A stretch of 64,000 nt of DNA from Cyanobacterium sp. Dongsha4 (GTDB taxonomy: Bacteria; Cyanobacteriota; Cyanobacteriia; Cyanobacteriales; Cyanobacteriaceae): positions 124,001 to 188,000 of the forward strand of contig NZ_CP084098.1 of assembly GCF_036345015.1 (NCBI RefSeq), in the 5' to 3' direction. Position 1 is the stretch's first letter, and each line of letters starts with the position of its first letter. Both the position numbers and the translations under genes were made by a program. The notes under the pieces were generated by a model. That model was not told where the DNA came from and did no database searches. It saw nothing but the letters and a program-made list of their open reading frames with translations. Below are positions 1 through 64,000 of this stretch, in pieces.

Positions 1-2171
1 GCAAGGTAAGGATTGATCGCACCGCAACCATAACCTAATAATACAGCAAAATGATGGACTTCTTTGGGTTCGCCTGATTCAAGGATAATACCAACACGGG
101 TACGAGTGCCGTTACGAATCAGATGGTGATGTAATCCAGATACGGCTAATAAAGCTGGTATGGGAGCGTTGTAAAAATTCACATCTCGATCGCTCAAAAT
201 AATATGGGTGCATCCCTTCTTAATTGCTTCGTCAACTTCCTCAAAAATGTTCTGTAAGGTGCTTTCTAGCCCTTTTACCCCTGATTTGGGGTCAAACAGA
301 ATTGAACAGGTGTGGGCTTTAAATCCATGATTACCACTCTCTTTCGTTAAGGGGGGGTTGAGTTCGGGATTGTCGAAATGATGAACACTAGGACAATCTA
401 GGCTTTTGAGAATTGCTAATTCTTCATTGGTAATAATGGGAGTTTTGAGGGCGATGAGATGACAACTTTCGGGAGTTGGCTCTAATAAGTTACCTTCTTT
501 ACCGATGGTAGTCTCCGCAGAGGTGATAATTGCCTCTCTAATGGGATCAATGGGGGGATTTGTCACCTGTGCAAATAGTTGTTTAAAGTAATCATACAAC
601 AATTTGGGGCGATCGCTCAATACAGCTAAGGGAGTATCTATACCCATTGCACCAATAGATTCTACTCCGTCTTTACCCATAGGGGCGAGGAGCATTCTTA
701 AGTCTTCAAAGGTATAACCAAAGGTTTGTTGTAAGGCGATGAGGATGTCTGGATTAATACTTTCATCTTTAGGAGTTTGATCCCCCCTTAATCCCCCCTT
801 AATAAGGGGAGCGAGATCGTCTAGGCTATATAAGTGATCATTTAGCCATTGTTGATAGGGATGTTGATTGATAATGGGTGCTTTTACTTCCTCATCTGGC
901 ACGATACGCCCTGCTTCCATATCCACCAAGAACATTTGTCCGGGTTGCAATCTGCCTTTGCTTTCTACCCTTTCCGGCTCAATGGGCAATACCCCTGCTT
1001 CCGATGCCATAATCACTAAACCATCTTTAGTAACAGTATAGCGAGAAGGACGTAAGCCGTTGCGATCGAGGATTGCACCTATTTGTTTCCCATCTGTAAA
1101 TGCGATCGAAGCTGGTCCATCCCAGGGTTCAATTAAGCAGGAATGGTATTGATAGAAGGCTTTTTTCTCGGCACTCATAGACTCATGTCCACTCCAAGGC
1201 TCAGGAATCATCATCATTACCCCGTGAGAAAGGCTACGCCCACTTAATACCAACATTTCTAAGGCATTATCAAAAATCAGAGAATCACTGCCATTGAGGT
1301 TAATTACAGGCTGAAGTTTTGCCATATCATCCCCAAACAAATCGGATTTAAACAGGGATTGACGAGCGTGCATCCAATTAATATTGCCTCTAAGGGTATT
1401 TATTTCGCCGTTATGGGTGATGTAGCGGTAAGGGTGGGCGCGATCCCAACTAGGGAAGGTATTGGTGCTAAAACGAGAGTGAACAAGGGCTAGAGCCGTT
1501 TCTAACTCAGGATTACTCAAATCTAAATAGTACTTACCTACTTGCTCAGGGCGCAACATTCCTTTATAGACAATTGTACGACTGGAAAGGGTTGCAGGAT
1601 ACCAGTATTCATCTATTTTTGGGGCTTTAATAGCGTTAAAAGAGCGTTTACGGATTACATATAATTTGCGTTCAAAGGTTAAATTATCGGTAATTTCATG
1701 GTTTTTAGCGATAAATACCTGTTGCATAAAAGGCTCACAATTCAAGGCACTTTTACCCAAATCCGAGTTATCCGTAGGCACATCACGCCATCCTAATACT
1801 TTTTGCCCTTCTTCCGTTACAACTTGCTCAAATATTCTTCGGGCTTTATTTCTGGCTTCTTCATCGGGGGATGCAAAAATCATACCTACGGCATAATCTC
1901 CCACAGGAGGCAATTCAACACCTAGTTTTTCGGCTTCTTTACGCATAAAACCATCGGGTAACTGCATTAAAATTCCTGCACCATCCCCTGTATTTGCTTC
2001 AGCACCGCAACCGCCTCTATGATCTAAGTTTATTAAAATAGTCAAAGCCTGACCAACTATTTCATGAGATTTTTTCCCGTATTTATTGACAACAAAACCG
2101 ACACCACAGGCATCATGTTCGTTTTGTGGATCGTATAATCCTTGTTTTTTGGGGATGTGAGTATTGATCAT
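1..2171 (-). CDS. gltB: Glutamate synthase large subunit, N-terminal part (gene runs off the left edge)
   Basis: About 723 codons are present, from the ATG at 2171 to the window edge. Glutamate synthase makes two glutamates from glutamine and 2-oxoglutarate, completing GS-GOGAT ammonium assimilation. The N-terminus reads [17 protein letters not shown], so Cys22 should be the catalytic nucleophile of the class II glutamine amidotransferase domain once a short propeptide is removed. [16 protein letters not shown] and [16 protein letters not shown] follow as expected for this domain. The fragment ends in the central domain after [15 protein letters not shown]. The sequence does not settle whether this is the NADH type (gltB) or the ferredoxin type (glsF); HRGGCGAE leans slightly to the ferredoxin type. 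Odd feature: the linker near 781-812 is built from a GC-rich intergenic repeat read in frame (see findings). Confidence 0.93.
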
Positions 2172-2588
2172 AATTTCTTCCTAAAATGTAGAGTTTAACT
2201 AGCTGAAAATCTAAAGAAATTCTTAAGCATAGCTCTTTTTTCTCTTTGCTTTATTACCTAAACATTATAGAAAGATTTATAAATTACCTCACTTTTTTTG
2301 TCAGAAATTTAATATAAGATTAAGTTTTTTTAAGATAAAAGAAGATGATATTTATATGGTATTTCCTATTTATAAAAAAATAGTAGTATTAAATGAATAA
2401 AGTAAATATATAGCCTATTTAACCTGAATTCGGGATAAATTTTCATCTATAAGTGATGGCGAAAAGGGCAAAGTTAAAAGGGCAAGGGGCAAAGGGCAAA
2501 GGTAATAAACAATTAGTAATTAGTAACTTCAGCACTTTAATAATTAGTTTCTCCCTAAAACCCCAATACCCCAATACCTCAATCCCCA
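2172..2588. other. Intergenic region with cyanobacterial purine-rich repeat
   Basis: No gene was found here. The AT-rich leader of the glutamate synthase gene occupies roughly 2172-2440. Around 2458-2500 lies a GGGCAAAGGGCAAAGG-type repeat; related copies occur near 12080, 17505, 54760 and 54820. It is followed by CCCCAATACC-type heptad-like runs at 2560-2590. These are dispersed non-coding repeats. Confidence 0.6.
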
Positions 2589-2631
2589 ACACCTAACCTT
2601 ATCCGATATTCTTAAACCTAACTGAGGTTAA
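2589..2631. repeat. 43-bp dispersed repeat (second copy at 57455-57497)
   Basis: The segment from ACACCTAACC to CTGAGGTTAA matches 57455-57497 at 41 of 43 positions by eye. It ends exactly at the stop codon of the DUF4168 gene, so it may serve as its 3' end. The other copy lies upstream of the epimerase gene. Confidence 0.7.
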
Positions 2632-3063
2632 CTACATTTGTCCAATGATAGATTGCAAACGTTGTTTTAAACTAGGATTTTGTTTGACTTGCTGAGTTAT
2701 TTGATTAAAACGATTAACACTTAAGCCGTGATTTTTTACGATAGTTTCTGACTGATCACAATATTCGATCGCCATGTTACGGGCATTATCAGGAAGTTGA
2801 CTGAAACTTTGTCGCTGGTTACAACTCATTTGCCCCATAGATTTACCGACAATTCCTTCTATATTACTATAGGTAGTTTTGCGTAAATTCTCAATTTCGA
2901 TCGCAGCTTGGGCATATTTTTTTAAATCTTCATCAGAAACATTTTGCGCCATAGCTTTAGATTGAATAGAAATTGAACCCTGATTGTACTCAGGAACAAC
3001 CCCCAAACTAACACCAAAAACAGCCAAACCACAAACTAAAAAAACTTGAGAGCCTACTTTCAT
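2632..3063 (-). CDS. Secreted DUF4168 protein
   Basis: 143 aa if started at the ATG at 3063, which gives a signal-peptide-like start (MKVGSQVFLVCGLAVFG). A longer reading from 3153 begins with an implausible Tyr/Cys-rich stretch, so the internal start is preferred; AGGAC precedes it. After the signal region comes VSDEDLKKYAQAAIEIENLR, characteristic of the DUF4168 family, which is common in cyanobacteria and other bacteria as small exported helical proteins of unknown role. It contains two cysteines (MSCNQ, IEYCDQ) that could pair in an oxidising compartment. It follows the MFS gene on the same strand with about 90 bp between. Confidence 0.75.
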   Translation of the reverse strand: MKVGSQVFLVCGLAVFGVSLGVVPEYNQGSISIQSKAMAQNVSDEDLKKYAQAAIEIENLRKTTYSNIEGIVGKSMGQMSCNQRQSFSQLPDNARNMAIEYCDQSETIVKNHGLSVNRFNQITQQVKQNPSLKQRLQSIIGQM

Positions 3064-3153
3064 AAATGTCCTATTACTTTGATGAAATAACATAGTAGAG
3101 TAACAATAACAATAAAAATATCTATTACTTAGTATGAAGCAATCCATACCCAA

Positions 3154-4524
3154 TTAGTTCCCTGATTTACCAGTAATTAAAGAAGTTAAAGCCATCCCTG
3201 AAACGGCTAAAGAGGCAAGAATCATCAGAACAAACCTTAAACCAAAATAAGTTTCCGCAATTCCTGCTAAAGCTAAAGGTAAAGATAAAGCAATATTAAC
3301 CGCATTATTTTGCAAACCAAAAACCTTACCACGCATATCAGAAGGAGTTTCCGCTTGAATAGTAGTTTGCATTGGGACACCCACCAAAGCCGCAAAAATA
3401 CCCAAAATAACCGTCATTAGTAAAGCTAAAATCAAATTATTAGTAGCCACAGATAAGCCACTCAATGCCGCTCCCATGCCCATTGAACCCCAAAAGCTAA
3501 GTCGAGCATGAGAAATCATTTTACCCTGATGAGTAACAAATACTGCACCAATAGCAATGCCAATGCCCGTTGCCGCCAATAAATAGCCAAATTGATCAGC
3601 CTCCATTCCGGGTATAGTTTCTGCTAAACGTACCGCTAACACTGCCAAAGCCGCAAAAATAGAAAATAAAATTACTAATTGAAATAAAGCATTACGCACT
3701 CGATGATTTTTTTGCAAATATCGTAAACCGTCTTTTATATCTTCCCAAGGATGATTTTCTTGTTGTTGCCTATCCTTATCCTTTTCCCGACTACGCATCG
3801 TAATCAGCACAAATCCAGCTAAAATGTAACATCCTCCTACTAACAACTCTTTCCCATAAGCAAAAGAAAAATTCTCACCCCAGTTATAGGTTATTTCTAA
3901 TAAAGGCTCACCTACAGCAAAACCAATGATTAACATAGCCATCATGGTTGTGGTATATAGAGAATTTGCCGCTAATAAATCTTTTTTCCTAACGATTAAA
4001 GGAATTGTTGCTTGTTCTGCCGGAGCAAAAAATTGAGTTAGTGTGGAGACGGAGAAAGTCACTAATAAAAGTAACCAAAATGACCAAGGTAAAGAGAAAA
4101 AGCCCATTTCCTGTTTATTAATTAAAAGGCAAAAAGGCAAGATTAAAACTAATATACCTCTACCTAGATTGGAGACAACTAAAACACTTTTTTTAGACCA
4201 TCGATCAACATAAACTCCTGCTAAAGAACCAAATAAAATTGCAGGTATAGTAAAAGCTATCATAATTAATGATACCCACGAACTGATACTTTCTCCTTGA
4301 GTCTGAAAGTTAGCACTAATTAAGGCGATCATTAAAACTAAATAAATCTTATCCGCCAATTGAGAAAATATTTGTCCTAGCCAGAGAATAAGAAAATTAA
4401 TATTCCTTAAAACACTCATTATTCCGTTATTGGCTTTCTGATGGGTGGGAGAAGGATTAGCGGGAGATGAATTGGCTGATACTGGCTCTGATTTTTCTTC
4501 GGTGTCCGTTTCAAATACTGGCAT
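3154..4524 (-). CDS. MFS transporter
   Basis: 456 aa. A proline/serine-rich cytoplasmic N-tail (about 35 residues) is followed by around 12 hydrophobic segments typical of the major facilitator superfamily. The loop-2 signature is recognisable as GSLAGVYVDRWSKKSVLV, and LLAANSLYTTTMMAMLIIG resembles the MFS_3 (EntS/macrolide-efflux-like) branch. The substrate cannot be inferred. The gene stands between DUF3067 and DUF4168 genes on the same strand without tight coupling. No strong Shine-Dalgarno sequence precedes the ATG at 4524, although this start gives a normal family length. Confidence 0.85.
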   Translation of the reverse strand: MPVFETDTEEKSEPVSANSSPANPSPTHQKANNGIMSVLRNINFLILWLGQIFSQLADKIYLVLMIALISANFQTQGESISSWVSLIMIAFTIPAILFGSLAGVYVDRWSKKSVLVVSNLGRGILVLILPFCLLINKQEMGFFSLPWSFWLLLLVTFSVSTLTQFFAPAEQATIPLIVRKKDLLAANSLYTTTMMAMLIIGFAVGEPLLEITYNWGENFSFAYGKELLVGGCYILAGFVLITMRSREKDKDRQQQENHPWEDIKDGLRYLQKNHRVRNALFQLVILFSIFAALAVLAVRLAETIPGMEADQFGYLLAATGIGIAIGAVFVTHQGKMISHARLSFWGSMGMGAALSGLSVATNNLILALLMTVILGIFAALVGVPMQTTIQAETPSDMRGKVFGLQNNAVNIALSLPLALAGIAETYFGLRFVLMILASLAVSGMALTSLITGKSGN

Positions 4525-4691
4525 TAGAGTTTACTATTAATATTCAATTACAAGGAATGGATCTTAAATTATTATAAATCTTATTAAACAAGGGCTTTTT
4601 TTATTTGCTTATCGAGTTTATTTTTCCCGAAACCTGAAGCCTTAAATCTCCCTCAAACTAACATTATGAATCAATAAATGTGTAAGGTTAG

Positions 4692-5006
4692 TTAACTATC
4701 CAAAATCCATTCAGAAGCTCTTTCCCCTAAATTCAAAGAAATACTTACTGCTTTTCCTAAGCGAGGCTTACTTTTCGTGTCTGTGATTCCTTCTATTACC
4801 TGAGACACCACTCCCCAACTGGTAAGATATTGGGCTATTTGTTCTAAATTTGCCATGTATTCGGCTTGGGTGTAATGAAAGGATGCTTGTTCTAAATATT
4901 TCCACATTACTTGAAAATAAATTTTGTCCTTAATTCTTACTACTTGGGCATCGTAAGAGTAACCCCATTTATCAATGATTAATTGTTGCAATTCTTGTCC
5001 TGTCAT
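4692..5006 (-). CDS. DUF3067 family protein
   Basis: 104 aa. The motifs MTGQELQQLIIDKWGYSYD, FQVMWKYLEQASF and RPRLGKAVSISLNLGERASEW match the DUF3067 family, found in cyanobacteria and plastid-bearing eukaryotes. Its molecular function is not established. It is full length for the family and soluble, with no signal peptide. It is encoded on the same strand as the DUF6745 gene, 45 bp downstream of it, so co-transcription is possible. Confidence 0.88.
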   Translation of the reverse strand: MTGQELQQLIIDKWGYSYDAQVVRIKDKIYFQVMWKYLEQASFHYTQAEYMANLEQIAQYLTSWGVVSQVIEGITDTKSKPRLGKAVSISLNLGERASEWILDS

Positions 5007-5051
5007 AATGATATTGAAGTTTTGTTTAGATAATTTCTAATATCCTTGATA

Positions 5052-6401
5052 CTAACTAGCCATAATAATATCATCTGGATCAATTCCCCAGTTAATCCAA
5101 CGTATCGCTTCTCTAGCGGAGGTGAAATCTGGAGGAATTCGCAAAGCATGAATAAAATTGGTACTAGGACAAATCATTTTTAGTAAACAAATTGGTTGTT
5201 GATCAATGTCGTCGATAATGTCATTAAATCTTAAAATGGTATATTCTCCCCAAGTGTCCACTTCTTCGGCTTTTAATTCTGTGGCAAGTTTGTCATAACC
5301 GATTCCTTGAATTAATACTCTTCTTAACTCTGCATTGTTTTCCTGTAATAGCCATTTTCCTTGCCAATTTTCTGATTTGATTTGTCCATATTGAGGCGGT
5401 AAAATTACCCCTTCATAAGCATATAATCCTTGATCATCTTGGTAAACAAGTGCTAATGCCCCTTCTTTATGTAATAAGTAATCTTTATTGACGTTAATTT
5501 CTCTTGGTTTATCGCTTATTAAACAGAATTTTTCTCCTGCTATAAACCAACCACTATTAGTTATAAGTTTTTGCCAACTTTCCCATCTTTTCTCATGATT
5601 AACACTTTGACAAAGATAATTATAGCATTCAAATTTAATGGCTTTTAAACATAATAATTCTGGGGTCAGAAAATCTTTAGTAAATAGATTTTTTCCAGAT
5701 TCATCTGCTAATGGAGAGAGATGTTGATTTGCGTTTGATTGGTGTAATATATTAACAATCTTTTTTAGGGCTTCTTTAACTATTTTATTTTTAATTTTTT
5801 TCCCTAAGTATTGAAAGATAAAAACTAAGAAATACTCATTTAATTTGATTTTAATTTGTCTGACTAATTGCTTTATATTATCTTGTTTTTTATGGTGCGA
5901 TCGCCTCTTTTCAATTAGAACTTTTAAATTCAGATCAATATCTGCTAACTTAGTATTTTTATTGGACTCAAAATCGGCTCTAAATTTTCCTTTGAGATTA
6001 TCCCCTAAAACGAAATTTAAGTAATGATAAAAGACAATTGTTACTTCCTTAGTAATTTCTTTTAATAATCCTTTTTCACCTGCTTGTAAATGAAATAAAA
6101 TTTTACGGGTTAATAACTGTAAATTTTCCTGTGAAAATGATTCAATTACTAATTTGATCAAATATTCTCCTAGTTGATAAGGACTACTAAAATAAATAAA
6201 TTGAGGAGAATTATGACCTAAGTTTTGATAGACTTTACTCAAATTAGACTCTAAAACAGGGAAATTAATTGGTTGAGTTGATAAAGCCTCTTGTTGCCAC
6301 TTTTCCTCTAAAGAAATTAGTTTACTATTAACGTCATCTACAGTAATTTGCTTAGGAGAATTTAGTCCACTAATAGTAGTTTTAAAGTCAAACCAAGCCA
6401 T
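5052..6401 (-). CDS. DUF6745-type protein of unknown function
   Basis: 449 aa, cytoplasmic. The start at 6401 has an excellent Shine-Dalgarno sequence (AAAGGAGGTGAG). The N-terminal ~230 residues are helical, Lys-rich and not recognised. The C-terminal ~170 residues carry the pattern NNAELRRVLIQGIGYDKL, then LLKMICPSTNFIHALRIPP and TSAREAIRWINWGIDPDDI, which I recognise as the DUF6745 domain. That domain's role is unknown. The gene ahead (6427-7212), 25 bp away with an equally strong ribosome site, is its usual partner type, so the two form a tight two-gene operon. Confidence 0.75.
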   Translation of the reverse strand: MAWFDFKTTISGLNSPKQITVDDVNSKLISLEEKWQQEALSTQPINFPVLESNLSKVYQNLGHNSPQFIYFSSPYQLGEYLIKLVIESFSQENLQLLTRKILFHLQAGEKGLLKEITKEVTIVFYHYLNFVLGDNLKGKFRADFESNKNTKLADIDLNLKVLIEKRRSHHKKQDNIKQLVRQIKIKLNEYFLVFIFQYLGKKIKNKIVKEALKKIVNILHQSNANQHLSPLADESGKNLFTKDFLTPELLCLKAIKFECYNYLCQSVNHEKRWESWQKLITNSGWFIAGEKFCLISDKPREINVNKDYLLHKEGALALVYQDDQGLYAYEGVILPPQYGQIKSENWQGKWLLQENNAELRRVLIQGIGYDKLATELKAEEVDTWGEYTILRFNDIIDDIDQQPICLLKMICPSTNFIHALRIPPDFTSAREAIRWINWGIDPDDIIMAS

Positions 6402-6426
6402 AATAACTCACCTCCTTTATTCAATG

Positions 6427-7212
6427 CTAATCTACTACATCAATCCAATTTTTGGGTCGTTTACCTGTGGCATGATTAATAAAACTATCTATCCAATTAT
6501 CAAATTCATTGACATCAGATTTACTGGGAGAAGATGAAGACACTTTTTTTGTCGGAGAAGGAGGAGTAACATAATCATTCAATGATTCTCTTTTTGCTTC
6601 TACATATCTAATTTTACGTTTCCTTATTGGTGATTTTTCTCCTTCTATATTATCGCTATATTCATGATTAAATTTATCTTTATTCGCTTGTATTCTCTCT
6701 AAATATTCTTTTCTTTTTTCTGCATCTTCTACTAATTTATCCCAATATTTAAAATCAACTTTATTGGCTAAATCTGTTAAATCATCTTTCAATGGATTGT
6801 CTTGTTTTTCTGTAGAATGATCAGAAGAATCAATTAAAGTATTCTTTTGAGATAAAGTAGTTTTAGAAGTCAAATTAACGTTACTATTATTATTATCATC
6901 CAGAGGAGAAATAGGACGATATTCCCTTTGAATACGCACCATCCAATCACCTTTAGGGATATTTAGGGCATGATGTTCGTCGTGTTGAAGTTTTGCCGTT
7001 GGAGAAAGTATCCTTAAAAATAAAATTCCATTACGTTCGTACAATTCTGCTTTCCCTTCACTAATACGATGGGAATGCCCTGTAACTTCTCCTTTTGCGA
7101 GGGTGAGATTGGGTAATTTTACTGATTTATTAACAGGTAATTTTTCCCACGGGATAATTAACACATCCCCCTGACGAATAACTCCTGTGTGAGTGGATGT
7201 CGATGAAGCCAT
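6427..7212 (-). CDS. DUF6745-partner protein (RQGDVLI family)
   Basis: 261 aa from the ATG at 7212, chosen because AAAAGGAGGTC sits just upstream; an earlier ATG at 7284 lacks such a site. The N-terminal ~90 residues form a beta-rich domain: TGVIRQGDVLIIPWEKLP, GEVTGHSHRIS, ELYERNGILFLRI, HDEHHALNIPKGDW, VRIQREYRP. Small proteins with this pattern occur beside DUF6745 genes in several bacteria; the function is unknown. The remaining ~170 residues are a low-complexity, charged, Ser/Asn/Lys-rich tail with no recognised fold, unusual compared with the compact versions I know. Histidines in GHSHR and DEHH might bind metal, but this is only suggestive. Confidence 0.72.
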   Translation of the reverse strand: MASSTSTHTGVIRQGDVLIIPWEKLPVNKSVKLPNLTLAKGEVTGHSHRISEGKAELYERNGILFLRILSPTAKLQHDEHHALNIPKGDWMVRIQREYRPISPLDDNNNSNVNLTSKTTLSQKNTLIDSSDHSTEKQDNPLKDDLTDLANKVDFKYWDKLVEDAEKRKEYLERIQANKDKFNHEYSDNIEGEKSPIRKRKIRYVEAKRESLNDYVTPPSPTKKVSSSSPSKSDVNEFDNWIDSFINHATGKRPKNWIDVVD

Positions 7213-7371
7213 AATTTTAGACCTCCTTTTGTCAGTATTTTCACTTAAATCTAACGTACCCGTTTTGATGGAGAAAGTTATCATCTTGAGAGTTCGGGGT
7301 TAGGGGTTCGGTGTTCGGAGTTAAAATTAAGATAGATCATTTTAGTTGATTGATGTAAGGAGAAGAAAGAA

Positions 7372-7527
7372 TTGGAATATTTTGATGCCAATGTAAAAAA
7401 TGGGCAAATAATGTTAACTCCTATAAAGGTTCAAAGAGGGGATACGGTGAGGAAAAAATTAGGGAAGTTGGATATTGGAGAGAAAGATATTATTGAAGCG
7501 TTGGCATGGGCAAGAAAGACTTTGTGA
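7372..7527 (+). CDS. Possible 51-aa protein resembling small antitoxin-type proteins (TTG start)
   Basis: An open frame begins at TTG (7372), ten bases after AAGGAG, and ends at TGA (7525-7527). The peptide contains YFDANVKNGQIMLTPIKVQR and then KKLGKLDIGEKDIIEALAWA. That arrangement, a short beta hairpin 'V.NGQI.LTP' then a 'L...I.EKDI.EA..WAR' helix, recurs in small bacterial proteins often annotated as antitoxin-like. No ATG gives the full domain, and a stop lies in frame at 7351, so it is either a TTG-started gene or a truncated remnant. No toxin gene is adjacent. Confidence 0.42.
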   Translation: MEYFDANVKNGQIMLTPIKVQRGDTVRKKLGKLDIGEKDIIEALAWARKTL

Positions 7528-7698
7528 AAAATGTCAACAAAAATAAAAAAACCATTGAATATTAAGGATTGGTTCTGCAAAAGGTTCATTTTTTGTAATA
7601 ATTAGATAATGACTTTTATTAACCTTGTTTAACATAAGGGTTATTCGCTAATTGTAAAACCATAACCACCTTATACAATCAAATAATTTAGTTTACCT

Positions 7699-8238
7699 AT
7701 GACACAAATTTCTGGAAATGCTGATGTACCCGATATGGGGCGTCGTCAGTTTATGAATTTACTGACTTTCGGTACTATTACTGGTGTAGCAGCAGGGGCT
7801 TTATATCCTGTGGTTAGCTATTTTATTCCTAAGTCTGCTGGTGGTACTGGTGCTGGTATTGCCGCAAAAGATAAGCTAGGTAATGATGTGGTAGCTAGTG
7901 AGTTTTTAGCTTCTCATCAAGGGGGCGATCGCACCTTAGCTCAAGGTTTAAAAGGTGATCCCACTTATTTAATTGTCACCGAAGATAAACAAATTGCTTC
8001 CTATGGTTTAAATGCTGTTTGTACTCACCTTGGTTGTGTTGTACCTTGGAATGCGTCTGAAAATAAATTTATTTGTCCTTGTCATGGTTCTCAGTACAAC
8101 AATGAAGGAAAAGTAGTAAGAGGTCCCGCACCTTTATCTTTAGCCCTTGTTCATGCTGATGTTAACGATGATAAAGTTTATTTAAGCAATTGGGAAGAAA
8201 CTGATTTCCGCACTGGTGAAGAACCTTGGTGGAGTTAA
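7699..8238 (+). CDS. petC: Rieske iron-sulfur protein of cytochrome b6f
   Basis: 179 aa. It carries the [2Fe-2S] cluster that takes electrons from plastoquinol and passes them to cytochrome f in the thylakoid. Cluster ligands are visible: Cys108 and His110 in CTHLGC, Cys126/Cys128/His129 in CPCHGS; Cys113 and Cys128 should form the structural disulfide. A twin-arginine-type GRRQFMNLL segment precedes a single membrane anchor (residues ~20-43), followed by the glycine-rich hinge GGTGAG. petA follows 55 bp downstream on the same strand, the standard cyanobacterial petCA operon. Confidence 0.98.
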
Positions 8239-8293
8239 AAAATTTCCCCTATTAGTTTTTATTTAGCTAAATTTTAACAAATTGTAAATATCA

Positions 8294-9259
8294 ATGAGAG
8301 ATAATTCTTTTTTTCGTCAAGTTAGTCGAATTTGCTTAGTGGCGATCGCTTCTTTAAGCATATTATTATTCAGCAATCTAGGTTTACCTCAAGCCGCTAA
8401 TGCTTACCCTTTCTGGGCACAAGAAACCGCCCCTGAGACTCCCAGAGAAGCTACTGGACGTATTGTCTGTGCTAACTGTCACTTAGCCGCAAAACCTGCG
8501 GAAGTGGAAATTCCCCAGGCAGTTTTACCCGATACAGTTTTTGAAGCAGTGGTAAAAATTCCTTATGATCACTCTCAACAACAAGTATTAGGAGATGGAA
8601 GCAAAGGCGGTTTGAACGTAGGTGCAGTGTTAATGTTACCCGATGGTTTCCAGATTGCCCCTGAAGACCGTATTCCCGAAGAAATGAAGGAAAAAGTTAA
8701 CGGTGCTTATTTCCAAACTTATAAAGAAGGACAAGATAACTGGATTATCGTTGGACCTTTACCCGGTGATCAATACGAAGAAATTGTTTTCCCTGTATTA
8801 TCTCCTGATCCTAAAAATGATCCTAATATCCACTATGGAAAATATTCCGTACATTTAGGAGCAAACAGAGGTAGAGGTCAAGTTTATCCCACAGGTCAAC
8901 TCAGCAATAATAATGTTTTCAAATCCACTGTTGCTGGTGCAATTACTAATATTACCGAAGCTGAAGCTGGTGGCTACACTGTCACTATCAATGACGGAGC
9001 AACCGACTATTCTGTTGAAATACCTGTCGGACCTGAATTAATCGTCACTGAAGGACAAGAAGTAGCTGTGGGCGAGGCTTTAACAAATGATCCTAACGTT
9101 GGTGGTTTTGGTCAAAAAGATACCGAAGTTGTGTTACAAAGCCCCGATCGCATCAAATGGTTATTAGTCTTCATCGCAGGTATTATGCTTGCTCAAATTC
9201 TTCTAGTATTGAAGAAAAAACAAATCGAAAAAGTACAAGAAGCGGGTTTATACTTCTAA
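8294..9259 (+). CDS. petA: Apocytochrome f
   Basis: 321 aa. A signal peptide of about 37 residues ends at ANA, so mature cytochrome f would begin with Tyr38 (YPFWAQ), whose amino group is the axial haem ligand. Covalent haem attachment is at C59-A-N-C62-H63. The lumenal domain is followed by a C-terminal membrane anchor (WLLVFIAGIMLAQILLVL) and a short stromal-side tail ending GLYF. It accepts electrons from PetC and passes them to plastocyanin or cytochrome c6. It is the second gene of petCA, with a hairpin terminator 31 bp after the stop. Confidence 0.98.
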   Translation: MRDNSFFRQVSRICLVAIASLSILLFSNLGLPQAANAYPFWAQETAPETPREATGRIVCANCHLAAKPAEVEIPQAVLPDTVFEAVVKIPYDHSQQQVLGDGSKGGLNVGAVLMLPDGFQIAPEDRIPEEMKEKVNGAYFQTYKEGQDNWIIVGPLPGDQYEEIVFPVLSPDPKNDPNIHYGKYSVHLGANRGRGQVYPTGQLSNNNVFKSTVAGAITNITEAEAGGYTVTINDGATDYSVEIPVGPELIVTEGQEVAVGEALTNDPNVGGFGQKDTEVVLQSPDRIKWLLVFIAGIMLAQILLVLKKKQIEKVQEAGLYF

Positions 9260-9289
9260 TCAATCCGATTTTCAAATTTATTTGATTGT

Positions 9290-9313
9290 GAGGGTTTTAT
9301 ACCCTCTTTTTTT
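9290..9313 (+). terminator. Rho-independent terminator of petCA
   Basis: GAGGG, a seven-base AT loop and CCCTC, followed directly by a run of seven T. It is located 31 bp after the petA stop codon. Confidence 0.85.
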
Positions 9314-9563
9314 GTTTATTAGTGAGATAGATATTAGATATTGCTTGTACCTAAAGAAAAACATTTCGGTTTTTTTGTTGAACCATATAATGCTAGAAGA
9401 ACCTGTCATCTGAAACCTACCTAAATCAAACATTTTTGCTGAACAAATGAGGTATATTTTAGACAGTTGTAAGGGTTTATTTTTTAGCAAAACTGCTCAC
9501 ACTTTCTTGATATGATGGGAAATAAATAAATTCAAAACGAATTGTAAGTTATATCATAAGGTA

Positions 9564-10043
9564 ATGATTTTTTCTCAGGTAATTAGTTTGGTTTTAGCTT
9601 TAATAATTGCTTTTTTTGCTGTTAACCCGTCGGCGGAGGCTTTAGACTATACAAAACGGGATTTAGCAGAAGTGGACTTTTCTGGGCAAAATTTAACAGA
9701 TGCCACTTTCAATAAAACAAATTTACGCAGTGCCAATCTTAGTCAAGCAGATTTACAAGGAGTTAGCTTTTTTGGGGCGAATATGGATTCTATTAATTTA
9801 GAAGGGGCTAATTTAACTAATTCTATTCTTGATTCGGCTAGGCTTACTCGTGCTAATCTTCGTAATGCGGTACTTGAGGGAGCATTTGCTACAAACACAA
9901 AATTTGAAGGGGCAGATATTGAAGGGGCAGATTTTACAGATGTTATTTTACGTCCTGATGTAGAGGATATGCTATGCGAAAAAGCAAAAGGAGTTAATCC
10001 CACCACTGGTAAAAAAACCCGTGACACATTGTATTGTCCCTAG
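9564..10043 (+). CDS. Pentapeptide-repeat lumenal/periplasmic protein
   Basis: 159 aa. A hydrophobic N-terminal signal (residues 2-26, ending SAEA) is followed by pentapeptide repeats of A(D/N)LXX type from about residue 33 to 128: SGQNL, TNLRSANLSQADLQG, GANLT, ANLRNAVLEG, GADIEGADF. This predicts a right-handed quadrilateral beta helix. The C-terminus LCEKAKGVNPTTGKKTRDTLYC holds a pair of cysteines likely to form a disulfide. The form resembles exported thylakoid-lumen pentapeptide proteins of cyanobacteria and chloroplasts, whose function is uncertain. It is monocistronic, between a terminator and a convergent gene. Confidence 0.88.
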   Translation: MIFSQVISLVLALIIAFFAVNPSAEALDYTKRDLAEVDFSGQNLTDATFNKTNLRSANLSQADLQGVSFFGANMDSINLEGANLTNSILDSARLTRANLRNAVLEGAFATNTKFEGADIEGADFTDVILRPDVEDMLCEKAKGVNPTTGKKTRDTLYCP

Positions 10044-10078
10044 AAAAATATCTTCTCTACTGTTTAATCAAATAATTT

Positions 10079-10315
10079 TTACTTGTTATATATTTTTACT
10101 GCTTTTGGTGTAAATACGGGGATACGGATACATAACAATAATAATAATGCCAACATATGTATTGACCAATGTGCGATCGCAAGTCCCCAAATAATAAATA
10201 CTGAAGCGGTGAAAATTCCCAAAATAAGGTGAATGTCTTGATTTGTACGTTGATAAATAAATATACTTGCGATGGTGGTAACAAATAAAAGTGTCATGAA
10301 GATGGGTATTAGCAT
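10079..10315 (-). CDS. Small membrane protein, unrecognised
   Basis: 78 aa from the ATG at 10315, preferred over the upstream ATG at 10375 because GAGGTGA precedes it. It contains about three hydrophobic segments: MLIPIFMTLLFVTTIASIFI, LILGIFTASVFIIWGLAIA and HMLALLLLLCIRIPVF. I do not recognise the family. It is convergent with the pentapeptide gene 35 bp away. Confidence 0.6.
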   Translation of the reverse strand: MLIPIFMTLLFVTTIASIFIYQRTNQDIHLILGIFTASVFIIWGLAIAHWSIHMLALLLLLCIRIPVFTPKAVKIYNK

Positions 10316-10456
10316 GGCAATCACCTCGACTATTGATAGGGAAAACAGAAGCAACAAAAGGTCAATGAAAATCAAATTTATGATTACTTTTGAGTCATAA
10401 TTGGCATTTATTTTTTGCTGTGATTATAACTTAACATTTTTGGGTCAGTATGATGG

Positions 10457-12073
10457 TTAAATAGAATACTTTGAATTAGAATTTGATAAAACTTCACAGT
10501 TATTAATATTTTGCTGTAATTTTTTTTCCTCAAAACTATTATATTTTTCCATCCATTTTTTTAGTTCATAAGTGCCTTGACAGTCATCTTCATTGTAAAT
10601 AATAATGTACTCTAACCAAGTAGAATTACCCGTTTTTAACCATTGATCATACCAAAACACACATTGATCCCCTCCCACATTACCACCATTAGAAGATAAT
10701 TTTCCTATTTTTGGGTCACGCCATCTAAAACCCAACCAATTAGCAACGGTTTTTAAAGAATAGTTTTCTACTGGTAAATAAAAAGAATTCATGAGAATTT
10801 TATGTAAGTCAAATAATCGAGATAATAATGTTTTTAATTGAGTAGAAGGTGTTTGATATAAATAGGCTAGTCTTTTGATAGTTTCAATTTCATATTCTGA
10901 GTAGTGGAAAATCGGGGCATTGGGATATTGATTGATAAACTCTAAAAATTGATGCCAAATAATTTTTTCTTCTTCTGGGGTTTTTGCCAAAAAGCTATAG
11001 TATTTTTGTTGGTTATTTTTTTTGTCAATTAATAAAATTCCTAAGAGATAATCTAAGGTGCGATCGCACCACATACTATTATTATTGAAATTATTACCTT
11101 GTGTACTGCCTTGCAAATTACCATCTGCCTCAATATCAAAATATAACTCGATGTCATTATTAGGTATTGGGAGTAAATTAGGTCGCTTAAGAATTGCTTG
11201 ATGAGAAATAAGCGAAATAGACTGTTGTAAAAGCCTATCGGCAATACCTTTAGTGAAAACAAAAGTTAAATCGGATATGGAAGTTTGAGAAAGGGTAGTC
11301 ATATTGTTAACCCCTATTTGTTTTAAATATTCAATTCTTTTTGGTGTCATACCAGGAATAAGAGACAAATGTTGATCTGATTTTGCTTTTTGATAACAAC
11401 CTTCATACCAAGGACAAAAACTGCATTTCTGGCGAGATATATATACATCAGGTATATTCTCTCCTGCTAACATCTGAAAACACTCATTAATTAATTCCTG
11501 AGAACGAGAAAACCAAACTTTGAGGTTGATTCTATGAGGTTTACGATTATCTCGCAAAGCCATTTCTCCTCTGTTGATATTAATTCCTTGAATTTGATTA
11601 AGAATATCAATAGTAAAAGCCATTAATAATTTATATTCAGGTTTAACATTTTTTCCTAAATGAATATTTAATGGATAATAACTCCAGTTTCCTAATTCAG
11701 AGGGAATATTTTGCTTAATTAAAACGGTGGGAGTAGCGGTTAGGGTTATTTTTCCTGCCTCACCATCGATAAGATTCCAAGCCACAACTCCTTTATAAAT
11801 ACTTTCTACCCCTTGACTCATTAATTGTTTAGTTAATGCAATCAGTTTTTCCTTATCTACCTCCACCTCTTGTGTCTTGAGCATATTTCGAGGTTGATGA
11901 GGATTTAAACCATAATGAGCAATAATTTGTTGGTGATGAAATTCTTTTTCTGCTCTTAATTTAGAGAGAAAATCCTTCTCTGGTGACTTTTGACCCTCTT
12001 CACCATAAATATCAAGAAAAGCACGACGGGAACAACGTCTATAGTGAAGCAATAATTCGTCTGTCAAAAGCAT
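10457..12073 (-). CDS. TM0106-family RecB-like putative nuclease
   Basis: 538 aa from the ATG at 12073. A longer reading from 12109 adds residues encoded by an intergenic GGGCAAAGGGCAAAGG repeat, so it was rejected. The N-terminal half starts LLTDELLLHYRRCSRRAFLDIYG and ends with CSFCPWYEGC; the cysteines suggest an Fe-S cluster as in Cas4/AddB-type RecB nucleases. The C-terminal ~220 residues look like a DEDD-type RNase H-fold exonuclease: YFDIEADG, FHYSEYE and a final YNEDDCQGTYELKKW. The family is called TM0106 RecB-like; a DNA repair or processing role is likely but unproven. Confidence 0.85.
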   Translation of the reverse strand: MLLTDELLLHYRRCSRRAFLDIYGEEGQKSPEKDFLSKLRAEKEFHHQQIIAHYGLNPHQPRNMLKTQEVEVDKEKLIALTKQLMSQGVESIYKGVVAWNLIDGEAGKITLTATPTVLIKQNIPSELGNWSYYPLNIHLGKNVKPEYKLLMAFTIDILNQIQGININRGEMALRDNRKPHRINLKVWFSRSQELINECFQMLAGENIPDVYISRQKCSFCPWYEGCYQKAKSDQHLSLIPGMTPKRIEYLKQIGVNNMTTLSQTSISDLTFVFTKGIADRLLQQSISLISHQAILKRPNLLPIPNNDIELYFDIEADGNLQGSTQGNNFNNNSMWCDRTLDYLLGILLIDKKNNQQKYYSFLAKTPEEEKIIWHQFLEFINQYPNAPIFHYSEYEIETIKRLAYLYQTPSTQLKTLLSRLFDLHKILMNSFYLPVENYSLKTVANWLGFRWRDPKIGKLSSNGGNVGGDQCVFWYDQWLKTGNSTWLEYIIIYNEDDCQGTYELKKWMEKYNSFEEKKLQQNINNCEVLSNSNSKYSI

Positions 12074-12079
12074 ATAAGC

Positions 12080-12225
12080 AAAGTGCAAAGTTAAAAGGGC
12101 AAAGGGCAAAGGTGAATAGTTGATGTTGATAATTAATAACTCCTAACTCCTAACTCCTAACTCCGAACCCAGAACACCCTAAGCCCTCAATACCCTAATA
12201 CCCTAACACCTTTTTCTTTACCTAT
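12080..12225. repeat. Purine-rich repeat plus heptad runs between metK and the nuclease gene
   Basis: A GGGCAAAGGGCAAAGG copy (12096-12111) is followed by CTCCTAA/CTCCTAACTC heptads (12138-12165) and CCCTAATACCCTAACACC (12195-12212). Such 7-bp periodic runs resemble the short tandem repeats described from cyanobacteria such as Nostoc. No coding capacity is seen. Confidence 0.6.
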
Positions 12226-12239
12226 GACTCACTCAATAA

Positions 12240-13502
12240 TTATGCGTTGGTGAATGCAAGATTTTGACTGATACTATCTCTAAGAATAGCCGCCTTATCT
12301 GTACGTTCCCATGGTAAATCTAAGTCAATTCTGCCAAAATGCCCATAAGCGGCAACATCTTGGTAAAAACGACCATTTCTCTGGGCAGGTAAGTTTCTTA
12401 AATCAAACATTTGAATAATACCTGCGGGGCGTAAATCAAAGTTAGCTTTAACTAAAGGTAATAATTTATCTTCAGAAACGGTAGAAGTGCCAAAAGTCTC
12501 AATTAAAATACTAACAGGTTGAGCAACTCCGATGGCATAGCTAAGTTGTACTTCACATTTACCAGCTAAACCAGCCGCAACTATATTTTTTGCTACATAA
12601 CGAGCGGCATAAGAGGCACTGCGATCGACTTTTGTGGGATCTTTTCCAGAAAAAGCACCACCTCCATGGCGAGAATAACCACCATAGGTATCAATAATAA
12701 TCTTACGACCCGTTAAACCAGAATCCCCTTGAGGACCACCAATCACAAATTTTCCAGTAGGATTGAGTAAGAAACGAGTTTTATCAGAAGGCTTTAGGTT
12801 TAAATCCGAAAATACAGGATTAATTACCACTTCTTGGATAGCTTCTTTTAAGGTAGCCTGAATTTTATCATTATCGGTAATATTGCCGATAGTTTCACTA
12901 TGTTGAGTAGAAATGAGAATGGTGTCAATACCCACAGGTTGATCATTTTCATAGGCAATGGTAACTTGAGTTTTACCGTCAGGACCTAAATAAGGTAATT
13001 CTCCAGATTTTCTCACCGTTGCTAAACGTCTTGATAAGCGGTGAGCTAAACTAATGGGCATGGGCATTAATTCAGGAGTTTCGTTACAAGCATAACCAAA
13101 CATGATACCCTGATCTCCAGCACCAATACTGTCTAATTCATCTTCACTGAGAGATTCCCGTTTTTCCTGTGCCTGATTAACTCCTTGGGCAATATCGGCG
13201 GATTGTTCATCTAAAGCCACTAAAACGGCACAACTATTGGCAGAAAAACCGTTACTAGCGTCAGTATAGCCAATTTCAGCAATTTTTTTACGGGCTAAAT
13301 CCACATAGTTAACATTGGCTTGAGAGGTAATTTCCCCAGTAATTAAGACTAAACCAGTATTAACAACTACTTCAGCCGCAACTCGACTAGATGTATCTTG
13401 AGCTAATAAAGCATCTAAGATAGTGTCGGAAATTTGGTCACAGATTTTGTCCGGATGCCCCTCTGTAACGGACTCGGACGTAAAAAGATAACTACGACTC
13501 AA
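12240..13502 (-). CDS. metK: S-adenosylmethionine synthase
   Basis: 420 aa, full length. It makes S-adenosylmethionine from methionine and ATP in the cytoplasm. Signature motifs are intact: [12 protein letters not shown] near the N-terminus, [16 protein letters not shown] (substrate loop and adenine-binding region) and the P-loop-like [16 protein letters not shown]. It is transcribed away from the lipoprotein gene across a 92-bp divergent spacer. I saw no SAM riboswitch in that short leader. Confidence 0.98.
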
Positions 13503-13594
13503 TTGTTTATTCCTCTATATTTAGGTTTGATATTTTATGATAGGTTAATATTGCCATAAATAAAACAGACAAACCTATCTTTAATTTTCCTAAC

Positions 13595-14188
13595 TTGTTA
13601 TACTTTCAATCCCTTTTGAATCGTTTTTGCTTATATATCTTAATTTTGTTATTGTTTGGTTGCCAAAAAGAAACTAAAGAAAATTCCGAGCCAGAAGCAA
13701 TTATTATTACTCCAGAAGAAAAGCAAGTAATTATCGGCAAAATTTATGAAAATCAGAAAGAGATAAAACTGTGTAATCAAGAAAGAGACCAAGCCTTATC
13801 CATTGATTCTACAGAAATTTATCCTTTAAATGAAAATCAGTATTTAGTAGAGATTCTATGTTTTTTAGGGGCGTATCAAGGTAACTATCAATATCTGTTA
13901 TATAATCCTGTTGATTCAACCATAGAAAAAATTAGTTTTGCCACTTTCAGAGATAACCCCCAGAATTTACAGTTAACTAACACTTTCACTCTTAATGGCT
14001 CTCCAGAATTTGATCCAGTTAGTCAAACTCTCTTTTTAGAGGCGAAGTCTAGGGGTTTGGGAGACTGTGGTAGCTTTGTGGTTTATCATTGGCAAAATGG
14101 CGAATTTACCTTGAAAGAATACCGCTATAAGTCTGATTGTGATGGAGTTTATCTATCTCCTGAAAAATATCCGCTTATTTATCCTTGA
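13595..14188 (+). CDS. DUF1176-type lipoprotein
   Basis: Up to 197 aa. No ATG is available before the mature part; the start is TTG at 13595 or TTG at 13616. The N-terminal hydrophobic stretch ends LLLFGC, a lipobox, so Cys is likely lipidated. The C-terminal half carries SRGLGDCGSFVVYHWQNG and KEYRYKSDCDGVYL, matching the DUF1176 domain. Two pairs of cysteines (LC..FLC, GDC/SDC) may form disulfides. Function unknown. It is divergent from metK. Confidence 0.75.
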   Translation: MLYFQSLLNRFCLYILILLLFGCQKETKENSEPEAIIITPEEKQVIIGKIYENQKEIKLCNQERDQALSIDSTEIYPLNENQYLVEILCFLGAYQGNYQYLLYNPVDSTIEKISFATFRDNPQNLQLTNTFTLNGSPEFDPVSQTLFLEAKSRGLGDCGSFVVYHWQNGEFTLKEYRYKSDCDGVYLSPEKYPLIYP

Positions 14189-14268
14189 AGAAGGCAAAAG
14201 TCAAAAGTATGGTTTTGAGGACTAATTTATTATATCCAAAGCAAGAGAGCCTTTTTAATTCTATTTTC

Positions 14269-14589
14269 TTAACTTTTTAATCTTTCTTCCAATTCCGACT
14301 TATCATTAATAATTTCAAAAAGATGCCCTGTATTGGTTAACTCAAACAACATCTTGACTTGGTCATTTAAAGACATTAAGAATAGTCTTCCGCCTTTTTC
14401 TCTAACCATTTTCAAGGCTAATACTAAAGCCCCTAAACCTGAACTATCCATAAAGTTAACTTTTTTAAGGTCAATCAAAATTAGATTGACACCCTCACTA
14501 ACTAAATCCTTAATTTGTTGACGAAAAACAACTGCTTTATTAGCATCTAACATTCCATCAGGGCGTATAACTTTGACTTTAGATAACAT
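14269..14589 (-). CDS. STAS-domain anti-sigma-factor antagonist-like protein
   Basis: 106 aa, a single STAS domain. The phosphorylation loop FMDSSGLGALVLALK contains the conserved DSSG serine that partner-switching kinases modify. The start VIRPDGMLDANKAVVFRQQI is typical of SpoIIAA/RsbV-like cyanobacterial proteins. Such proteins bind anti-sigma factors or other regulators; no kinase or phosphatase partner is adjacent. The acsF gene lies upstream on the same strand but is separated by a terminator. Confidence 0.9.
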   Translation of the reverse strand: MLSKVKVIRPDGMLDANKAVVFRQQIKDLVSEGVNLILIDLKKVNFMDSSGLGALVLALKMVREKGGRLFLMSLNDQVKMLFELTNTGHLFEIINDKSELEERLKS

Positions 14590-14682
14590 GGATAGTCACG
14601 TAAATAGGTTGATTTGAGTATATCATCATTTATTTTAGCTGATACTATCGTTTTTGAGAAATTTAACTTTTGATAAAGACAC

Positions 14683-14711
14683 AAAAAAACCTTAACCGTT
14701 GCCAGTTAAGG
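14683..14711 (-). terminator. Rho-independent terminator of acsF
   Basis: Read on the minus strand, CCTTAAC, an eight-base loop and GTTAAGG are followed by seven T. It begins 40 bp after the acsF stop. Confidence 0.88.
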
Positions 14712-14750
14712 AATATATATCAAACACAAATAATGAAGTTGTCTGGTTAT

Positions 14751-15827
14751 TTAACAAACACAACCTTGTTGTTTTTCTACTTCGATAGGTTTGATGAAGT
14801 AAAGTTTTATAAACTGATTCATGTTAGACAAGTATAAAGGTAGTTTGCGTAAAAACTTCACAGGTGCGATCGCATTTGTTTCATCGATGGCTCTTAATTG
14901 TTCACAATTGCTAACACAAATCTCTAAACTTTCATAGAAAGCAGGATTATCAACATCAATAATTACAGGGAAAACTCTGGCGGCGGTGTTATTGGTTTTC
15001 TCAATAACGTGTTTATCATAACTTCTTGCATCTAAGCCAATGGAAGCATAGAAGTCAGAGCGTTGTAAATCATTGAGGTACATAGTAGCAAATACGGAAA
15101 GAAGGAAGAAACGACACCACAACTTCGCTTTCCAATCGTTTAAGAAACTGGGTTGAGCTTTAAGAATAGCATCGAAGAAATCTCCGTGACGATTTTCGTC
15201 TTGACACCAATTTTCAAAAAACTTGAAGATGGGATAAATACGACTTTCAGGATGTTGCTCTAAGTGACGGTAAATGGTGATGTAGCGCCAATAACCAATT
15301 TTTTCGGAAAGATAGGTAGCGTAAAAAATAAATTTAGGTTTAAAGAAAGTATATTTACGACTCTTGGTTAAAAAGCCTAAATCTAGGGTTAAATTAAAGT
15401 CAGAGAGTGCTTTATTAAGGAAACCTGCGTGACGGGCTTCATCCCGAGACATTAATAAGAAACATTCAGCTAAGAGAGGATTGGTGTCTTTTAAACGTCT
15501 GCCCAGTTCTTTATATAACAAGAAACCAGAAAATTCAGCAGTACAAGAACGCTCTAAAAATTCTACAAATAAACGACGGGTTTCACCATCAATGTGATCC
15601 CAAGATTGGTCAAAATCAGCGTTGCGGACAAAGTGATGACGGTTATAATCTTCTTTAAATTCAGCGAGGATGGCTTTTAATTCTTCCTCATTGGCACTTA
15701 AGTCCATTTTTGCCATTTCCTCGAAATCAGTGGTATAAAAACGAGGGGTGAGGATGGTTTCTTTCGCTGGTGCTTTCACTCCGGGGCGAATTTCCTCGAA
15801 TTCTGAAGGTCTAACTGTTGTTACCAT
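14751..15827 (-). CDS. acsF: Mg-protoporphyrin IX monomethyl ester (oxidative) cyclase
   Basis: 358 aa. This diiron oxygenase closes the isocyclic (E) ring during chlorophyll synthesis, an oxygen-dependent step at the membrane. The diiron ligands sit in helices with [31 protein letters not shown] and [13 protein letters not shown]. Length and motif order match cyanobacterial AcsF/ChlE (CycI). It is monocistronic, with its own terminator and a 160-bp leader. Cyanobacteria often have a second, low-oxygen paralog; none is present in this window. Confidence 0.96.
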
Positions 15828-15990
15828 AATTTCTTGATAAAAATAAAATTTGTATTTATTGCTTTTGCTTGTATATCAAATTCTAGCTAAATCTCAGTTT
15901 AACAAAATCTTTCCCCCCTCTCTGTCGTATTTTGTTAAGAGTTGTTAAGAACTTTAACTATATTTTTCCTTGTTCTTCTATTTTCTGTCT

Positions 15991-16737
15991 TTATTCATAA
16001 TCTAAAATTACTTGCAACCACTTCGGAGGGCGTGGAATGGGAGTCTTAAGGCGATCGAGCATTAGTAGGGCGACTAGATGAACTGTTAGACTATAAATAA
16101 TATTATTAACCATCACAACTGCGATCGCAAGTAGCTGAATAGTAATCATATCAGGACGAGCTAAAATTCCCAGTTTCAGGAAAATCCAATCAGCTAAATT
16201 GGTGATCTGACTAATTACATACACCCATAAATCTTCCCCTAACAGAATTGAAAATAACCAAAAGCGGAAAAAGAAACCAAAACAACCAATCAAACTCGCT
16301 ACAAAAATAGAAACATACCAATTTACTCCTCTACGCCATAATGCTCCTAATTGTATTCCCATCAAGCCATAGGGTACGATATAGACGATACTGCGAGGAG
16401 GTCCCATCAATATTGCTAATAACAAGCCACAGACAATAGTAGTGATAATGGATGCTCTTTTACCCCTGCGTAGATAAACTAAGGCAATAGGTAAAGGAAA
16501 CAACATTTTCAAAAAAGGACCGATGCGAAAATAATAATCAATCAGCCAAATTAAACTCGCTGTACTTGCCAAAAAAGCACTTTCCACAAGGGCGATGGTT
16601 TCTGGTTTAAATTGATAATATTTGGTTTGTTTCTCTTTTAAATTAACATTAGACTCAGATGCGATCGACTGATAAGTTTCCTCTTCATCAATCCAATTAG
16701 AATCATCAACGGAAAAGTCTGGTTTAGAATCTGTCAA
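15991..16737 (-). CDS. DUF2232 membrane protein
   Basis: 248 aa. An acidic cytoplasmic N-tail (~45 residues) is followed by about six to seven hydrophobic segments, including ETIALVESAFLASTASLIWLIDYYF and the LPIALVYLRRGKRA loop. VCGLLLAILMGPPRSIVYI is typical of cyanobacterial DUF2232 (YybS-like) proteins, whose function is unknown but which resemble the membrane S-components of ECF-type transporters. It lies 39 bp downstream of the L,D-transpeptidase gene on the same strand, so co-transcription is possible. Confidence 0.85.
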   Translation of the reverse strand: MTDSKPDFSVDDSNWIDEEETYQSIASESNVNLKEKQTKYYQFKPETIALVESAFLASTASLIWLIDYYFRIGPFLKMLFPLPIALVYLRRGKRASIITTIVCGLLLAILMGPPRSIVYIVPYGLMGIQLGALWRRGVNWYVSIFVASLIGCFGFFFRFWLFSILLGEDLWVYVISQITNLADWIFLKLGILARPDMITIQLLAIAVVMVNNIIYSLTVHLVALLMLDRLKTPIPRPPKWLQVILDYE

Positions 16738-16776
16738 GGGTTATCTCTAAAATGAATTTTCAGGGCTTATTATAGC

Positions 16777-17370
16777 TTACTGCACTACCTTCACTGGTGT
16801 ACCCATAGACACTAACTTAAATAATTCTTTAATATCTTTATTTCTCATTCTCACACAACCATGAGACACTGCTTGACCTATTAAATGCTCCCCCGGTGTT
16901 CCATGAAAACCGATAAAATTTTTACCATCAGTCCAAAACCCTATCCAACGCTCTCCCAAAGGATTGGTAGGACCTGGAGGAATTACTTTCCCTGTCCAAG
17001 GATTTTGCCACGAGGGATTTTCTACCATTTGAATAATCTCAAATTCTCCTTGAGGAGTTTCCCAACCTTCTCTACCCACTGCTACGGGGAAACTAGCAAT
17101 GACTTGATCTTGTTCATAAACTTCAACTACTCTTTTTTTCAAACGCAAAACTAATTGAAAATTAAATACTTCATCGGGACTATAAAGATAAGTGCTAGAA
17201 TCTCCTAGAGGAGGCAAACTAGGAGCATTGATTTCTAGCAGTTGCTTTTGAATATTGTTGATAGATTCTGAGCTAAAACTGGGAGAAACTCCAGTTAAAG
17301 AAAAACAAAAAGTTATTAAACACAGAACAATATTTTGTTTTAAATGGCGACTATAAAAAAGGAGTTTCAT
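16777..17370 (-). CDS. L,D-transpeptidase (YkuD domain)
   Basis: 197 aa with an N-terminal signal peptide or anchor (residues ~13-33, ending SFSSES). The YkuD domain covers about residues 65-196, with the catalytic pattern IGFHGTPGEHLIGQAVSHGCVRM, where the Cys of SHGCVRM is the nucleophile and two histidines complete the site. Such enzymes form 3-3 peptidoglycan crosslinks or attach proteins to the wall in the periplasm. The downstream DUF2232 gene may share its transcript. Confidence 0.93.
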   Translation of the reverse strand: MKLLFYSRHLKQNIVLCLITFCFSLTGVSPSFSSESINNIQKQLLEINAPSLPPLGDSSTYLYSPDEVFNFQLVLRLKKRVVEVYEQDQVIASFPVAVGREGWETPQGEFEIIQMVENPSWQNPWTGKVIPPGPTNPLGERWIGFWTDGKNFIGFHGTPGEHLIGQAVSHGCVRMRNKDIKELFKLVSMGTPVKVVQ

Positions 17371-17693
17371 GGGTTTATGATGCCCTGATTTTTCAAATAA
17401 GATTCGGTTTAATTTTATTTTATCGTTAATGGGTGCGATCGCATCAAATTACGCAAACTTAATTTTAGTGTTTAGGTAAATAGATTTCAAAAGGGTACTC
17501 GTTAAAAGGGCAAGGGGCAAAGGAAAATAGTTAACAATTAGAAATTAAAAACTCCGTTCACGACTGAAAGGAGTGTACGAGCGAAGCGAACTCTCGTCTT
17601 CCCTAATACCCTAAAACCTCATCTGCCTAAAACCTGAAGCCTAATACATACCTTAAATTACAGTTTAACTGTCTCTGGATCAGAGTTTATTTA
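17371..17693. other. Intergenic region with dispersed repeats
   Basis: No gene. It holds a HIP1 octamer (~17435), a GGGCAAGGGGCAAAGG-type repeat (~17508-17523), the 24-bp palindrome at 17551-17574 and CCCTAATACCC/CCTGAAGCC-type runs (~17598-17650). Confidence 0.6.
17551..17574. repeat. 24-bp palindromic repeat (second copy inverted at 54688-54711)
   Basis: ACTCCGTTCA, four bases, TGAAAGGAGT forms a hairpin with one mismatch. The exact reverse complement is found at 54688-54711 downstream of clpC. A second small hairpin (ACGAG...CTCGT, ~17577-17597) follows only at this copy. Confidence 0.75.
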
Positions 17694-18287
17694 TTACCAT
17701 AGTCCTCTGATGGGTTGAGAGGTTTCTTGATATTCGATAATTTCTGTTTGCTCCACCATTGTTTGAGTTTCTACCATGGTACTTTGACGGGGGGGAAGGT
17801 CTGCGACAGAACTACTAGAACTAGTTTCTAAAGCCTTCCAAAGAGCGGCAGTACGTTCATTCAAAGCAGCATAAGACCCATCTAGTCTTTTATAACCATA
17901 TTTTGATTCTAAGATAGAAATCCACTCAGATTTTGCACTTTGCACAAAAGAGTAGCTACCATCGGCATTTTTTAACACCAAAACATCTGAACCAGGAGCA
18001 ACACCTCCCACTGCGGTAAAACTTGTGCCGTTGTCTAAACCAATAAACATGATACCGCCACTTTTACCTACTACTCTGCCTAATAAGTAGTCACCCCATT
18101 CTATCTGGGGTTCGCCCATATATGTTTGATGACCAAGTAGTTGACTGATAATTAAGGGTGATGAATTATTTTGCGAGTTATTTGAAGTGTTTTGTTGAAT
18201 TTCTGCTTTTGTGGGAGAAAGAGAAACTAGACTTAACAAAATACCTAATCCGAGGGTGGAAACTGAGGAAAACATTTTTAGATTCAT
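17694..18287 (-). CDS. Secreted protein of unknown function
   Basis: 197 aa with a clear signal peptide (VSTLGLGILLSLVSLSPTKA, residues ~9-28). An Asn/Ser-rich stretch is followed by a compact domain: GDYLLGRVVGKSGGIMFIGL, TSFTAVGGVAPGSDVLVLKN, then SEWISILESKYGYKRLDG. The tail is Ser/Thr/Glu-rich. I do not recognise a named family; the beta-rich middle might be SH3-like. Monocistronic. Confidence 0.7.
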   Translation of the reverse strand: MNLKMFSSVSTLGLGILLSLVSLSPTKAEIQQNTSNNSQNNSSPLIISQLLGHQTYMGEPQIEWGDYLLGRVVGKSGGIMFIGLDNGTSFTAVGGVAPGSDVLVLKNADGSYSFVQSAKSEWISILESKYGYKRLDGSYAALNERTAALWKALETSSSSSVADLPPRQSTMVETQTMVEQTEIIEYQETSQPIRGLW

Positions 18288-18631
18288 AAATTGTCCTTCG
18301 CTTGTTATGAATTTATTTTTGATAGGTTATTACTAAAAATTATATATTTCTTTTATTATTAACCCCTTAAACCTTTATAAAAACTTTAGAGTCATGAATT
18401 AAAAGTTAACAAATAATATAGAAAACGATATTTCATTACGTTTATTTTGCAAAGAAAATATAATTAACTGCTAACTCAATTCAATTGCCATATCAATTTT
18501 TCTGCTTTTCATTTTTCTCCATCAGATAGAAGATTGAGATTTGTTTATATTTTTATCTTTCTTCAATATCTGGGGTTAAGCTATTAGTGGATGAGCTTTT
18601 TATTTTTTATTGATTGCTATTTCTTCAAAAA
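18288..18631. other. Divergent AT-rich intergenic region
   Basis: This 344-bp spacer separates the minus-strand secreted-protein gene from the plus-strand DUF1449-like gene. It must contain both promoters, but I see no convincing boxes, hairpins or coding capacity. Confidence 0.45.
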
Positions 18632-19396
18632 ATGTTATTCGACATTGCTAATTTAACTTACTGGATTTTTCTCGGTATTGGGGTCTTACTATTTCTCTTT
18701 GTGATTATTTCTGGAGGTGGTGAAGATCAAGATTTAGATACTGATGTAAATTTTGAGAGTAACATAGATTTTGATACCGATGTGGACTTTGATGCGGATG
18801 TAGATGCAGAAGTTGATGGAGATGTTGATGGGGATGTGGATCATAATCTTAAAACTGATTTAGATGAAGGAGTTGAGGCGACTATCTTTTCTTTTCTTTC
18901 TTGGTTTGGTTTAGGTAAATGTCCTTTGATGATTTTATTAGCCATCGATTTTTCTACGTGGGGGGTAACAGGATGGTTTTTAAATGTTCTGGTTGGTGGT
19001 TTTCTTAATGCTATTCCCACTGGTTTTATTGGTTTCTTAATCTTTTTCATCTCTTTTTGTTTGAGTGTGTGGGTGGGTGGGGTGTTATCTGTCCCCATTG
19101 GTAAAATTTTTGCTAATGCTGGAGAAAATGTAGAAGGCGATCGCCTCATCGGTTGTAGTGGCGAAGTAACGTCTTCCAAAGTTCCCTATATTGTCGAAGG
19201 AAGAATCGCTCAAGCGGACGTTTTAGACTCTGCTAGTAATCTGGTAACAGTGGAAATTTGTTTACCTGAATGGGCGAAAGTTATACCTTCAAAAGGTCAG
19301 GAAGTACTAATTATCGAGAAAAGACAACATTGTTTTTTGGCTATTGCTAAAGACAGTTCTGATCAAGATAAATGGTTTAATTCTATTAGAAATTAG
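18632..19396 (+). CDS. YqiJ/DUF1449-like OB-fold membrane protein
   Basis: 254 aa from the ATG at 18632; a TTG six codons earlier is less likely. One N-terminal membrane helix (WIFLGIGVLLFLFVIISG) is followed by a strikingly acidic stretch (residues ~32-75) with repeating D-V-D units (DTDVNF, DTDVDFDADVDAEVDGDVDG). Two or three further membrane helices come next, then a C-terminal OB-fold-like segment (GCSGEVTSSKVPYIVEGRIA, GQEVLIIEKR) as in NfeD/YuaF/YqiJ proteins. These accompany flotillins; the flotillin gene follows 70 bp downstream, so an operon forming a membrane-microdomain pair is likely. Confidence 0.82.
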   Translation: MLFDIANLTYWIFLGIGVLLFLFVIISGGGEDQDLDTDVNFESNIDFDTDVDFDADVDAEVDGDVDGDVDHNLKTDLDEGVEATIFSFLSWFGLGKCPLMILLAIDFSTWGVTGWFLNVLVGGFLNAIPTGFIGFLIFFISFCLSVWVGGVLSVPIGKIFANAGENVEGDRLIGCSGEVTSSKVPYIVEGRIAQADVLDSASNLVTVEICLPEWAKVIPSKGQEVLIIEKRQHCFLAIAKDSSDQDKWFNSIRN

Positions 19397-19466
19397 CAAT
19401 TATTAATTAGGTAATTAAAATTAATTATTTTTTATTAAATTTAATCATCAAAACAGGAGTAAATAA

Positions 19467-21560
19467 ATGAAATTTTGGCTAGAATTAATACAACAAATTC
19501 CCGTTAAAAATATAGATTTTGATTTAGAAAATAATCAAAAATTAGAGTCTAATTTGACTAATAAAATTATCGAGATTCCTAGTGCTAATTATCCTACCAC
19601 TATGGCTCAATTAACAGTAGGAAATATAACTTTTTTTGGAGGAGTTATTGGGGTTTTAGTTATCCTTGGATTAGTGGCAATTTGGGGCTATACAAGGGTT
19701 TATGTGGTAACTCCTAACAACGAGGCTTTTGTTCGTAATGGTGGTATTTTTGCGAAAGATAAAAAGGTAATTTTAAATGGTGGTTGCATCGTTATCCCCG
19801 GTATTCATCAATTAACCCGTGTGCCTTTGAGAGAAATTTCTATCGATGTGGTAAGACAAGGTAATTTAGCGGTGCGCACGAGGGATTATTTACGGGCAAA
19901 TATGCGAGTAACTTTTTATGTCTGTGTTAGTGCCGATAAGGATGCGGTTTTAACTGCGGCTCAAAGGTTATCTAAACAGGGTAAAATTTCCCCTGAAGAT
20001 ATAAAAGATGCTTTAGAAAAACGTGCTGATGATGCCATTAGGGCGGCGGCGAAAAAGAAAAGTATCGCAGAAATTGATTCGGATAAATTAGGTTTTGCGG
20101 AGGAAGTTTTAAATTTAATTCAACAGGATTTAAGAAAGGTTGGTTTAACTTTAAATAATATTGCGATTTCGGAAATTGAAGAAAGCGATACCTATGATGA
20201 AAATAACTTTTTTGATGCTCAAGGAGTGCGATTACGTACCGAAACAATTCAAAAATCCATTAAGCAAAAATTGGATGTGGAATTGGAAACTCAACGGGAA
20301 AAAAGAGAGTTAGAATTAAATACTCAGGTAGCTATTGAGCAACAAGAATTACAAGCAGAAAAGCAATCCTTAAATATTAAAAAGGAAAAAGAAGAAGCTA
20401 AATTAACCCAAATGAAGGAAATTGAATTTCTCAAAGCCCAACGGGAAAGGGAAGTTCAAGAATCAAAAGATCAAGAACAGGCTAAAGTTGAACGTAATAA
20501 AATTTTACAACAACAGGCGATCGAAGAAGAAGATATTAGAAAAAAATTAGCTGTACAACAAAAACAATATGAGGCAAATATTGCCCTAGAAGAAAGTAAT
20601 AAACAGTTAAGAGTTGCCCAAACCTCACAGGCACAAGAGGCGGAAGTGGCAGAAATTGAGCGTCAACAAACCGTAGAAGCATCTCGCTTAAGAGCCCAAA
20701 TTGCGATCGCAGAAGCAGAACAAGATTCAAAAATAGCACAACAACAGGCATCCATTGCTATTGCTAATAAAGAGAAAGAAAGATTTGCCGCCGAAGCCCA
20801 AAAAGCTCAAGCAGAAGAAGGGGTAAAAACAGCAAGAGAGGTAGAAAATGCGGAAAGACAGAAAAAATTATCTTTAATTGTGGCAGAAAGAGAAGCTGAA
20901 GAAAAACGTATTACGGATCAAAATGTAGTAGAAATTGATGTTTTCCGTCGTCGTCGTCAAGCAGAAATCGCCCGTCAAGCGGCAGAATTAGAAGCTGAAT
21001 CTATCCGCACCCTAGCAGATGCTCAGAAATATAAAGCCATTGCTGAAGCAGAAGGAAAATTGGCGATTATTCAAGCAGAAAATGCTCTTAGTAATGCTAA
21101 CCGCACTGCTGATTTACTCAAACAAATGATGCCTTTATTAATGCCCCAATTGCCCGAAATCGTAAAATCTCTTGCACCGCAACCCGGAGTTTTAGGGGAT
21201 GCCCGAATATATGCTTTTCCCGGTATGAGTGGTAATAGTGTTAATGGTAACGGTAACGGCAATGATATTAATAAATTATTGCTTTCCACTAGCGGTTTAT
21301 CTTTGATTAATACTCTATTAGATGAAGGAAAATTAGGTAACTTAGTGGCACAACTAAAGGGCTTACTGCATTCAGATTCTGGTAGTAATTCTAATCTCTC
21401 AGAGGTAAAAATCAGCAAAAATATTGATAATACTTCTACTATAGAATCTCAATCTTTAGCCTCCGATTATAATGAAGAGACAGAGGATAATTACTCTAGT
21501 GAAAACTTTGTTGAAGAAGATGAGGATTTAGATTTCTCTCCTTGGGCAGAGAATAATTAG
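19467..21560 (+). CDS. Flotillin family protein (YqiK/FloA-like)
   Basis: 697 aa, preceded by ACAGGAG. A single membrane segment (FFGGVIGVLVILGLVAIWG, ~52-72) leads into an SPFH/band-7 domain (YVVTPNNEAFVRNGG through LTLNNIAISEIEE, to ~240). A long Glu/Gln/Lys/Ala-rich coiled coil (~255-540) with AEAEGKLAIIQAENALSNA follows, then a Gly/Asn-rich segment and an acidic tail ending DEDLDFSPWAENN. Flotillins oligomerise and organise membrane microdomains. It is somewhat longer than usual because of the extra C-terminal ~130 residues. It sits with the DUF1449-like gene upstream and a small membrane protein downstream. Confidence 0.93.
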   Translation: MKFWLELIQQIPVKNIDFDLENNQKLESNLTNKIIEIPSANYPTTMAQLTVGNITFFGGVIGVLVILGLVAIWGYTRVYVVTPNNEAFVRNGGIFAKDKKVILNGGCIVIPGIHQLTRVPLREISIDVVRQGNLAVRTRDYLRANMRVTFYVCVSADKDAVLTAAQRLSKQGKISPEDIKDALEKRADDAIRAAAKKKSIAEIDSDKLGFAEEVLNLIQQDLRKVGLTLNNIAISEIEESDTYDENNFFDAQGVRLRTETIQKSIKQKLDVELETQREKRELELNTQVAIEQQELQAEKQSLNIKKEKEEAKLTQMKEIEFLKAQREREVQESKDQEQAKVERNKILQQQAIEEEDIRKKLAVQQKQYEANIALEESNKQLRVAQTSQAQEAEVAEIERQQTVEASRLRAQIAIAEAEQDSKIAQQQASIAIANKEKERFAAEAQKAQAEEGVKTAREVENAERQKKLSLIVAEREAEEKRITDQNVVEIDVFRRRRQAEIARQAAELEAESIRTLADAQKYKAIAEAEGKLAIIQAENALSNANRTADLLKQMMPLLMPQLPEIVKSLAPQPGVLGDARIYAFPGMSGNSVNGNGNGNDINKLLLSTSGLSLINTLLDEGKLGNLVAQLKGLLHSDSGSNSNLSEVKISKNIDNTSTIESQSLASDYNEETEDNYSSENFVEEDEDLDFSPWAENN

Positions 21561-21747
21561 TGTTATATTTCATCTCTTAATTTAATCGTAAAAAAGAGTA
21601 GCGAAGAGTAACAAAAGCAAGAGGTTAAAGTCTTTTGTAGAAAATTCATGAAAAATGTTAGTTAAACTGAATTAGGAATTAGGATTTCAACTAAAGAAAT
21701 TTTGTCTGAATCAATTAGATATATTAATTAATCAATAAAAAGAAATT

Positions 21748-22056
21748 ATGAACTCAAATCAACAACCTCAATGGCAAAAAAAATTAGAAGAAATAGAAGC
21801 TGAAATTTCTAATTCTAGTCAAAATCCAATCAATGCTATTAATTCTGAAAAATCTAAAAGTATGTTTTTGCAAGTTAAAAATTGGTTTATCTCTCTTCCT
21901 GCGGTTGGAAAAATCGTCGTTGGTTTATTCGGATTTGCAGTGACAATTTCTTTATTAAAAGCTGTTTTTTCTCTTGTTCAATTAGCTATTAGTTTAGCAT
22001 TTTTAAGTGTTATTGTTTACTTTATTTATCAATTTTTTATTAAATCTAAATCCTAA
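21748..22056 (+). CDS. Small membrane protein next to flotillin
   Basis: 102 aa. A soluble, Glu/Gln/Asn-rich N-half (~45 residues) is followed by two hydrophobic helices (VGKIVVGLFGFAVTISLLKA and VQLAISLAFLSVIVYFIYQF) and a short basic end (KSKS). I do not recognise the family. It lies 187 bp after the flotillin gene on the same strand and could be part of the same unit. Confidence 0.65.
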   Translation: MNSNQQPQWQKKLEEIEAEISNSSQNPINAINSEKSKSMFLQVKNWFISLPAVGKIVVGLFGFAVTISLLKAVFSLVQLAISLAFLSVIVYFIYQFFIKSKS

Positions 22057-22821
22057 AAGAATATAGTTTTTTGATAAAATTAATTATAACTCAGTTCAGA
22101 AATTCACAAAAATACATTTTAGTTGATTTTCTTGTTTTCAATTTTTTATGATTAATCTATCAGTTTAGGAAATTAATTTTTATCAGCAAGGAAATTAAAC
22201 TCTTGGCTCTATTACCTCTTGTTGTGTAAATTATTAGTTTAGGTAGCGGATTTAGGAAACCCCTCTGTATCTCCAAGGCTGTTTCATTCTAAAATTTTCT
22301 GGTTAAGGCAGGAAATGGGGAATAGGCACTCTTGCAATAGTTTTTAATGGTTTATGGTTATAAATTGATAATCTCAACATTTTTAACTACTTCTTAATCC
22401 TCAAAGCTCTAAAACGCTATATTCTTTTACTGGCAATAGTTTTAGCGTTTTTGTATTTCTACTTTGAAACAGCCTTGCTCTGTATCTCCCCTTAAAAAGG
22501 GAGAAGGGGAAAAGAAAACTATTAAATAATAATTTATGAACTTTTAGTTTTTATTCTACTATAAACACTATTAAATTAATTAAATTAATGCTATAGAAAT
22601 TATTTTCTATTAATTTATTATCACCACACTCTGAAGAGTCAAAATCTTTAATTAAGCTATTACTTAATACCATAACAAGAGTTTTTTTGTTAATATTTAT
22701 TAGTTTTAACAATTGAAATTTTTGACAATAAAAATATATTGATACTGTAAAATTTTTACAATTTCCATCTACTAAAACCTGCCTAAATCTGAGATTTTTA
22801 TGCTGAACTGAGGTTGATTTT
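22057..22821. other. Long intergenic region containing MITE copy 1
   Basis: 765 bp, AT-rich, without coding capacity. It holds the 204-bp MITE (22274-22477), its flanking 11-bp duplication and the host repeat CTTAAAAAGGGAGAAGGGG (~22491-22509). The last 350 bp are AT-rich; near 22785-22815 is a CTGAACTGAGGTTGA segment related to other dispersed repeats. Confidence 0.65.
22274..22477. mobile_element. 204-bp MITE, copy 1
   Basis: Non-coding element with perfect 13-bp terminal inverted repeats (CAAGGCTGTTTCA / TGAAACAGCCTTG), flanked by an 11-bp direct repeat CTCTGTATCTC at 22263-22273 and 22478-22488. A copy of equal length at 50182-50385 differs at only about four positions. Inside is a hairpin AAAACGCT...AGCGTTTT. 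An 11-bp duplication resembles that of some IS4-group elements (family knowledge), but no transposase parent is in the window. Confidence 0.88.
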
Positions 22822-25326
22822 ATGAAAGAAGAGAATAATAATTCAATAATAATTACTAAAAATAATCCTTATATTATTTGTGGTAATCATGGGCAAAAAT
22901 TACCGCCAATGGAATTAGTTAAAGATCAATATTTATTAGGTAGAGATCCTAATTTTGTTGATTTTGTCGTACCTAATGAATGGTTAGTTTTTAGTCGTAT
23001 TCAGGCAACTTTTGTTTTCATTGAAAATCATTATCATATATTTGATGGCGATCGCACTTCTTCTAGTAGTAATAAGCTATACATTAATAATAATTTAATT
23101 ACCCCTGATGAGGGTTATATTTTGAGACACGGGGATGTAATCAGAATTGGCAATAATGTAAATACGATTGCAACTATTGAATTTTATGACCCAACAAGGA
23201 TTACAGCATTACCAAGTATTCCCGAAGGTACAATTTTAATTAATGAAAATTTAGTACAGTCTAGTACAGTAATGTTTGATCCGAATACTCCTCCCGAAAA
23301 AATTGCGGTGGTAGGGGACAAATGTTCGGCAGATGTAATTAATTTAGCTAGTCAAAAGGAAATTATCATTGGGCGGGATAAAAGTTGTGATGTGGTGTTG
23401 AATGCTCCAACGGTGTCTCGTAAGCACGTGACGATTGACTATGTCACCGAGGGCAAATGTATTGTTTCTAATTATAGTCCTAACGGCATTTTTGTAGATG
23501 GTTTTCCCATTAAAGGACGCATTACCATTAATTCAGGTACGGTAATTAAAATTGTGCCTTATACTTTTGTTTTTGACAAAGATAAATTATTAGTTGCAGA
23601 TACAGGAGAAAATATCCGTTTAGATGCTCAAAATATCAGCTTAATTGTTAAGAATAAAAGGAAAGAAAAAATAATTTTATTAAACAACTTATCTATGCCC
23701 ATTGAACCAAAACAATTAGTTGCCTTAGTTGGAGGTAGTGGGGCAGGAAAATCAACTTTTTTAAGAACTTTATTAGGCATTCAAAACACCACTTCAGGAA
23801 AAGTCTATTTAAACGGAGAAGATTTAGCGGAAAATTTTAATTTATATCGTCATCAAATTGGCTATGTACCTCAAACAGACATTATTCACAAAGACTTAAA
23901 AGTAGAAGAAGTTTTGCGTTTTACTGCTAAATTAAGATTACCCCCTGACATTGATATAGATACTATTATTGAAAAAACTTTAGCAGATATTGAGATGTTA
24001 GAAAAACGGGATGTTTTAGTTAAAAATTTGAGTGGAGGACAATTAAAAAGAGTATCCATAGGAGTAGAATTATTAGTTAATCCTAAGTTATTTTTTCTCG
24101 ATGAACCCACTTCTGGATTAGATCCGGGTTTAGATAAAAAAATAATGCAATTATTGCGTAAATTAGCAGATCAAGGAAGAACTATTATCCTTGTTACCCA
24201 TGCTACTAATAATATCAAATTGTGCGATCGCATCGCTTTTTTAGGGCAGGGAGGCAACCTTTGCTTTTTTGGTAGCTATGAAGAAGCTAAAAATTTTTTT
24301 GATTTAGAAAATAAAGATTTTGCCGATGTTTATCTTGAATTAGACAATAAAACTGCGGTGACTCAAACCGCCGAAAAATATCAACATTCCACCTACCAAC
24401 GTCACAACATTGAAAATAAACTCCTAACAACTAATCCCGTTGATAAAAAGAAAGAAAAATCCAAACCCATAAAAGGTAACTTTTTTCGACAATTACTGGT
24501 TTTATCTCAAAGATACCTTGAATTGGTAAAGCGCGATCGCATCAACTTGATCATATCTCTCTTAACTGCACCCATCGGCATTATGCTAATCAACTTAGCC
24601 GCAAGAGAACGAGAACCCTTTATCATAGGAACAGAAAATGATCCTTCCATTGCACCCTTCGCTCAAACTGTGGTTTTTGTTTTTACTTGTGCCGCTCTAT
24701 GGGTAGGACTAGCAGGATCACTACAAGAAGTAGTCAAAGAAAAAGATATTTATCAAAGAGAAAGACTGGTAAACCTAAACCTTCGTGCCTATCTCGGCTC
24801 AAAACTATTAATTATCGGTGCATTAGCCATCGTACAAACCTTGTTTATGGTGAGTGTCGCCCTTCCTTCCTTTGACTCTCCTGAACCAGAAATAATATCT
24901 TGGTGGGCAGGATTTGCCATTACTAGCTTTCTCACCCTTCTTAGCGCCTCCTGTTTAGGATTAATGGTTTCGGCTATGGTGACAAATATTACTCAAGCAA
25001 ATAGCGCCTTACCAATTCTTTTGTTACCACAAATTATCTTTTCTGGGGTGTTGTTTGAAATTAAAGGCATAATTCAATATATCTCATGGTTAATGATTAG
25101 TCGTTGGTCTGTGGGCGCTTATGGTTCATTGGTGGATATTAATGGCTTAATTCCCGAACCAACTATCTTACCTGACGGCACAACAATGCCTTTACCATTT
25201 GAAGAAAAATATATCTATCAACCTGACTGGGATAATTTAAGTGCAAATTGGCAAATGTTATTAATTCACGCCTGTTTTTATCTCTTAATTACTTATTTTC
25301 TACAGAGAAATAAAGATATTCTTTAA
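22822..25326 (+). CDS. ABC transporter with two FHA domains (ABCG-type half transporter)
   Basis: 834 aa. FHA domain 1 is at ~35-95 (YLLGRDPNFVDFVVPNEW). FHA domain 2, at ~180-245, has the canonical IIGRDKSCDVVLNAPTVSRKHV. An ATPase domain at ~265-500 has Walker A GGSGAGKST, signature LSGGQLKRVSIG and Walker B LFFLDEPTSGLDPG. A C-terminal ABC2-type membrane domain (~550-830) has about six helices. The order FHA-ATPase-TM is the ABCG layout. FHA domains bind phosphothreonine, so activity may be tied to Ser/Thr kinase signalling. The substrate is unknown and no kinase gene is nearby. Confidence 0.93.
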   Translation: MKEENNNSIIITKNNPYIICGNHGQKLPPMELVKDQYLLGRDPNFVDFVVPNEWLVFSRIQATFVFIENHYHIFDGDRTSSSSNKLYINNNLITPDEGYILRHGDVIRIGNNVNTIATIEFYDPTRITALPSIPEGTILINENLVQSSTVMFDPNTPPEKIAVVGDKCSADVINLASQKEIIIGRDKSCDVVLNAPTVSRKHVTIDYVTEGKCIVSNYSPNGIFVDGFPIKGRITINSGTVIKIVPYTFVFDKDKLLVADTGENIRLDAQNISLIVKNKRKEKIILLNNLSMPIEPKQLVALVGGSGAGKSTFLRTLLGIQNTTSGKVYLNGEDLAENFNLYRHQIGYVPQTDIIHKDLKVEEVLRFTAKLRLPPDIDIDTIIEKTLADIEMLEKRDVLVKNLSGGQLKRVSIGVELLVNPKLFFLDEPTSGLDPGLDKKIMQLLRKLADQGRTIILVTHATNNIKLCDRIAFLGQGGNLCFFGSYEEAKNFFDLENKDFADVYLELDNKTAVTQTAEKYQHSTYQRHNIENKLLTTNPVDKKKEKSKPIKGNFFRQLLVLSQRYLELVKRDRINLIISLLTAPIGIMLINLAAREREPFIIGTENDPSIAPFAQTVVFVFTCAALWVGLAGSLQEVVKEKDIYQRERLVNLNLRAYLGSKLLIIGALAIVQTLFMVSVALPSFDSPEPEIISWWAGFAITSFLTLLSASCLGLMVSAMVTNITQANSALPILLLPQIIFSGVLFEIKGIIQYISWLMISRWSVGAYGSLVDINGLIPEPTILPDGTTMPLPFEEKYIYQPDWDNLSANWQMLLIHACFYLLITYFLQRNKDIL

Positions 25327-25338
25327 GCAAGAAGCAGA

Positions 25339-25632
25339 GGGCAAAAGTTTTTAACTGACACTAACCCCAACACCCTAATACCCACCTGAGTTTGGAGTTC
25401 GGAGTTCGGAGTTCGGAGTTCGGAGTTAAAAGTAATAATTATTGACAAAAAAGCTGAATAAATTGATTTTAAATGAGTTTTTCCTAAATTTAATAATTTT
25501 TTATTCCAAAATTGGCTCGATGATAACTCGAGGGCGCTTTATTTTTCGATACTTTTTTCATCGAACTCAGGTAATAACCCAATCCTCTGACACCTGCAAC
25601 CTGAAACCTGAAACCTTTTTCATAATTCCTAA
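25339..25632 (+). repeat. Large dispersed repeat, copy A (inverted partner at 29645-29912)
   Basis: Starts GGGCAAAAGTTTTTAACTGACAC and ends CATAATTCCTAA. It is nearly identical to the reverse complement of 29645-29912. It contains a GGAGTTC heptamer array (25394-25427) that is shorter in copy B, a HIP-free AT-rich core, an ACTCGAG-containing segment, and CCTGAAACCTGAAACC at the end. No ORF worth annotating. Confidence 0.88.
25394..25427 (+). repeat. GGAGTTC heptamer tandem array
   Basis: Four complete GGAGTTC units and a fifth lacking its last base, in register. The equivalent place in copy B has about two units. This is short tandem repeat (STRR)-like sequence. Confidence 0.85.
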
Positions 25633-25835
25633 CTCGTCTTCCCCAATAACCTGACACCTGAAATAAACAATAATCAGAAATTTTTGCGTCGGACTGAGAT
25701 AATATTAGGGTCTGAGTGAAAGTAAACAAAAGTTAAGTTATTTATACCTAGCCATAGAATAATTGTCCCATAAGCGATAAAATCTAGTATCGTCCATGGT
25801 AAACCGCAAAAATGAACCCTGACTAGATAACCTTA

Positions 25836-26105
25836 ATGAGTACAGAAATATACATAAATCACCCCAATTTTGGTCTTTTATATCGATTGTGTGTTATCGA
25901 TAAAAATGAGGAATTATTTACTACTCTTTATGCTCAACGTCTGTTTTTTAAAGTAGTAATACAGTCACAATCCCCACTATTTGAACCTTTAAGTCGAACA
26001 GAAGCCCGTATTTTAATGGAGAATAAATTACGCCGTTTAAGAGGTAACGGAGAATGGCAAACCTATCAAGAGGTTAATCAACTTTATCAAAATACTTTTC
26101 AATAG
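25836..26105 (+). CDS. pipX: PipX, PII- and NtcA-interacting protein
   Basis: 89 aa, the family's normal length. YINHPNFGLLYRLCVID, ELFTTLYAQRLFFKV and FEPLSRTEARILMENKLRRL are the conserved Tudor-like (KOW) domain and following helices. PipX co-activates NtcA when 2-oxoglutarate is high and is sequestered by PII (GlnB) when nitrogen is abundant, linking carbon/nitrogen state to transcription. It stands alone between dispersed repeats. Confidence 0.93.
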   Translation: MSTEIYINHPNFGLLYRLCVIDKNEELFTTLYAQRLFFKVVIQSQSPLFEPLSRTEARILMENKLRRLRGNGEWQTYQEVNQLYQNTFQ

Positions 26106-26117
26106 ACTTCTTGCAAT

Positions 26118-26157
26118 CTGAGTTCGAGATAAAATTGTCGGTTAAGGTAGGCAATAG
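26118..26157 (+). repeat. Dispersed CTGAGTTCGATATAAA-type repeat
   Basis: CTGAGTTCGAGATAAAATTG, then TCGGTTAAGGTAGGCAA. Related copies are at 58534-58570 (plus) and 29940-29976 (minus, more diverged). It lies directly after the pipX stop. Confidence 0.6.
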
Positions 26158-26262
26158 TATTTATAATTGACATTAACTAAGGTTAAATTAATTTTTAAAT
26201 ACATTTTTCTCAAGAAAGCTGATTTTTTCGGAGAAAATTTCGCCAATTCTAAGTTGAAACTC

Positions 26263-26297
26263 CTTATTTTTCAATACTTTTTTCATCGAACTCAGGT
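26263..26297 (+). repeat. Partial, diverged third copy of the large repeat
   Basis: This 35-bp segment (CTTATTTTTCAATACTTT through CTCAGGT) matches the middle of copies A and B with one difference; the preceding ~45 bp are only loosely similar. Confidence 0.65.
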
Positions 26298-26388
26298 TAT
26301 TTATTGCACAAATGAGGCAACAGACAATAAGCAACAAAAAAATCGTGTCCAATCCCATAGAAATTAATTTTAAATGAGATCAATTAAT

Positions 26389-28326
26389 TTAATTTTGCGT
26401 CAAAAAAACAGTTCTTTCTCCGTATTTTAATAAAGATTCAAGAGTAGCTAAACGATTTTTCCATGTTTCCACTTGTTCGGGATTTTCTTGGTTATGTTTT
26501 GCTAAATAATGACTGAATCTTACTTTAAATATGGATAAATCTTTCTCAAGGTCTTTTAATTTAGCTGGTGTAGGATTTTGAGCCAAATCAGAGAAGCGAT
26601 CGCCTAATTTATCTGCTTGTTCTGACCATTGTTGTAAGTAAGCTGGATCAATATTAATTTGATTATTAGCTAACAGAAAAATCCATTCTTTTTGTAATGC
26701 TTGATAACGTTCTTCTGCACTTTGAAAGGGTTTTCGATAAGGAATAGGAGATGCTGTTGTTCCCTGAGTTTGTTGGAGCATTTTTTGCAAGGTGGGTTGA
26801 AAGTTCTCCGCCGCAAATAAGGCATATCCAGTGGAGGGCATATTGCGAATGGATTGAACTTGGTCAAAAGTTTCGGTGTCAGGTACGCTTAATAAACGAA
26901 TACCAGGAATAACTAGACCCGAATTTTTTCCTGCTAAATCATGTACAGACTGGGTTCTAGCTTCAAAACTCCCTGTATCTAAAGCATAAGTCATTAGTAC
27001 CATAACATCGACCCAACCACTGTAAATCCATTCTTCCCAATGTTGTTGTAGTACATTCAGTCTCTGGTTTCTTTCCATAGGAAATACTGCGGCCGAAAGG
27101 ATTAAATCTGGGCGTTTTTCTTTGAGTCTTTGAGAAACTTCTGCGACGAAACTATCTATTTGTTTAATTTTAAAACCAGTCCAAACAGACCATGCAGAGG
27201 AAGATTTTTGAATTTTTTTCGGATCTACTCCATGACTTTCTTTGAAAAAATGACGACTGGCGGCGGTGTAACCAAAGGTTTGTTTGGTATGATTATCTTG
27301 GAAAGGATAACGAATATAATCTAATTGAATACCGTCCACGTCATAGTTAGTGGCAATTTCTTCTAAGAGGGAATAAAGATAATTTCTAACATAAGGATTG
27401 GCTGGATCAAAAAAGGCTTTTTTAAATCCGGGGGTGTGGTTAAAAACAGCTCCATTTTCATCTTTTAACACCCAAGTCGGATTGCGGGATAAAACTGGAC
27501 CTAGATAGTTTTGTGGTTGTCCTAATATTTGATTATGTCCTTGATTAGCCGCCGCAAAAATCCAAGCCCAAGCGTGTAATTCCATATTTCTTTCGTGGGC
27601 TAGTTCGATCGCAGCTTTGAGAGGATCCCAACCTTTGGTCATGGGGTTTTGTTCAGGAGCAACTCGGCTAGGATAAATAGGATAACTGGCGTTAATGGTT
27701 TCAAAGAAAACGGTATTAATTCCCGCTTCTGCCATTTGATTAAATAAAGGTTCTAAATCGGCTTTAGATCTTGCTTTGACGATAGTACCTCGATCGAGCC
27801 AAATAGCTCTTATTTCTGATTGGGCAAAAGGTCTATCTACAGGGTAATTATCCCACAGTTCCCTTCTGGCATCTAGCCACATTCTACGAGCTTGGGGAAA
27901 GTTTTGACGGGCTAAGGTGGGAAATTCTACTAACAATTGTTGAGCAGATGCGATCGCTTCGTAGGCTCTATTATTACTGTAACGACTATTAGACTTTGTT
28001 TCTGTATAGCTAACATTAGTCAATTGACGATATTTAGCCAACTCTTGCACTACGGCACTCATTGAACCATCATACTTTGTATTTTGAGCTTCAGCAGTAA
28101 TTAAAGTACTTTCTACCCGATAGATTAAATCTTGCAACTCATTCACCATTTGTTCAATTTCTCGGGGAGAGACTTGACTAACAGTAACGGAGGGGCGTTG
28201 AGAAATCGATAATGGTTTATTTTGAGCTCTGACAACTTCTATAAATGTGGGGGGAATGTTGATTAACCCTAGCATAAGTAAGGTTTGTTGGATCTGAGTC
28301 CAAAGGCTTTTTCTATTGAATAACAT
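26389..28326 (-). CDS. GHL10 family glycoside-hydrolase-like protein (long form)
   Basis: 645 aa. After an N-terminal signal-like region and a helical stretch (~50-165), the catalytic-like TIM barrel begins at SEIRAIWLDRGTIVKARSKA and includes NTVFFETINASYPIYPS, LHAWAWIFAAANQGHN, VDGIQLDYIRYPF and WVDVMVLMTYALDTGSF. This is the DUF187/GHL10 family of exported putative glycosidases. It extends ~110 residues past the barrel as a helical tail. Substrate unknown, perhaps an envelope polysaccharide. A shorter paralog is at 50539-51696. Confidence 0.88.
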   Translation of the reverse strand: MLFNRKSLWTQIQQTLLMLGLINIPPTFIEVVRAQNKPLSISQRPSVTVSQVSPREIEQMVNELQDLIYRVESTLITAEAQNTKYDGSMSAVVQELAKYRQLTNVSYTETKSNSRYSNNRAYEAIASAQQLLVEFPTLARQNFPQARRMWLDARRELWDNYPVDRPFAQSEIRAIWLDRGTIVKARSKADLEPLFNQMAEAGINTVFFETINASYPIYPSRVAPEQNPMTKGWDPLKAAIELAHERNMELHAWAWIFAAANQGHNQILGQPQNYLGPVLSRNPTWVLKDENGAVFNHTPGFKKAFFDPANPYVRNYLYSLLEEIATNYDVDGIQLDYIRYPFQDNHTKQTFGYTAASRHFFKESHGVDPKKIQKSSSAWSVWTGFKIKQIDSFVAEVSQRLKEKRPDLILSAAVFPMERNQRLNVLQQHWEEWIYSGWVDVMVLMTYALDTGSFEARTQSVHDLAGKNSGLVIPGIRLLSVPDTETFDQVQSIRNMPSTGYALFAAENFQPTLQKMLQQTQGTTASPIPYRKPFQSAEERYQALQKEWIFLLANNQINIDPAYLQQWSEQADKLGDRFSDLAQNPTPAKLKDLEKDLSIFKVRFSHYLAKHNQENPEQVETWKNRLATLESLLKYGERTVFLTQN

Positions 28327-28543
28327 TATTTTGGCTACTTTAACTATATAAATTGATGTCGATCAAAGTTTTAAGAAATATTAAATCACTCCCCACACAA
28401 TAATAACAGATGGTGTTCAATCAGTGAATAACTCTGTAGAGAGAGAGATTCGGAGCTTTAAGAGTTGGGGGTATTAGAGACTTTAAAAAATGGGTGAGTA
28501 GGTAGAGATAAATTAACTATTGCCTGAGAGGGCAAGAAGTCTA

Positions 28544-29566
28544 TTAACTTCTCATGGCTTGTTTTTTTTCCGCCTTCAAATCTCTTTTATTAATCCCTTC
28601 TATTTCCGCATCCATCAAAGTTCTACCCGTTGCGGCAAGATAAACATCATCTAAACTAGGACGAGATTGACTGATACTAAAAATGGGCAAATTAGCTTCT
28701 GTTAATGTTTTTTCAATAGTAGTCAAAGAATTATTCTGAGGTTTGACAATTAAATTTAAAGAATTGCCCTGAGCCTGATTAATAATAATTTCTTGAACAA
28801 ATGGTAAGGATGACAACTGATTTTTTGCTGTTTCCACTTCTGAATTAGGGGTAAATTCTCTGATTCTTAAAGTGATGCGATCGCCTCCTAAACGATCTTT
28901 TAAGCTAGAAGGAGAACCTTGGGCAATCACTTCTCCTTGGTCAATAATCGCTAAACTGTCAGCTAAAGCGTCTATTTCTTCTAAATAATGACTGGTAATC
29001 AAAACACTTGTACCAGACTTTTTCAATTGCCGTAGAAAATCCCAAATAATCATACGACTTTCAATATCTAAACCCACAGAAGGCTCATCCAAAATTAATA
29101 CCTTCGGCTTATGTAACAAACCTGCCGCTAAATCTAGTCTCTTTCTAATTCCTCCAGAATAAGTACCACATTGGCGATCGCAATATTCTTGTAAACCTAA
29201 AAGTTGTAATAACTGATCAATTCTTTCCTTCCGACTAGAAGCAGGTAAATGATAAAGAGAAGCCTGTAAATTTAATAATTCTCTACCTGTTAAAACCTTA
29301 TCAATAGCAACCTCTTGGGCAACATAGCCAATCATTTCTCTCACTTTTTTGGGTTGAGTAATAGCAGAAACGCCTCCAACTAAAACTTCTCCGCCATCAG
29401 GTTTGCCCAAAGTAGTTAAACAACGAATAGTAGTGGTTTTTCCTGCACCATTTGGCCCTAATAAACCGAAAATTTCTCCTGCTTTGACCCTAAATGAGAT
29501 ATTTTTTAGAGCTTGAACTTGTCCATAATTTTTATGCAGTTTTTCAACGACAATTACATCACTCAT
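28544..29566 (-). CDS. ABC transporter ATP-binding protein (DrrA-like)
   Basis: 340 aa. Walker A is GPNGAGKTT, signature YSGGIRKRLDLAAGLL, Walker B KVLILDEPSVGLD, with a switch histidine in LITSHYLEE. The C-terminal ~100 residues and the VYLAATGRTL ending resemble the DrrA/CcmA group that works with an ABC-2 permease. No permease is adjacent on this strand: the next genes are GHL10 and, beyond repeat copy B, folE. Its partner must be encoded elsewhere or lost. Confidence 0.9.
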   Translation of the reverse strand: MSDVIVVEKLHKNYGQVQALKNISFRVKAGEIFGLLGPNGAGKTTTIRCLTTLGKPDGGEVLVGGVSAITQPKKVREMIGYVAQEVAIDKVLTGRELLNLQASLYHLPASSRKERIDQLLQLLGLQEYCDRQCGTYSGGIRKRLDLAAGLLHKPKVLILDEPSVGLDIESRMIIWDFLRQLKKSGTSVLITSHYLEEIDALADSLAIIDQGEVIAQGSPSSLKDRLGGDRITLRIREFTPNSEVETAKNQLSSLPFVQEIIINQAQGNSLNLIVKPQNNSLTTIEKTLTEANLPIFSISQSRPSLDDVYLAATGRTLMDAEIEGINKRDLKAEKKQAMRS

Positions 29567-29644
29567 CTGACTACCATATTAAACTGACATTATCCTTAAC
29601 TATAGTCTCATATTTATCGCAAAATCAGCAAAATACATTGAGAG

Positions 29645-29912
29645 GAATTAGGAGTTATGAAAGAGGTTTCAGGTTGCAGGTGTCAGAGGACTGGGTTATT
29701 ACCTGAGTTCGATGAAAAAAGTATCGAAAAATAAAGCGCCCTCGAGTTATCATCGAGCCAATTTTGGAATAAAAAATTATTAAATTTAGGAAAAACTCAT
29801 TTAAAATCAATTTATTCAGCTTTTTTGTCAATAATTGTTACTTTTAAATCCGAACTCCGAACTCAGGTGGGTATTAGGGTGTTGGGGTTAGTGTCAATTA
29901 AAAACTTTTGCC
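29645..29912 (-). repeat. Large dispersed repeat, copy B (inverted partner of 25339-25632)
   Basis: Reverse-complement match to copy A over nearly its full length. Differences are a shorter heptamer array, one fewer CTGAAAC unit and a few substitutions. It lies about 80 bp upstream of the ABC ATPase start. Confidence 0.88.
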
Positions 29913-30044
29913 CCTTAACCTTTAACAGCCTATTCCCTATTCTCTAACTTAATCGACAATGTTATATCGGACTCAGATTAATAAGGTTTTAGCATCTCAG
30001 AACCTAAACCTTACACCTAAAACCTAAACCCTTAAAATTAGTAA
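29913..30044. other. Remaining spacer between repeat copy B and folE
   Basis: 132 bp containing a minus-orientation CTGAG...GATATAAC repeat (29940-29976) and CCTTACACCTAAAACCTAAACCC heptad-like runs. No gene seen. Confidence 0.5.
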
Positions 30045-30764
30045 CTAGAGAAAACTAGGTTTATGACGAATTAAGTCAAGAAACTCCTGACGGGTTTTGT
30101 CGTTATCTTGAAATTCTCCAATCATCGCACTGGTAACAGTCCAAGAACCGGGTTTTTGTACACCACGCATAACCATACACATATGGGTTGCTTCCATAAC
30201 CACCGCTACTCCTTGAGGATCGAGAATTGTTTGGATTGCCTCAGCGATTTGACGAGTTAAACGCTCTTGTACTTGCAATCTGCGAGAGTACATTTCTACT
30301 ATTCTAGCTAATTTACTTAAACCTACTACTTTTTGGTTAGGAATATAAGCAACATGAGCCCGTCCCATAAAAGGTAACATATGATGCTCACAAAGGCTGA
30401 AAAAGTCAATATCTCTGACTAAGACCATTTCATTATGACCTTCATCAAAAATAGCACCGTTAACAAGTTTTTCCAAAGATTGGTTATAACCCTGAGTTAA
30501 AAATTGCATTGCTTCAGCAACTCTTTTTGGGGTTTTTAAAAGCCCTTCTCTTTCTGGGTCTTCTCCTACTGCGTCCAAAATATTGCGTACCGCATCCATC
30601 ATTTGTATTTTGTTTTCTTCTTTTGCCTCATGAATTTGGGCTTCTTTGCCATTATGAGTGTTGCGATCGGGGCGACTGGCTACATTATTATATGTTTCAG
30701 TGGTGATGGAATCATGATTGTTAGGTACATTCTTGGAGTTGGAGTTGTTAGAAAATTCTGTCAT
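30045..30764 (-). CDS. folE: GTP cyclohydrolase I
   Basis: 239 aa. It converts GTP to 7,8-dihydroneopterin triphosphate, the first step to folate (and pterins) in the cytoplasm. The first ~50 residues are a polar, Asn-rich extension. The catalytic core has [30 protein letters not shown] (zinc ligands Cys and His), [26 protein letters not shown] and a third zinc Cys in THMCMVMRG. Monocistronic. Confidence 0.96.
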
Positions 30765-31044
30765 AGTTTAAGTTAGGAAAAATTGATATTAGTGCAAAAG
30801 TAAAAGTAAATGGATTTGAGTATTAATTCATAAAATCTTAGCCATGGTTAACTATCAAGATGAGTATAATTGGAAAAATCAAGGTCAACTATACCTTGAG
30901 TTCTAATTTTGTCATCTCGTATATTGGCAGATTATGGGAAGAATTTATCATCAATCCTGATTAGTTTTGTTTGAGAATGAAGGTCAAACCTCAGTAAAAA
31001 TAAAAATATTCAGACGAATAAAATTAAGTCGGTACTCAACGAGT

Positions 31045-31773
31045 TTATAAAGAACCGCCACTAGGTGCAATGGTTAACTTTTCTACTACTGCTCCTTGAG
31101 GTAACAAGACAGCGTGTAAAATAGTTTGAGCAACTGTTTCTGGAGTAAGCATCGCTGATTTGTCGAAATTAGCTTGTACTGTTTCTGTCTCCCAAATAGG
31201 AGTATTAACTGCTCCCGGGGAGATAGTGGTTACTCTAATACCGTTTGCTCTTTCTTCAACAGCAAGACATTCGCCAAAAGCGACTAAGGCTGATTTACTA
31301 ACAGAATAAAGTCCCCATTCAGGAAAGAAGTTAGAAGCTGCGATCGAAGCTACATTGACGATCGTACCTTTACCTCTTTCTCTCATAGAAGGCAGTACCC
31401 CCATGACACATTGAAAAACGCTGGTCAAGTTTAAATCTAAAACCCTTTGCCAGTCTTTCAAGGAAGTATCTTTTAACAAATTGGTATAACCCATTCCCGC
31501 ATTATTAACCAAAATGTCTATGGGGCCGAAATCTTCAGCAATAGCCTTAATGACAGTTTGTACCGTTGATAAATTTGCCAAATCAGTGGATACTATTTTG
31601 ACCTGCCCCCCGTATTCAGAAGCTAGATCTGCGACTTGTTGCAATTTTGCTTGATCACGACTGACTAAACAAAGATCTATTCCTGATGACGCAAATGCTA
31701 GAGTAGTGGCTTTGCCGATACCACTACTAGCACCAGTAATGATCGCTCTAAGTCGGTTCGGGGCATTTTCCAT
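31045..31773 (-). CDS. Short-chain dehydrogenase/reductase
   Basis: 242 aa, full-length classical SDR. Cofactor loop TGASSGIGKA, structural LVNNAGMGY, catalytic Ser in NVASIAAS, and YSVSK with the Tyr-Lys pair. SRDQAKL after the second strand suggests NADPH preference. Substrate unknown. Upstream (31774-32205) is non-coding; the AraC gene follows on the same strand but is unlikely to be co-transcribed across 430 bp. Confidence 0.92.
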   Translation of the reverse strand: MENAPNRLRAIITGASSGIGKATTLAFASSGIDLCLVSRDQAKLQQVADLASEYGGQVKIVSTDLANLSTVQTVIKAIAEDFGPIDILVNNAGMGYTNLLKDTSLKDWQRVLDLNLTSVFQCVMGVLPSMRERGKGTIVNVASIAASNFFPEWGLYSVSKSALVAFGECLAVEERANGIRVTTISPGAVNTPIWETETVQANFDKSAMLTPETVAQTILHAVLLPQGAVVEKLTIAPSGGSL

Positions 31774-32205
31774 GATATTATTGCGTTTACTAGATATTTT
31801 TAACGGCTAAATTCGGTTATTTCCTCTTTAGCGAGTAGTTGAAAATATTAAAGATGAATTACGACTTATTCGCCAAAATCACCAATGGCAATTATAACAC
31901 TATTGGGTTGATATAACTTATTTCTGAGTTAATTATTTATTTTTTCTAATTTCATACTCTTTTACTATTGAAAAAAGTCTATATTGATTAATAATTTCTA
32001 ACTATAAACATTTAGTATCCCTTTTTTATCAAACTTCGTAAATCCTTGCAATTTTCAAATTCTGCATTTTTTATAGTTGTATATTAAGTGATTCGCCCAT
32101 TTTAAAACACAATTATTAAAAGCTGAATTAATTATTATTAAGAGGATTAAAGATTTTTTATTAATAGTAAACCTTAGAAATTGACAAAAGAGAAGTTGCT
32201 TTTTC
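31774..32205. other. AT-rich intergenic region
   Basis: 432 bp between the SDR gene and the AraC gene (both minus). It should hold the SDR promoter and the AraC gene's 3' end. No hairpin terminator, repeat or plausible ORF was recognised. Confidence 0.4.
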
Positions 32206-33219
32206 TTAGAGAATGAGAGGGTTAGGAGGAAAATTTTTAAATTCTTTTGGTGTTTTGCCAGTCCAACGTTTGAATGCTCTGGTAAAGTGCGAAGGGTCTT
32301 TATATCCCAATTCATAAGCTATATCAATAATTTTCGCTTTTTTATCTTGCAACAATTCCATGGCTTTTTTATATCGTATTTGTTCGAGTAACTTATCATA
32401 AGTTAGTCCTTCTTTAGCTAGTCGTCTTTGTATAGTGCGAGGAGTTATTCTGATAATTCCTGAAACCATTTCCAATGTTAGATAACCTTCCTTTAAGAAA
32501 GGAATAATTACCAATGCTAAACGTTGAGAAAACAAAGAAGGTGGAGCAGTCTTAAATAAAAAATGATATTCCTCCTCTAAAGAAAATTTATGGGTAGATG
32601 TGGGCAAAGGCAATGATAAAAAATCACGGGGAAATTCGATCGAATTTATTGCTACACTTCGATTAATTTCAACTTCACTTAAAGGATTATCAACAAAATT
32701 ACTAAAATTAGTTTGTAAGCTAATCTTTTTCGGATACCAACTTTTCCCCGCCACTATCTGAATTAAATTAAGCATCATCCGCAAGGAAAAATAACAAGCA
32801 TGATCTAACATTAACTCTTTAACATAGATAAATTCTTGACATAGATAAGCCTTACTGCCCCTTTCAATTAACCAAAACCGTTCACAAGAATTAAAAAATC
32901 TACCTACATAAATTGCCGTTAGAATTGCATCATATAGCGTCAAACATTGAGTCGTCATTCGCCCCAAAATACCTAGAGAATTAAAAGAATTTCTTTCCGC
33001 TACCAACAATCCTAAATTAGAAATACCCTGTTGAAGAGCGGCATCATGAATAAAATTAAAGGCTTGATGACAAGAAATAGATAAATTATCATCCTCCAAA
33101 GCATATGTAGAAATTTTCCATTGTTTCAACAATGTTTCTGTTGGTGTTCCAACTTCCTCTAAAAAATTAACAAAAAGATGAATCGGTGCAACTCTAACAA
33201 GAGGAATAATATTTTTCAT
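32206..33219 (-). CDS. AraC-family transcriptional regulator
   Basis: 337 aa. The N-terminal ~230 residues match the arabinose-binding-like domain of OruR/ArgR-type AraC regulators (IHLFVNFLEEVGTPTETLL, YLCQEFIYVKELMLDHACYF). The C-terminal double helix-turn-helix reads LEMVSGIIRITPRTIQRRLA and AYELGYKDPSHFTRAFKRW, then TGKTPKEF. It probably senses an unknown small molecule. It is divergently placed from the four-gene secreted/membrane cluster starting at 33731, a plausible target. Confidence 0.9.
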   Translation of the reverse strand: MKNIIPLVRVAPIHLFVNFLEEVGTPTETLLKQWKISTYALEDDNLSISCHQAFNFIHDAALQQGISNLGLLVAERNSFNSLGILGRMTTQCLTLYDAILTAIYVGRFFNSCERFWLIERGSKAYLCQEFIYVKELMLDHACYFSLRMMLNLIQIVAGKSWYPKKISLQTNFSNFVDNPLSEVEINRSVAINSIEFPRDFLSLPLPTSTHKFSLEEEYHFLFKTAPPSLFSQRLALVIIPFLKEGYLTLEMVSGIIRITPRTIQRRLAKEGLTYDKLLEQIRYKKAMELLQDKKAKIIDIAYELGYKDPSHFTRAFKRWTGKTPKEFKNFPPNPLIL

Positions 33220-33730
33220 AGTTCTTAATAAAACTTAAAAGTAAGCATAAAATAAAATGAAAAAATGCTAATAATACTTACCAATAAATAAAACTGGATT
33301 GTAATTAGTTGATTGTGCTACATTTTTACTGTTTCAACACACTAAACATATCAATAAGAATCCATAAAAAATTAGTAATCTCGAAGAATTATCTCTTCTG
33401 ACCTTCCTTAAAAATGAAGGAAATATCATAATTAAGTTTTTTTTGTTAAGAGAGATTTAGAATAAACTCAAACTAGAGAGCTTTTACAAAAATTACATTC
33501 AAATTAATTTTATGAGGAAAACGGTCAATTTTCTGCCTAAATCACATCTTATTTAATTTTGACAACAAGTCTTTTTTAGCCCCTTTTCAGTATAAATACT
33601 GATATTTTAACTACTTATCGGCGTAAAATGGCAAGAAAATTATCAGAAAAAATTTTATAGTGAATTTATCTATCAACATTTACAAAATTGTCAAGAATAT
33701 AGTTTTATCTAATCAATTGATTCAAGTTTT
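33220..33730. other. Divergent control region between the AraC gene and the secreted-protein cluster
   Basis: 511 bp, strongly AT-rich, without a credible ORF. It must contain the promoters for both directions. No definite operator could be picked by eye. Confidence 0.45.
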
Positions 33731-34228
33731 ATGCAGGAAAAAATAAAGGAAGAAATCAAAAAAGTCGGCTCATTAGCTCTATTTTTTTTAATAGGGTTTG
33801 CCTATATATTGATTACAATGAAATTTCTATTAGCTGAGTATGATATTGATGTTTATGTTTTTTCCAAAACAATTATTAGTGCTTTAGTAGCGGCTAAAGT
33901 TGTAGCCATTATGGATGCAATGCCTTTCATTAATCTCTATTCCAATTCTCCGGGTTACGTACGAGTAATGTATAAGAGCCTAATTTATGTGGGAGGAGTA
34001 TTCCTTATTTCTTTAGTGGAAGATTTATTTCATAGTTATCGACAAGTCAATTCCATACAAGGAGCGATAAGTATATTTATTGAAACCCGTCATTTTTTCC
34101 ATTTTATGGCAGTTACGATGTCGATTTCTCTAGTTTTTATTATTCATAATATTTTTCATGAAATTGACTCTTATTTAGGTAAGGGCAAACTAGCTAGATT
34201 ATTTTTTGAAAAACCAACAAATTTCTAA
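33731..34228 (+). CDS. Membrane protein of unknown function
   Basis: 165 aa. About four hydrophobic segments: LALFFLIGFAYILITMKFLL, FSKTIISALVAAKVVAIM, MYKSLIYVGGVFLISLVEDL and FHFMAVTMSISLVFIIHNIF. Several charged residues lie in or beside the helices (VEDLFHSYRQ, ETRHFFHF, HNIFHEID), with histidines that could bind metal or haem. I do not recognise the family. It is the first gene of a four-gene plus-strand run, 34 bp before the next gene. Confidence 0.65.
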   Translation: MQEKIKEEIKKVGSLALFFLIGFAYILITMKFLLAEYDIDVYVFSKTIISALVAAKVVAIMDAMPFINLYSNSPGYVRVMYKSLIYVGGVFLISLVEDLFHSYRQVNSIQGAISIFIETRHFFHFMAVTMSISLVFIIHNIFHEIDSYLGKGKLARLFFEKPTNF

Positions 34229-34262
34229 AAAAGTTAAACCTTAGTATTTCTTTCGTAAAAAT

Positions 34263-34802
34263 ATGAAAATTTTTAAAATAATTACCCCTTTAATTATCAG
34301 TGCAAATACTGCCATTATTCCTTTTTCAGCTTATAGTCAAAATGACAGTCAAGCAACTTTTTTTACAGGTCAACCTCCTGTTTTTGTGGGAGTCAAAACT
34401 CCCGACTCCACTGTTGATTTACCCGATGCACACTATTACTTTACCTTTACTCTCCCAAGTAATTCTATAGAAGCGATCGCACAAATAACAATTCAACAAC
34501 AAGAAAGCCCTGAAATGATAGCTCTCAACATTAATAACACTTCTGCATTCATTGGGGATCAAGATAATCAAGGTCAGACATTAACCATTCAACCCTCAGA
34601 ATTATCAGAAGGAACAGGAGTAAATATTCTCTTTAATCCCCCCGTGCCTCCTGGTACAACTTTTACTGTTCGTTTGGAAGCGGTACGAAATCCCAGTCAA
34701 GACACCACTTATATGTATGATGTCACTGTTTTTCCTGCAGGAAATAATCCCACTGCTTTTCCTCTGGGAGTTGGAAGATTGAGTTTTTATCAATTATTTT
34801 AA
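34263..34802 (+). CDS. DUF2808 secreted protein
   Basis: 179 aa. A signal peptide (residues ~1-25, ending SAYS) is followed by a beta-rich domain: DLPDAHYYFTFTLPSNSIEA, IAQITIQQQESPEMIAL, VPPGTTFTVRLEAVRNPS and a terminal PLGVGRLSFY. This is the cyanobacterial DUF2808 family of small exported proteins with unknown role. It sits 34 bp after the membrane-protein gene and 56 bp before the next secreted protein. Confidence 0.82.
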   Translation: MKIFKIITPLIISANTAIIPFSAYSQNDSQATFFTGQPPVFVGVKTPDSTVDLPDAHYYFTFTLPSNSIEAIAQITIQQQESPEMIALNINNTSAFIGDQDNQGQTLTIQPSELSEGTGVNILFNPPVPPGTTFTVRLEAVRNPSQDTTYMYDVTVFPAGNNPTAFPLGVGRLSFYQLF

Positions 34803-34858
34803 TTAGAATTAACTTAAAAATCTATTTTTTAGTAACAAACTAATCAGAGTGTAATTTT

Positions 34859-35266
34859 ATGAATCAGAAATTTTTGAGCTTATTTCTTCTCATCGGAAGT
34901 TTGACAACAACTCCTTCAGTTGCCCAAATGAATACTAATATTGATGATTTACCAAATAATTCTAGCCAAGATGAAATATGGTATTGCACTCAAAACAATA
35001 AGGAAGTGTTAGTAGAAGTAAAGTTAGTTAACAACTGGCAACAAGTCATTGAAAAAGACTCATGGCAATGTGTTCAACAGTTAGTTAGTATTCCTGATAA
35101 TATGCCCCAATTTTCTTGTGAGAGTGACGGAGATCAAATAAATTTGATAACTCTTACTTGGTTAAAAGGAGAACAAGCAAAAACTCAAATGAATAGTTGG
35201 ATTGATGCTTTTCAAAAGCAAGACATGATTTGTACCACTGATGAAACTAATCCATTTTGGCAATAA
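34859..35266 (+). CDS. Small secreted cysteine-containing protein
   Basis: 135 aa. A signal peptide (FLSLFLLIGSLTTTPSVA, residues ~4-21) is followed by a domain with four cysteines (EIWYCTQ, DSWQCVQQ, QFSCESDG, DMICTTDE) that could make two disulfides. I do not recognise the family. It is followed closely by another secreted protein gene. Confidence 0.65.
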   Translation: MNQKFLSLFLLIGSLTTTPSVAQMNTNIDDLPNNSSQDEIWYCTQNNKEVLVEVKLVNNWQQVIEKDSWQCVQQLVSIPDNMPQFSCESDGDQINLITLTWLKGEQAKTQMNSWIDAFQKQDMICTTDETNPFWQ

Positions 35267-35282
35267 TGAGGTCATTAAAAGA

Positions 35283-35759
35283 ATGATTAATATAAATAGT
35301 TTGAGTATTGTTAGCTTTTTAAGTATTTTTTTGGGACTGCAAATGCCTGTTTCTGCAGAAAACTGTATCCCTATCCCCCTAGTTGGTGGACAAGGTAGCA
35401 GTGTAACAAAAACTGTTTCTACCCCTACTATTCCCGCACCTTTTGGTATCAATATTACTCGGAATAACTGGAACACGGATTGGGCAGTACCCAGTAATAA
35501 CAACACTTTTCTTCGTTATTTAGTTGAAATTAGCTCTGATGATGGAGGCCCTTTCGATATTAGAATGTATCTTAAATACAGTGACCAAACTGCAGATCAG
35601 TTTTTTAGCCAAGAAGCAGTAAATATAGTGACAAATAAACCCTTAAAAATAGAGTCAACCCCTCGCCCAGATGCTCAACCCTATCAAGTTAATTTATTTG
35701 TAGGAGGATTAGAATCCTTGGGCAAAACCTATACAGCTACTGTCATGGGATGTCATTAA
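35283..35759 (+). CDS. Small secreted protein
   Basis: 158 aa from the ATG at 35283, preferred because it starts a good signal peptide (INSLSIVSFLSIFLGLQMPVSA); an earlier ATG at 35241 would overlap the previous gene and hide the signal. The mature part begins ENCIPIPLVGGQGSSVTKTV and ends VMGCH, so two cysteines may link the ends. The beta-rich body contains TRNNWNTDWAVPS. No named family recognised. It is the fourth gene of the cluster. Confidence 0.65.
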   Translation: MININSLSIVSFLSIFLGLQMPVSAENCIPIPLVGGQGSSVTKTVSTPTIPAPFGINITRNNWNTDWAVPSNNNTFLRYLVEISSDDGGPFDIRMYLKYSDQTADQFFSQEAVNIVTNKPLKIESTPRPDAQPYQVNLFVGGLESLGKTYTATVMGCH

Positions 35760-35773
35760 TTATTCAAATTCAA

Positions 35774-35941
35774 TCATAAAGACTCACCAGATTGTGATTT
35801 TCTTCTAATTCCTCTAAACACATAACGATAACTTCCTTTATAATTAACTTTAAAATTTCTTGCCCATTCTTTATTTCCCCCATCACTATATTCTAATATA
35901 TGTTCATCATCACTATTGCTAATAATTAATGACTTATTCAT
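35774..35941 (-). CDS. Possible 55-aa protein beside the toxin-antitoxin pair
   Basis: Open from the ATG at 35941 to TGA at 35774, with AGAGGG about 11 bases upstream of the start. The peptide starts MNKSLIISNSDDEHILEYSD and ends with a Tyr/Arg-rich basic segment (YKGSYRYVFRGIRRKS). Family not recognised. It is on the same strand as, and 49 bp downstream of, the CopG-like antitoxin gene, so it could be a third member or an unrelated small gene. Confidence 0.42.
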   Translation of the reverse strand: MNKSLIISNSDDEHILEYSDGGNKEWARNFKVNYKGSYRYVFRGIRRKSQSGESL

Positions 35942-35990
35942 AATTATTTACCCTCTTTTATTATTTTTAATTTAGCTGAGATATTAACAA

Positions 35991-36296
35991 TTAAAGTTGA
36001 GATTTAATTTCATTAATAATTTTTTCTCGCTGAGATTCTGAAGAAATATATTTCGATAAAACCTTAAGGGTAGAATTAAATAATTTTTCAGAAAATTCTT
36101 GGCTAATGTCTTCTCTTAAATTCTTTCCGATATAATATTTAATTAAAGATTCTACTGATAAATTCCGATTTTGGGCAATCATTTCTAAGTTTGCTAAAGT
36201 ATCTAAAGGAATTTTTATTGATACTATTTCCGACGGACGAGGCTTAATTTTTAGAGTAAAATCTTCATTAGGATTGTTCATATAGTTTTTGTTCAT
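35991..36296 (-). CDS. Ribbon-helix-helix (CopG-like) antitoxin
   Basis: 101 aa if started at the ATG at 36296; another ATG at 36281 is possible. Either start lies inside the end of the toxin gene, so translation is coupled. An N-terminal basic strand precedes VSIKIPLDTLANLEMIAQN and LSVESLIKYYIGKNLRED, a ribbon-helix-helix arrangement, then a helical tail. Position after brnT argues for the BrnA role: neutralising the toxin and autoregulating the operon. Confidence 0.78.
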   Translation of the reverse strand: MNKNYMNNPNEDFTLKIKPRPSEIVSIKIPLDTLANLEMIAQNRNLSVESLIKYYIGKNLREDISQEFSEKLFNSTLKVLSKYISSESQREKIINEIKSQL

Positions 36297-36561
36297 AAGA
36301 GGTTGCTTTTCTCGCAGATATAATTCTAATTCGTTGATTCCTTTCAATAAAAACTACTAGCAAAAGTCGATAATTTAAGGAATAACCAATGATAAATTCC
36401 CTTGTTTCATCATTTCTAGTTGCATCTCCTGTTTGATAAAAAGGATCAAAAAATACTTCCGCCGATTCTTCAAAAGAAATACCATGTTTAATAATATTTG
36501 CTTCGGCTTTTTCATTATTCCACTCAAATTCACTTCCTTGTAAGTTATAAAAAATGTCCAT
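36268..36561 (-). CDS. BrnT family toxin
   Basis: 97 aa. FEWNNEKAEANIIKHGISFE, EVFFDP and RIRIISARKATSYEQKLYE are the BrnT signature (DUF497, RelE-like ribonuclease fold). In characterised systems BrnT cleaves RNA and is neutralised by the downstream BrnA. The gene precedes and overlaps its antitoxin by about 29 bp, the usual toxin-first order. The nearest upstream gene is the divergent alaS. Confidence 0.9.
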   Translation of the reverse strand: MDIFYNLQGSEFEWNNEKAEANIIKHGISFEESAEVFFDPFYQTGDATRNDETREFIIGYSLNYRLLLVVFIERNQRIRIISARKATSYEQKLYEQS

Positions 36562-36677
36562 ATATGCCTTAATGTTAGCAAAAGATAAATTGCATGGTCA
36601 CAAAGCATTAACTAAGTTAAATACCTACTAACGATTTTAAGAGATAATAGGAGATAGACCATTATTGATAATATTTT

Positions 36678-39323
36678 ATGACTAATATTCCTCCTTCTTT
36701 AACAGGAAACGAAATCAGAGAGAAATTTTTAAACTTTTTTGCCGAAAAACAACACAAAATCCTTCCTAGTGCTTCATTAGTGCCTGAAGATCCCACTGTT
36801 TTACTGACGATCGCAGGAATGCTTCCTTTTAAGCCCATTTTCTTAGGGCAGAAAACCCCTGATTATCCCCGTGCTACTACTTCGCAAAAGTGTATCCGTA
36901 CTAATGATATTGAAAATGTGGGACGCACTGCCAGACATCATACTTTTTTCGAGATGTTGGGGAATTTTAGCTTTGGTGATTATTTTAAGTCAGAAGCGAT
37001 CGCATGGGGATGGGAATTATCAACTCAAGTGTTTAAGTTACCCCCAGAAAGAATTGTTGTTAGTGTGTTTAGAGAAGATGACGAGGCTTTTGCAATCTGG
37101 CGAGATGAAGTAGGAATACCAGAAAAACGGATTATTCGTATGGGAGAGGAAGATAATTTTTGGAAATCTGGAGCTACTGGTCCTTGTGGACCTTGTTCGG
37201 AGTTATATTACGATTTTAAGCCCGAATTGGGGGATTTGGACATCGATTTAGAAGATGACTCCCGCTTCATCGAGTTTTATAACTTGGTGTTTATGCAGTA
37301 TAACCGAGATGCAGAAGGTAATTTAACACCTTTACAAAACAAAAATATTGATACGGGCATGGGGTTAGAAAGAATGGCACAAATTCTGCAACAAGTGCCT
37401 AATAATTACGAAACTGATTTGATTTTCCCCATTATTGAAACGGCCGCTAAGTTAGCAGACATTGACTATGGCAAAGCAGAGAATAAAACAAAAGTATCTT
37501 TAAAAGTTATTGGGGATCATGTTCGTTCCGTAGTTCAAATGATTGCCGATGGTGTTTCTGCTTCTAATACGGGAAGGGGTTATGTTTTACGTCGTCTTAT
37601 ACGTCGTGTGGTGCGTCATGGTCGTTTAATTGGTATTGATGGTAATTTTATCAATGAAGTGGCAGAAAAGGCGATACAACTCTTAGAAGGGGTTTATAGC
37701 AATACTAGGGAAAGGGAAAAGGTAATTAAAACGGAGTTGCAACGAGAAGAATCTGCTTTCTTGGCAACCCTTGAAAGGGGCGAAAAACTCTTAAATGAAG
37801 TGATTATTAAACTGAAACAAGACCAAAAAACCGTTATTTCAGGAGAAGATGCTTTTACCCTTTATGATACTTATGGTTTTCCTCTCGAATTGACTCAGGA
37901 AATTGCGGAAGAAGAAGGCTTAACCGTTGATATTGAAGGTTTTGAGGCGGAAATGGAAGCTCAAAGGGTGCGATCGCAATCTGCCCATGAAACCATTGAT
38001 TTAACGGTACAGGGTAGCATAGACAAATTGGCAGAGCATATCCATCCTACCGAATTTTTAGGCTACCACGAATATCAATTAATTAGTCAGATTGAGGCAC
38101 TATTAGTTGATGGTAAATCGGTGGAAAAAGCCGAATCAGGGAGTAAAGTTCAGTTAATCTTCAATAAAACTCCTTTTTATGCTGAATCAGGTGGTCAAAT
38201 TGGCGATAAGGGCTATTTAGCTGGAGAAGATGTGTTAGTTTCTATCGAGGATGTGCAGAAAGAGTCAGGCTTTTTTGTTCACTATGGTACAGTGGAAAGA
38301 GGCACAATCAACGTCGGGCAGAAACTACGTGCTACCATTGATAAAGCCTGTCGTAACCGTGTCCGAGCCAATCATACCGCTACTCATTTATTACAATCTG
38401 CCTTGAAAAAAGTTGTCGATGAAAATATCTCTCAGGCTGGTTCTTTAGTATCCTTTGATAAGTTACGTTTTGATTTTAATTGCTCTCAAGCCCTCACTAA
38501 ATCTCAATTACAACAGGTTGAAGATTTAATTAATACTTGGATTGCTGAAGCCCATACTGCTCATATCTCCGTGATGCCCTTAGAAGAAGCTAAATCCAAA
38601 GGTGCGATCGCAATGTTTGGGGAAAAATACGGCTCAGAAGTCCGTGTTATCGATATTCCTAGCGTTTCGATGGAATTGTGTGGAGGCACTCATGTTAACA
38701 ATACTGCGGAAATTGGTTTATTTAAGATTATTTCCGAAACGGGGGTTGCTTCTGGTATCAGACGAATTGAAGCGGTAGCAGGTGCGTCAGTTTTAGAGTA
38801 TCTCAAAGTAAGAGATAATGTGGTGAAAGAATTAGGGGATAAATTAAAAGCCAAACCCGAAGAAATTACCGAACGTTTTGCCAACATACAAGATGAATTA
38901 AAAGCAACTCAAAAAGAAGTAGAAAATCTCAAACAAGAGTTAGCTTTATTAAAGTCTGAAAACCTAATTAATCAAGCTCAAAGTATTGGAGAATTTAACA
39001 TTTTAGTGGCTAACTTAGATGATTTAGATGCAAAATCATTACAATCTGCGGCCAAAAAATTACAGGAAAAATTAGGTAATTCAGCAGTTATTTTAGCTTC
39101 TATTCCCGAAGAAAATAAAGTTAGTGTTGTAGGGGTATTTAGCGATAAAGTTTATCAAGAAAAAGGATTAAACGCCAATGAATACATCCGTGAAATTGCC
39201 CTTGCTTGTGATGGAAAAGGCGGAGGAAAACCTAACTTTGCTCAAGGTGGAGGTAAAGATATAAGTAAATTAGAAGACGCTTTAACTATGGCTAAAAATA
39301 AATTAATTGAAACTTTATCTTAA
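36678..39323 (+). CDS. alaS: Alanyl-tRNA synthetase
   Basis: 881 aa, full length. Class II synthetase core (motif 1 around FLNFFAEKQHKILPSASLVP, RTARHHTFFEMLGNFSFGDY), then the editing domain with ATHLLQSALKKVV and the zinc-site motif MELCGGTHV, then a C-terminal coiled coil and the Gly-rich end GKGGGKPNFAQGGG. It charges tRNA-Ala and clears misacylated serine or glycine. It is followed by a hairpin that may terminate it. Confidence 0.98.
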   Translation: MTNIPPSLTGNEIREKFLNFFAEKQHKILPSASLVPEDPTVLLTIAGMLPFKPIFLGQKTPDYPRATTSQKCIRTNDIENVGRTARHHTFFEMLGNFSFGDYFKSEAIAWGWELSTQVFKLPPERIVVSVFREDDEAFAIWRDEVGIPEKRIIRMGEEDNFWKSGATGPCGPCSELYYDFKPELGDLDIDLEDDSRFIEFYNLVFMQYNRDAEGNLTPLQNKNIDTGMGLERMAQILQQVPNNYETDLIFPIIETAAKLADIDYGKAENKTKVSLKVIGDHVRSVVQMIADGVSASNTGRGYVLRRLIRRVVRHGRLIGIDGNFINEVAEKAIQLLEGVYSNTREREKVIKTELQREESAFLATLERGEKLLNEVIIKLKQDQKTVISGEDAFTLYDTYGFPLELTQEIAEEEGLTVDIEGFEAEMEAQRVRSQSAHETIDLTVQGSIDKLAEHIHPTEFLGYHEYQLISQIEALLVDGKSVEKAESGSKVQLIFNKTPFYAESGGQIGDKGYLAGEDVLVSIEDVQKESGFFVHYGTVERGTINVGQKLRATIDKACRNRVRANHTATHLLQSALKKVVDENISQAGSLVSFDKLRFDFNCSQALTKSQLQQVEDLINTWIAEAHTAHISVMPLEEAKSKGAIAMFGEKYGSEVRVIDIPSVSMELCGGTHVNNTAEIGLFKIISETGVASGIRRIEAVAGASVLEYLKVRDNVVKELGDKLKAKPEEITERFANIQDELKATQKEVENLKQELALLKSENLINQAQSIGEFNILVANLDDLDAKSLQSAAKKLQEKLGNSAVILASIPEENKVSVVGVFSDKVYQEKGLNANEYIREIALACDGKGGGKPNFAQGGGKDISKLEDALTMAKNKLIETLS

Positions 39324-39330
39324 TCTTTTT

Positions 39331-39357
39331 GGTGGGCATTGCCCACCCTACTTTTTT
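39331..39357 (+). terminator. Hairpin terminator after alaS
   Basis: GGTGGGCATTGCCCACC hairpin, then TACTTTTTT, seven bases after the alaS stop codon. The same GGTGGGC...GCCCACC hairpin is a widespread dispersed element in cyanobacteria. Confidence 0.75.
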
Positions 39358-39384
39358 GCAATTTTTATTAAAATAGATAGCTTA

Positions 39385-39849
39385 ATGATGTTTCTTAACA
39401 TATCAAGTATTTCTGGCTTTTTTTCTAATATTCAGAATCAGACTTTTCGTCAATTATCACAGACAGGAAAACAATCAGTTTCGTGGAATCTTATAGATAA
39501 ATTTTATCGAATCGTGATTGCTCATTACAATATCATTGATTCATCTTTAAGAATGAAAAGAGATATGTCTTCTGGCAATAAAACACAAATTTCTTGGAAT
39601 AAATTAGATATTTCTCCCCGATTAAGATATGAGTTGACTTGTTTAATAACAACCCTATTAAAGAATTTAGATAATTTTGATATTGACAAATTAATTAATC
39701 AAGATTCAGAATTAATAGAAGAAGATAAAACTATTGTAAAAAATGCTTATTACTCTTTAATGAAAAATATTCAATTAGTCTCTCAATTATTGGATGAGCC
39801 TTGTTTTGGTAGAGAAAAAATCGAAGAAGAAAATGAGAATGTAAATTAA
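39385..39849 (+). CDS. Hypothetical helical protein
   Basis: 154 aa from ATG at 39385 (an ATG directly after is equally possible). A longer reading from 39307 would translate the alaS terminator hairpin and is rejected. It is mostly helical and polar: NQTFRQLSQTGKQSVSWNLI, DKFYRIVIAHYNIID, then an acidic C-terminus. No signal peptide after the first ~17 residues, and no family recognised. Confidence 0.6.
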   Translation: MMFLNISSISGFFSNIQNQTFRQLSQTGKQSVSWNLIDKFYRIVIAHYNIIDSSLRMKRDMSSGNKTQISWNKLDISPRLRYELTCLITTLLKNLDNFDIDKLINQDSELIEEDKTIVKNAYYSLMKNIQLVSQLLDEPCFGREKIEEENENVN

Positions 39850-40151
39850 GAATATTCAGGTTCTTAATCATAAAAAATTATTAATATACGTTGTTGATAT
39901 ACAAAAATATCATTATAAAACTGTCAATTAAAGTTACATACGCTTCTTAGAGTGACAAATACAATACCTTCGAGTCAATTTATCAACTTTGAATCAAGAC
40001 TTATCGAAAAAATGAAGATTTTATAAAGACTTTATAAAGATATTGTAAAGTTATTGTGAAGTTATAAAAACTAAAATTCTTTGACCTATAATTAAGTATA
40101 TAGGATCAATATACTTCTCTACTCAGTGTTTATACTGATTTGAATGCAATA
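39850..40151. other. Intergenic control region of the 40152 gene
   Basis: 302 bp with no gene. It holds the direct-repeat array at 40020-40063 and a promoter-like TATAAT at 40087-40092. Confidence 0.5.
40020..40063 (+). promoter_or_regulatory. Array of four 11-bp direct repeats before a promoter-like TATAAT
   Basis: Four units in exact 11-bp register: TTTATAAAGAC, TTTATAAAGAT, ATTGTAAAGTT, ATTGTGAAGTT. TATAAT begins 24 bp after the last unit, so the array would abut the -35 position. Helical-turn-spaced direct repeats are typical of OmpR/PhoB-type response-regulator sites; the regulator is unknown. Confidence 0.5.
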
Positions 40152-41249
40152 ATGAACAATAAAAAAAATTATTTAATAATACTAATTAGTTTGATTTTTA
40201 CACTAATTTTTAGTCTAAAAGTGAGAGCAAAAGTATATAGTTTTGATTTTGAAAAAGATTTAGAAGATAATTATTTAGATCCATTTGTTTTAGATACTTA
40301 TGAAGATTCTGAGCAAAATTCAGTAGGTACTATCTGGAAATCAAGGGGTATAATTATTTCTACAAAAGATACAAATAAACCAGTAGGATTATTTCAAAGT
40401 AATTGTATTCCGACAAATGGGGTTTCTTTAACCGCAAAAGAAAAAAAGTGTCAGGAGGAAAGTTACGGGAATAACGGTTTAGCTACAGGAGAAGGAAAAT
40501 ACTTTCTAAAAAGTAACCAGATAAGCTATAAAACTGAACCTCAAGGTAATATTTTAATTATTGAAAACACTCCTGGTAATGGCATCCCCGAAGATTCTCC
40601 CGATGGCGGTAAAATTAGATTTGATTTCGATCGCACTTTATTATCTAATGTTGTAGTGGATAAAATTGGTATTGTCGATCATGCTAAAGGTAATATCCTT
40701 GTCAAATATATAGACGGAGAAGAATATATAAAAACAATTCACCATAAACAAAGAAATCAGCTAGAATTTTATGAAATTCCTTCTGGGGAAATAGAATATA
40801 TTGAAGTGACTTTTCAAGGTAATGGTGGCATAACAGAAATTACTTTTGATAAATTAATTGCCTTAGAAACAGCTAATAATTTATTTTCATCATTTACTGT
40901 CCCTAGCCTAATTATAGGAGGTTTAGGTACATTTGGTATTATTGGAAACCAAAATGAGAATAAATACTCTGATGTTTTTGAACCATTTTTTTCAGAAGAT
41001 AAAAAAAATTACGATTTATTAGACTTAAAAATAGTTGAAAAAGATGGTCATCACAATAATAATAATTCTTCACTTAATCCAAACAATTCACCACCAAAAA
41101 TAGAGGAAATATTATTTAATAACTCATCTGAAGTAACTACTGATGAAAGAGAAGAAAATGCAGTTTCAGTACCTGAACCACCTATGTTTATGGCTACTTT
41201 AATAGCTTTAGTATTCGGAAAAATCATAAAACAAGTACATATCACCTAA
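40152..41249 (+). CDS. Exported protein with PEP-CTERM-like C-terminus
   Basis: 365 aa from the ATG at 40152 (a TTG four codons earlier is also open). A hydrophobic signal segment (YLIILISLIFTLIFSLKVRA) is followed by YSFDFEKDLEDN and a ~230-residue beta-rich domain. Then come a hydrophobic stretch (VPSLIIGGLGTFGIIG), an Asn/Asp-rich region, and at the C-terminus VPEPPMFMATLIALVFGKII followed by basic residues. VPEP, hydrophobic helix and basic tail are the plan of the PEP-CTERM sorting signal, read by exosortase. Function not recognised; a surface or extracellular-matrix protein is likely. Confidence 0.68.
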   Translation: MNNKKNYLIILISLIFTLIFSLKVRAKVYSFDFEKDLEDNYLDPFVLDTYEDSEQNSVGTIWKSRGIIISTKDTNKPVGLFQSNCIPTNGVSLTAKEKKCQEESYGNNGLATGEGKYFLKSNQISYKTEPQGNILIIENTPGNGIPEDSPDGGKIRFDFDRTLLSNVVVDKIGIVDHAKGNILVKYIDGEEYIKTIHHKQRNQLEFYEIPSGEIEYIEVTFQGNGGITEITFDKLIALETANNLFSSFTVPSLIIGGLGTFGIIGNQNENKYSDVFEPFFSEDKKNYDLLDLKIVEKDGHHNNNNSSLNPNNSPPKIEEILFNNSSEVTTDEREENAVSVPEPPMFMATLIALVFGKIIKQVHIT

Positions 41250-41250
41250 T

Positions 41251-41600
41251 TTATTTAAACTCTAATATATAGCGTTGCCCCATCTTTATGAGATACATTT
41301 TTTGTTTACAATTCCCTCTTATTAAGCAACGATGCCATTGAATAAAAGTGTAGGCACAACATACCAAAATAAAATGTCTCATTAAATTTCTTTTATTTCT
41401 GACTTGATATTCTGATAAACCTAACCATCCCTTGATTTCACGATAAAATACTTCTATCCAATTTCTTTTTGTATAACTGTCCACTATTCAATTTACACTG
41501 ACTTTTTCCCCGTTTCATTTGTCATTAAATAATCAATATCGGTGGATTTTTCAATTAAATTAAAGGCAATTTCAGTAAGATTTTTCCCACTTACTTTCAA
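41251..41600 (-). pseudogene. Transposase remnant (IS701/IS4-like DDE, C-terminal part)
   Basis: The last 77 codons (41251-41484) include SYTKRNWIEVFYREIKGWLG, then LSEYQVRNKRNLMRHFILV and CAYTFIQWH, the C-terminal catalytic Glu region of IS701-type transposases. Upstream, in another frame and after stop codons, DIDYLMTNETGKK looks like the preceding transposase segment, so there is at least one frameshift. No N-terminus or terminal repeats are visible; it is dead. Confidence 0.75.
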
Positions 41601-41668
41601 ATTCTCTTGCTCTTTCTGCGTTTGACCTTGTAAAGTTAAAATTTAAACTACTAAAAATTGACATTTTT

Positions 41669-41911
41669 ATGACTACGGTAAAAGTGACTTTCTTACCTGA
41701 TAATGTTACTGTTGAAGCGGAAACAGGTGAACCATTGCTCGATGTTGCAAAACGTGGAGGTGTTTTCATCCCCACAGGATGTTTAATGGGATCTTGCCAT
41801 GCTTGTGAAGTAGAATTAGATGATGAAACTCCTATCTGTGCCTGTATTAGTTCTATTCCTAGTGGTATAGAAGAACTAACCATTAATCTTTATTCTGATC
41901 CCGTGTGGTAA
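41669..41911 (+). CDS. 2Fe-2S ferredoxin-like protein
   Basis: 80 aa. The plant-type cluster motif is GCLMGSCHAC (Cys-X4-Cys-X2-Cys) with the distal cysteine in PICACIS. The start MTTVKVTFLPDNVTVEAETG is typical. It is shorter than photosynthetic PetF (~97 aa) and lacks its acidic reductase-binding surface, so it is more likely one of the minor cyanobacterial ferredoxins. Monocistronic, upstream of lnt. Confidence 0.9.
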   Translation: MTTVKVTFLPDNVTVEAETGEPLLDVAKRGGVFIPTGCLMGSCHACEVELDDETPICACISSIPSGIEELTINLYSDPVW

Positions 41912-41991
41912 ATGAGTTATCGTCAGTTATCCTAGAATAATTATTTTCTTTATATAGTAATTACCGATTAGACATCGCAAAGATAAAAGCC

Positions 41992-43641
41992 TTGATTGAC
42001 AAAAATTTTTTCCATATCTCCTATTCTTCTCTCTCTTCATCTTCAAGATTTCTCTTACATATTCCCAGTCTGATAATAGCTCTTTTTGGGGGGATATTAA
42101 TGGGGTTAACTGTTGCCCCTTTCAACTGCTATTTTTTAGCTTATGTTGCTCTTATTCCCCTTATTTTTGCTTTATATCAATCATTTTTCACCGCCACTTT
42201 AGCAGGTTTTTTGTGGGGATGTGGTTATCATGGCATGGCCCTATTTTGGATTACGGGAATTCATCCCATGACTTGGATGGGTGTTCCTTGGTTATATAGT
42301 TTATTAATAGCTTTAATTTGTTGGCTTTTCATCACTTTTTGGGGAGCAATTTTAGTTACTATTTGGTCTGCATTTATTAACTTTATTATCAAAATAGAAT
42401 ATACTCGAAAGTGTTTTTCTTCTTGGATTATCGTTCTTTTAGGAATTAGTACTTGGTGCATTTTAGAAAAATTTTGGAGTCTTGGCTCTCTCTGGTGGTC
42501 ATCTTTAGCTTATACTCAAAGCCCCTATAATTTATCCATCTTACAGTTATTAACTATTTCTGGAACAACCACTATTACCGCTTTTATTTTATTAATAAAT
42601 TTTCTAATTTTTTATGCTATCAATTTATATTTTAATCCTATAAATCAAGATAAAAAATATTTTGTACCGCTACTTTTTTTGACATCTTTTGTTTTTATCT
42701 CTATCCATCTTTTTGGTTGGCTAATCTACAATATACCTCTCCAAGATTCTTCTAACAAAGCCATTAAAATTGGAATTATTCAAGGAAACATACCTAATGA
42801 AATTAAACTATATGATCCCGGTTTAGAAAAGGCGTTAATTAACTATCAAAAAGGTTATGAAAAATTGGCACAAGACAATGTTGACTTAATTATAACCCCT
42901 GAAACCGCTTTACCTTTTTTTAATGAAGATATTGAAAACAATACAAGTTTTTACAAAATAGTCAAGAAAAACAAAATACCTGTCATTTTAGGTGCATTTA
43001 AAGCTCTTAATAGTTACGATTATACTAATAGTTTATTTAGTATTAATAAAGATGGAAAAGTTATTAGTAGATACGATAAAATAAAATTAGTTCCCCTCGG
43101 AGAATATATTCCCTTTCGACAAATTTTAGGAGATTTTATCCGCCGCTTATCTCCTCTTGATACTCAGTTAGTGGCAGGAAACTATAATCAAAATTTTTCC
43201 ATTGCCATGAAAGATGAAAGCAAACAAGTTAGACTGTCAGTTATTGTTGCTATTTGCTATGACTCTGCTTTTAGTGAAGTATTTAGACAACAAGCCTTAA
43301 AAGGAGGAGAATTTATCATTACCGCCGCTAACAATGCCCACTATAGCAATAGTATGCCTTTGCAACATCATGCTCAAGATGTTATGCGCGCCATAGAAAC
43401 AGGGAAATGGATGGCAAGGGCTACGAATACTGGATACTCAGCAATTGTAAATCCCCGTGGTGATACTATTTGGCTTTCCAATCTTAATGAGTATCAAACC
43501 CACATAAATACCATTTACCGTCGTCATCAACAGACTTTTTACGTACTTAAAGGAGACTGGCTTAATAAACTTTTTATCCTAATTATGACAACTTATCTCT
43601 TTTTTAGAATAACTGTCAACAAATTTATTCATTTGCAGTAA
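41992..43641 (+). CDS. lnt: Apolipoprotein N-acyltransferase
   Basis: 549 aa, TTG start at 41992 (no ATG available before the first membrane helix). About six membrane helices in the first ~240 residues are followed by a periplasmic nitrilase domain with the catalytic triad visible: Glu in ITPETALPFF, Lys in YDKIKLVPLGEY, Cys in AICYDSAFSE. A final helix (LFILIMTTYLFFRI) closes the protein. It adds the third acyl chain to bacterial lipoproteins in the cytoplasmic membrane. Confidence 0.92.
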   Translation: MIDKNFFHISYSSLSSSSRFLLHIPSLIIALFGGILMGLTVAPFNCYFLAYVALIPLIFALYQSFFTATLAGFLWGCGYHGMALFWITGIHPMTWMGVPWLYSLLIALICWLFITFWGAILVTIWSAFINFIIKIEYTRKCFSSWIIVLLGISTWCILEKFWSLGSLWWSSLAYTQSPYNLSILQLLTISGTTTITAFILLINFLIFYAINLYFNPINQDKKYFVPLLFLTSFVFISIHLFGWLIYNIPLQDSSNKAIKIGIIQGNIPNEIKLYDPGLEKALINYQKGYEKLAQDNVDLIITPETALPFFNEDIENNTSFYKIVKKNKIPVILGAFKALNSYDYTNSLFSINKDGKVISRYDKIKLVPLGEYIPFRQILGDFIRRLSPLDTQLVAGNYNQNFSIAMKDESKQVRLSVIVAICYDSAFSEVFRQQALKGGEFIITAANNAHYSNSMPLQHHAQDVMRAIETGKWMARATNTGYSAIVNPRGDTIWLSNLNEYQTHINTIYRRHQQTFYVLKGDWLNKLFILIMTTYLFFRITVNKFIHLQ

Positions 43642-43761
43642 AACGAATAATCTGAACTTTCACCAATTTACTTTATCATGATATAATCAATTATTGATGA
43701 TACGGGTAGAAGCTCGAAAATAGGGAACTGAAAATAATCAACAATATACCCTATTTATTTT

Positions 43762-43777
43762 CACATTATAAAATGTG
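43762..43777. promoter_or_regulatory. Inverted repeat, possible operator of the ArsR gene
   Basis: CACATT-ATAA-AATGTG, a perfect 6-bp inverted repeat 67 bp before the ArsR gene start. ArsR/SmtB proteins commonly autoregulate from such sites; assignment is by position only. Confidence 0.35.
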
Positions 43778-43843
43778 TGTCCAGAGAATCCTTTAAAATT
43801 AAACATCAATAAAAGTAGATAAGTATTAGTTGAATTAAGTTGA

Positions 43844-44260
43844 ATGAAAATGATTAACAAGTCCAATTCTCAAGTCGAAACAAAAAATAATACTGAATCT
43901 TTATCTGATTGCTTAATGGCACAAATGCCTCCTGCCGCATTAGATTTAGTTGCTGATTTTTTTAAAGTCTTATCAGAAAGCAGTCGTTTAAATATTGTGT
44001 GTTGTTTGAGGACTGGTTCAAAGAATGTTACGGAAATTATTGATAAAACAGGGTTAGGACAAGCTAATGTATCTAAACATCTTAAAATCTTAGCACAAGC
44101 TGGAATTGTTGCTCGAACTCAGAAAGGAATTAACGTGTATTACCAAATTTCTAATCCCTTCGTATTTGAATTATGTGATTTAGTTTGTAATTCTTTATCC
44201 ATTCAAATACAACAACAACACGAGCAACTAAGACAAATACAAAAAATGCACAATAACTAA
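43844..44260 (+). CDS. ArsR/SmtB-family transcriptional regulator
   Basis: 138 aa. Winged helix-turn-helix: VADFFKVLSESSRLNIVCCL, then NVTEIIDKTGLGQANVSKHLK and LAQAGIVARTQKGINVYYQI. The canonical metal-sensing ELCVCDL motif in helix 3 is absent; instead there are Cys-Cys in NIVCCLRTG and single cysteines near the C-terminus (FELCDLVCN). So metal sensing is possible but of an atypical kind. It lies upstream of mntCAB on the same strand but is separated by 1.6 kb and one small gene. Confidence 0.88.
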   Translation: MKMINKSNSQVETKNNTESLSDCLMAQMPPAALDLVADFFKVLSESSRLNIVCCLRTGSKNVTEIIDKTGLGQANVSKHLKILAQAGIVARTQKGINVYYQISNPFVFELCDLVCNSLSIQIQQQHEQLRQIQKMHNN

Positions 44261-44736
44261 ACAATCAATTCACAACCGTTTTAAAACAAAAATATATCTC
44301 TATCAGTAAAAATCACAAATATAACACTGATAGATAAAAAAATCATATTAGCTCATATTTTATTCTCTCCAATGATTTAGGGGTGTTTTTCTTCTTTTTT
44401 TTTTGAATTTATTTAATTTATAAAAATCGATTAAATAATAGTAGTTTTATAAAGTTTGTGTAAAGAAAGTCACGAATCAAATAAATACTTAATAGACCTA
44501 AGTGTTATTACTTAAATGTTAATTAAAAAATGTAAACAAAATAAAGAATCTATTAAAATTAAGCTATAGAGATAGTTTTTCATTAAAATGATCCCATACA
44601 ATATGAACCAAAATAAATAAAATTAAGAAACAATTTCTATATCAAATTAATTTTTTTTTGAATATAATTTATCATTACAGATGGTAAAATAGATTACAGA
44701 AAAGTAAGTAAAAAATAGACAACTCAAGGAATAATT
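44261..44736. other. AT-rich intergenic region with a hairpin
   Basis: 476 bp without a gene. TCTATCAGT (44299-44307) and ACTGATAGA (44326-44334) form a perfect 9-bp stem with an 18-base loop, not followed by a T run. At 44446-44467 two 11-bp units (TTTATAAAGTT, TGTGTAAAGAA) resemble the array at 40020-40063. Confidence 0.5.
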
Positions 44737-45024
44737 ATGAACGAATTACTTAACAATAATGGGGAAGAACAAAATTTAACTCGTGATGAGAGAGTTAAGC
44801 AGTTGAAAAATATGATTGACACTTTACATATTGCTGAAGATATTTCTCGTAATGGCTATTTAATTACCAGTTCAGAATTAGCAGATTTAATGGATATTAA
44901 TGCAAGTGCTGTCACCAGTAGAGGAGAAGAATGGTCCTGGCGTAATTGGATTGTTTCTAGGGTTAGACGAGAAGGCAATCAAATTTTATGGCAATTAGAA
45001 AGGGTTGAAAAAGTAAACGAGTAA
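44737..45024 (+). CDS. Conserved small protein, unrecognised, HTH-like
   Basis: 95 aa, soluble. A charged helical N-half is followed by ELADLMDINASAVTSRGEEW, which has helix-turn-helix character, then SWRNWIVSRVRREGNQILWQ. Similar small cyanobacterial proteins exist, but I cannot name the family. AAGGA precedes the ATG. Strong AT-rich leader upstream. Confidence 0.7.
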   Translation: MNELLNNNGEEQNLTRDERVKQLKNMIDTLHIAEDISRNGYLITSSELADLMDINASAVTSRGEEWSWRNWIVSRVRREGNQILWQLERVEKVNE

Positions 45025-45834
45025 AGGCGTTATTTATTTTTCCCCAAAAATTCAGAGATAATTATGGCTTAATTTTCCTTCTTATATTATTAATTAATCT
45101 CATTTTGTGCTATCGGCAGAAGCAACAGTTTAGCAATATTTTATTTTCATAGTTTTAATCTTGTATTTTGTTACTGAATATAAATTCAATAATTAAATCA
45201 CTTCTTGACTAAACATTTAATGTTGAAAGCTGATAGCCACCATAAAAACATAATATATCTTACTGCTTCAATGTGGGTCAATTTATAGAGCAGTTTAACT
45301 GCAACAAAAGTCAATTATTCACATTTATAATAACTCCGAAGCTATAACTTAATGAATATAATTTCTTCTAGTTACAAGGTAAAACTATTTCTTCAGCAAG
45401 GGGCAAAGGCTCATATGGCAAGAGTTATGTAAATTGACTATTTTCCTATGGAAGATAGAATTAGTGGAGAATGAGGTATAAAAGTTCAAAACACGACTGT
45501 AATAAAACTAATTTTTCTCTCTACATTCCCTAGTTTTATTCAAAAATACTTGTTTCCCTCAGTTTTATATAAGAATATCTGATTTGGGTAGGTGTCAAAT
45601 GAAAGGTTTCAGGTTTGATTTTTTGAATATTTACCTATTTGTCACTCATATTGGCAACAAGAAAATCAATTTATCAAATGTTTTTCTCAAAATTTGTCAA
45701 TTTTAACTCCAAAATCTAAACTCAACATCCAAAATTCCACTAATACTGAGGTTGTTTCTGAAAAATGATGGTTGATGTTTGGTTAATTTTTAAGATATTA
45801 TGAATAAAAAATGAATAAAAAATGAAAAATCTTT
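45025..45834. other. Long intergenic region before mntCAB
   Basis: 810 bp; no ORF of note. It contains a segment TATAAGAATATCTGATTTGG (~45567-45586) shared with 51870-51889, and GGTTTCAGGTTTGATTTTTTG at 45606 onward. Immediately before mntC two tandem ATGAATAAAAA units occur (45800-45821). The Mn-responsive promoter (ManR in Synechocystis, family knowledge) should lie near the 3' end, but no site was identified with confidence. Confidence 0.45.
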
Positions 45835-46818
45835 ATGATAAGGTTTTCACAATCTCAAAATAAACTTTTAATATTTACTGTTTTACTTGGATTTACTTTG
45901 ATAGGATGTAATGGCTTGTCAGAAGTAAACCAGAGCAGTAATCCAGAAAGTGAACAAATAAATAATGCAGAGTTGAATAAGGAGGAAGGAAAAAAGAAGG
46001 TTTTAACTAGCTTCACTATCTTAGCTGACATGGCGAGAAACGTGGCTGGAGATAAATTAATTGTTGAATCAATAACCCGTGTTGGGGCTGAAATTCATGG
46101 TTATGAGCCGACTCCTAGTGATTTAGTGAAAGCCGAATCAGTAGATTTAGTTCTTTATAACGGTATGAATTTAGAACGTTGGATGGAGCAATTTTTGGGA
46201 AATGTGCAAGATGTTCCTTCTGTAATATTAACTGAAGGTGTTGAACCAATTCCGATTAGAGAAGGTGCTTATATAAATAAGCCAAATCCTCATGCTTGGA
46301 TGTCTCCCCAAAATGCTTTAATTTATGTGGAAAATATCCGTCAGGCTTTTGTGGAATTAGATCCAGAGAATGCTGATACTTATAATAATAATGCTAAGGT
46401 TTATAGCGAAAAAATCAAAGAACTCGATCGCATCTTAGAGTCTGATTTAGCGAGGATTCCTGAAGATAAGAGATATTTAGTCAGTTGTGAAGGGGCATTT
46501 TCCTATTTAGCCAGAGATTACGACTTAAAAGAGATTTATCTATGGCCTATCAATGCCGAACAACAATTCACCCCGAAACAAGTGCAATCTGTAATTGAAA
46601 AAGTTGAAGCTAATGATATTCCTACGATTTTTTGTGAAACTACTGTCAATGATGAAGGACAAAAACAAGTAGCAAAAACTACAGGGGCAAGATTTGGCGG
46701 AAATCTATATGTGGATTCTCTTTCCAGTGAAGAAGGTGCAGTGCCTACTTATCTGGACTTATTAGAATACGATATTCGCACTATTACCAATGGTTTGTTA
46801 GCAGGAGTAAATAATTAG
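45835..46818 (+). CDS. mntC: Manganese ABC transporter, substrate-binding lipoprotein
   Basis: 327 aa. A lipoprotein signal ending LIGCN is followed by a cluster A-I zinc/manganese-binding protein: LTSFTILADMARNVAGDKL, GAEIHGYEPTPSDLVKAES, NGMNLERWMEQFLGN, PHAWMSPQNALIYVENIR and IYLWPINAEQQFTPKQVQ. His in IHGYE and PHAWMSP, a Glu and an Asp should coordinate Mn2+. It closely matches the Synechocystis MntC pattern. First gene of mntCAB, supplying manganese for photosystem II. Confidence 0.96.
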   Translation: MIRFSQSQNKLLIFTVLLGFTLIGCNGLSEVNQSSNPESEQINNAELNKEEGKKKVLTSFTILADMARNVAGDKLIVESITRVGAEIHGYEPTPSDLVKAESVDLVLYNGMNLERWMEQFLGNVQDVPSVILTEGVEPIPIREGAYINKPNPHAWMSPQNALIYVENIRQAFVELDPENADTYNNNAKVYSEKIKELDRILESDLARIPEDKRYLVSCEGAFSYLARDYDLKEIYLWPINAEQQFTPKQVQSVIEKVEANDIPTIFCETTVNDEGQKQVAKTTGARFGGNLYVDSLSSEEGAVPTYLDLLEYDIRTITNGLLAGVNN

Positions 46819-46957
46819 AAGTATTTTCCTAATTGAAGAAAAAACTATGTCAACTATTAGTTAACAATACCCTTTCAAAATAAAAAATTGTCAACCAAAA
46901 CATAACGTAATTTTTCCCTAAAAACCTCATTTGTAAACTTTAAGGATAAAATCAATC

Positions 46958-47722
46958 ATGAAAACCCCAACTCAACCCTTAAATATTAATTTCGATAATC
47001 TCAGCGTTACTTACAGCAATGGAAAATTAGCCCTTTATAATGCTTCTTCTAGTGTCAAACCCGGATCAATAACAGCTTTAGTTGGTCCTAATGGTGGGGG
47101 TAAATCGACTCTATTTAAAGCGATTATGGGTTTTTTAAAACCAACAGTGGGTAAGGTTAGCATTGGTAATTTATCCGTTTCTGAAGCCCAAAAATCTCAG
47201 TTAATGGCTTATGTGCCTCAAGCAGATGAAGTGGATTGGGATTTTCCCGTCAGCGTTTTTGATGTGGTAATGATGGGGCGTTATGGTTATATGAATTTCC
47301 TACGTATTCCTAGTCAAAAAGACCGTCGATTAGTAATGGAAAGTTTAGAAAGGGTGAATTTGATTGATTTTCGTCATCGGCAAATAGGGGAATTATCAGG
47401 AGGACAAAAAAAACGAGCTTTTCTGGCAAGGGCTTTGGCACAAGAGGGGAAAGTTATTCTTTTAGATGAGCCTTTTACGGGAGTAGATGTAAAAACAGAG
47501 AAAAATATTATAGACCTTTTAATACAATTGAGAGAAGAAGGACATACAATTTTAATTTCTACCCATGATTTAGCTTCTATTGCCACATTTTGCGATCGCA
47601 CTATCCTTCTAAATCGTACCATCTTAGCAGAAGGAGTAACAGAAGAAACCTTTACCGAAGAAAATTTAACTATGACTTTTGGCGGTTTGCCCATGAATAG
47701 TGTTAAGCAAATATTTAATTAA
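46958..47722 (+). CDS. mntA: Manganese ABC transporter, ATP-binding protein
   Basis: 254 aa. Walker [10 protein letters not shown], signature [15 protein letters not shown], Walker [13 protein letters not shown] and a switch His in LISTHDL. Assigned to the Mn transporter by gene order between MntC and the permease. The intergenic gap to mntC is 139 bp. Confidence 0.94.
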
Positions 47723-47851
47723 GGGATTAGAGAGTTCAAAGTTAGAAATGAGGTGTCAGGTTTCAGGTTTAGGGGAGTAATGAGTAATTATCAACTATTC
47801 ACTATTGCCTCTTGCCTTGTCTTAATTACTAATTTCTAATTTCTAATTAAA

Positions 47852-48715
47852 ATGATTGTGTTTTCTAATTTAGTCTCATGGTTTCTTGAACCCTTACAAT
47901 ACAGTTTCATGGTGAAGGCGATTTGGGTAAGTGCCTTTGTAGGGATTGTTTGTGCGGTATTGTCTTGTTATATTACCCTCAAAGGATGGTCATTAATGGG
48001 GGATGCGGTTTCCCATGCCGTTGTGCCGGGAGTAGTAGTAGCCTACGCTTTAAATATTCCTTTTGCCCTTGGTGCGTTTATTTTTGGTTTTGGTGCAACG
48101 GTGGCTATTGGCTATGTGAAATCAAAAACTCGTCTTAAAGAAGATACGGTAATAGGTGTAATTTTTACAGGATTTTTTGCCCTCGGCTTAGTTTTAGTTA
48201 CCAAAATTCCCAGTAATATCGATTTATTTCATATTTTATTTGGCAATGTTTTGGGTATCTCTCCTGAAGACATTATTCAAACTCTAATTGCAGGTAGTAT
48301 CACTTTAGTTGTCATTCTTATACGCCGTAAAGATTTACTACTTTTTTGTTTTGATCCTAATCATGCTAAGGCTATCGGCTTAAATACCAAAACTATCTAC
48401 TATACATTACTATCTCTTTTAGCTTTGACTATTGTAACGGCTTTACAAACGGCGGGAATTATTATGGTAGTGGCGATGTTAGTTACCCCCGGTGCGATCG
48501 CATATTTACTTACAGATCGTTTTGATCAAATGTTAATCTTATCAATAGTTAGTAGTGTTCTATCTTGTGTTTTAGGCACTTATTTAAGTTATCATTTTGA
48601 TGTTTCTACGGGGGGAAGTATTGTCGTTTTAATGACTGTGATTTTCATTTTAGCGATGATTTTTGCTCCTAAATATGGCATTATCAGTCAAAATACCAAA
48701 ATATCTTCTACTTAA
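47852..48715 (+). CDS. mntB: Manganese ABC transporter, permease
   Basis: 287 aa. About eight membrane helices, with the ABC-3 family features CYITLKGWSLMGDAVSHAVVP, GVIFTGFFALGLVLV and TAGIIMVVAMLVTPGAIAYL. The long linker from mntA (129 bp) contains CTTGCCTTG/TTTCAGGTTT-type dispersed repeat. Completes mntCAB. Confidence 0.94.
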   Translation: MIVFSNLVSWFLEPLQYSFMVKAIWVSAFVGIVCAVLSCYITLKGWSLMGDAVSHAVVPGVVVAYALNIPFALGAFIFGFGATVAIGYVKSKTRLKEDTVIGVIFTGFFALGLVLVTKIPSNIDLFHILFGNVLGISPEDIIQTLIAGSITLVVILIRRKDLLLFCFDPNHAKAIGLNTKTIYYTLLSLLALTIVTALQTAGIIMVVAMLVTPGAIAYLLTDRFDQMLILSIVSSVLSCVLGTYLSYHFDVSTGGSIVVLMTVIFILAMIFAPKYGIISQNTKISST

Positions 48716-48855
48716 CTTGTTTGCTTATGCTTCCAATAACAAAATAATCTATCTTCTGAGTTAAAAATAACGGATATTATCGCACTGAGGTCAAGAATAG
48801 AGTTTTTTTTTGATAAAATTTTCTTACACCAGTTATTGATTACTGCTATACGATA

Positions 48856-49026
48856 ATGACAACTCATTTTATTAGTACGGAAATAGCCTTACCGACGAAT
48901 CCTCTTATCCTTAAACAGAAAATTGAACAAACATTAAATCAACAGGGTAAACCTTTAAGATGGGCAATTACCTCAGTGAATGAAATAGAAAAAAAAGTTA
49001 AAGTAGAAGCAATAATAACCAAATAA
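48856..49026 (+). CDS. 56-aa small protein translated just before the DUF3326 gene
   Basis: ATG at 48856 to TAA at 49024-49026. The peptide starts MTTHFISTEIALPTNPLILK and continues KIEQTLNQQGKPLRWAITSV, a compact alpha/beta-looking sequence. The next gene's GTG start follows with no spacer at all, so translation is probably coupled. I recognise no named family, although the pattern looks like a real conserved protein. Confidence 0.65.
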   Translation: MTTHFISTEIALPTNPLILKQKIEQTLNQQGKPLRWAITSVNEIEKKVKVEAIITK

Positions 49027-50076
49027 GTGACAAACAATAAACCTTACTCCACAGTTTTAATTATTCCCACAGGAATCGGTGCTGATATAGGCGGTTATGC
49101 AGGAGATGCACTACCCATAGCTAGAGCCATAGCACAAGGATGCGATCGCCTCATTACCCACCCTAATGTTATGAATGGGGCAAATTTATATTGGTCAACA
49201 GATAACATCTATTATGTAGAAGGATACGCCCTCGACCAATTTGCCAGTGCCAAATGGGGATTGCAACCAGTCAGACAAAATAATATCGGTATCATTTTCG
49301 ATCAAAGTATTGAAACAGAATTACTCTACCGACATATACAAACTATTGATGCTGTTAGGGCAACTTTAGGAATAGAAATCAACGAATATATTATTACCGA
49401 TGAACCATTAGGAGTAGAGTTAAGAATTGCCGATAGTGGAGCAAGTTGGGGTACAATCAAAAACCCAGATAGTTTATTAAGAGCAGGAGAAAAACTGATT
49501 AAAGAAAAGAAAGTTAATGCTCTTGCCGTTGTTGCTCGGTTTCCTGATGATAATGATAATCAAGCCCTACAAAACTATCGTTATGGAGAAGGTGTTGACG
49601 CTTTAGCAGGAGCGGAGGCAGTGATTTCTCACTTATTAGTAAGAGAGTTTCAAATCCCTAGCGCTCACGCCCCTGCTTTATCCCCTTTACCCTTAGATAT
49701 TAATATATCACCAAAAGCGGCCGCTGAGGAATTAGGTTTTACATTTCTTCCTTGTGTGTTAGTTGGTTTAAGTCGAGCACCTCAATATACCTTAATGAAA
49801 GATAACTATAGTTTTTGGGCAGAGGATGTGGATTGTTTAATTATTCCTGCAAATGCCTGTGGTGGAAGTGCAACCCTAAGTTTTAGCGGTTTAAATACTT
49901 TAATCATTGCCGTAAAAGAAAATAACACTGTTTTAGATGTCACCCCAGAAAAATTAGGCTTAAATGTTGTCACCGTTAACTCTTATTTAGAAGCAATTGG
50001 AGTAATGGTTGCCCATCGTGGTGGCATTAGTTTACAAGCGTTAAAACCGAAAATAAATTCTATTTTTACTTTCTAG
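49027..50076 (+). CDS. DUF3326 protein
   Basis: 349 aa with GTG start at 49027, immediately after the preceding stop. LIIPTGIGADIGGYAGDALP, THPNVMNGANLYW, YGEGVDALAGAEAVISHLLV and LIIPANACGGSATLSFSG match DUF3326, a cyanobacterial/plant family of unknown function. Cytoplasmic; the glycine-rich loops suggest nucleotide or sugar-phosphate binding, but this is inference. Confidence 0.88.
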   Translation: MTNNKPYSTVLIIPTGIGADIGGYAGDALPIARAIAQGCDRLITHPNVMNGANLYWSTDNIYYVEGYALDQFASAKWGLQPVRQNNIGIIFDQSIETELLYRHIQTIDAVRATLGIEINEYIITDEPLGVELRIADSGASWGTIKNPDSLLRAGEKLIKEKKVNALAVVARFPDDNDNQALQNYRYGEGVDALAGAEAVISHLLVREFQIPSAHAPALSPLPLDINISPKAAAEELGFTFLPCVLVGLSRAPQYTLMKDNYSFWAEDVDCLIIPANACGGSATLSFSGLNTLIIAVKENNTVLDVTPEKLGLNVVTVNSYLEAIGVMVAHRGGISLQALKPKINSIFTF

Positions 50077-50181
50077 CTTATATGGCAATCCTAATCTTAA
50101 CCTCAGTTTCAAACTAGAATTTTAGGTAAAAGTCGGCAACAAGCAAAGTTAAAAAAGCAAGAGACAAGCCCCTTGTGTCTC

Positions 50182-50385
50182 CAGGGCTGTTTCATTCTAA
50201 AATTTTCTGGTTAAGGCAGGGAATGGGGAATAGGCACTCTTGCAATAGTTTTTAATGGTTTATGGTTATAAATTGATAATCTCAACATTTTTAACTACTT
50301 CTTAGTCCTCAAAGCTCTAAAACGCTATATTCTTTTACTGGCAATAGTTTTAGCGTTTTTGTATTTCTACTTTGAAACAGCCCTG
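50182..50385. mobile_element. 204-bp MITE, copy 2
   Basis: Same element as 22274-22477: same length, TIRs CAGGGCTGTTTCA / TGAAACAGCCCTG, and only about four substitutions. Flanks are CCTTGTGTCTC (50171-50181) and CCCTGTGTCTC (50386-50396), an 11-bp duplication with one mismatch. Confidence 0.88.
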
Positions 50386-50421
50386 CCCTGTGTCTCGCCT
50401 TTTAAGGGAAGAAGAGCAAAA

Positions 50422-50445
50422 GTGTTTAATTAACACGCTTCCCTA
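50422..50445 (+). repeat. GTGTTTAATTAACACGCTTCCCTA dispersed repeat, copy 1
   Basis: The core GTG(T)TTAATTAACAC is palindromic and is followed by GCTTCCCTA. Other copies are at 54733-54756 (inverted) and 58581-58603. Confidence 0.75.
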
Positions 50446-50538
50446 ACACCCTAAGCCCGTATTTCTCCTCAATACCTTAATACCCTAATACCCCAACTAA
50501 TGACTTCTACCTATTATTAATTATTTCTGTCTCTCTCT

Positions 50539-51696
50539 TCATATTTTACTAATAGGAAAACGAGGCTGAGGATTAAAAAATAAAGCCCTAACAACAGCTT
50601 TTCTCAAATCAGATGTTTCAGTTGCTTTTTCTATCCAAAGAGTTTCATAATAAAAAAATGAGATACCTAATCTATGTCTTCTTGCTTGTCTAACTTTATC
50701 TTCAATAAGAGTTATCGGTGTTGGATTGTTTCTTAATCCCGTTAGAATTGCAACTCCAGTTGGTATTTTTTTACGAGCATTTTGCACTTCAGGTAAATTT
50801 AACTCTCGAACAAAACTTTTCAAATCGGGGCGATAAACTTGAATAATTAATTCATCGACAATACCTAAATCAACCCATCTTTTCCAATCCTGTAAAAAGA
50901 GATTATAAGCAGTAGAGTAAGGATTAGGAGCAACAGAAAAAATAAAATTGCGATTTCTTTGTTTAAGAAGAGTATTTAATCTCACCATGAAATCAGTAAT
51001 CTTATCAGCACGCCATTTTACCCATTCTCTATCTTGAGGATTAGCGGGAGGATTTTTTTTCGTTTCTTGTTTATAAAGATTTACAGTGTAAGGATCATAG
51101 CCGAAGTCTCTTGGTAGTGCCATGTGATCATCAAATTGAATACCATCTACTCGATAGCGAGTGCAAATTTCAAGAATTAAATCAGTGATAAATTGTTGCA
51201 CTTGAGGATGAAAAGGATTTAGCCAGACAACCTGCCCTGCCGCACTATCCCCCATCTTACTACCATCTCGCCTATTGGTTAGCCATCGGGGATGCTTGGT
51301 TGCTAACTCAGAAGAGGGAGGAGTCATAAAACCAAATTCAAACCAAGGTACAACCAAAAGTCGGTTAAGATGACCTTGATAGGTAATTTCGGCAATTATA
51401 TCTTGGTTATTACCTGCTTTAATGATAGGTATTCCCACTCTTTTAGCCACAGCACTATCATAAGAAACATAACCAGAATTCCAGACAACAGGGTAAATAG
51501 TATTAAAGTTAAGTTGAGCTAATTCTTGAATGCTTGATTCTAATTTAGGAGTATCTAACCATATGTCGCTATCATTTTTTGTAATCCAGACTCCTCTAAT
51601 TTCCGAAGGGGATGTTTGACCCCATATTTTTGAAGGTTGGGGCAGTGTGATGACCATTAGTAGGGAGATAATAAACAAAATTACTATTTTTTTCAT
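50539..51696 (-). CDS. GHL10 family glycoside-hydrolase-like protein (short form)
   Basis: 385 aa. A signal peptide (IVILFIISLLMVITLPQPSK) leads into a GHL10/DUF187 TIM barrel: SEIRGVWITKNDSDIWLD, NTIYPVVWNSGYVSYDSAV, VDGIQFDDHMALPRDFGYD, IFSVAPNPYSTAYN and VDELIIQVYRPD. The VDGIQFDDH strand probably carries catalytic acids. Exported; substrate unknown. It is shorter than the 645-aa paralog at 26389-28326 and lacks its N- and C-terminal helical regions. Confidence 0.88.
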   Translation of the reverse strand: MKKIVILFIISLLMVITLPQPSKIWGQTSPSEIRGVWITKNDSDIWLDTPKLESSIQELAQLNFNTIYPVVWNSGYVSYDSAVAKRVGIPIIKAGNNQDIIAEITYQGHLNRLLVVPWFEFGFMTPPSSELATKHPRWLTNRRDGSKMGDSAAGQVVWLNPFHPQVQQFITDLILEICTRYRVDGIQFDDHMALPRDFGYDPYTVNLYKQETKKNPPANPQDREWVKWRADKITDFMVRLNTLLKQRNRNFIFSVAPNPYSTAYNLFLQDWKRWVDLGIVDELIIQVYRPDLKSFVRELNLPEVQNARKKIPTGVAILTGLRNNPTPITLIEDKVRQARRHRLGISFFYYETLWIEKATETSDLRKAVVRALFFNPQPRFPISKI

Positions 51697-52183
51697 TCTT
51701 CAACTATCATTAAATTTTATAGGTCGTTTTATTGTTGTCTAAAAAGCGTGGTTACTTGTTTTTGATATTTTTTTTCATTTCAAATAATTTTCACTTTCAC
51801 CATAATATCAGATGAAAAATTTTCTTATGATTTTCGCAGGTGGATTATATCGAAATAGCTTCAGTTTGATATAAGAATATCTGATTTAGACAGGTATCAA
51901 ATATTCAGATGGCATATTTTCTCAACATTTATTAGTGAGTTAAAGAATTAAAAATCAACAAATTCCCACAAATTTGATATTGTTGCTAAATCAATGAGGG
52001 CAATAAGAGTTATTTTGTCGAGGTAACAATTATTTTTCTCATTTTCTAAAATGGCTGTTTTTTGCTTTTTTCAAAGTGTTAATACAGATTACCGAACAAT
52101 TGAATGTACCCTCAGACACAGACTAACCCTAATCCTATGTTAAAATCAGCTATAAACATGGCATAGGGTGAGTAAAGACAATT
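51697..52183. other. Divergent intergenic region before clpC
   Basis: 487 bp, AT-rich. The TATAAGAATATCTGATTTAG segment (51870-51889) is shared with 45567-45586. It should contain the clpC promoter; no HrcA/CIRCE-like or CtsR-like palindrome was seen, and no coding capacity. Confidence 0.45.
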
Positions 52184-54652
52184 ATGTTTGAACGCTTCAC
52201 AGAAAAAGCGATAAAAGTGATTATGTTAGCCCAAGAAGAAGCTCGTCGCTTGGGTCATAACTTTGTTGGCACTGAGCAAATACTGCTCGGTTTGATAGGA
52301 GAAGGCACTGGAGTAGCGGCAAAGGTGCTCAAATCTATGGGAGTCAATCTCAAGGATGCTCGGATTGAAGTAGAAAAAATTATTGGGCGTGGTTCTGGTT
52401 TTGTGGCGGTAGAAATTCCATTCACTCCTAGAGCGAAAAGAGTCCTAGAATTATCTTTAGAAGAGGCTCGTCAATTAGGCCATAATTATATCGGTACAGA
52501 ACATTTGCTTCTCGGTTTAATTCGTGAAGGAGAAGGAGTTGCCGCTAGAGTTTTAGAAAATCTGGGAGTGGACTTAGGCAAGGTTCGCACTCAAGTAATT
52601 CGGATGTTAGGTGAGACAGAAACCACTGCAGTAGGTGTGGGTGGTGGTAGTCGCTCTAATAAAACTCCTACTTTAGATGAATTTGGTTCTAATTTGACGG
52701 TTTTGGCGGTGGATGGAAAATTAGATCCTGTGGTTGGTCGTCAAAAAGAGATTGAACGGGTTATTCAAATTCTCGGTCGTCGCACCAAAAATAATCCTGT
52801 GTTAATTGGTGAACCGGGGGTTGGTAAAACTGCGATCGCAGAAGGTTTAGCTCAACGTATAGCGAATAAAGATGTTCCTGATTTATTGGAAGAAAAAAGA
52901 GTTGTCACCCTTGATATTGGCTTATTGGTAGCTGGTACTAAATATCGTGGTGAGTTTGAAGAAAGACTCAAAAAAATTATGGATGAAATTCGTCAAGCAG
53001 GAAATGTTATTCTTGTAATTGATGAGGTTCATACTTTAATTGGTGCTGGGGCGGCAGAAGGTGCGATCGATGCGGCAAATATCCTCAAACCTGCTTTAGC
53101 TAGAGGTGAATTACAGTGTATCGGTGCGACAACTCTTGATGAATACCGTAAGCACATTGAAAGAGATGCGGCTTTAGCAAGACGTTTTCAGCCCGTCATG
53201 GTGGGTGAACCTAGCGTAGAAGAAACCATCGAAATTTTATTCGGGTTACGTGAAAAATATGAGCAACATCACAAGCTCAAAATTGCTGATGAGGCTTTGG
53301 CGGCGGCGGCTAAATTGTCTGATCGTTATATCAGCGATCGCTATTTACCTGATAAAGCCATTGACCTTATTGACGAAGCAGGTTCAAGGGTACGCCTTTT
53401 AAATTCTCAACTTCCTCCCGAAGCTAAAGAGTTAGACCAAGAATTAAGACAAGTTCTGAAAGAAAAAGATGAAGCGGTGAGATCCCAAGATTTCGATAAA
53501 GCAGGAGAATTGCGCGATCGAGAAATGGAAATTAAAGCCGAAATCAGATCTTTAGCAGATCAGAAGAAAAAAAGTGCCGATATTAACGATAATCCCATTG
53601 TCGATGAAGAAGAAATAGCTCATATCGTTGCTTCTTGGACTGGTGTACCTGTGCAAAAATTAACCGAATCTGAAGCTGATAAACTCTTACACATGGAAGA
53701 AACCCTCCATCAAAGAATTATCGGTCAGGAAGACGCTGTAAAAGCTATTTCTCGTGCTATTCGTCGAGCTAGAGTTGGCTTGAAAAATCCTAACCGTCCG
53801 ATCGCATCTTTCATCTTTTCTGGCCCCACTGGTGTAGGTAAAACCGAACTTACCAAAGCCCTTGCAACCTATTTCTTCGGCTCGGAAGATGCAATGATTC
53901 GCTTAGATATGTCAGAATTCATGGAACGCCATACTGTTTCTAAATTAATTGGCTCTCCTCCCGGATATGTAGGTTACAACGAAGGAGGACAGTTAACAGA
54001 AGCCGTTCGTCGTCGCCCTTATACTGTAGTGCTTTTCGATGAAATTGAAAAAGCCCATCCTGATGTATTTAACCTATTGTTGCAAATTTTAGAAGATGGA
54101 CGCTTAACTGATTCTAAAGGTCGTACCGTTGACTTTAAAAACACTCTCTTAATCATGACCTCTAACATCGGTTCAAAAGTCATTGAAAAAGGTGGCGGTG
54201 GTTTAGGATTTGAATTGGAAGAAGACCAAAATGAATCTCAATACAATCGCATTCGTTCTCTAGTTAACGAAGAATTGAAAAACTACTTCCGTCCTGAGTT
54301 TCTCAACCGTTTAGATGAAATTATCGTCTTCCGTCAACTCAATAAAGAAGAAGTGAAAGAAATTTCGGAAATCTTGTTAAAAGAAGTCTTTGCCCGTTTA
54401 ACTGAGCAGGAAATAACTTTGCAAGTAACCGATAAATTCAAAGAACGTTTAATAGAAGAAGGATTCAACCCTGCTTATGGAGCTAGACCTTTACGTCGTG
54501 CTATAATGAGACTACTTGAAGATATTTTAGCCGAAGAAATTTTATCTAAACGTCTTCAGGAAGGTGATTCCGCCATTGTGGACATTGGCGAAGATGGAAA
54601 AGTCATCATCAATGCCCAAAGAGAAAATCCTTTATTAGCAAAAGCTAACTAA
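52184..54652 (+). CDS. clpC: ClpC ATP-dependent Clp protease ATPase subunit
   Basis: 822 aa. An N-terminal Clp repeat domain ([20 protein letters not shown]; two repeats to ~150) is followed by a first AAA+ module with Walker A GEPGVGKT and LVIDEVH-type Walker B, then a UVR/M domain ([19 protein letters not shown]). The second AAA+ module has Walker [15 protein letters not shown] and the sensor [12 protein letters not shown]100 chaperone unfolding substrates for ClpP; essential in cyanobacteria. A palindromic repeat follows rather than a classic terminator. Confidence 0.98.
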
Positions 54653-54687
54653 ATTTGGGTTTGGATAGAACGCCCATGCACATCTTA

Positions 54688-54711
54688 ACTCCTTTCAGTC
54701 GTGAACGGAGT
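54688..54711. repeat. 24-bp palindromic repeat, second copy (inverted relative to 17551-17574)
   Basis: ACTCCTTTCA, four bases, TGAACGGAGT. Located 36 bp after the clpC stop; a hairpin here could protect the 3' end. Confidence 0.75.
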
Positions 54712-54732
54712 TGGGAAATAAGTTTCAAGTCC

Positions 54733-54756
54733 TAGGGAAGCGTGTTAATTAAACAC
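54733..54756 (-). repeat. GTGTTTAATTAACAC dispersed repeat, copy 2 (inverted)
   Basis: TAGGGAAGCGTGTTAATTAAACAC is the reverse complement of 50422-50445. It is followed by TTTTGCCTTTTGCCC and CCTAAATAAGGGGG-type repeats to about 54835. Confidence 0.75.
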
Positions 54757-54852
54757 TTTTGCCTTTTGCCCTTCCCCCTAAATAAGGGGGATAAATGGGG
54801 GTTTCCTTTTTGCCTCTTGCCCCTTGCCCTTCACTTCTAGCTCATCAGAGAC

Positions 54853-55758
54853 TCAAAATTGGATGCGATCGCGGTTATTCCCCGATTCTACGTTTTTTTC
54901 AATAAATTCGATAATTTTATCAGCAATGTCAATATTAGTTGCCTTTTCTATTCCTTCTAAACCGGGAGAAGAGTTAACTTCCATCACCACAGGACCGTGA
55001 TTAGAACGTAGCAAGTCAACCCCCGCAATCCTTAATCCCATTGCCTTAGCTGAACGAATAGCGGTGCTTCTTTCTTCGGGAGTGAGTTTAATTTTCTCTG
55101 CCTTGCCTCCTCGATGAAGATTCGATCGAAATTCCCCTTCCGCCCCTTGTCTCTTCATGGCCGCTACCACCTTATTACCCACCACAAAACAACGAATATC
55201 TGCTCCTCCTGCTTCTCTGATAAATTCCTGTACCAATATATTCGCATTCAAACCCCTAAAAGCCTGAATTACTGACTTTGCCGCTTGATAAGTCTCGGCT
55301 AATACCACTCCAATCCCCTGAGTGCCTTCCAATAGCTTAATCACTAACGGAGCACCGCCCACAGTCTCGATTAAGCCATCAATATCTTCCGTATCATGGG
55401 CAAACCCCGTCACAGGTAAACCAATGCCTTCCCTAGCTAAAATCTGTACACACCTTAACTTATCGCGCGATCGAGATATAGCCTGAGATTCATTAGCACT
55501 AAATACCCCCATTACCTCAAACTGACGCACCACAGCACAACCATAGAAAGTACGAGAAGCTCCGATGCGTGGTATGATTGCATCAAAATTTTCTAACTCC
55601 TTGCCACCGTAAACTACCGAGGGTTTATGGGAGGTAATGTTCATATAGCATCTCAGATAGTTAACGACCTTTACTTCATGTCCCCTTTTTTCTCCTGCAT
55701 CTCTTAATCTTCTGGTGGAATAAAGGCTACTATCTTGAGATAAAATAGCGATTTTCAT
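54853..55758 (-). CDS. rimK: RimK-type ATP-grasp glutamate ligase
   Basis: 301 aa, full length. ATP-grasp signature segments: [40 protein letters not shown] and [20 protein letters not shown]. RimK adds glutamates to the C-terminus of ribosomal protein S6 in E. coli (family knowledge). It is convergent with clpC, with about 200 bp of repeat-rich spacer between. Confidence 0.9.
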
Positions 55759-56190
55759 GGAATCTTCTCAAATTAATTTTTCATCTTCCTTATTGTACAT
55801 TTACAATTGATTTAAAGAAATTGTGAAAATCTCGTTAGTAAGTGCTATAATGTGTTAACATAATCAAAGGCAATAATATTCTATTCACCGTTGCCAAGTA
55901 TTTTAATTAGGTCTAACAATTAACTTATGAATCCTGTCATAAATTGCTTAATTATTTATGTGTATTGAATCGTCAAAATTACTAAGCTATTTCAGGAATG
56001 GTAAATAATGTGTCTAAGGATAGATAAAATGTAATGGTTGCAATAAAATCCTCGCAATCATCACTCTTTTCTTTATATTTAGGTTGGTATGTATAAATTT
56101 TCAATTCATACTCATCTCTGACTAGACATAATAACCAAGTAAGCGTAATTGTTAGCATCAATTGTCATTATTAGAAAATTTAAGAAATAT
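55759..56190. other. Intergenic leader of the DUF4327 gene
   Basis: 432 bp without a gene. A promoter-like pair TTGTGA (55821-55826) and TATAAT (55846-55851, 19-bp spacing) points right, which would give a long 5' leader of about 330 bases for the 56191 gene. No conserved RNA fold recognised. Confidence 0.4.
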
Positions 56191-56409
56191 ATGCCTAGAA
56201 AGCAAGTAATTCACCCAATGGTGAAGTTGCAACAAAAAGTGTCTTCTTTAGTAAATTCACAGATTATAAGTCCTGATGATAGTATAGGAAAAATAGCTCT
56301 GCTTTTCGGCAGTGATTGGGCTTTTCTGAAATCAGAATTAATATCCTTTGGTTTTTCAATGCAAGATCCTGTTCGTGACTTATTAGTAGTACAAAAATGG
56401 GATGATTAA
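56191..56409 (+). CDS. DUF4327 family protein
   Basis: 72 aa from ATG at 56191, within the family's length; an upstream start at 56149 adds 14 unrelated residues. HPMVKLQQKVSSLVNSQIIS, DSIGKIALLFGSDWAFLKSE and FGFSMQDPVRDLLVVQKWDD are diagnostic of the cyanobacterial DUF4327 family, function unknown. Confidence 0.85.
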   Translation: MPRKQVIHPMVKLQQKVSSLVNSQIISPDDSIGKIALLFGSDWAFLKSELISFGFSMQDPVRDLLVVQKWDD

Positions 56410-56561
56410 TAAATGGGTAAGTAAAGTTAATTGAATGTTTAAGTTGTGAAAGGGTAAAAATGCACCAAGCAAAGGCAATTAACAATTAGTGATTAAGTCA
56501 AGCCTAAAACTCGCATCTGAGGTCTAAAACCTGCAATTTGCCGCCTTTTAAGGTCTTTCCT

Positions 56562-57371
56562 ATGCTATTTATTTTTACAGACTTAGATGGTACATTACTC
56601 AATCAAAATGACTATCGTTACGATGATGCCTTGCCAATTTTAGGGGTTTTAGAGAATAAAAATATTCCCGTTATCCCCGTCACCAGTAAAACAAAAGCGG
56701 AAGTTGAAAGTCTATGTAATAAAATAGGCTTAAATAGTCCTTTTATTACTGAAAATGGTAGCGGTATTTTTATCCCAAAAGGTGATTTTCGTTTTGATAC
56801 AACACAAGCATTAACTACAGATTTGTATAAGTATATAAGTTTAGGTCTTGATTATCATAACGCCAGAGGTATTTTAGGGGAAATATCTCAAAAGTTAAAA
56901 ACTGATTTAGTGGGTTTTGGGGACTTATCTCCAGAAGATATTGTTAATTTAACTGGTTTATCTTTAAATGAAGCGATTTTAGCCAAAAAAAGAGATTTTA
57001 CAGAGCCTTTTCTTACTCCTAAGCACATTAATGCCGACTTATTACAAAATATTGCCAAAGAATATCAAACTACAATAGTAGTGGGCGATCGCTTCTCCCA
57101 TTTAATTAGTGAAAAAGCGGGGAAGGGAAACGCAGTGAAATGGCTACTCAATCATTACCATAACCGTGAGGAAAAAATAGCAACTATAGGTTTGGGGAAT
57201 AGTCCCAATGATATTAGTTTATTAGAAAACGTAGATATTCCTATTATCATCCCGAATCCTGATGGAGTACACAAAGGATTACAAAATAAGAATTGGCAAG
57301 TTGCCCCCCATAGCGGCAGTAAAGGATGGAGTCAAATTATTACAGAAATAATTTTAGGTCATAAAATATGA
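56562..57371 (+). CDS. HAD phosphatase, mannosyl-3-phosphoglycerate phosphatase family
   Basis: 269 aa from ATG at 56562; a TTG at 56538 would add eight unlikely residues. HAD motifs: FTDLDGTLL (nucleophile Asp), VIPVTSKTKAEV, Lys in the GKGNAVKWLL region and GLGNSPNDISLLENV. HAD-IIB cap features (ITENGSGIFIPKG, VVGDRFSHLIS) match the MPGP group, which makes mannosylglycerate or related osmolytes by dephosphorylation. No synthase gene is adjacent, so the substrate is not certain. Confidence 0.82.
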   Translation: MLFIFTDLDGTLLNQNDYRYDDALPILGVLENKNIPVIPVTSKTKAEVESLCNKIGLNSPFITENGSGIFIPKGDFRFDTTQALTTDLYKYISLGLDYHNARGILGEISQKLKTDLVGFGDLSPEDIVNLTGLSLNEAILAKKRDFTEPFLTPKHINADLLQNIAKEYQTTIVVGDRFSHLISEKAGKGNAVKWLLNHYHNREEKIATIGLGNSPNDISLLENVDIPIIIPNPDGVHKGLQNKNWQVAPHSGSKGWSQIITEIILGHKI

Positions 57372-57454
57372 TAGCTTTTCCCGATTTTTTCGTTGATTAA
57401 TAAATGTTTGAAACGTTAAACCTAAAATCTGGTCTTTCTAACACCTGAAACCTG

Positions 57455-57497
57455 ACACCTAACCTTGTCCGATATTCTTAAACCGAACTGAGGTTAA
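57455..57497. repeat. 43-bp dispersed repeat, second copy
   Basis: Matches 2589-2631 (41 of 43 by eye), 66 bp upstream of the epimerase gene. Confidence 0.7.
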
Positions 57498-57563
57498 GAT
57501 AAGACTGTGCAAAATCTAAGTTATGATTAAATACTGCATAAAAAGTATGAAGAAAAGTTAAAA

Positions 57564-58496
57564 ATGAAAGTTTTAATTACTGGTGGTGCAGGTTATATCG
57601 GGTCAGTTTTAACCCCGACACTTCTAAAGAGAGGTTACGAGGTAACTGTTGTTGATAACTTTATGTTTCATCAAAATAGTCTCGCTGATTGTTGCCAATA
57701 CGAAACTTTTAATGTTGTCAGAGGCGATTGTCGAGATGAGTCTTTAATGAAAGATTTAGTTAAAGATGCAGACGTAATCATTCCCCTAGCGGCTTTAGTG
57801 GGAGCTCCCTTATGTAATCGGGATAAAATCGCTACTGAAACCACAAACAGAGATGCAATTCAAATGTTGTGTCGTCTAGCCAGTAAAGAACAAAGATTTT
57901 TAGTACCAATTACCAATAGTGGTTATGGTGTCGGTGAAAAGGGTAAATTTTGTACAGAAGAAAGTCCTCTACGCCCAATTTCTACCTATGGAGTGACTAA
58001 AGTTGAAGCAGAAAAAGCCATCTTGGAAAGAGAGAATAGTATTAGTTTCCGTCTTGCTACTGTCTTTGGTATGTCTCCGAGAATGCGTATTGATTTGTTA
58101 GTGAATGATTTTGTCTATCGTGCTGTAACTGATCGCACTGTTGTATTATTTGAGGGACATTTCAAGCGTAATTATATTCATATTCGTGATGTGGTGAATG
58201 TCTTTTTACACGGATTAGATAATTTTGAGGCGATGAAAGGAAAACCTTATAATGTGGGCTTAGAAGACGCTAATCTTTCTAAACTGGAACTATGTGCCGA
58301 AATACAGAAGCAAATTCCTAGTTTTGTTTATATGGAAGCTCCTATTGGCGAAGACCCAGATAAAAGAGATTATATTGTTTCTAATGCCCGTATTTTAAGC
58401 ACTGGTTTTGAACCCCAATGGCCTTTAAGTCGAGGTATTAAAGAGTTAATCAAGGGTTACACGATGATTCGTAATACTATTTATTCCAATGTTTAA
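57564..58496 (+). CDS. NAD-dependent epimerase/dehydratase
   Basis: 310 aa. Extended SDR: N-terminal GGAGYIGSVLTPTLLKRG with the NAD motif GXXGXXG, and catalytic YGVTK (Tyr-X3-Lys). The proline-rich PLRPISTYG before it is typical. RNYIHIRDVVNVFLHG is the usual epimerase motif. It probably acts on a nucleotide sugar for polysaccharide synthesis, but the substrate cannot be assigned. Monocistronic. Confidence 0.88.
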   Translation: MKVLITGGAGYIGSVLTPTLLKRGYEVTVVDNFMFHQNSLADCCQYETFNVVRGDCRDESLMKDLVKDADVIIPLAALVGAPLCNRDKIATETTNRDAIQMLCRLASKEQRFLVPITNSGYGVGEKGKFCTEESPLRPISTYGVTKVEAEKAILERENSISFRLATVFGMSPRMRIDLLVNDFVYRAVTDRTVVLFEGHFKRNYIHIRDVVNVFLHGLDNFEAMKGKPYNVGLEDANLSKLELCAEIQKQIPSFVYMEAPIGEDPDKRDYIVSNARILSTGFEPQWPLSRGIKELIKGYTMIRNTIYSNV

Positions 58497-58533
58497 CTAA
58501 AATTTTCGGTGTTGAAAAGGTGACAGGTATCAC

Positions 58534-58603
58534 CTGAGTTTGATATAAATTTGTCGGTTAAGGTGAGCAACAGGCAAAAATATTTAATTAACACGCTTCC
58601 CTA
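58534..58603 (+). repeat. Two joined dispersed repeats
   Basis: CTGAGTTTGATATAAATTTG...GGTGAGCAA (58534-58570, cf. 26118-26157), then TATTTAATTAACACGCTTCCCTA (58581-58603, cf. 50422-50445). The two elements are adjacent here but separate elsewhere. CCTTAAGGGTTGAATATATTCAACCCCTAG after it (58612-58641) contains a hairpin GGGTTGAATATATTCAACCC that might terminate fabH transcription. Confidence 0.65.
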
Positions 58604-58687
58604 ATATCTCAACACCTTAAGGGTTGAATATATTCAACCCCTAGCCCCAACATCTCAACACCCCCATACCCGAATTCGGATTTTTTT

Positions 58688-59683
58688 CTATCCCCAGCGA
58701 AAAACTGTTGCACCCCATGTCAAACCTGCACCAAATCCAGAGGTAACGATGGTATCTCCTGCTCTAATTTTTCCTTTACTAACAGCTTCATCTAAGGCTA
58801 TGGGAATAGATGCGGCGGAAGTGTTGCCATATTCGCTCAGATTTGAGATTACTTTCCATTTGGGGATATTAAGTCTTTCGGCTACTGCATCGAGTATTCT
58901 TTGGTTTGCCTGATGAAGAATCAACCAATCTATCTTTTCGGTGGTTAAGTCTGCTTTGTAAAGGGCTTTTTCTATGACTTCGGGAACTTTATTAACAGCA
59001 AAACGATAAACTTCTCTTCCATTCATGGTAATGGGGTTATATTTTCCCTGAGTAACTTGATGATTATTTCCTAGTTTTTGAGTTTCTCCTGTGAAGGCAA
59101 GATTTAGACAGCCGTTAAGTGTTCCATTACTACACATTTCAAAACCTAACAGGTTATCTTTTTCCTTGCTACCTTGACAGACTACTGCACCAGCACCATC
59201 ACCAAATAAGACACAAGTAGTGCGATCGCGCCAATCAACCCAACGAGATAAACAATCTGCACCTATCACAAGGATATTCTGATAAACTCCATTGCGTAAA
59301 AATTGGGAAGCAGTATTTAAAGCAAAAACAAATCCTGAACAAGCGGCAGTTAAATCAAAAGCAACAGCACGAGAAGCCCCCAACATTCCTTGAACTTTAC
59401 TAGCACTACCAAATAGGTCATCTGGGGTAGATGTTGCTAAAATAATCATATCAATATCTTCCGAGGTCAAACCTGCATTGAGAATGGCTTTTTCCCCTGC
59501 TTTCACCGCTAAATCAGAAAGAGATTCAGAGGAACAAATATGGCGTTTTTGAATACCTGTACGAGTTTTAATCCAATCGTCAGAAGTATCAACTATTTTG
59601 CTTAAATCGTGATTATCTAGGATTTGTGGGCTAGTGGCTGAACCGCTACTGATGATTGTTACCCCTCGTTTTATTTGCTCCAA
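58688..59683 (-). CDS. fabH: 3-oxoacyl-ACP synthase III
   Basis: 331 aa. Catalytic triad visible: Cys115 in DLTAACSGF, His in LILHQANQRIL and Asn in YGNTSAASIPIAL. FDLTAACSG and WGATVFRW are typical of KAS III, which starts fatty-acid synthesis by condensing acetyl-CoA with malonyl-ACP. Divergent from the histidine kinase gene. Confidence 0.96.
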   Translation of the reverse strand: MEQIKRGVTIISSGSATSPQILDNHDLSKIVDTSDDWIKTRTGIQKRHICSSESLSDLAVKAGEKAILNAGLTSEDIDMIILATSTPDDLFGSASKVQGMLGASRAVAFDLTAACSGFVFALNTASQFLRNGVYQNILVIGADCLSRWVDWRDRTTCVLFGDGAGAVVCQGSKEKDNLLGFEMCSNGTLNGCLNLAFTGETQKLGNNHQVTQGKYNPITMNGREVYRFAVNKVPEVIEKALYKADLTTEKIDWLILHQANQRILDAVAERLNIPKWKVISNLSEYGNTSAASIPIALDEAVSKGKIRAGDTIVTSGFGAGLTWGATVFRWG

Positions 59684-59801
59684 TGATTTTCTCCTTTTTT
59701 GTGATGATGTTAATTATTAATTGTCGATTATTATGGTTTTATATTAATTATTTAGACTATCATACCACCCTAGTTTCACAACAGCGATAAAATGGTTTGA
59801 G

Positions 59802-61055
59802 ATGGATTTTGATAACGAGGAAAAGTTAAAGCTAATGAAAATCGCTCCCTTACCTAATAACGAGTCCGAGCGAATTGAAGCCCTATTAAGATACGATATT
59901 TTGGACACGGAATTTGAAAAAGCCTATGACGAGATTACGCAATTAGCCGCCGCCATTTGTGGTACTCCTGTCGCTCTAATTAGTCTCATAGATCGCGATC
60001 GCCAATGGTTTAAATCTAAAAGAGGTATTGAACCGAGGGAAACTCCCAGAAATTTGGCCTTTTGCTCCCATGCTATTCTCGATACAGAAATATTTATCGT
60101 TGAAGATGCCTCTCAAGATGAACGCTTTGCCGATAATCCCTTAGTTTTAGAAAATCCTCCTAATATCCGTTTTTATGCAGGCGCACCTTTAATTACACCA
60201 GACGGATTTGCACTAGGTACATTATGCACCATTGACTCTCAACCACGTTGTTTAACAGAAGAACAATTAAACTCTCTAAGAATACTCGCAAAACAAGTTG
60301 TTACCCAGTTAGAGTTAAGATTAGCAATGAAAACTCTACAAAACTATTCTCAAGAATTAAAAGAATTAAATGCTAGTAAAGATAAATTTTTTTCTATTAT
60401 TGCCCATGATTTAAAATCCCCTTTTAACACAATTTTAGGATTTGCTGAAATTCTCAAAAATAATATTTTAGAGCTTACCAAAGAAGAGATAGAAGAATTA
60501 GCAGGGGAGATATATAGTTCTGGTAAAAATGCCTTTAAATTATTACAAAATCTTTTACAGTGGTCTAGGTTAGAAACAGGAAATATGCAAATCAATCCTG
60601 AAATATTAGATCTTGATAAGTTAATTAAGGAAGTTTTACTAATTATTGGACCAATAGCAAAGGAAAAAAATATTCAAATTCATACTAATTTTTCAACCAA
60701 TAATTTTATGGTGAAATGGGACTATAATATGTTAGTTTCTACCATTCAAAATCTATTAACTAATGGTATTAAATTTACTCCTTCAGGAGGAAAAATCACC
60801 ATCGAATTAGAAGAAAAAGAAGCTCAAATACAGGTAAATATTATTGACAATGGGGTAGGAATGACAGAAAAACAACTGGAAAATTTATTTAAAATTGATT
60901 GTTGTCAAACAACGGAAGGAACATCAGGAGAAATAGGAACAGGATTAGGCTTATTATTGTGTAAGGAATTTGTGGAAAAAAATGGAGGTCAAATTTGGGT
61001 TAAATCTCAAATCAATCAAGGATCAACTTTTTCTTTTACTATTCCATTGAGGTGA
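59802..61055 (+). CDS. GAF-domain sensor histidine kinase
   Basis: 417 aa, soluble. An N-terminal GAF domain (~25-175; [41 protein letters not shown]) is followed by a HisKA H-box [19 protein letters not shown] (phospho-acceptor His202) and an HATPase domain ([51 protein letters not shown]). The GAF domain lacks an obvious bilin Cys/His pair. No response regulator is nearby (orphan kinase). Confidence 0.93.
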
Positions 61056-61222
61056 TTAACCTAAGTTTGGTTTAAGTTATCGCCTTGTGACTTTTATGTT
61101 TACAAAAAAGGATTTTTATCTTGAACTCAGGCTAAATTTAATTTAAATTAAATTAGCCCTAAATTAACAAATTCAAAAGGCAATGGATAACTAAACTCAA
61201 GCCAAAAACAAACCGTATTGGT

Positions 61223-61228
61223 TATAAT
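61223..61228 (+). promoter_or_regulatory. -10 element of the tRNA-Ser promoter
   Basis: TATAAT, 14 bases before the first base of the tRNA. No clear -35 was seen. Confidence 0.45.
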
Positions 61229-61242
61229 AATATACCTAAAGT

Positions 61243-61329
61243 GGAGAGATGGCAGAGTGGTTGAATGCGGCAGTCTCGAAAATTGCTAAGGGGTAACACC
61301 CTTCGAGGGTTCAAATCCCTCTCTCTCCG
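61243..61329 (+). tRNA. tRNA-Ser (anticodon CGA)
   Basis: 87 nt. Acceptor stem GGAGAGA/TCTCTCC with G discriminator. The D arm GCAGAGTGGTTGAATGC suits the serine class. The anticodon stem GCAGT/ATTGC encloses the loop CTCGAAA with anticodon CGA (codon UCG). A long variable arm (AGGGGTAACACCCT), then the T arm CGAGGGTTCAAATCCCTC. CCA is not encoded. Confidence 0.95.
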
Positions 61330-61450
61330 TACTTTTATTCTATTGTTGATAATATCATTTGGTAACTTTAGTTGTACCATTTAACTTAATTAAATAGGCA
61401 GAAAGAGAGGAAATTGTGGGAACTAATTTAGACTTGAAAAAAGTAAATAA

Positions 61451-61511
61451 GCAGTTGTCTAAAATTGCTAAAGAGTAACACCCTTCGAGAGTTCAAATCC
61501 ATCTCTCTCCG
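61451..61511 (+). pseudogene. Duplicated 3' fragment of tRNA-Ser
   Basis: From the anticodon stem to the end of the acceptor strand this segment repeats 61269-61329: TAACACCCTTCGAGAGTTCA and TCTCTCTCCG are preserved, with about four substitutions and one or two gaps at the 5' edge. It lacks the 5' half and cannot be a tRNA. It overlaps the coding end of the flavoprotein gene on the opposite strand. Confidence 0.85.
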
Positions 61512-62739
61512 TTGCAGATATAGCTATTCCAGCTAACCATCCCGTAGTCCAAGCATTCTGAAAATTAAATCCCCCCGTTACTCCATCAATATCTAAAATT
61601 TCTCCTGCAAAATATAAATCAGAGCATTTTTTACTCATCATCGTTTTAAAATCTATTTCTTTTAAACTCACACCTCCACAAGTAACAAATTCATCTTTAA
61701 ATACTCCTTTTCCCTGAATTTGATATGCACCTCTTATTAATTCTTCTGTCAATTTATCTATTTCTTTTTTTGTAATTTCAGCCCAAGTTTTGTCCCGATT
61801 AGTTAAGCTATAAGTAACCAAACTTTGCCATAGTCTTTTTGGTAAATCAAAACCATGATAATTAATAACTTTTTGTTTAGCTATGGTATCTTTACAGCTA
61901 ATTAACTCTTTCTTGACTGATTCATAATCTTTTTGAGGAAGCCAATTAATCACTAACGGTAAATTATATTTATTATCATGTAAAACCCTTGCACACCATG
62001 CTGATAATTTTAGAGTAGCAGGTCCACTTATCCCCCAATGAGTAACTAATAAAGCACCATTTTGCTCTAATTTTTTACCTTTTTTTAGAGATAATTTTAA
62101 TTGAACATTTTCGCAAGTAATTCCTGCTAAATCTGCTAAACGTTGGTCTTTTATTTTAAAGGTAAATAAAGAGGGAATAGGAGTTTGTATCGTATGCCCC
62201 AATTTTTTTGCCCATTGATAACCATTAGGATTACTGCCAGTCGCAATTAATACTTTTTCAGCTTCGATAATTTCCCCTGATTTAAGAGCAATATTAAAGC
62301 CTAATTCTGATTTATCAATATCCTTAACAGGAGTTTGAGTATAAATTTTTACCCCCAATTGAGTAGCAGTTTCGGTTAAGCAGTCAATAATCGTTTGAGA
62401 GTTATCGGTGACAGGAAACATACGCCCATCGCCTTCAGTTTTTAACTTAACTCCTCGTTTCTCAAACCAGTTAATGGTATCTTGGGGTTGAAAACGAGAA
62501 AAAGCACCTCTTAATTCTCTACCACCACGAGGATAATTATTGACTAATTCAGAAGGGTTAAAGCAATGATGAGTAACATTACATCTACCTCCCCCCGAAA
62601 TTTTGACTTTTGTGAGAGGTTGTTTTCCTGCCTCTAGGATAGTCACCGTCAGAGGAGGATAGCCAGAAACACAATTTATTGCCCCGAAAAATCCTGCGGC
62701 ACCTCCCCCAATGACTACTACTTGCGATTTTTTGATCAT
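61468..62739 (-). CDS. NAD(P)/FAD-dependent oxidoreductase (HI0933/BaiN-like)
   Basis: 423 aa. An N-terminal FAD-binding GGGAAGFFGAINC, then VTILEAGKQPLTKVKISGGG and RCNVTH are the HI0933/BaiN group signature; GGFNFQNAWTTGWLAGIAIS is the conserved C-terminal segment. The last ~13 residues (ERDGFELSKGVTL) are encoded entirely by the antisense of a tRNA-Ser 3' fragment, so the original end was replaced. Catalytic substrate unknown. Confidence 0.9.
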   Translation of the reverse strand: MIKKSQVVVIGGGAAGFFGAINCVSGYPPLTVTILEAGKQPLTKVKISGGGRCNVTHHCFNPSELVNNYPRGGRELRGAFSRFQPQDTINWFEKRGVKLKTEGDGRMFPVTDNSQTIIDCLTETATQLGVKIYTQTPVKDIDKSELGFNIALKSGEIIEAEKVLIATGSNPNGYQWAKKLGHTIQTPIPSLFTFKIKDQRLADLAGITCENVQLKLSLKKGKKLEQNGALLVTHWGISGPATLKLSAWCARVLHDNKYNLPLVINWLPQKDYESVKKELISCKDTIAKQKVINYHGFDLPKRLWQSLVTYSLTNRDKTWAEITKKEIDKLTEELIRGAYQIQGKGVFKDEFVTCGGVSLKEIDFKTMMSKKCSDLYFAGEILDIDGVTGGFNFQNAWTTGWLAGIAISATERDGFELSKGVTL

Positions 62740-62937
62740 TTATTTTTTTAGTTATCTGAGTTTCAAGAAAAAATTATTAAACAAGGTATTGATTTCGATA
62801 CTTATTTAACTATGTAGTGTTTTTTATTTTGGCCACTCATGCTTTTGGGCATAGTAAAATAACCTCATATTGCAATCAGTTGTTAGGGTATAATTAAACA
62901 CGAAATTAAATTTTTATACAATTTAGAATAAAGTTGA

Positions 62938-63591
62938 ATGGCGCCTCAATTAAAAATATATGTCCCCCCTCATCCTTTAATCAAACATTGGCTCGGAGTT
63001 GCAAGAGATAAAAATACACCTACTACTCTATTTAAAACCGCTATGGTGGAATTGGGACGTTGGTTAACCTATGAGGCAATTAGAGAATGGTTGCCGACGA
63101 TGGATGTGACAATTGAAACTCCTCTTGCCTTTGCACCAGCCACTTTTCTAAATCCTGAAACAAAAATAGCAATTATCCCTATTTTGAGGGCTGGTTTAAC
63201 CCTTGCTGAAGGTAGTCAAACTATATTACCTTTAGCTTCTACTTATCATCTTGGAATGATAAGAGATGAAAAAACACTTACCCCAACCTGTTATCTAAAT
63301 AAATTACCAACACAATTTACTGCTGATACTCATATTCTAATTCTTGATCCTATGTTGGCCACTGGGGGTACAATTATATTAGCGATGGAAGAAATTATCA
63401 AACGGGGTGGGAATCCTGATCTAACTAGAATTGTTTCCGTAGTATCTGCACCTCCAGCCTTACAAAAATTAAGTGCTAGTTATCCTACTCTTAATATTTA
63501 TAGTGCCATGATTGATGAGCAGATCAATGATAATGGTTTTATTGTACCGGGTTTAGGTGATGCTGGCGATCGCACTTTTGGTACTGAATAG
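62938..63591 (+). CDS. upp: Uracil phosphoribosyltransferase
   Basis: 217 aa. The PRPP-binding loop is LILDPMLATGGTIILAMEEI; VYVPPHPLIKHWLGVARD-like N-terminus (here IYVPPHPLIKHWLGVARD) and the uracil loop VPGLGDAGDRTFGT are intact. Converts uracil to UMP in pyrimidine salvage. Monocistronic; GAGTTAGGAGTTAGGAG heptads follow the stop. Confidence 0.96.
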   Translation: MAPQLKIYVPPHPLIKHWLGVARDKNTPTTLFKTAMVELGRWLTYEAIREWLPTMDVTIETPLAFAPATFLNPETKIAIIPILRAGLTLAEGSQTILPLASTYHLGMIRDEKTLTPTCYLNKLPTQFTADTHILILDPMLATGGTIILAMEEIIKRGGNPDLTRIVSVVSAPPALQKLSASYPTLNIYSAMIDEQINDNGFIVPGLGDAGDRTFGTE

Positions 63592-63682
63592 AGAGTTAGG
63601 AGTTAGGAGTTAGGAGTTATTTATTATCAATATTAATCATATAATTATCCATAATTTCTTTTAACTTTTTTTTCGTGACTTC
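63592..63682. other. Spacer with TTAGGAG heptads after upp
   Basis: Three to four AGTTAGG units (63595-63620) of the short tandem repeat type, then AT-rich sequence. No gene. Confidence 0.5.
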
Positions 63683-63879
63683 TTAAATAACTTTGATGTT
63701 GGGCTTTTGAGATTTTAATTGATAGTCTAAAACTGCCCCATGAAAAATATATTTTGCTGACAAATTACCAGCATTTGTTATGGCTACATCCCCTAATTTA
63801 ATGGGTGCTAATTTTCTGGATTCTTCTCTAATATTTTTTCTGCTTTTCTTAAAATAGTTCCAGAAACATCTCCTCTCAT
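63683..63879 (-). pseudogene. Macro-domain protein remnant, frameshifted
   Basis: On the minus strand MRGDVSGTILRKAEKILE (from 63879) and then, after a frameshift, NIREESRKLAPIKLGD, VAITNAGNLSAKYIFHGAVL and a stop at 63683. These match the middle of a macro (ADP-ribose-binding) domain. The N-terminal strand and the C-terminal third are missing, so it is a truncated relic. Confidence 0.6.
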
Positions 63880-63921
63880 TAGTTAGATAATTATCATCTG
63901 AACTTACTATAATGTAGAATT

Positions 63922-64000
63922 ATGAATCTTTACTTTCTACAAACATTAAATGATTATCAGATGGAAAAATCTCTTTTTTTGCATTATATGAAACCTAATT
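63922..64000 (+). CDS. Possible start of a gene cut by the right edge
   Basis: ATG at 63922 is followed by 25 open codons to the window end (MNLYFLQTLNDYQMEKSLFL...). TATAAT lies nine bases before the ATG, too close for a normal leader. No family recognised; it may be chance. Confidence 0.25.
   Translation, partial: MNLYFLQTLNDYQMEKSLFLHYMKPN

Follow-up and report, generated by a model that had tools for sequence, protein, structure and literature searches.

Two 204-bp sequences in the window (the whole stretch of 64,000 nucleotides analysed from Cyanobacterium sp. Dongsha4) are very probably copies of a MITE whose ends are those of an ISPlr1-like insertion sequence (IS) of the ISAs1 family. 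The assignment draws on comparisons of sequence: i) the size of the family in the genome; ii) its terminal inverted repeats (TIRs) and target duplications; iii) the ends that it has in common with ISAs1 elements; iv) a relic with the same ends and a broken transposase; v) related empty sites and the absence of both copies from a sister species; vi) a preference for C/G runs at the insertion site. Thus an orphan-looking repeat family is tied to a known insertion sequence group and, for annotation, an explanation is provided for 40 or more repeats in the genome.

The two copies and their family in the genome

Copy 1, delimited by its sequence, its genome matches and its TIRs, occupies 22274..22477 (+ strand), and copy 2 occupies 50182..50385 (+ strand) in the same orientation; both have the 204-bp form and differ by four substitutions (element positions 3, 40, 124 and 202). 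The 13-bp TIRs match perfectly: CAAGGCTGTTTCA in copy 1 (left at 22274..22286 on the + strand, right at 22465..22477 on the - strand) and CAGGGCTGTTTCA in copy 2. Both copies are intergenic, and no transposase gene lies in them: among open reading frames of at least 20 aa overlapping the elements, the longest (38 aa) touches only the left edge of copy 1 and the others reach at most 28 aa. In the length of the elements, their few substitutions, their TIRs and the lack of a gene, the preliminary description, made from the window alone, was borne out. It had also placed 11-bp direct repeats beside both copies. At copy 1 the duplication CTCTGTATCTC (22263..22273 and 22478..22488, no strand) is exact, while at copy 2 the 11-bp left repeat CCTTGTGTCTC (50171..50181) and the right repeat CCCTGTGTCTC (50386..50396; neither with a strand) agree at 10 of 11 positions.

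We searched the whole genome (4.32 Mb in five contigs, with the window inside the 4.25-Mb contig) with the 204-bp sequence, as the preliminary description had proposed. At least 62 matches were obtained (from the best 40 of 113 candidate stretches), which represent at least 40 distinct places: 32 matched over an unbroken 141 bp or more, and eight shorter fragments (places were counted from 42 of the 62 matches; the remaining 20 are left ends of copies that had been counted). The count for the TIR pattern with up to one mismatch exceeded chance, at 79 occurrences in the genome versus three for the reversed-pattern control. The talk of two copies was therefore correct for the window and understated for the genome, because only two of the places fall in the window.

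From 59 loci of this genome, 31 elements could be delimited at both ends. Counted among them are a relic of 777 bp, a rearranged place of 622 bp (L089) and L084, which belongs to a second subfamily. Of the 31, 25 are flanked by a target duplication of 10-13 bp whose two copies differ at one position or none (10, 11, 12 and 13 bp in 4, 14, 6 and 1 elements respectively, 11 bp being commonest); it is exact in 16 of the 25 and carries one mismatch in nine. The six elements with no passing duplication include the 777-bp relic and one second-subfamily member. Nearest neighbours among 25 copies diverge by 0-4.5%; given this, the nine mismatched duplications and the failure to find an intact parent in the genome, the recent movement proposed earlier is borne out only in part. 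The window elements are ordinary, well-preserved MITEs of one genomic family. A different interior between the same TIRs marks a second MITE subfamily of ~200 bp, recognised by eye at L077, L083, L084, L087 and L089, and from its other end at L080, L085 and L086.

The target of copy 1 is itself repeated. The right part of an intergenic GC-rich repeat hit by copy 1, CCCTTAAAAAGGGAGAAGGGG, lies at 22489..22509 and has uninterrupted relatives elsewhere in the genome: a pattern of this repeat spanning the insertion point matched 45 times (22 of them exactly; the 45 include the right flank of copy 1), and its control matched nowhere. Ten of these loci were read, and three (L198, L200 and L204) extend into a hairpin arm. 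In the sister species G001, which is 94-95% identical across the stretches queried, neither window copy is present at its locus. Because the spacers there have diverged in other respects as well, the two loci show absence of the element rather than a clean single-copy empty site; this is the outcome of the sister comparison proposed in the preliminary description. Together with the many copies that have duplications of their own, the related uninterrupted targets and the absence at both loci in G001 uphold the earlier view of a non-autonomous transposable element. A separate MITE bearing these TIRs occupies a GC-rich target in G001 (L226), upstream of a relative of the gene at 21748-22056 of the window; this element is absent from the window.

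Beyond this genome, at least 13 of 59 related genomes had some match to the element (up to 13 candidates per genome). Among the matches listed, the best came from another genus of the family and covered the whole element at 86% identity; G001 had partial matches only. No copy was found in plasmids and phages by blastn, nor in viral contigs and named genomes by an exact 28-base core pattern, both in collections from which records near the window may have been left out.

Another way to account for such repeats is that the host keeps them for a function (e.g., as terminator, promoter or small RNA) and not as mobile elements. The intergenic position of both window copies, the recurrence at 40 or more places and the folding of copy 1 would suit this: as single-stranded DNA, copy 1 (the one copy folded) did better than 200 shuffles (z -4.1), a strength due largely to its TIRs. 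On the other hand, no terminator-like site was found around copy 1, none of the seven promoter-like sites around it lies within the element, and an Rfam scan of the whole window returned one tRNA and no other match. The internal hairpin noted earlier is present in copy 1 (AAAACGCTA / TAGCGTTTT, 22411..22451, + strand; stem arms 22411-22419 with 22443-22451) but is not conserved in the family: across the 25 members examined, the stem is intact in four, has the same single mismatch in 17 and differs otherwise in four. A role as terminator or structured RNA was rejected on these grounds, and, with a target duplication of its own at 25 of the 31 delimited elements, we consider retention for any host function very improbable.

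Ends in common with ISAs1 elements and ISPlr1

A search for insertion sequences with the same ends, also proposed in the preliminary description, succeeded in part. In this genome it returned the 777-bp relic (C1:2370205-2370981), which is bounded by these TIRs and holds a broken transposase whose coding remnant matches the NCBIfam model transpos_ISAs1 at 3.9e-48, far above the cut-off; its Pfam match is DDE_Tnp_1 (PF01609) only, the N-terminal part being missing. The genome yielded no intact parent: among the TIR-pattern matches, no pair lies 1.0-1.7 kb apart, and a protein search with the relic gave one stretch of 38 residues and three intact ISAs1 elements whose ends are different. A parent scan of named genomes gave one weak match. 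The exact parent was not found, because the relic has no recognisable target duplication and is at most ~50% identical to the full-length transposases of other genomes. The 38-residue stretch (L101, G000:C1:2706758-2706871; 53% identical to the relic transposase, E 2.5e-6) lies ~30 bp from the MITE copy L002.

Relatives of the relic transposase at 1e-20 or better occur in at least 95 of 388 genomes of the order, this genome included (up to seven candidates per genome). We read 69 loci of other genomes, selected as matches to the relic protein. At 49 of them, TIR pairs with up to two mismatches bound 1.16-1.56 kb, and the exact left TIR is present in 40 of the 49; the other 20 loci have no such pair. 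Since the query was of ISAs1 type, elements of other families with these ends in those genomes would be missed. Three transposases from such same-ended elements matched ISAs1 (NF033564) at 2e-79 to 2e-92 (267-310 bits), and the two that were scanned in Pfam carry both PF13808 and PF01609.

These matches bear on the parent named in the preliminary description, an IS4-like element, which had been deduced from the 11-bp duplications. Duplications of 10-13 bp, as found here, fall within the range of IS4, and the DDE_Tnp_1 domain carried by the ISAs1 transposases is common to IS4; the ISAs1 range is 8-10 bp. Nevertheless, the sole coding remnant found between these ends in the genome is of ISAs1 type, and the IS4 model reached only 22-24 bits (cut-off 115) for two of the three same-ended transposases, was not listed for the third and was not listed for the relic. 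The loci from other genomes cannot alone exclude IS4 elements with these ends, given their ISAs1-type query. A further point against IS4 is that ISPlr1, whose ends are identical, is assigned to the ISAs1 family in the text available from PMC9366434. On these transposase scans, and within the limit set by the ISAs1-type query, we abandon the IS4 parent as extremely improbable.

In the part of PMC4766695 available, ISPlr1 of Planktothrix rubescens is described with inverted repeats CAGGGCTGTTTCA / TGAAACAGCCCTG, a length of 1423 bp, 10-bp duplications and insertions in REP-like palindromic repeats, and its activity is called likely. The window elements resemble it in their 13-bp ends (the same in copy 2, one base off in copy 1), in duplications of ~10 bp and in insertion in GC-rich repeats. 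They differ in that ISPlr1 is autonomous, with a 1092-bp transposase gene in its 1423 bp, whereas they are 204 bp long and gene-less; moreover, the duplications of the window family are mostly 11 bp and its sites do not exceed the displaced control in palindromy. Elements of 1423 bp encoding 363 aa in the genome G134, one of them with the published duplication CCCGTGCACG, look like ISPlr1 itself.

The mobiliser might instead be resident. Three intact ISAs1-family IS of this genome (L070, L071 and L072; ~1214 bp, 380 aa, ends CAGGGCAAACGCATACT of the CAGGGCAAACG type) are present in full, belong to the right family and have 10-bp duplications in three of three cases (by eye), all of which would allow them to mobilise the MITE. 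But their ends agree with the MITE TIR in the first six bases only, their transposase is 32% identical to the relic, and their three target sites, judged by eye, are not of the CCCC..GGGG kind, which makes them an unlikely source. L073-L075 are further fragments of the CAGGGCAAACGCATACT-ended element, and L076 shows a weak match to PF13808, broken and under the family cut-off, and fails to align with the other ISAs1 elements of the genome.

An ISPlr1-like source thus remains the favoured one. A full-length element would make an ISAs1-type DDE transposase recognising CAGGGCTGTTTCA ends, and this enzyme would mobilise the short element in trans. The element would be joined at a staggered cut of ~11 bp, often between the C/G runs of GC-rich repeats, and such insertion would leave the target duplications. 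Mobilisation in trans by an ISPlr1-like transposase is what we infer. Since the search of this genome turned up no intact parent, the source has probably been lost from it and the MITE family is probably now dormant.

Several systems are comparable. The MITEs of Anabaena sp. 90 (PMC3542288) and the cyanobacterial MITE Nezha, which appears in the reference list of PMC10969869, are likewise small, TIR-bounded and multi-copy, as far as the available portions of these sources describe them. For Anabaena sp. 90, the same portion of PMC3542288 states that its MITEs have no similarity to the IS ends of that genome, whereas the present family can be matched to an IS group by its ends. A literature search on MITEs with ISPlr1 ends found no such report.

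Target-site preference

Among the 49 IS copies, 33, spread over 14 genomes, had a duplication that could be read; it was 9-13 bp long with 10 bp commonest (15 of 33). Palindromy was scored as the number of complementary pairs out of 12 about the centre of the joined target, taking the best of three half-base offsets. The IS copies scored 6.82 pairs, versus 3.83 at displaced centres and 3.98 in shuffles, and exceeded all 2000 trials of each control. At the best of five offsets, seven or more pairs were present in 21 of the 33 sites, in 11 of the 14 genomes; sites that share a genome, of IS and MITE alike, are not independent, and the best protein matches supplied the IS loci. In G134 a palindrome is at the centre in just one of seven sites, and a GTGCACG- or GTGCC-type palindrome adjoins five of the other six (by eye). 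Insertion between C or G runs was seen, as a raw count, at 28 of the 33 IS sites. Judged by their target sequences, the IS copies examined tend to insert in REP-like palindromes, and the palindrome preference of the ISPlr1 group would thereby extend to 11 of the 14 genomes rather than one genus.

The same score was low for the MITE. Its 25 copies gave 3.88 pairs, versus 3.74 at displaced centres (a proportion of 0.33 of 2000 trials was as high) and 3.43 in shuffles (0.022 of trials as high), and seven or more pairs were found at five of the 25 sites. Palindromic targeting by the MITE was accordingly set aside, its score being not above the displaced control and slightly above the shuffles. On the other hand, C/G runs occur at both edges of eight of the 25 MITE sites, versus 0.37% of 15,284 intergenic window positions (0.40% of all window positions), an excess with a binomial probability of 3e-14 if the sites are treated as independent. 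Judging from these flanks, the MITEs retain the C/G-run preference. A preference for GC-rich palindromic repeats is also known for REP-targeting IS (Tobes and Pareja 2006, as cited in the available part of PMC9366434); the present case resembles these and differs in that the elements are of ISAs1 type, that 11 of the 14 genomes have palindromic sites and that the MITE shows the preference only in part.

A second MITE nested in the first

A second MITE of ~175 bp (MITE B), unrelated to the first family, is nested inside 20 of the 32 long matches of that family. Its ends are ACCTGAGTTCG / CGAACTCAGGT, with a variable number of GAGTTCG units, and its position in the outer element is identical in all 13 nested copies among the 20 loci read. 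The target duplications of the outer element differ among nested copies, and thus the outer element and MITE B moved as one unit, which provides a clear example of a MITE carried within another MITE and spread together with it. A MITE B query gave at least 40 long matches (the best 40 of 326 candidates); 22 of those listed are at the first family and 18 elsewhere, two of the 18 being in the window.

The short form equals the nested form minus MITE B, with both 7-bp flank units retained (by eye). In a small tree, read without an outgroup row, three nested copies with a common junction base (L016-L018) fall among short forms. The structure of the short form fits a loss of MITE B, although the repeat of this tract varies among relatives as well.

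A broader model can be offered only tentatively and is less probable than not by some distance: ISPlr1-type ISAs1 transposases across the cyanobacterial order may recognise folded (cruciform or hairpin) GC-rich palindromes and cut symmetrically about the centre; the MITE family may have inherited a relaxed form of this recognition; and, with the second MITE riding inside as one transposing unit, the same repeats may be remodelled by nested mobile layers.

The two standalone copies of MITE B in the window, one with ACCTGAGTTCG-type ends at 25384..25572 (+ strand) and the other at 29701..29868 (- strand), are inverted copies within a longer near-identical repeat of ~270 bp and differ in their numbers of GAGTTCG units.
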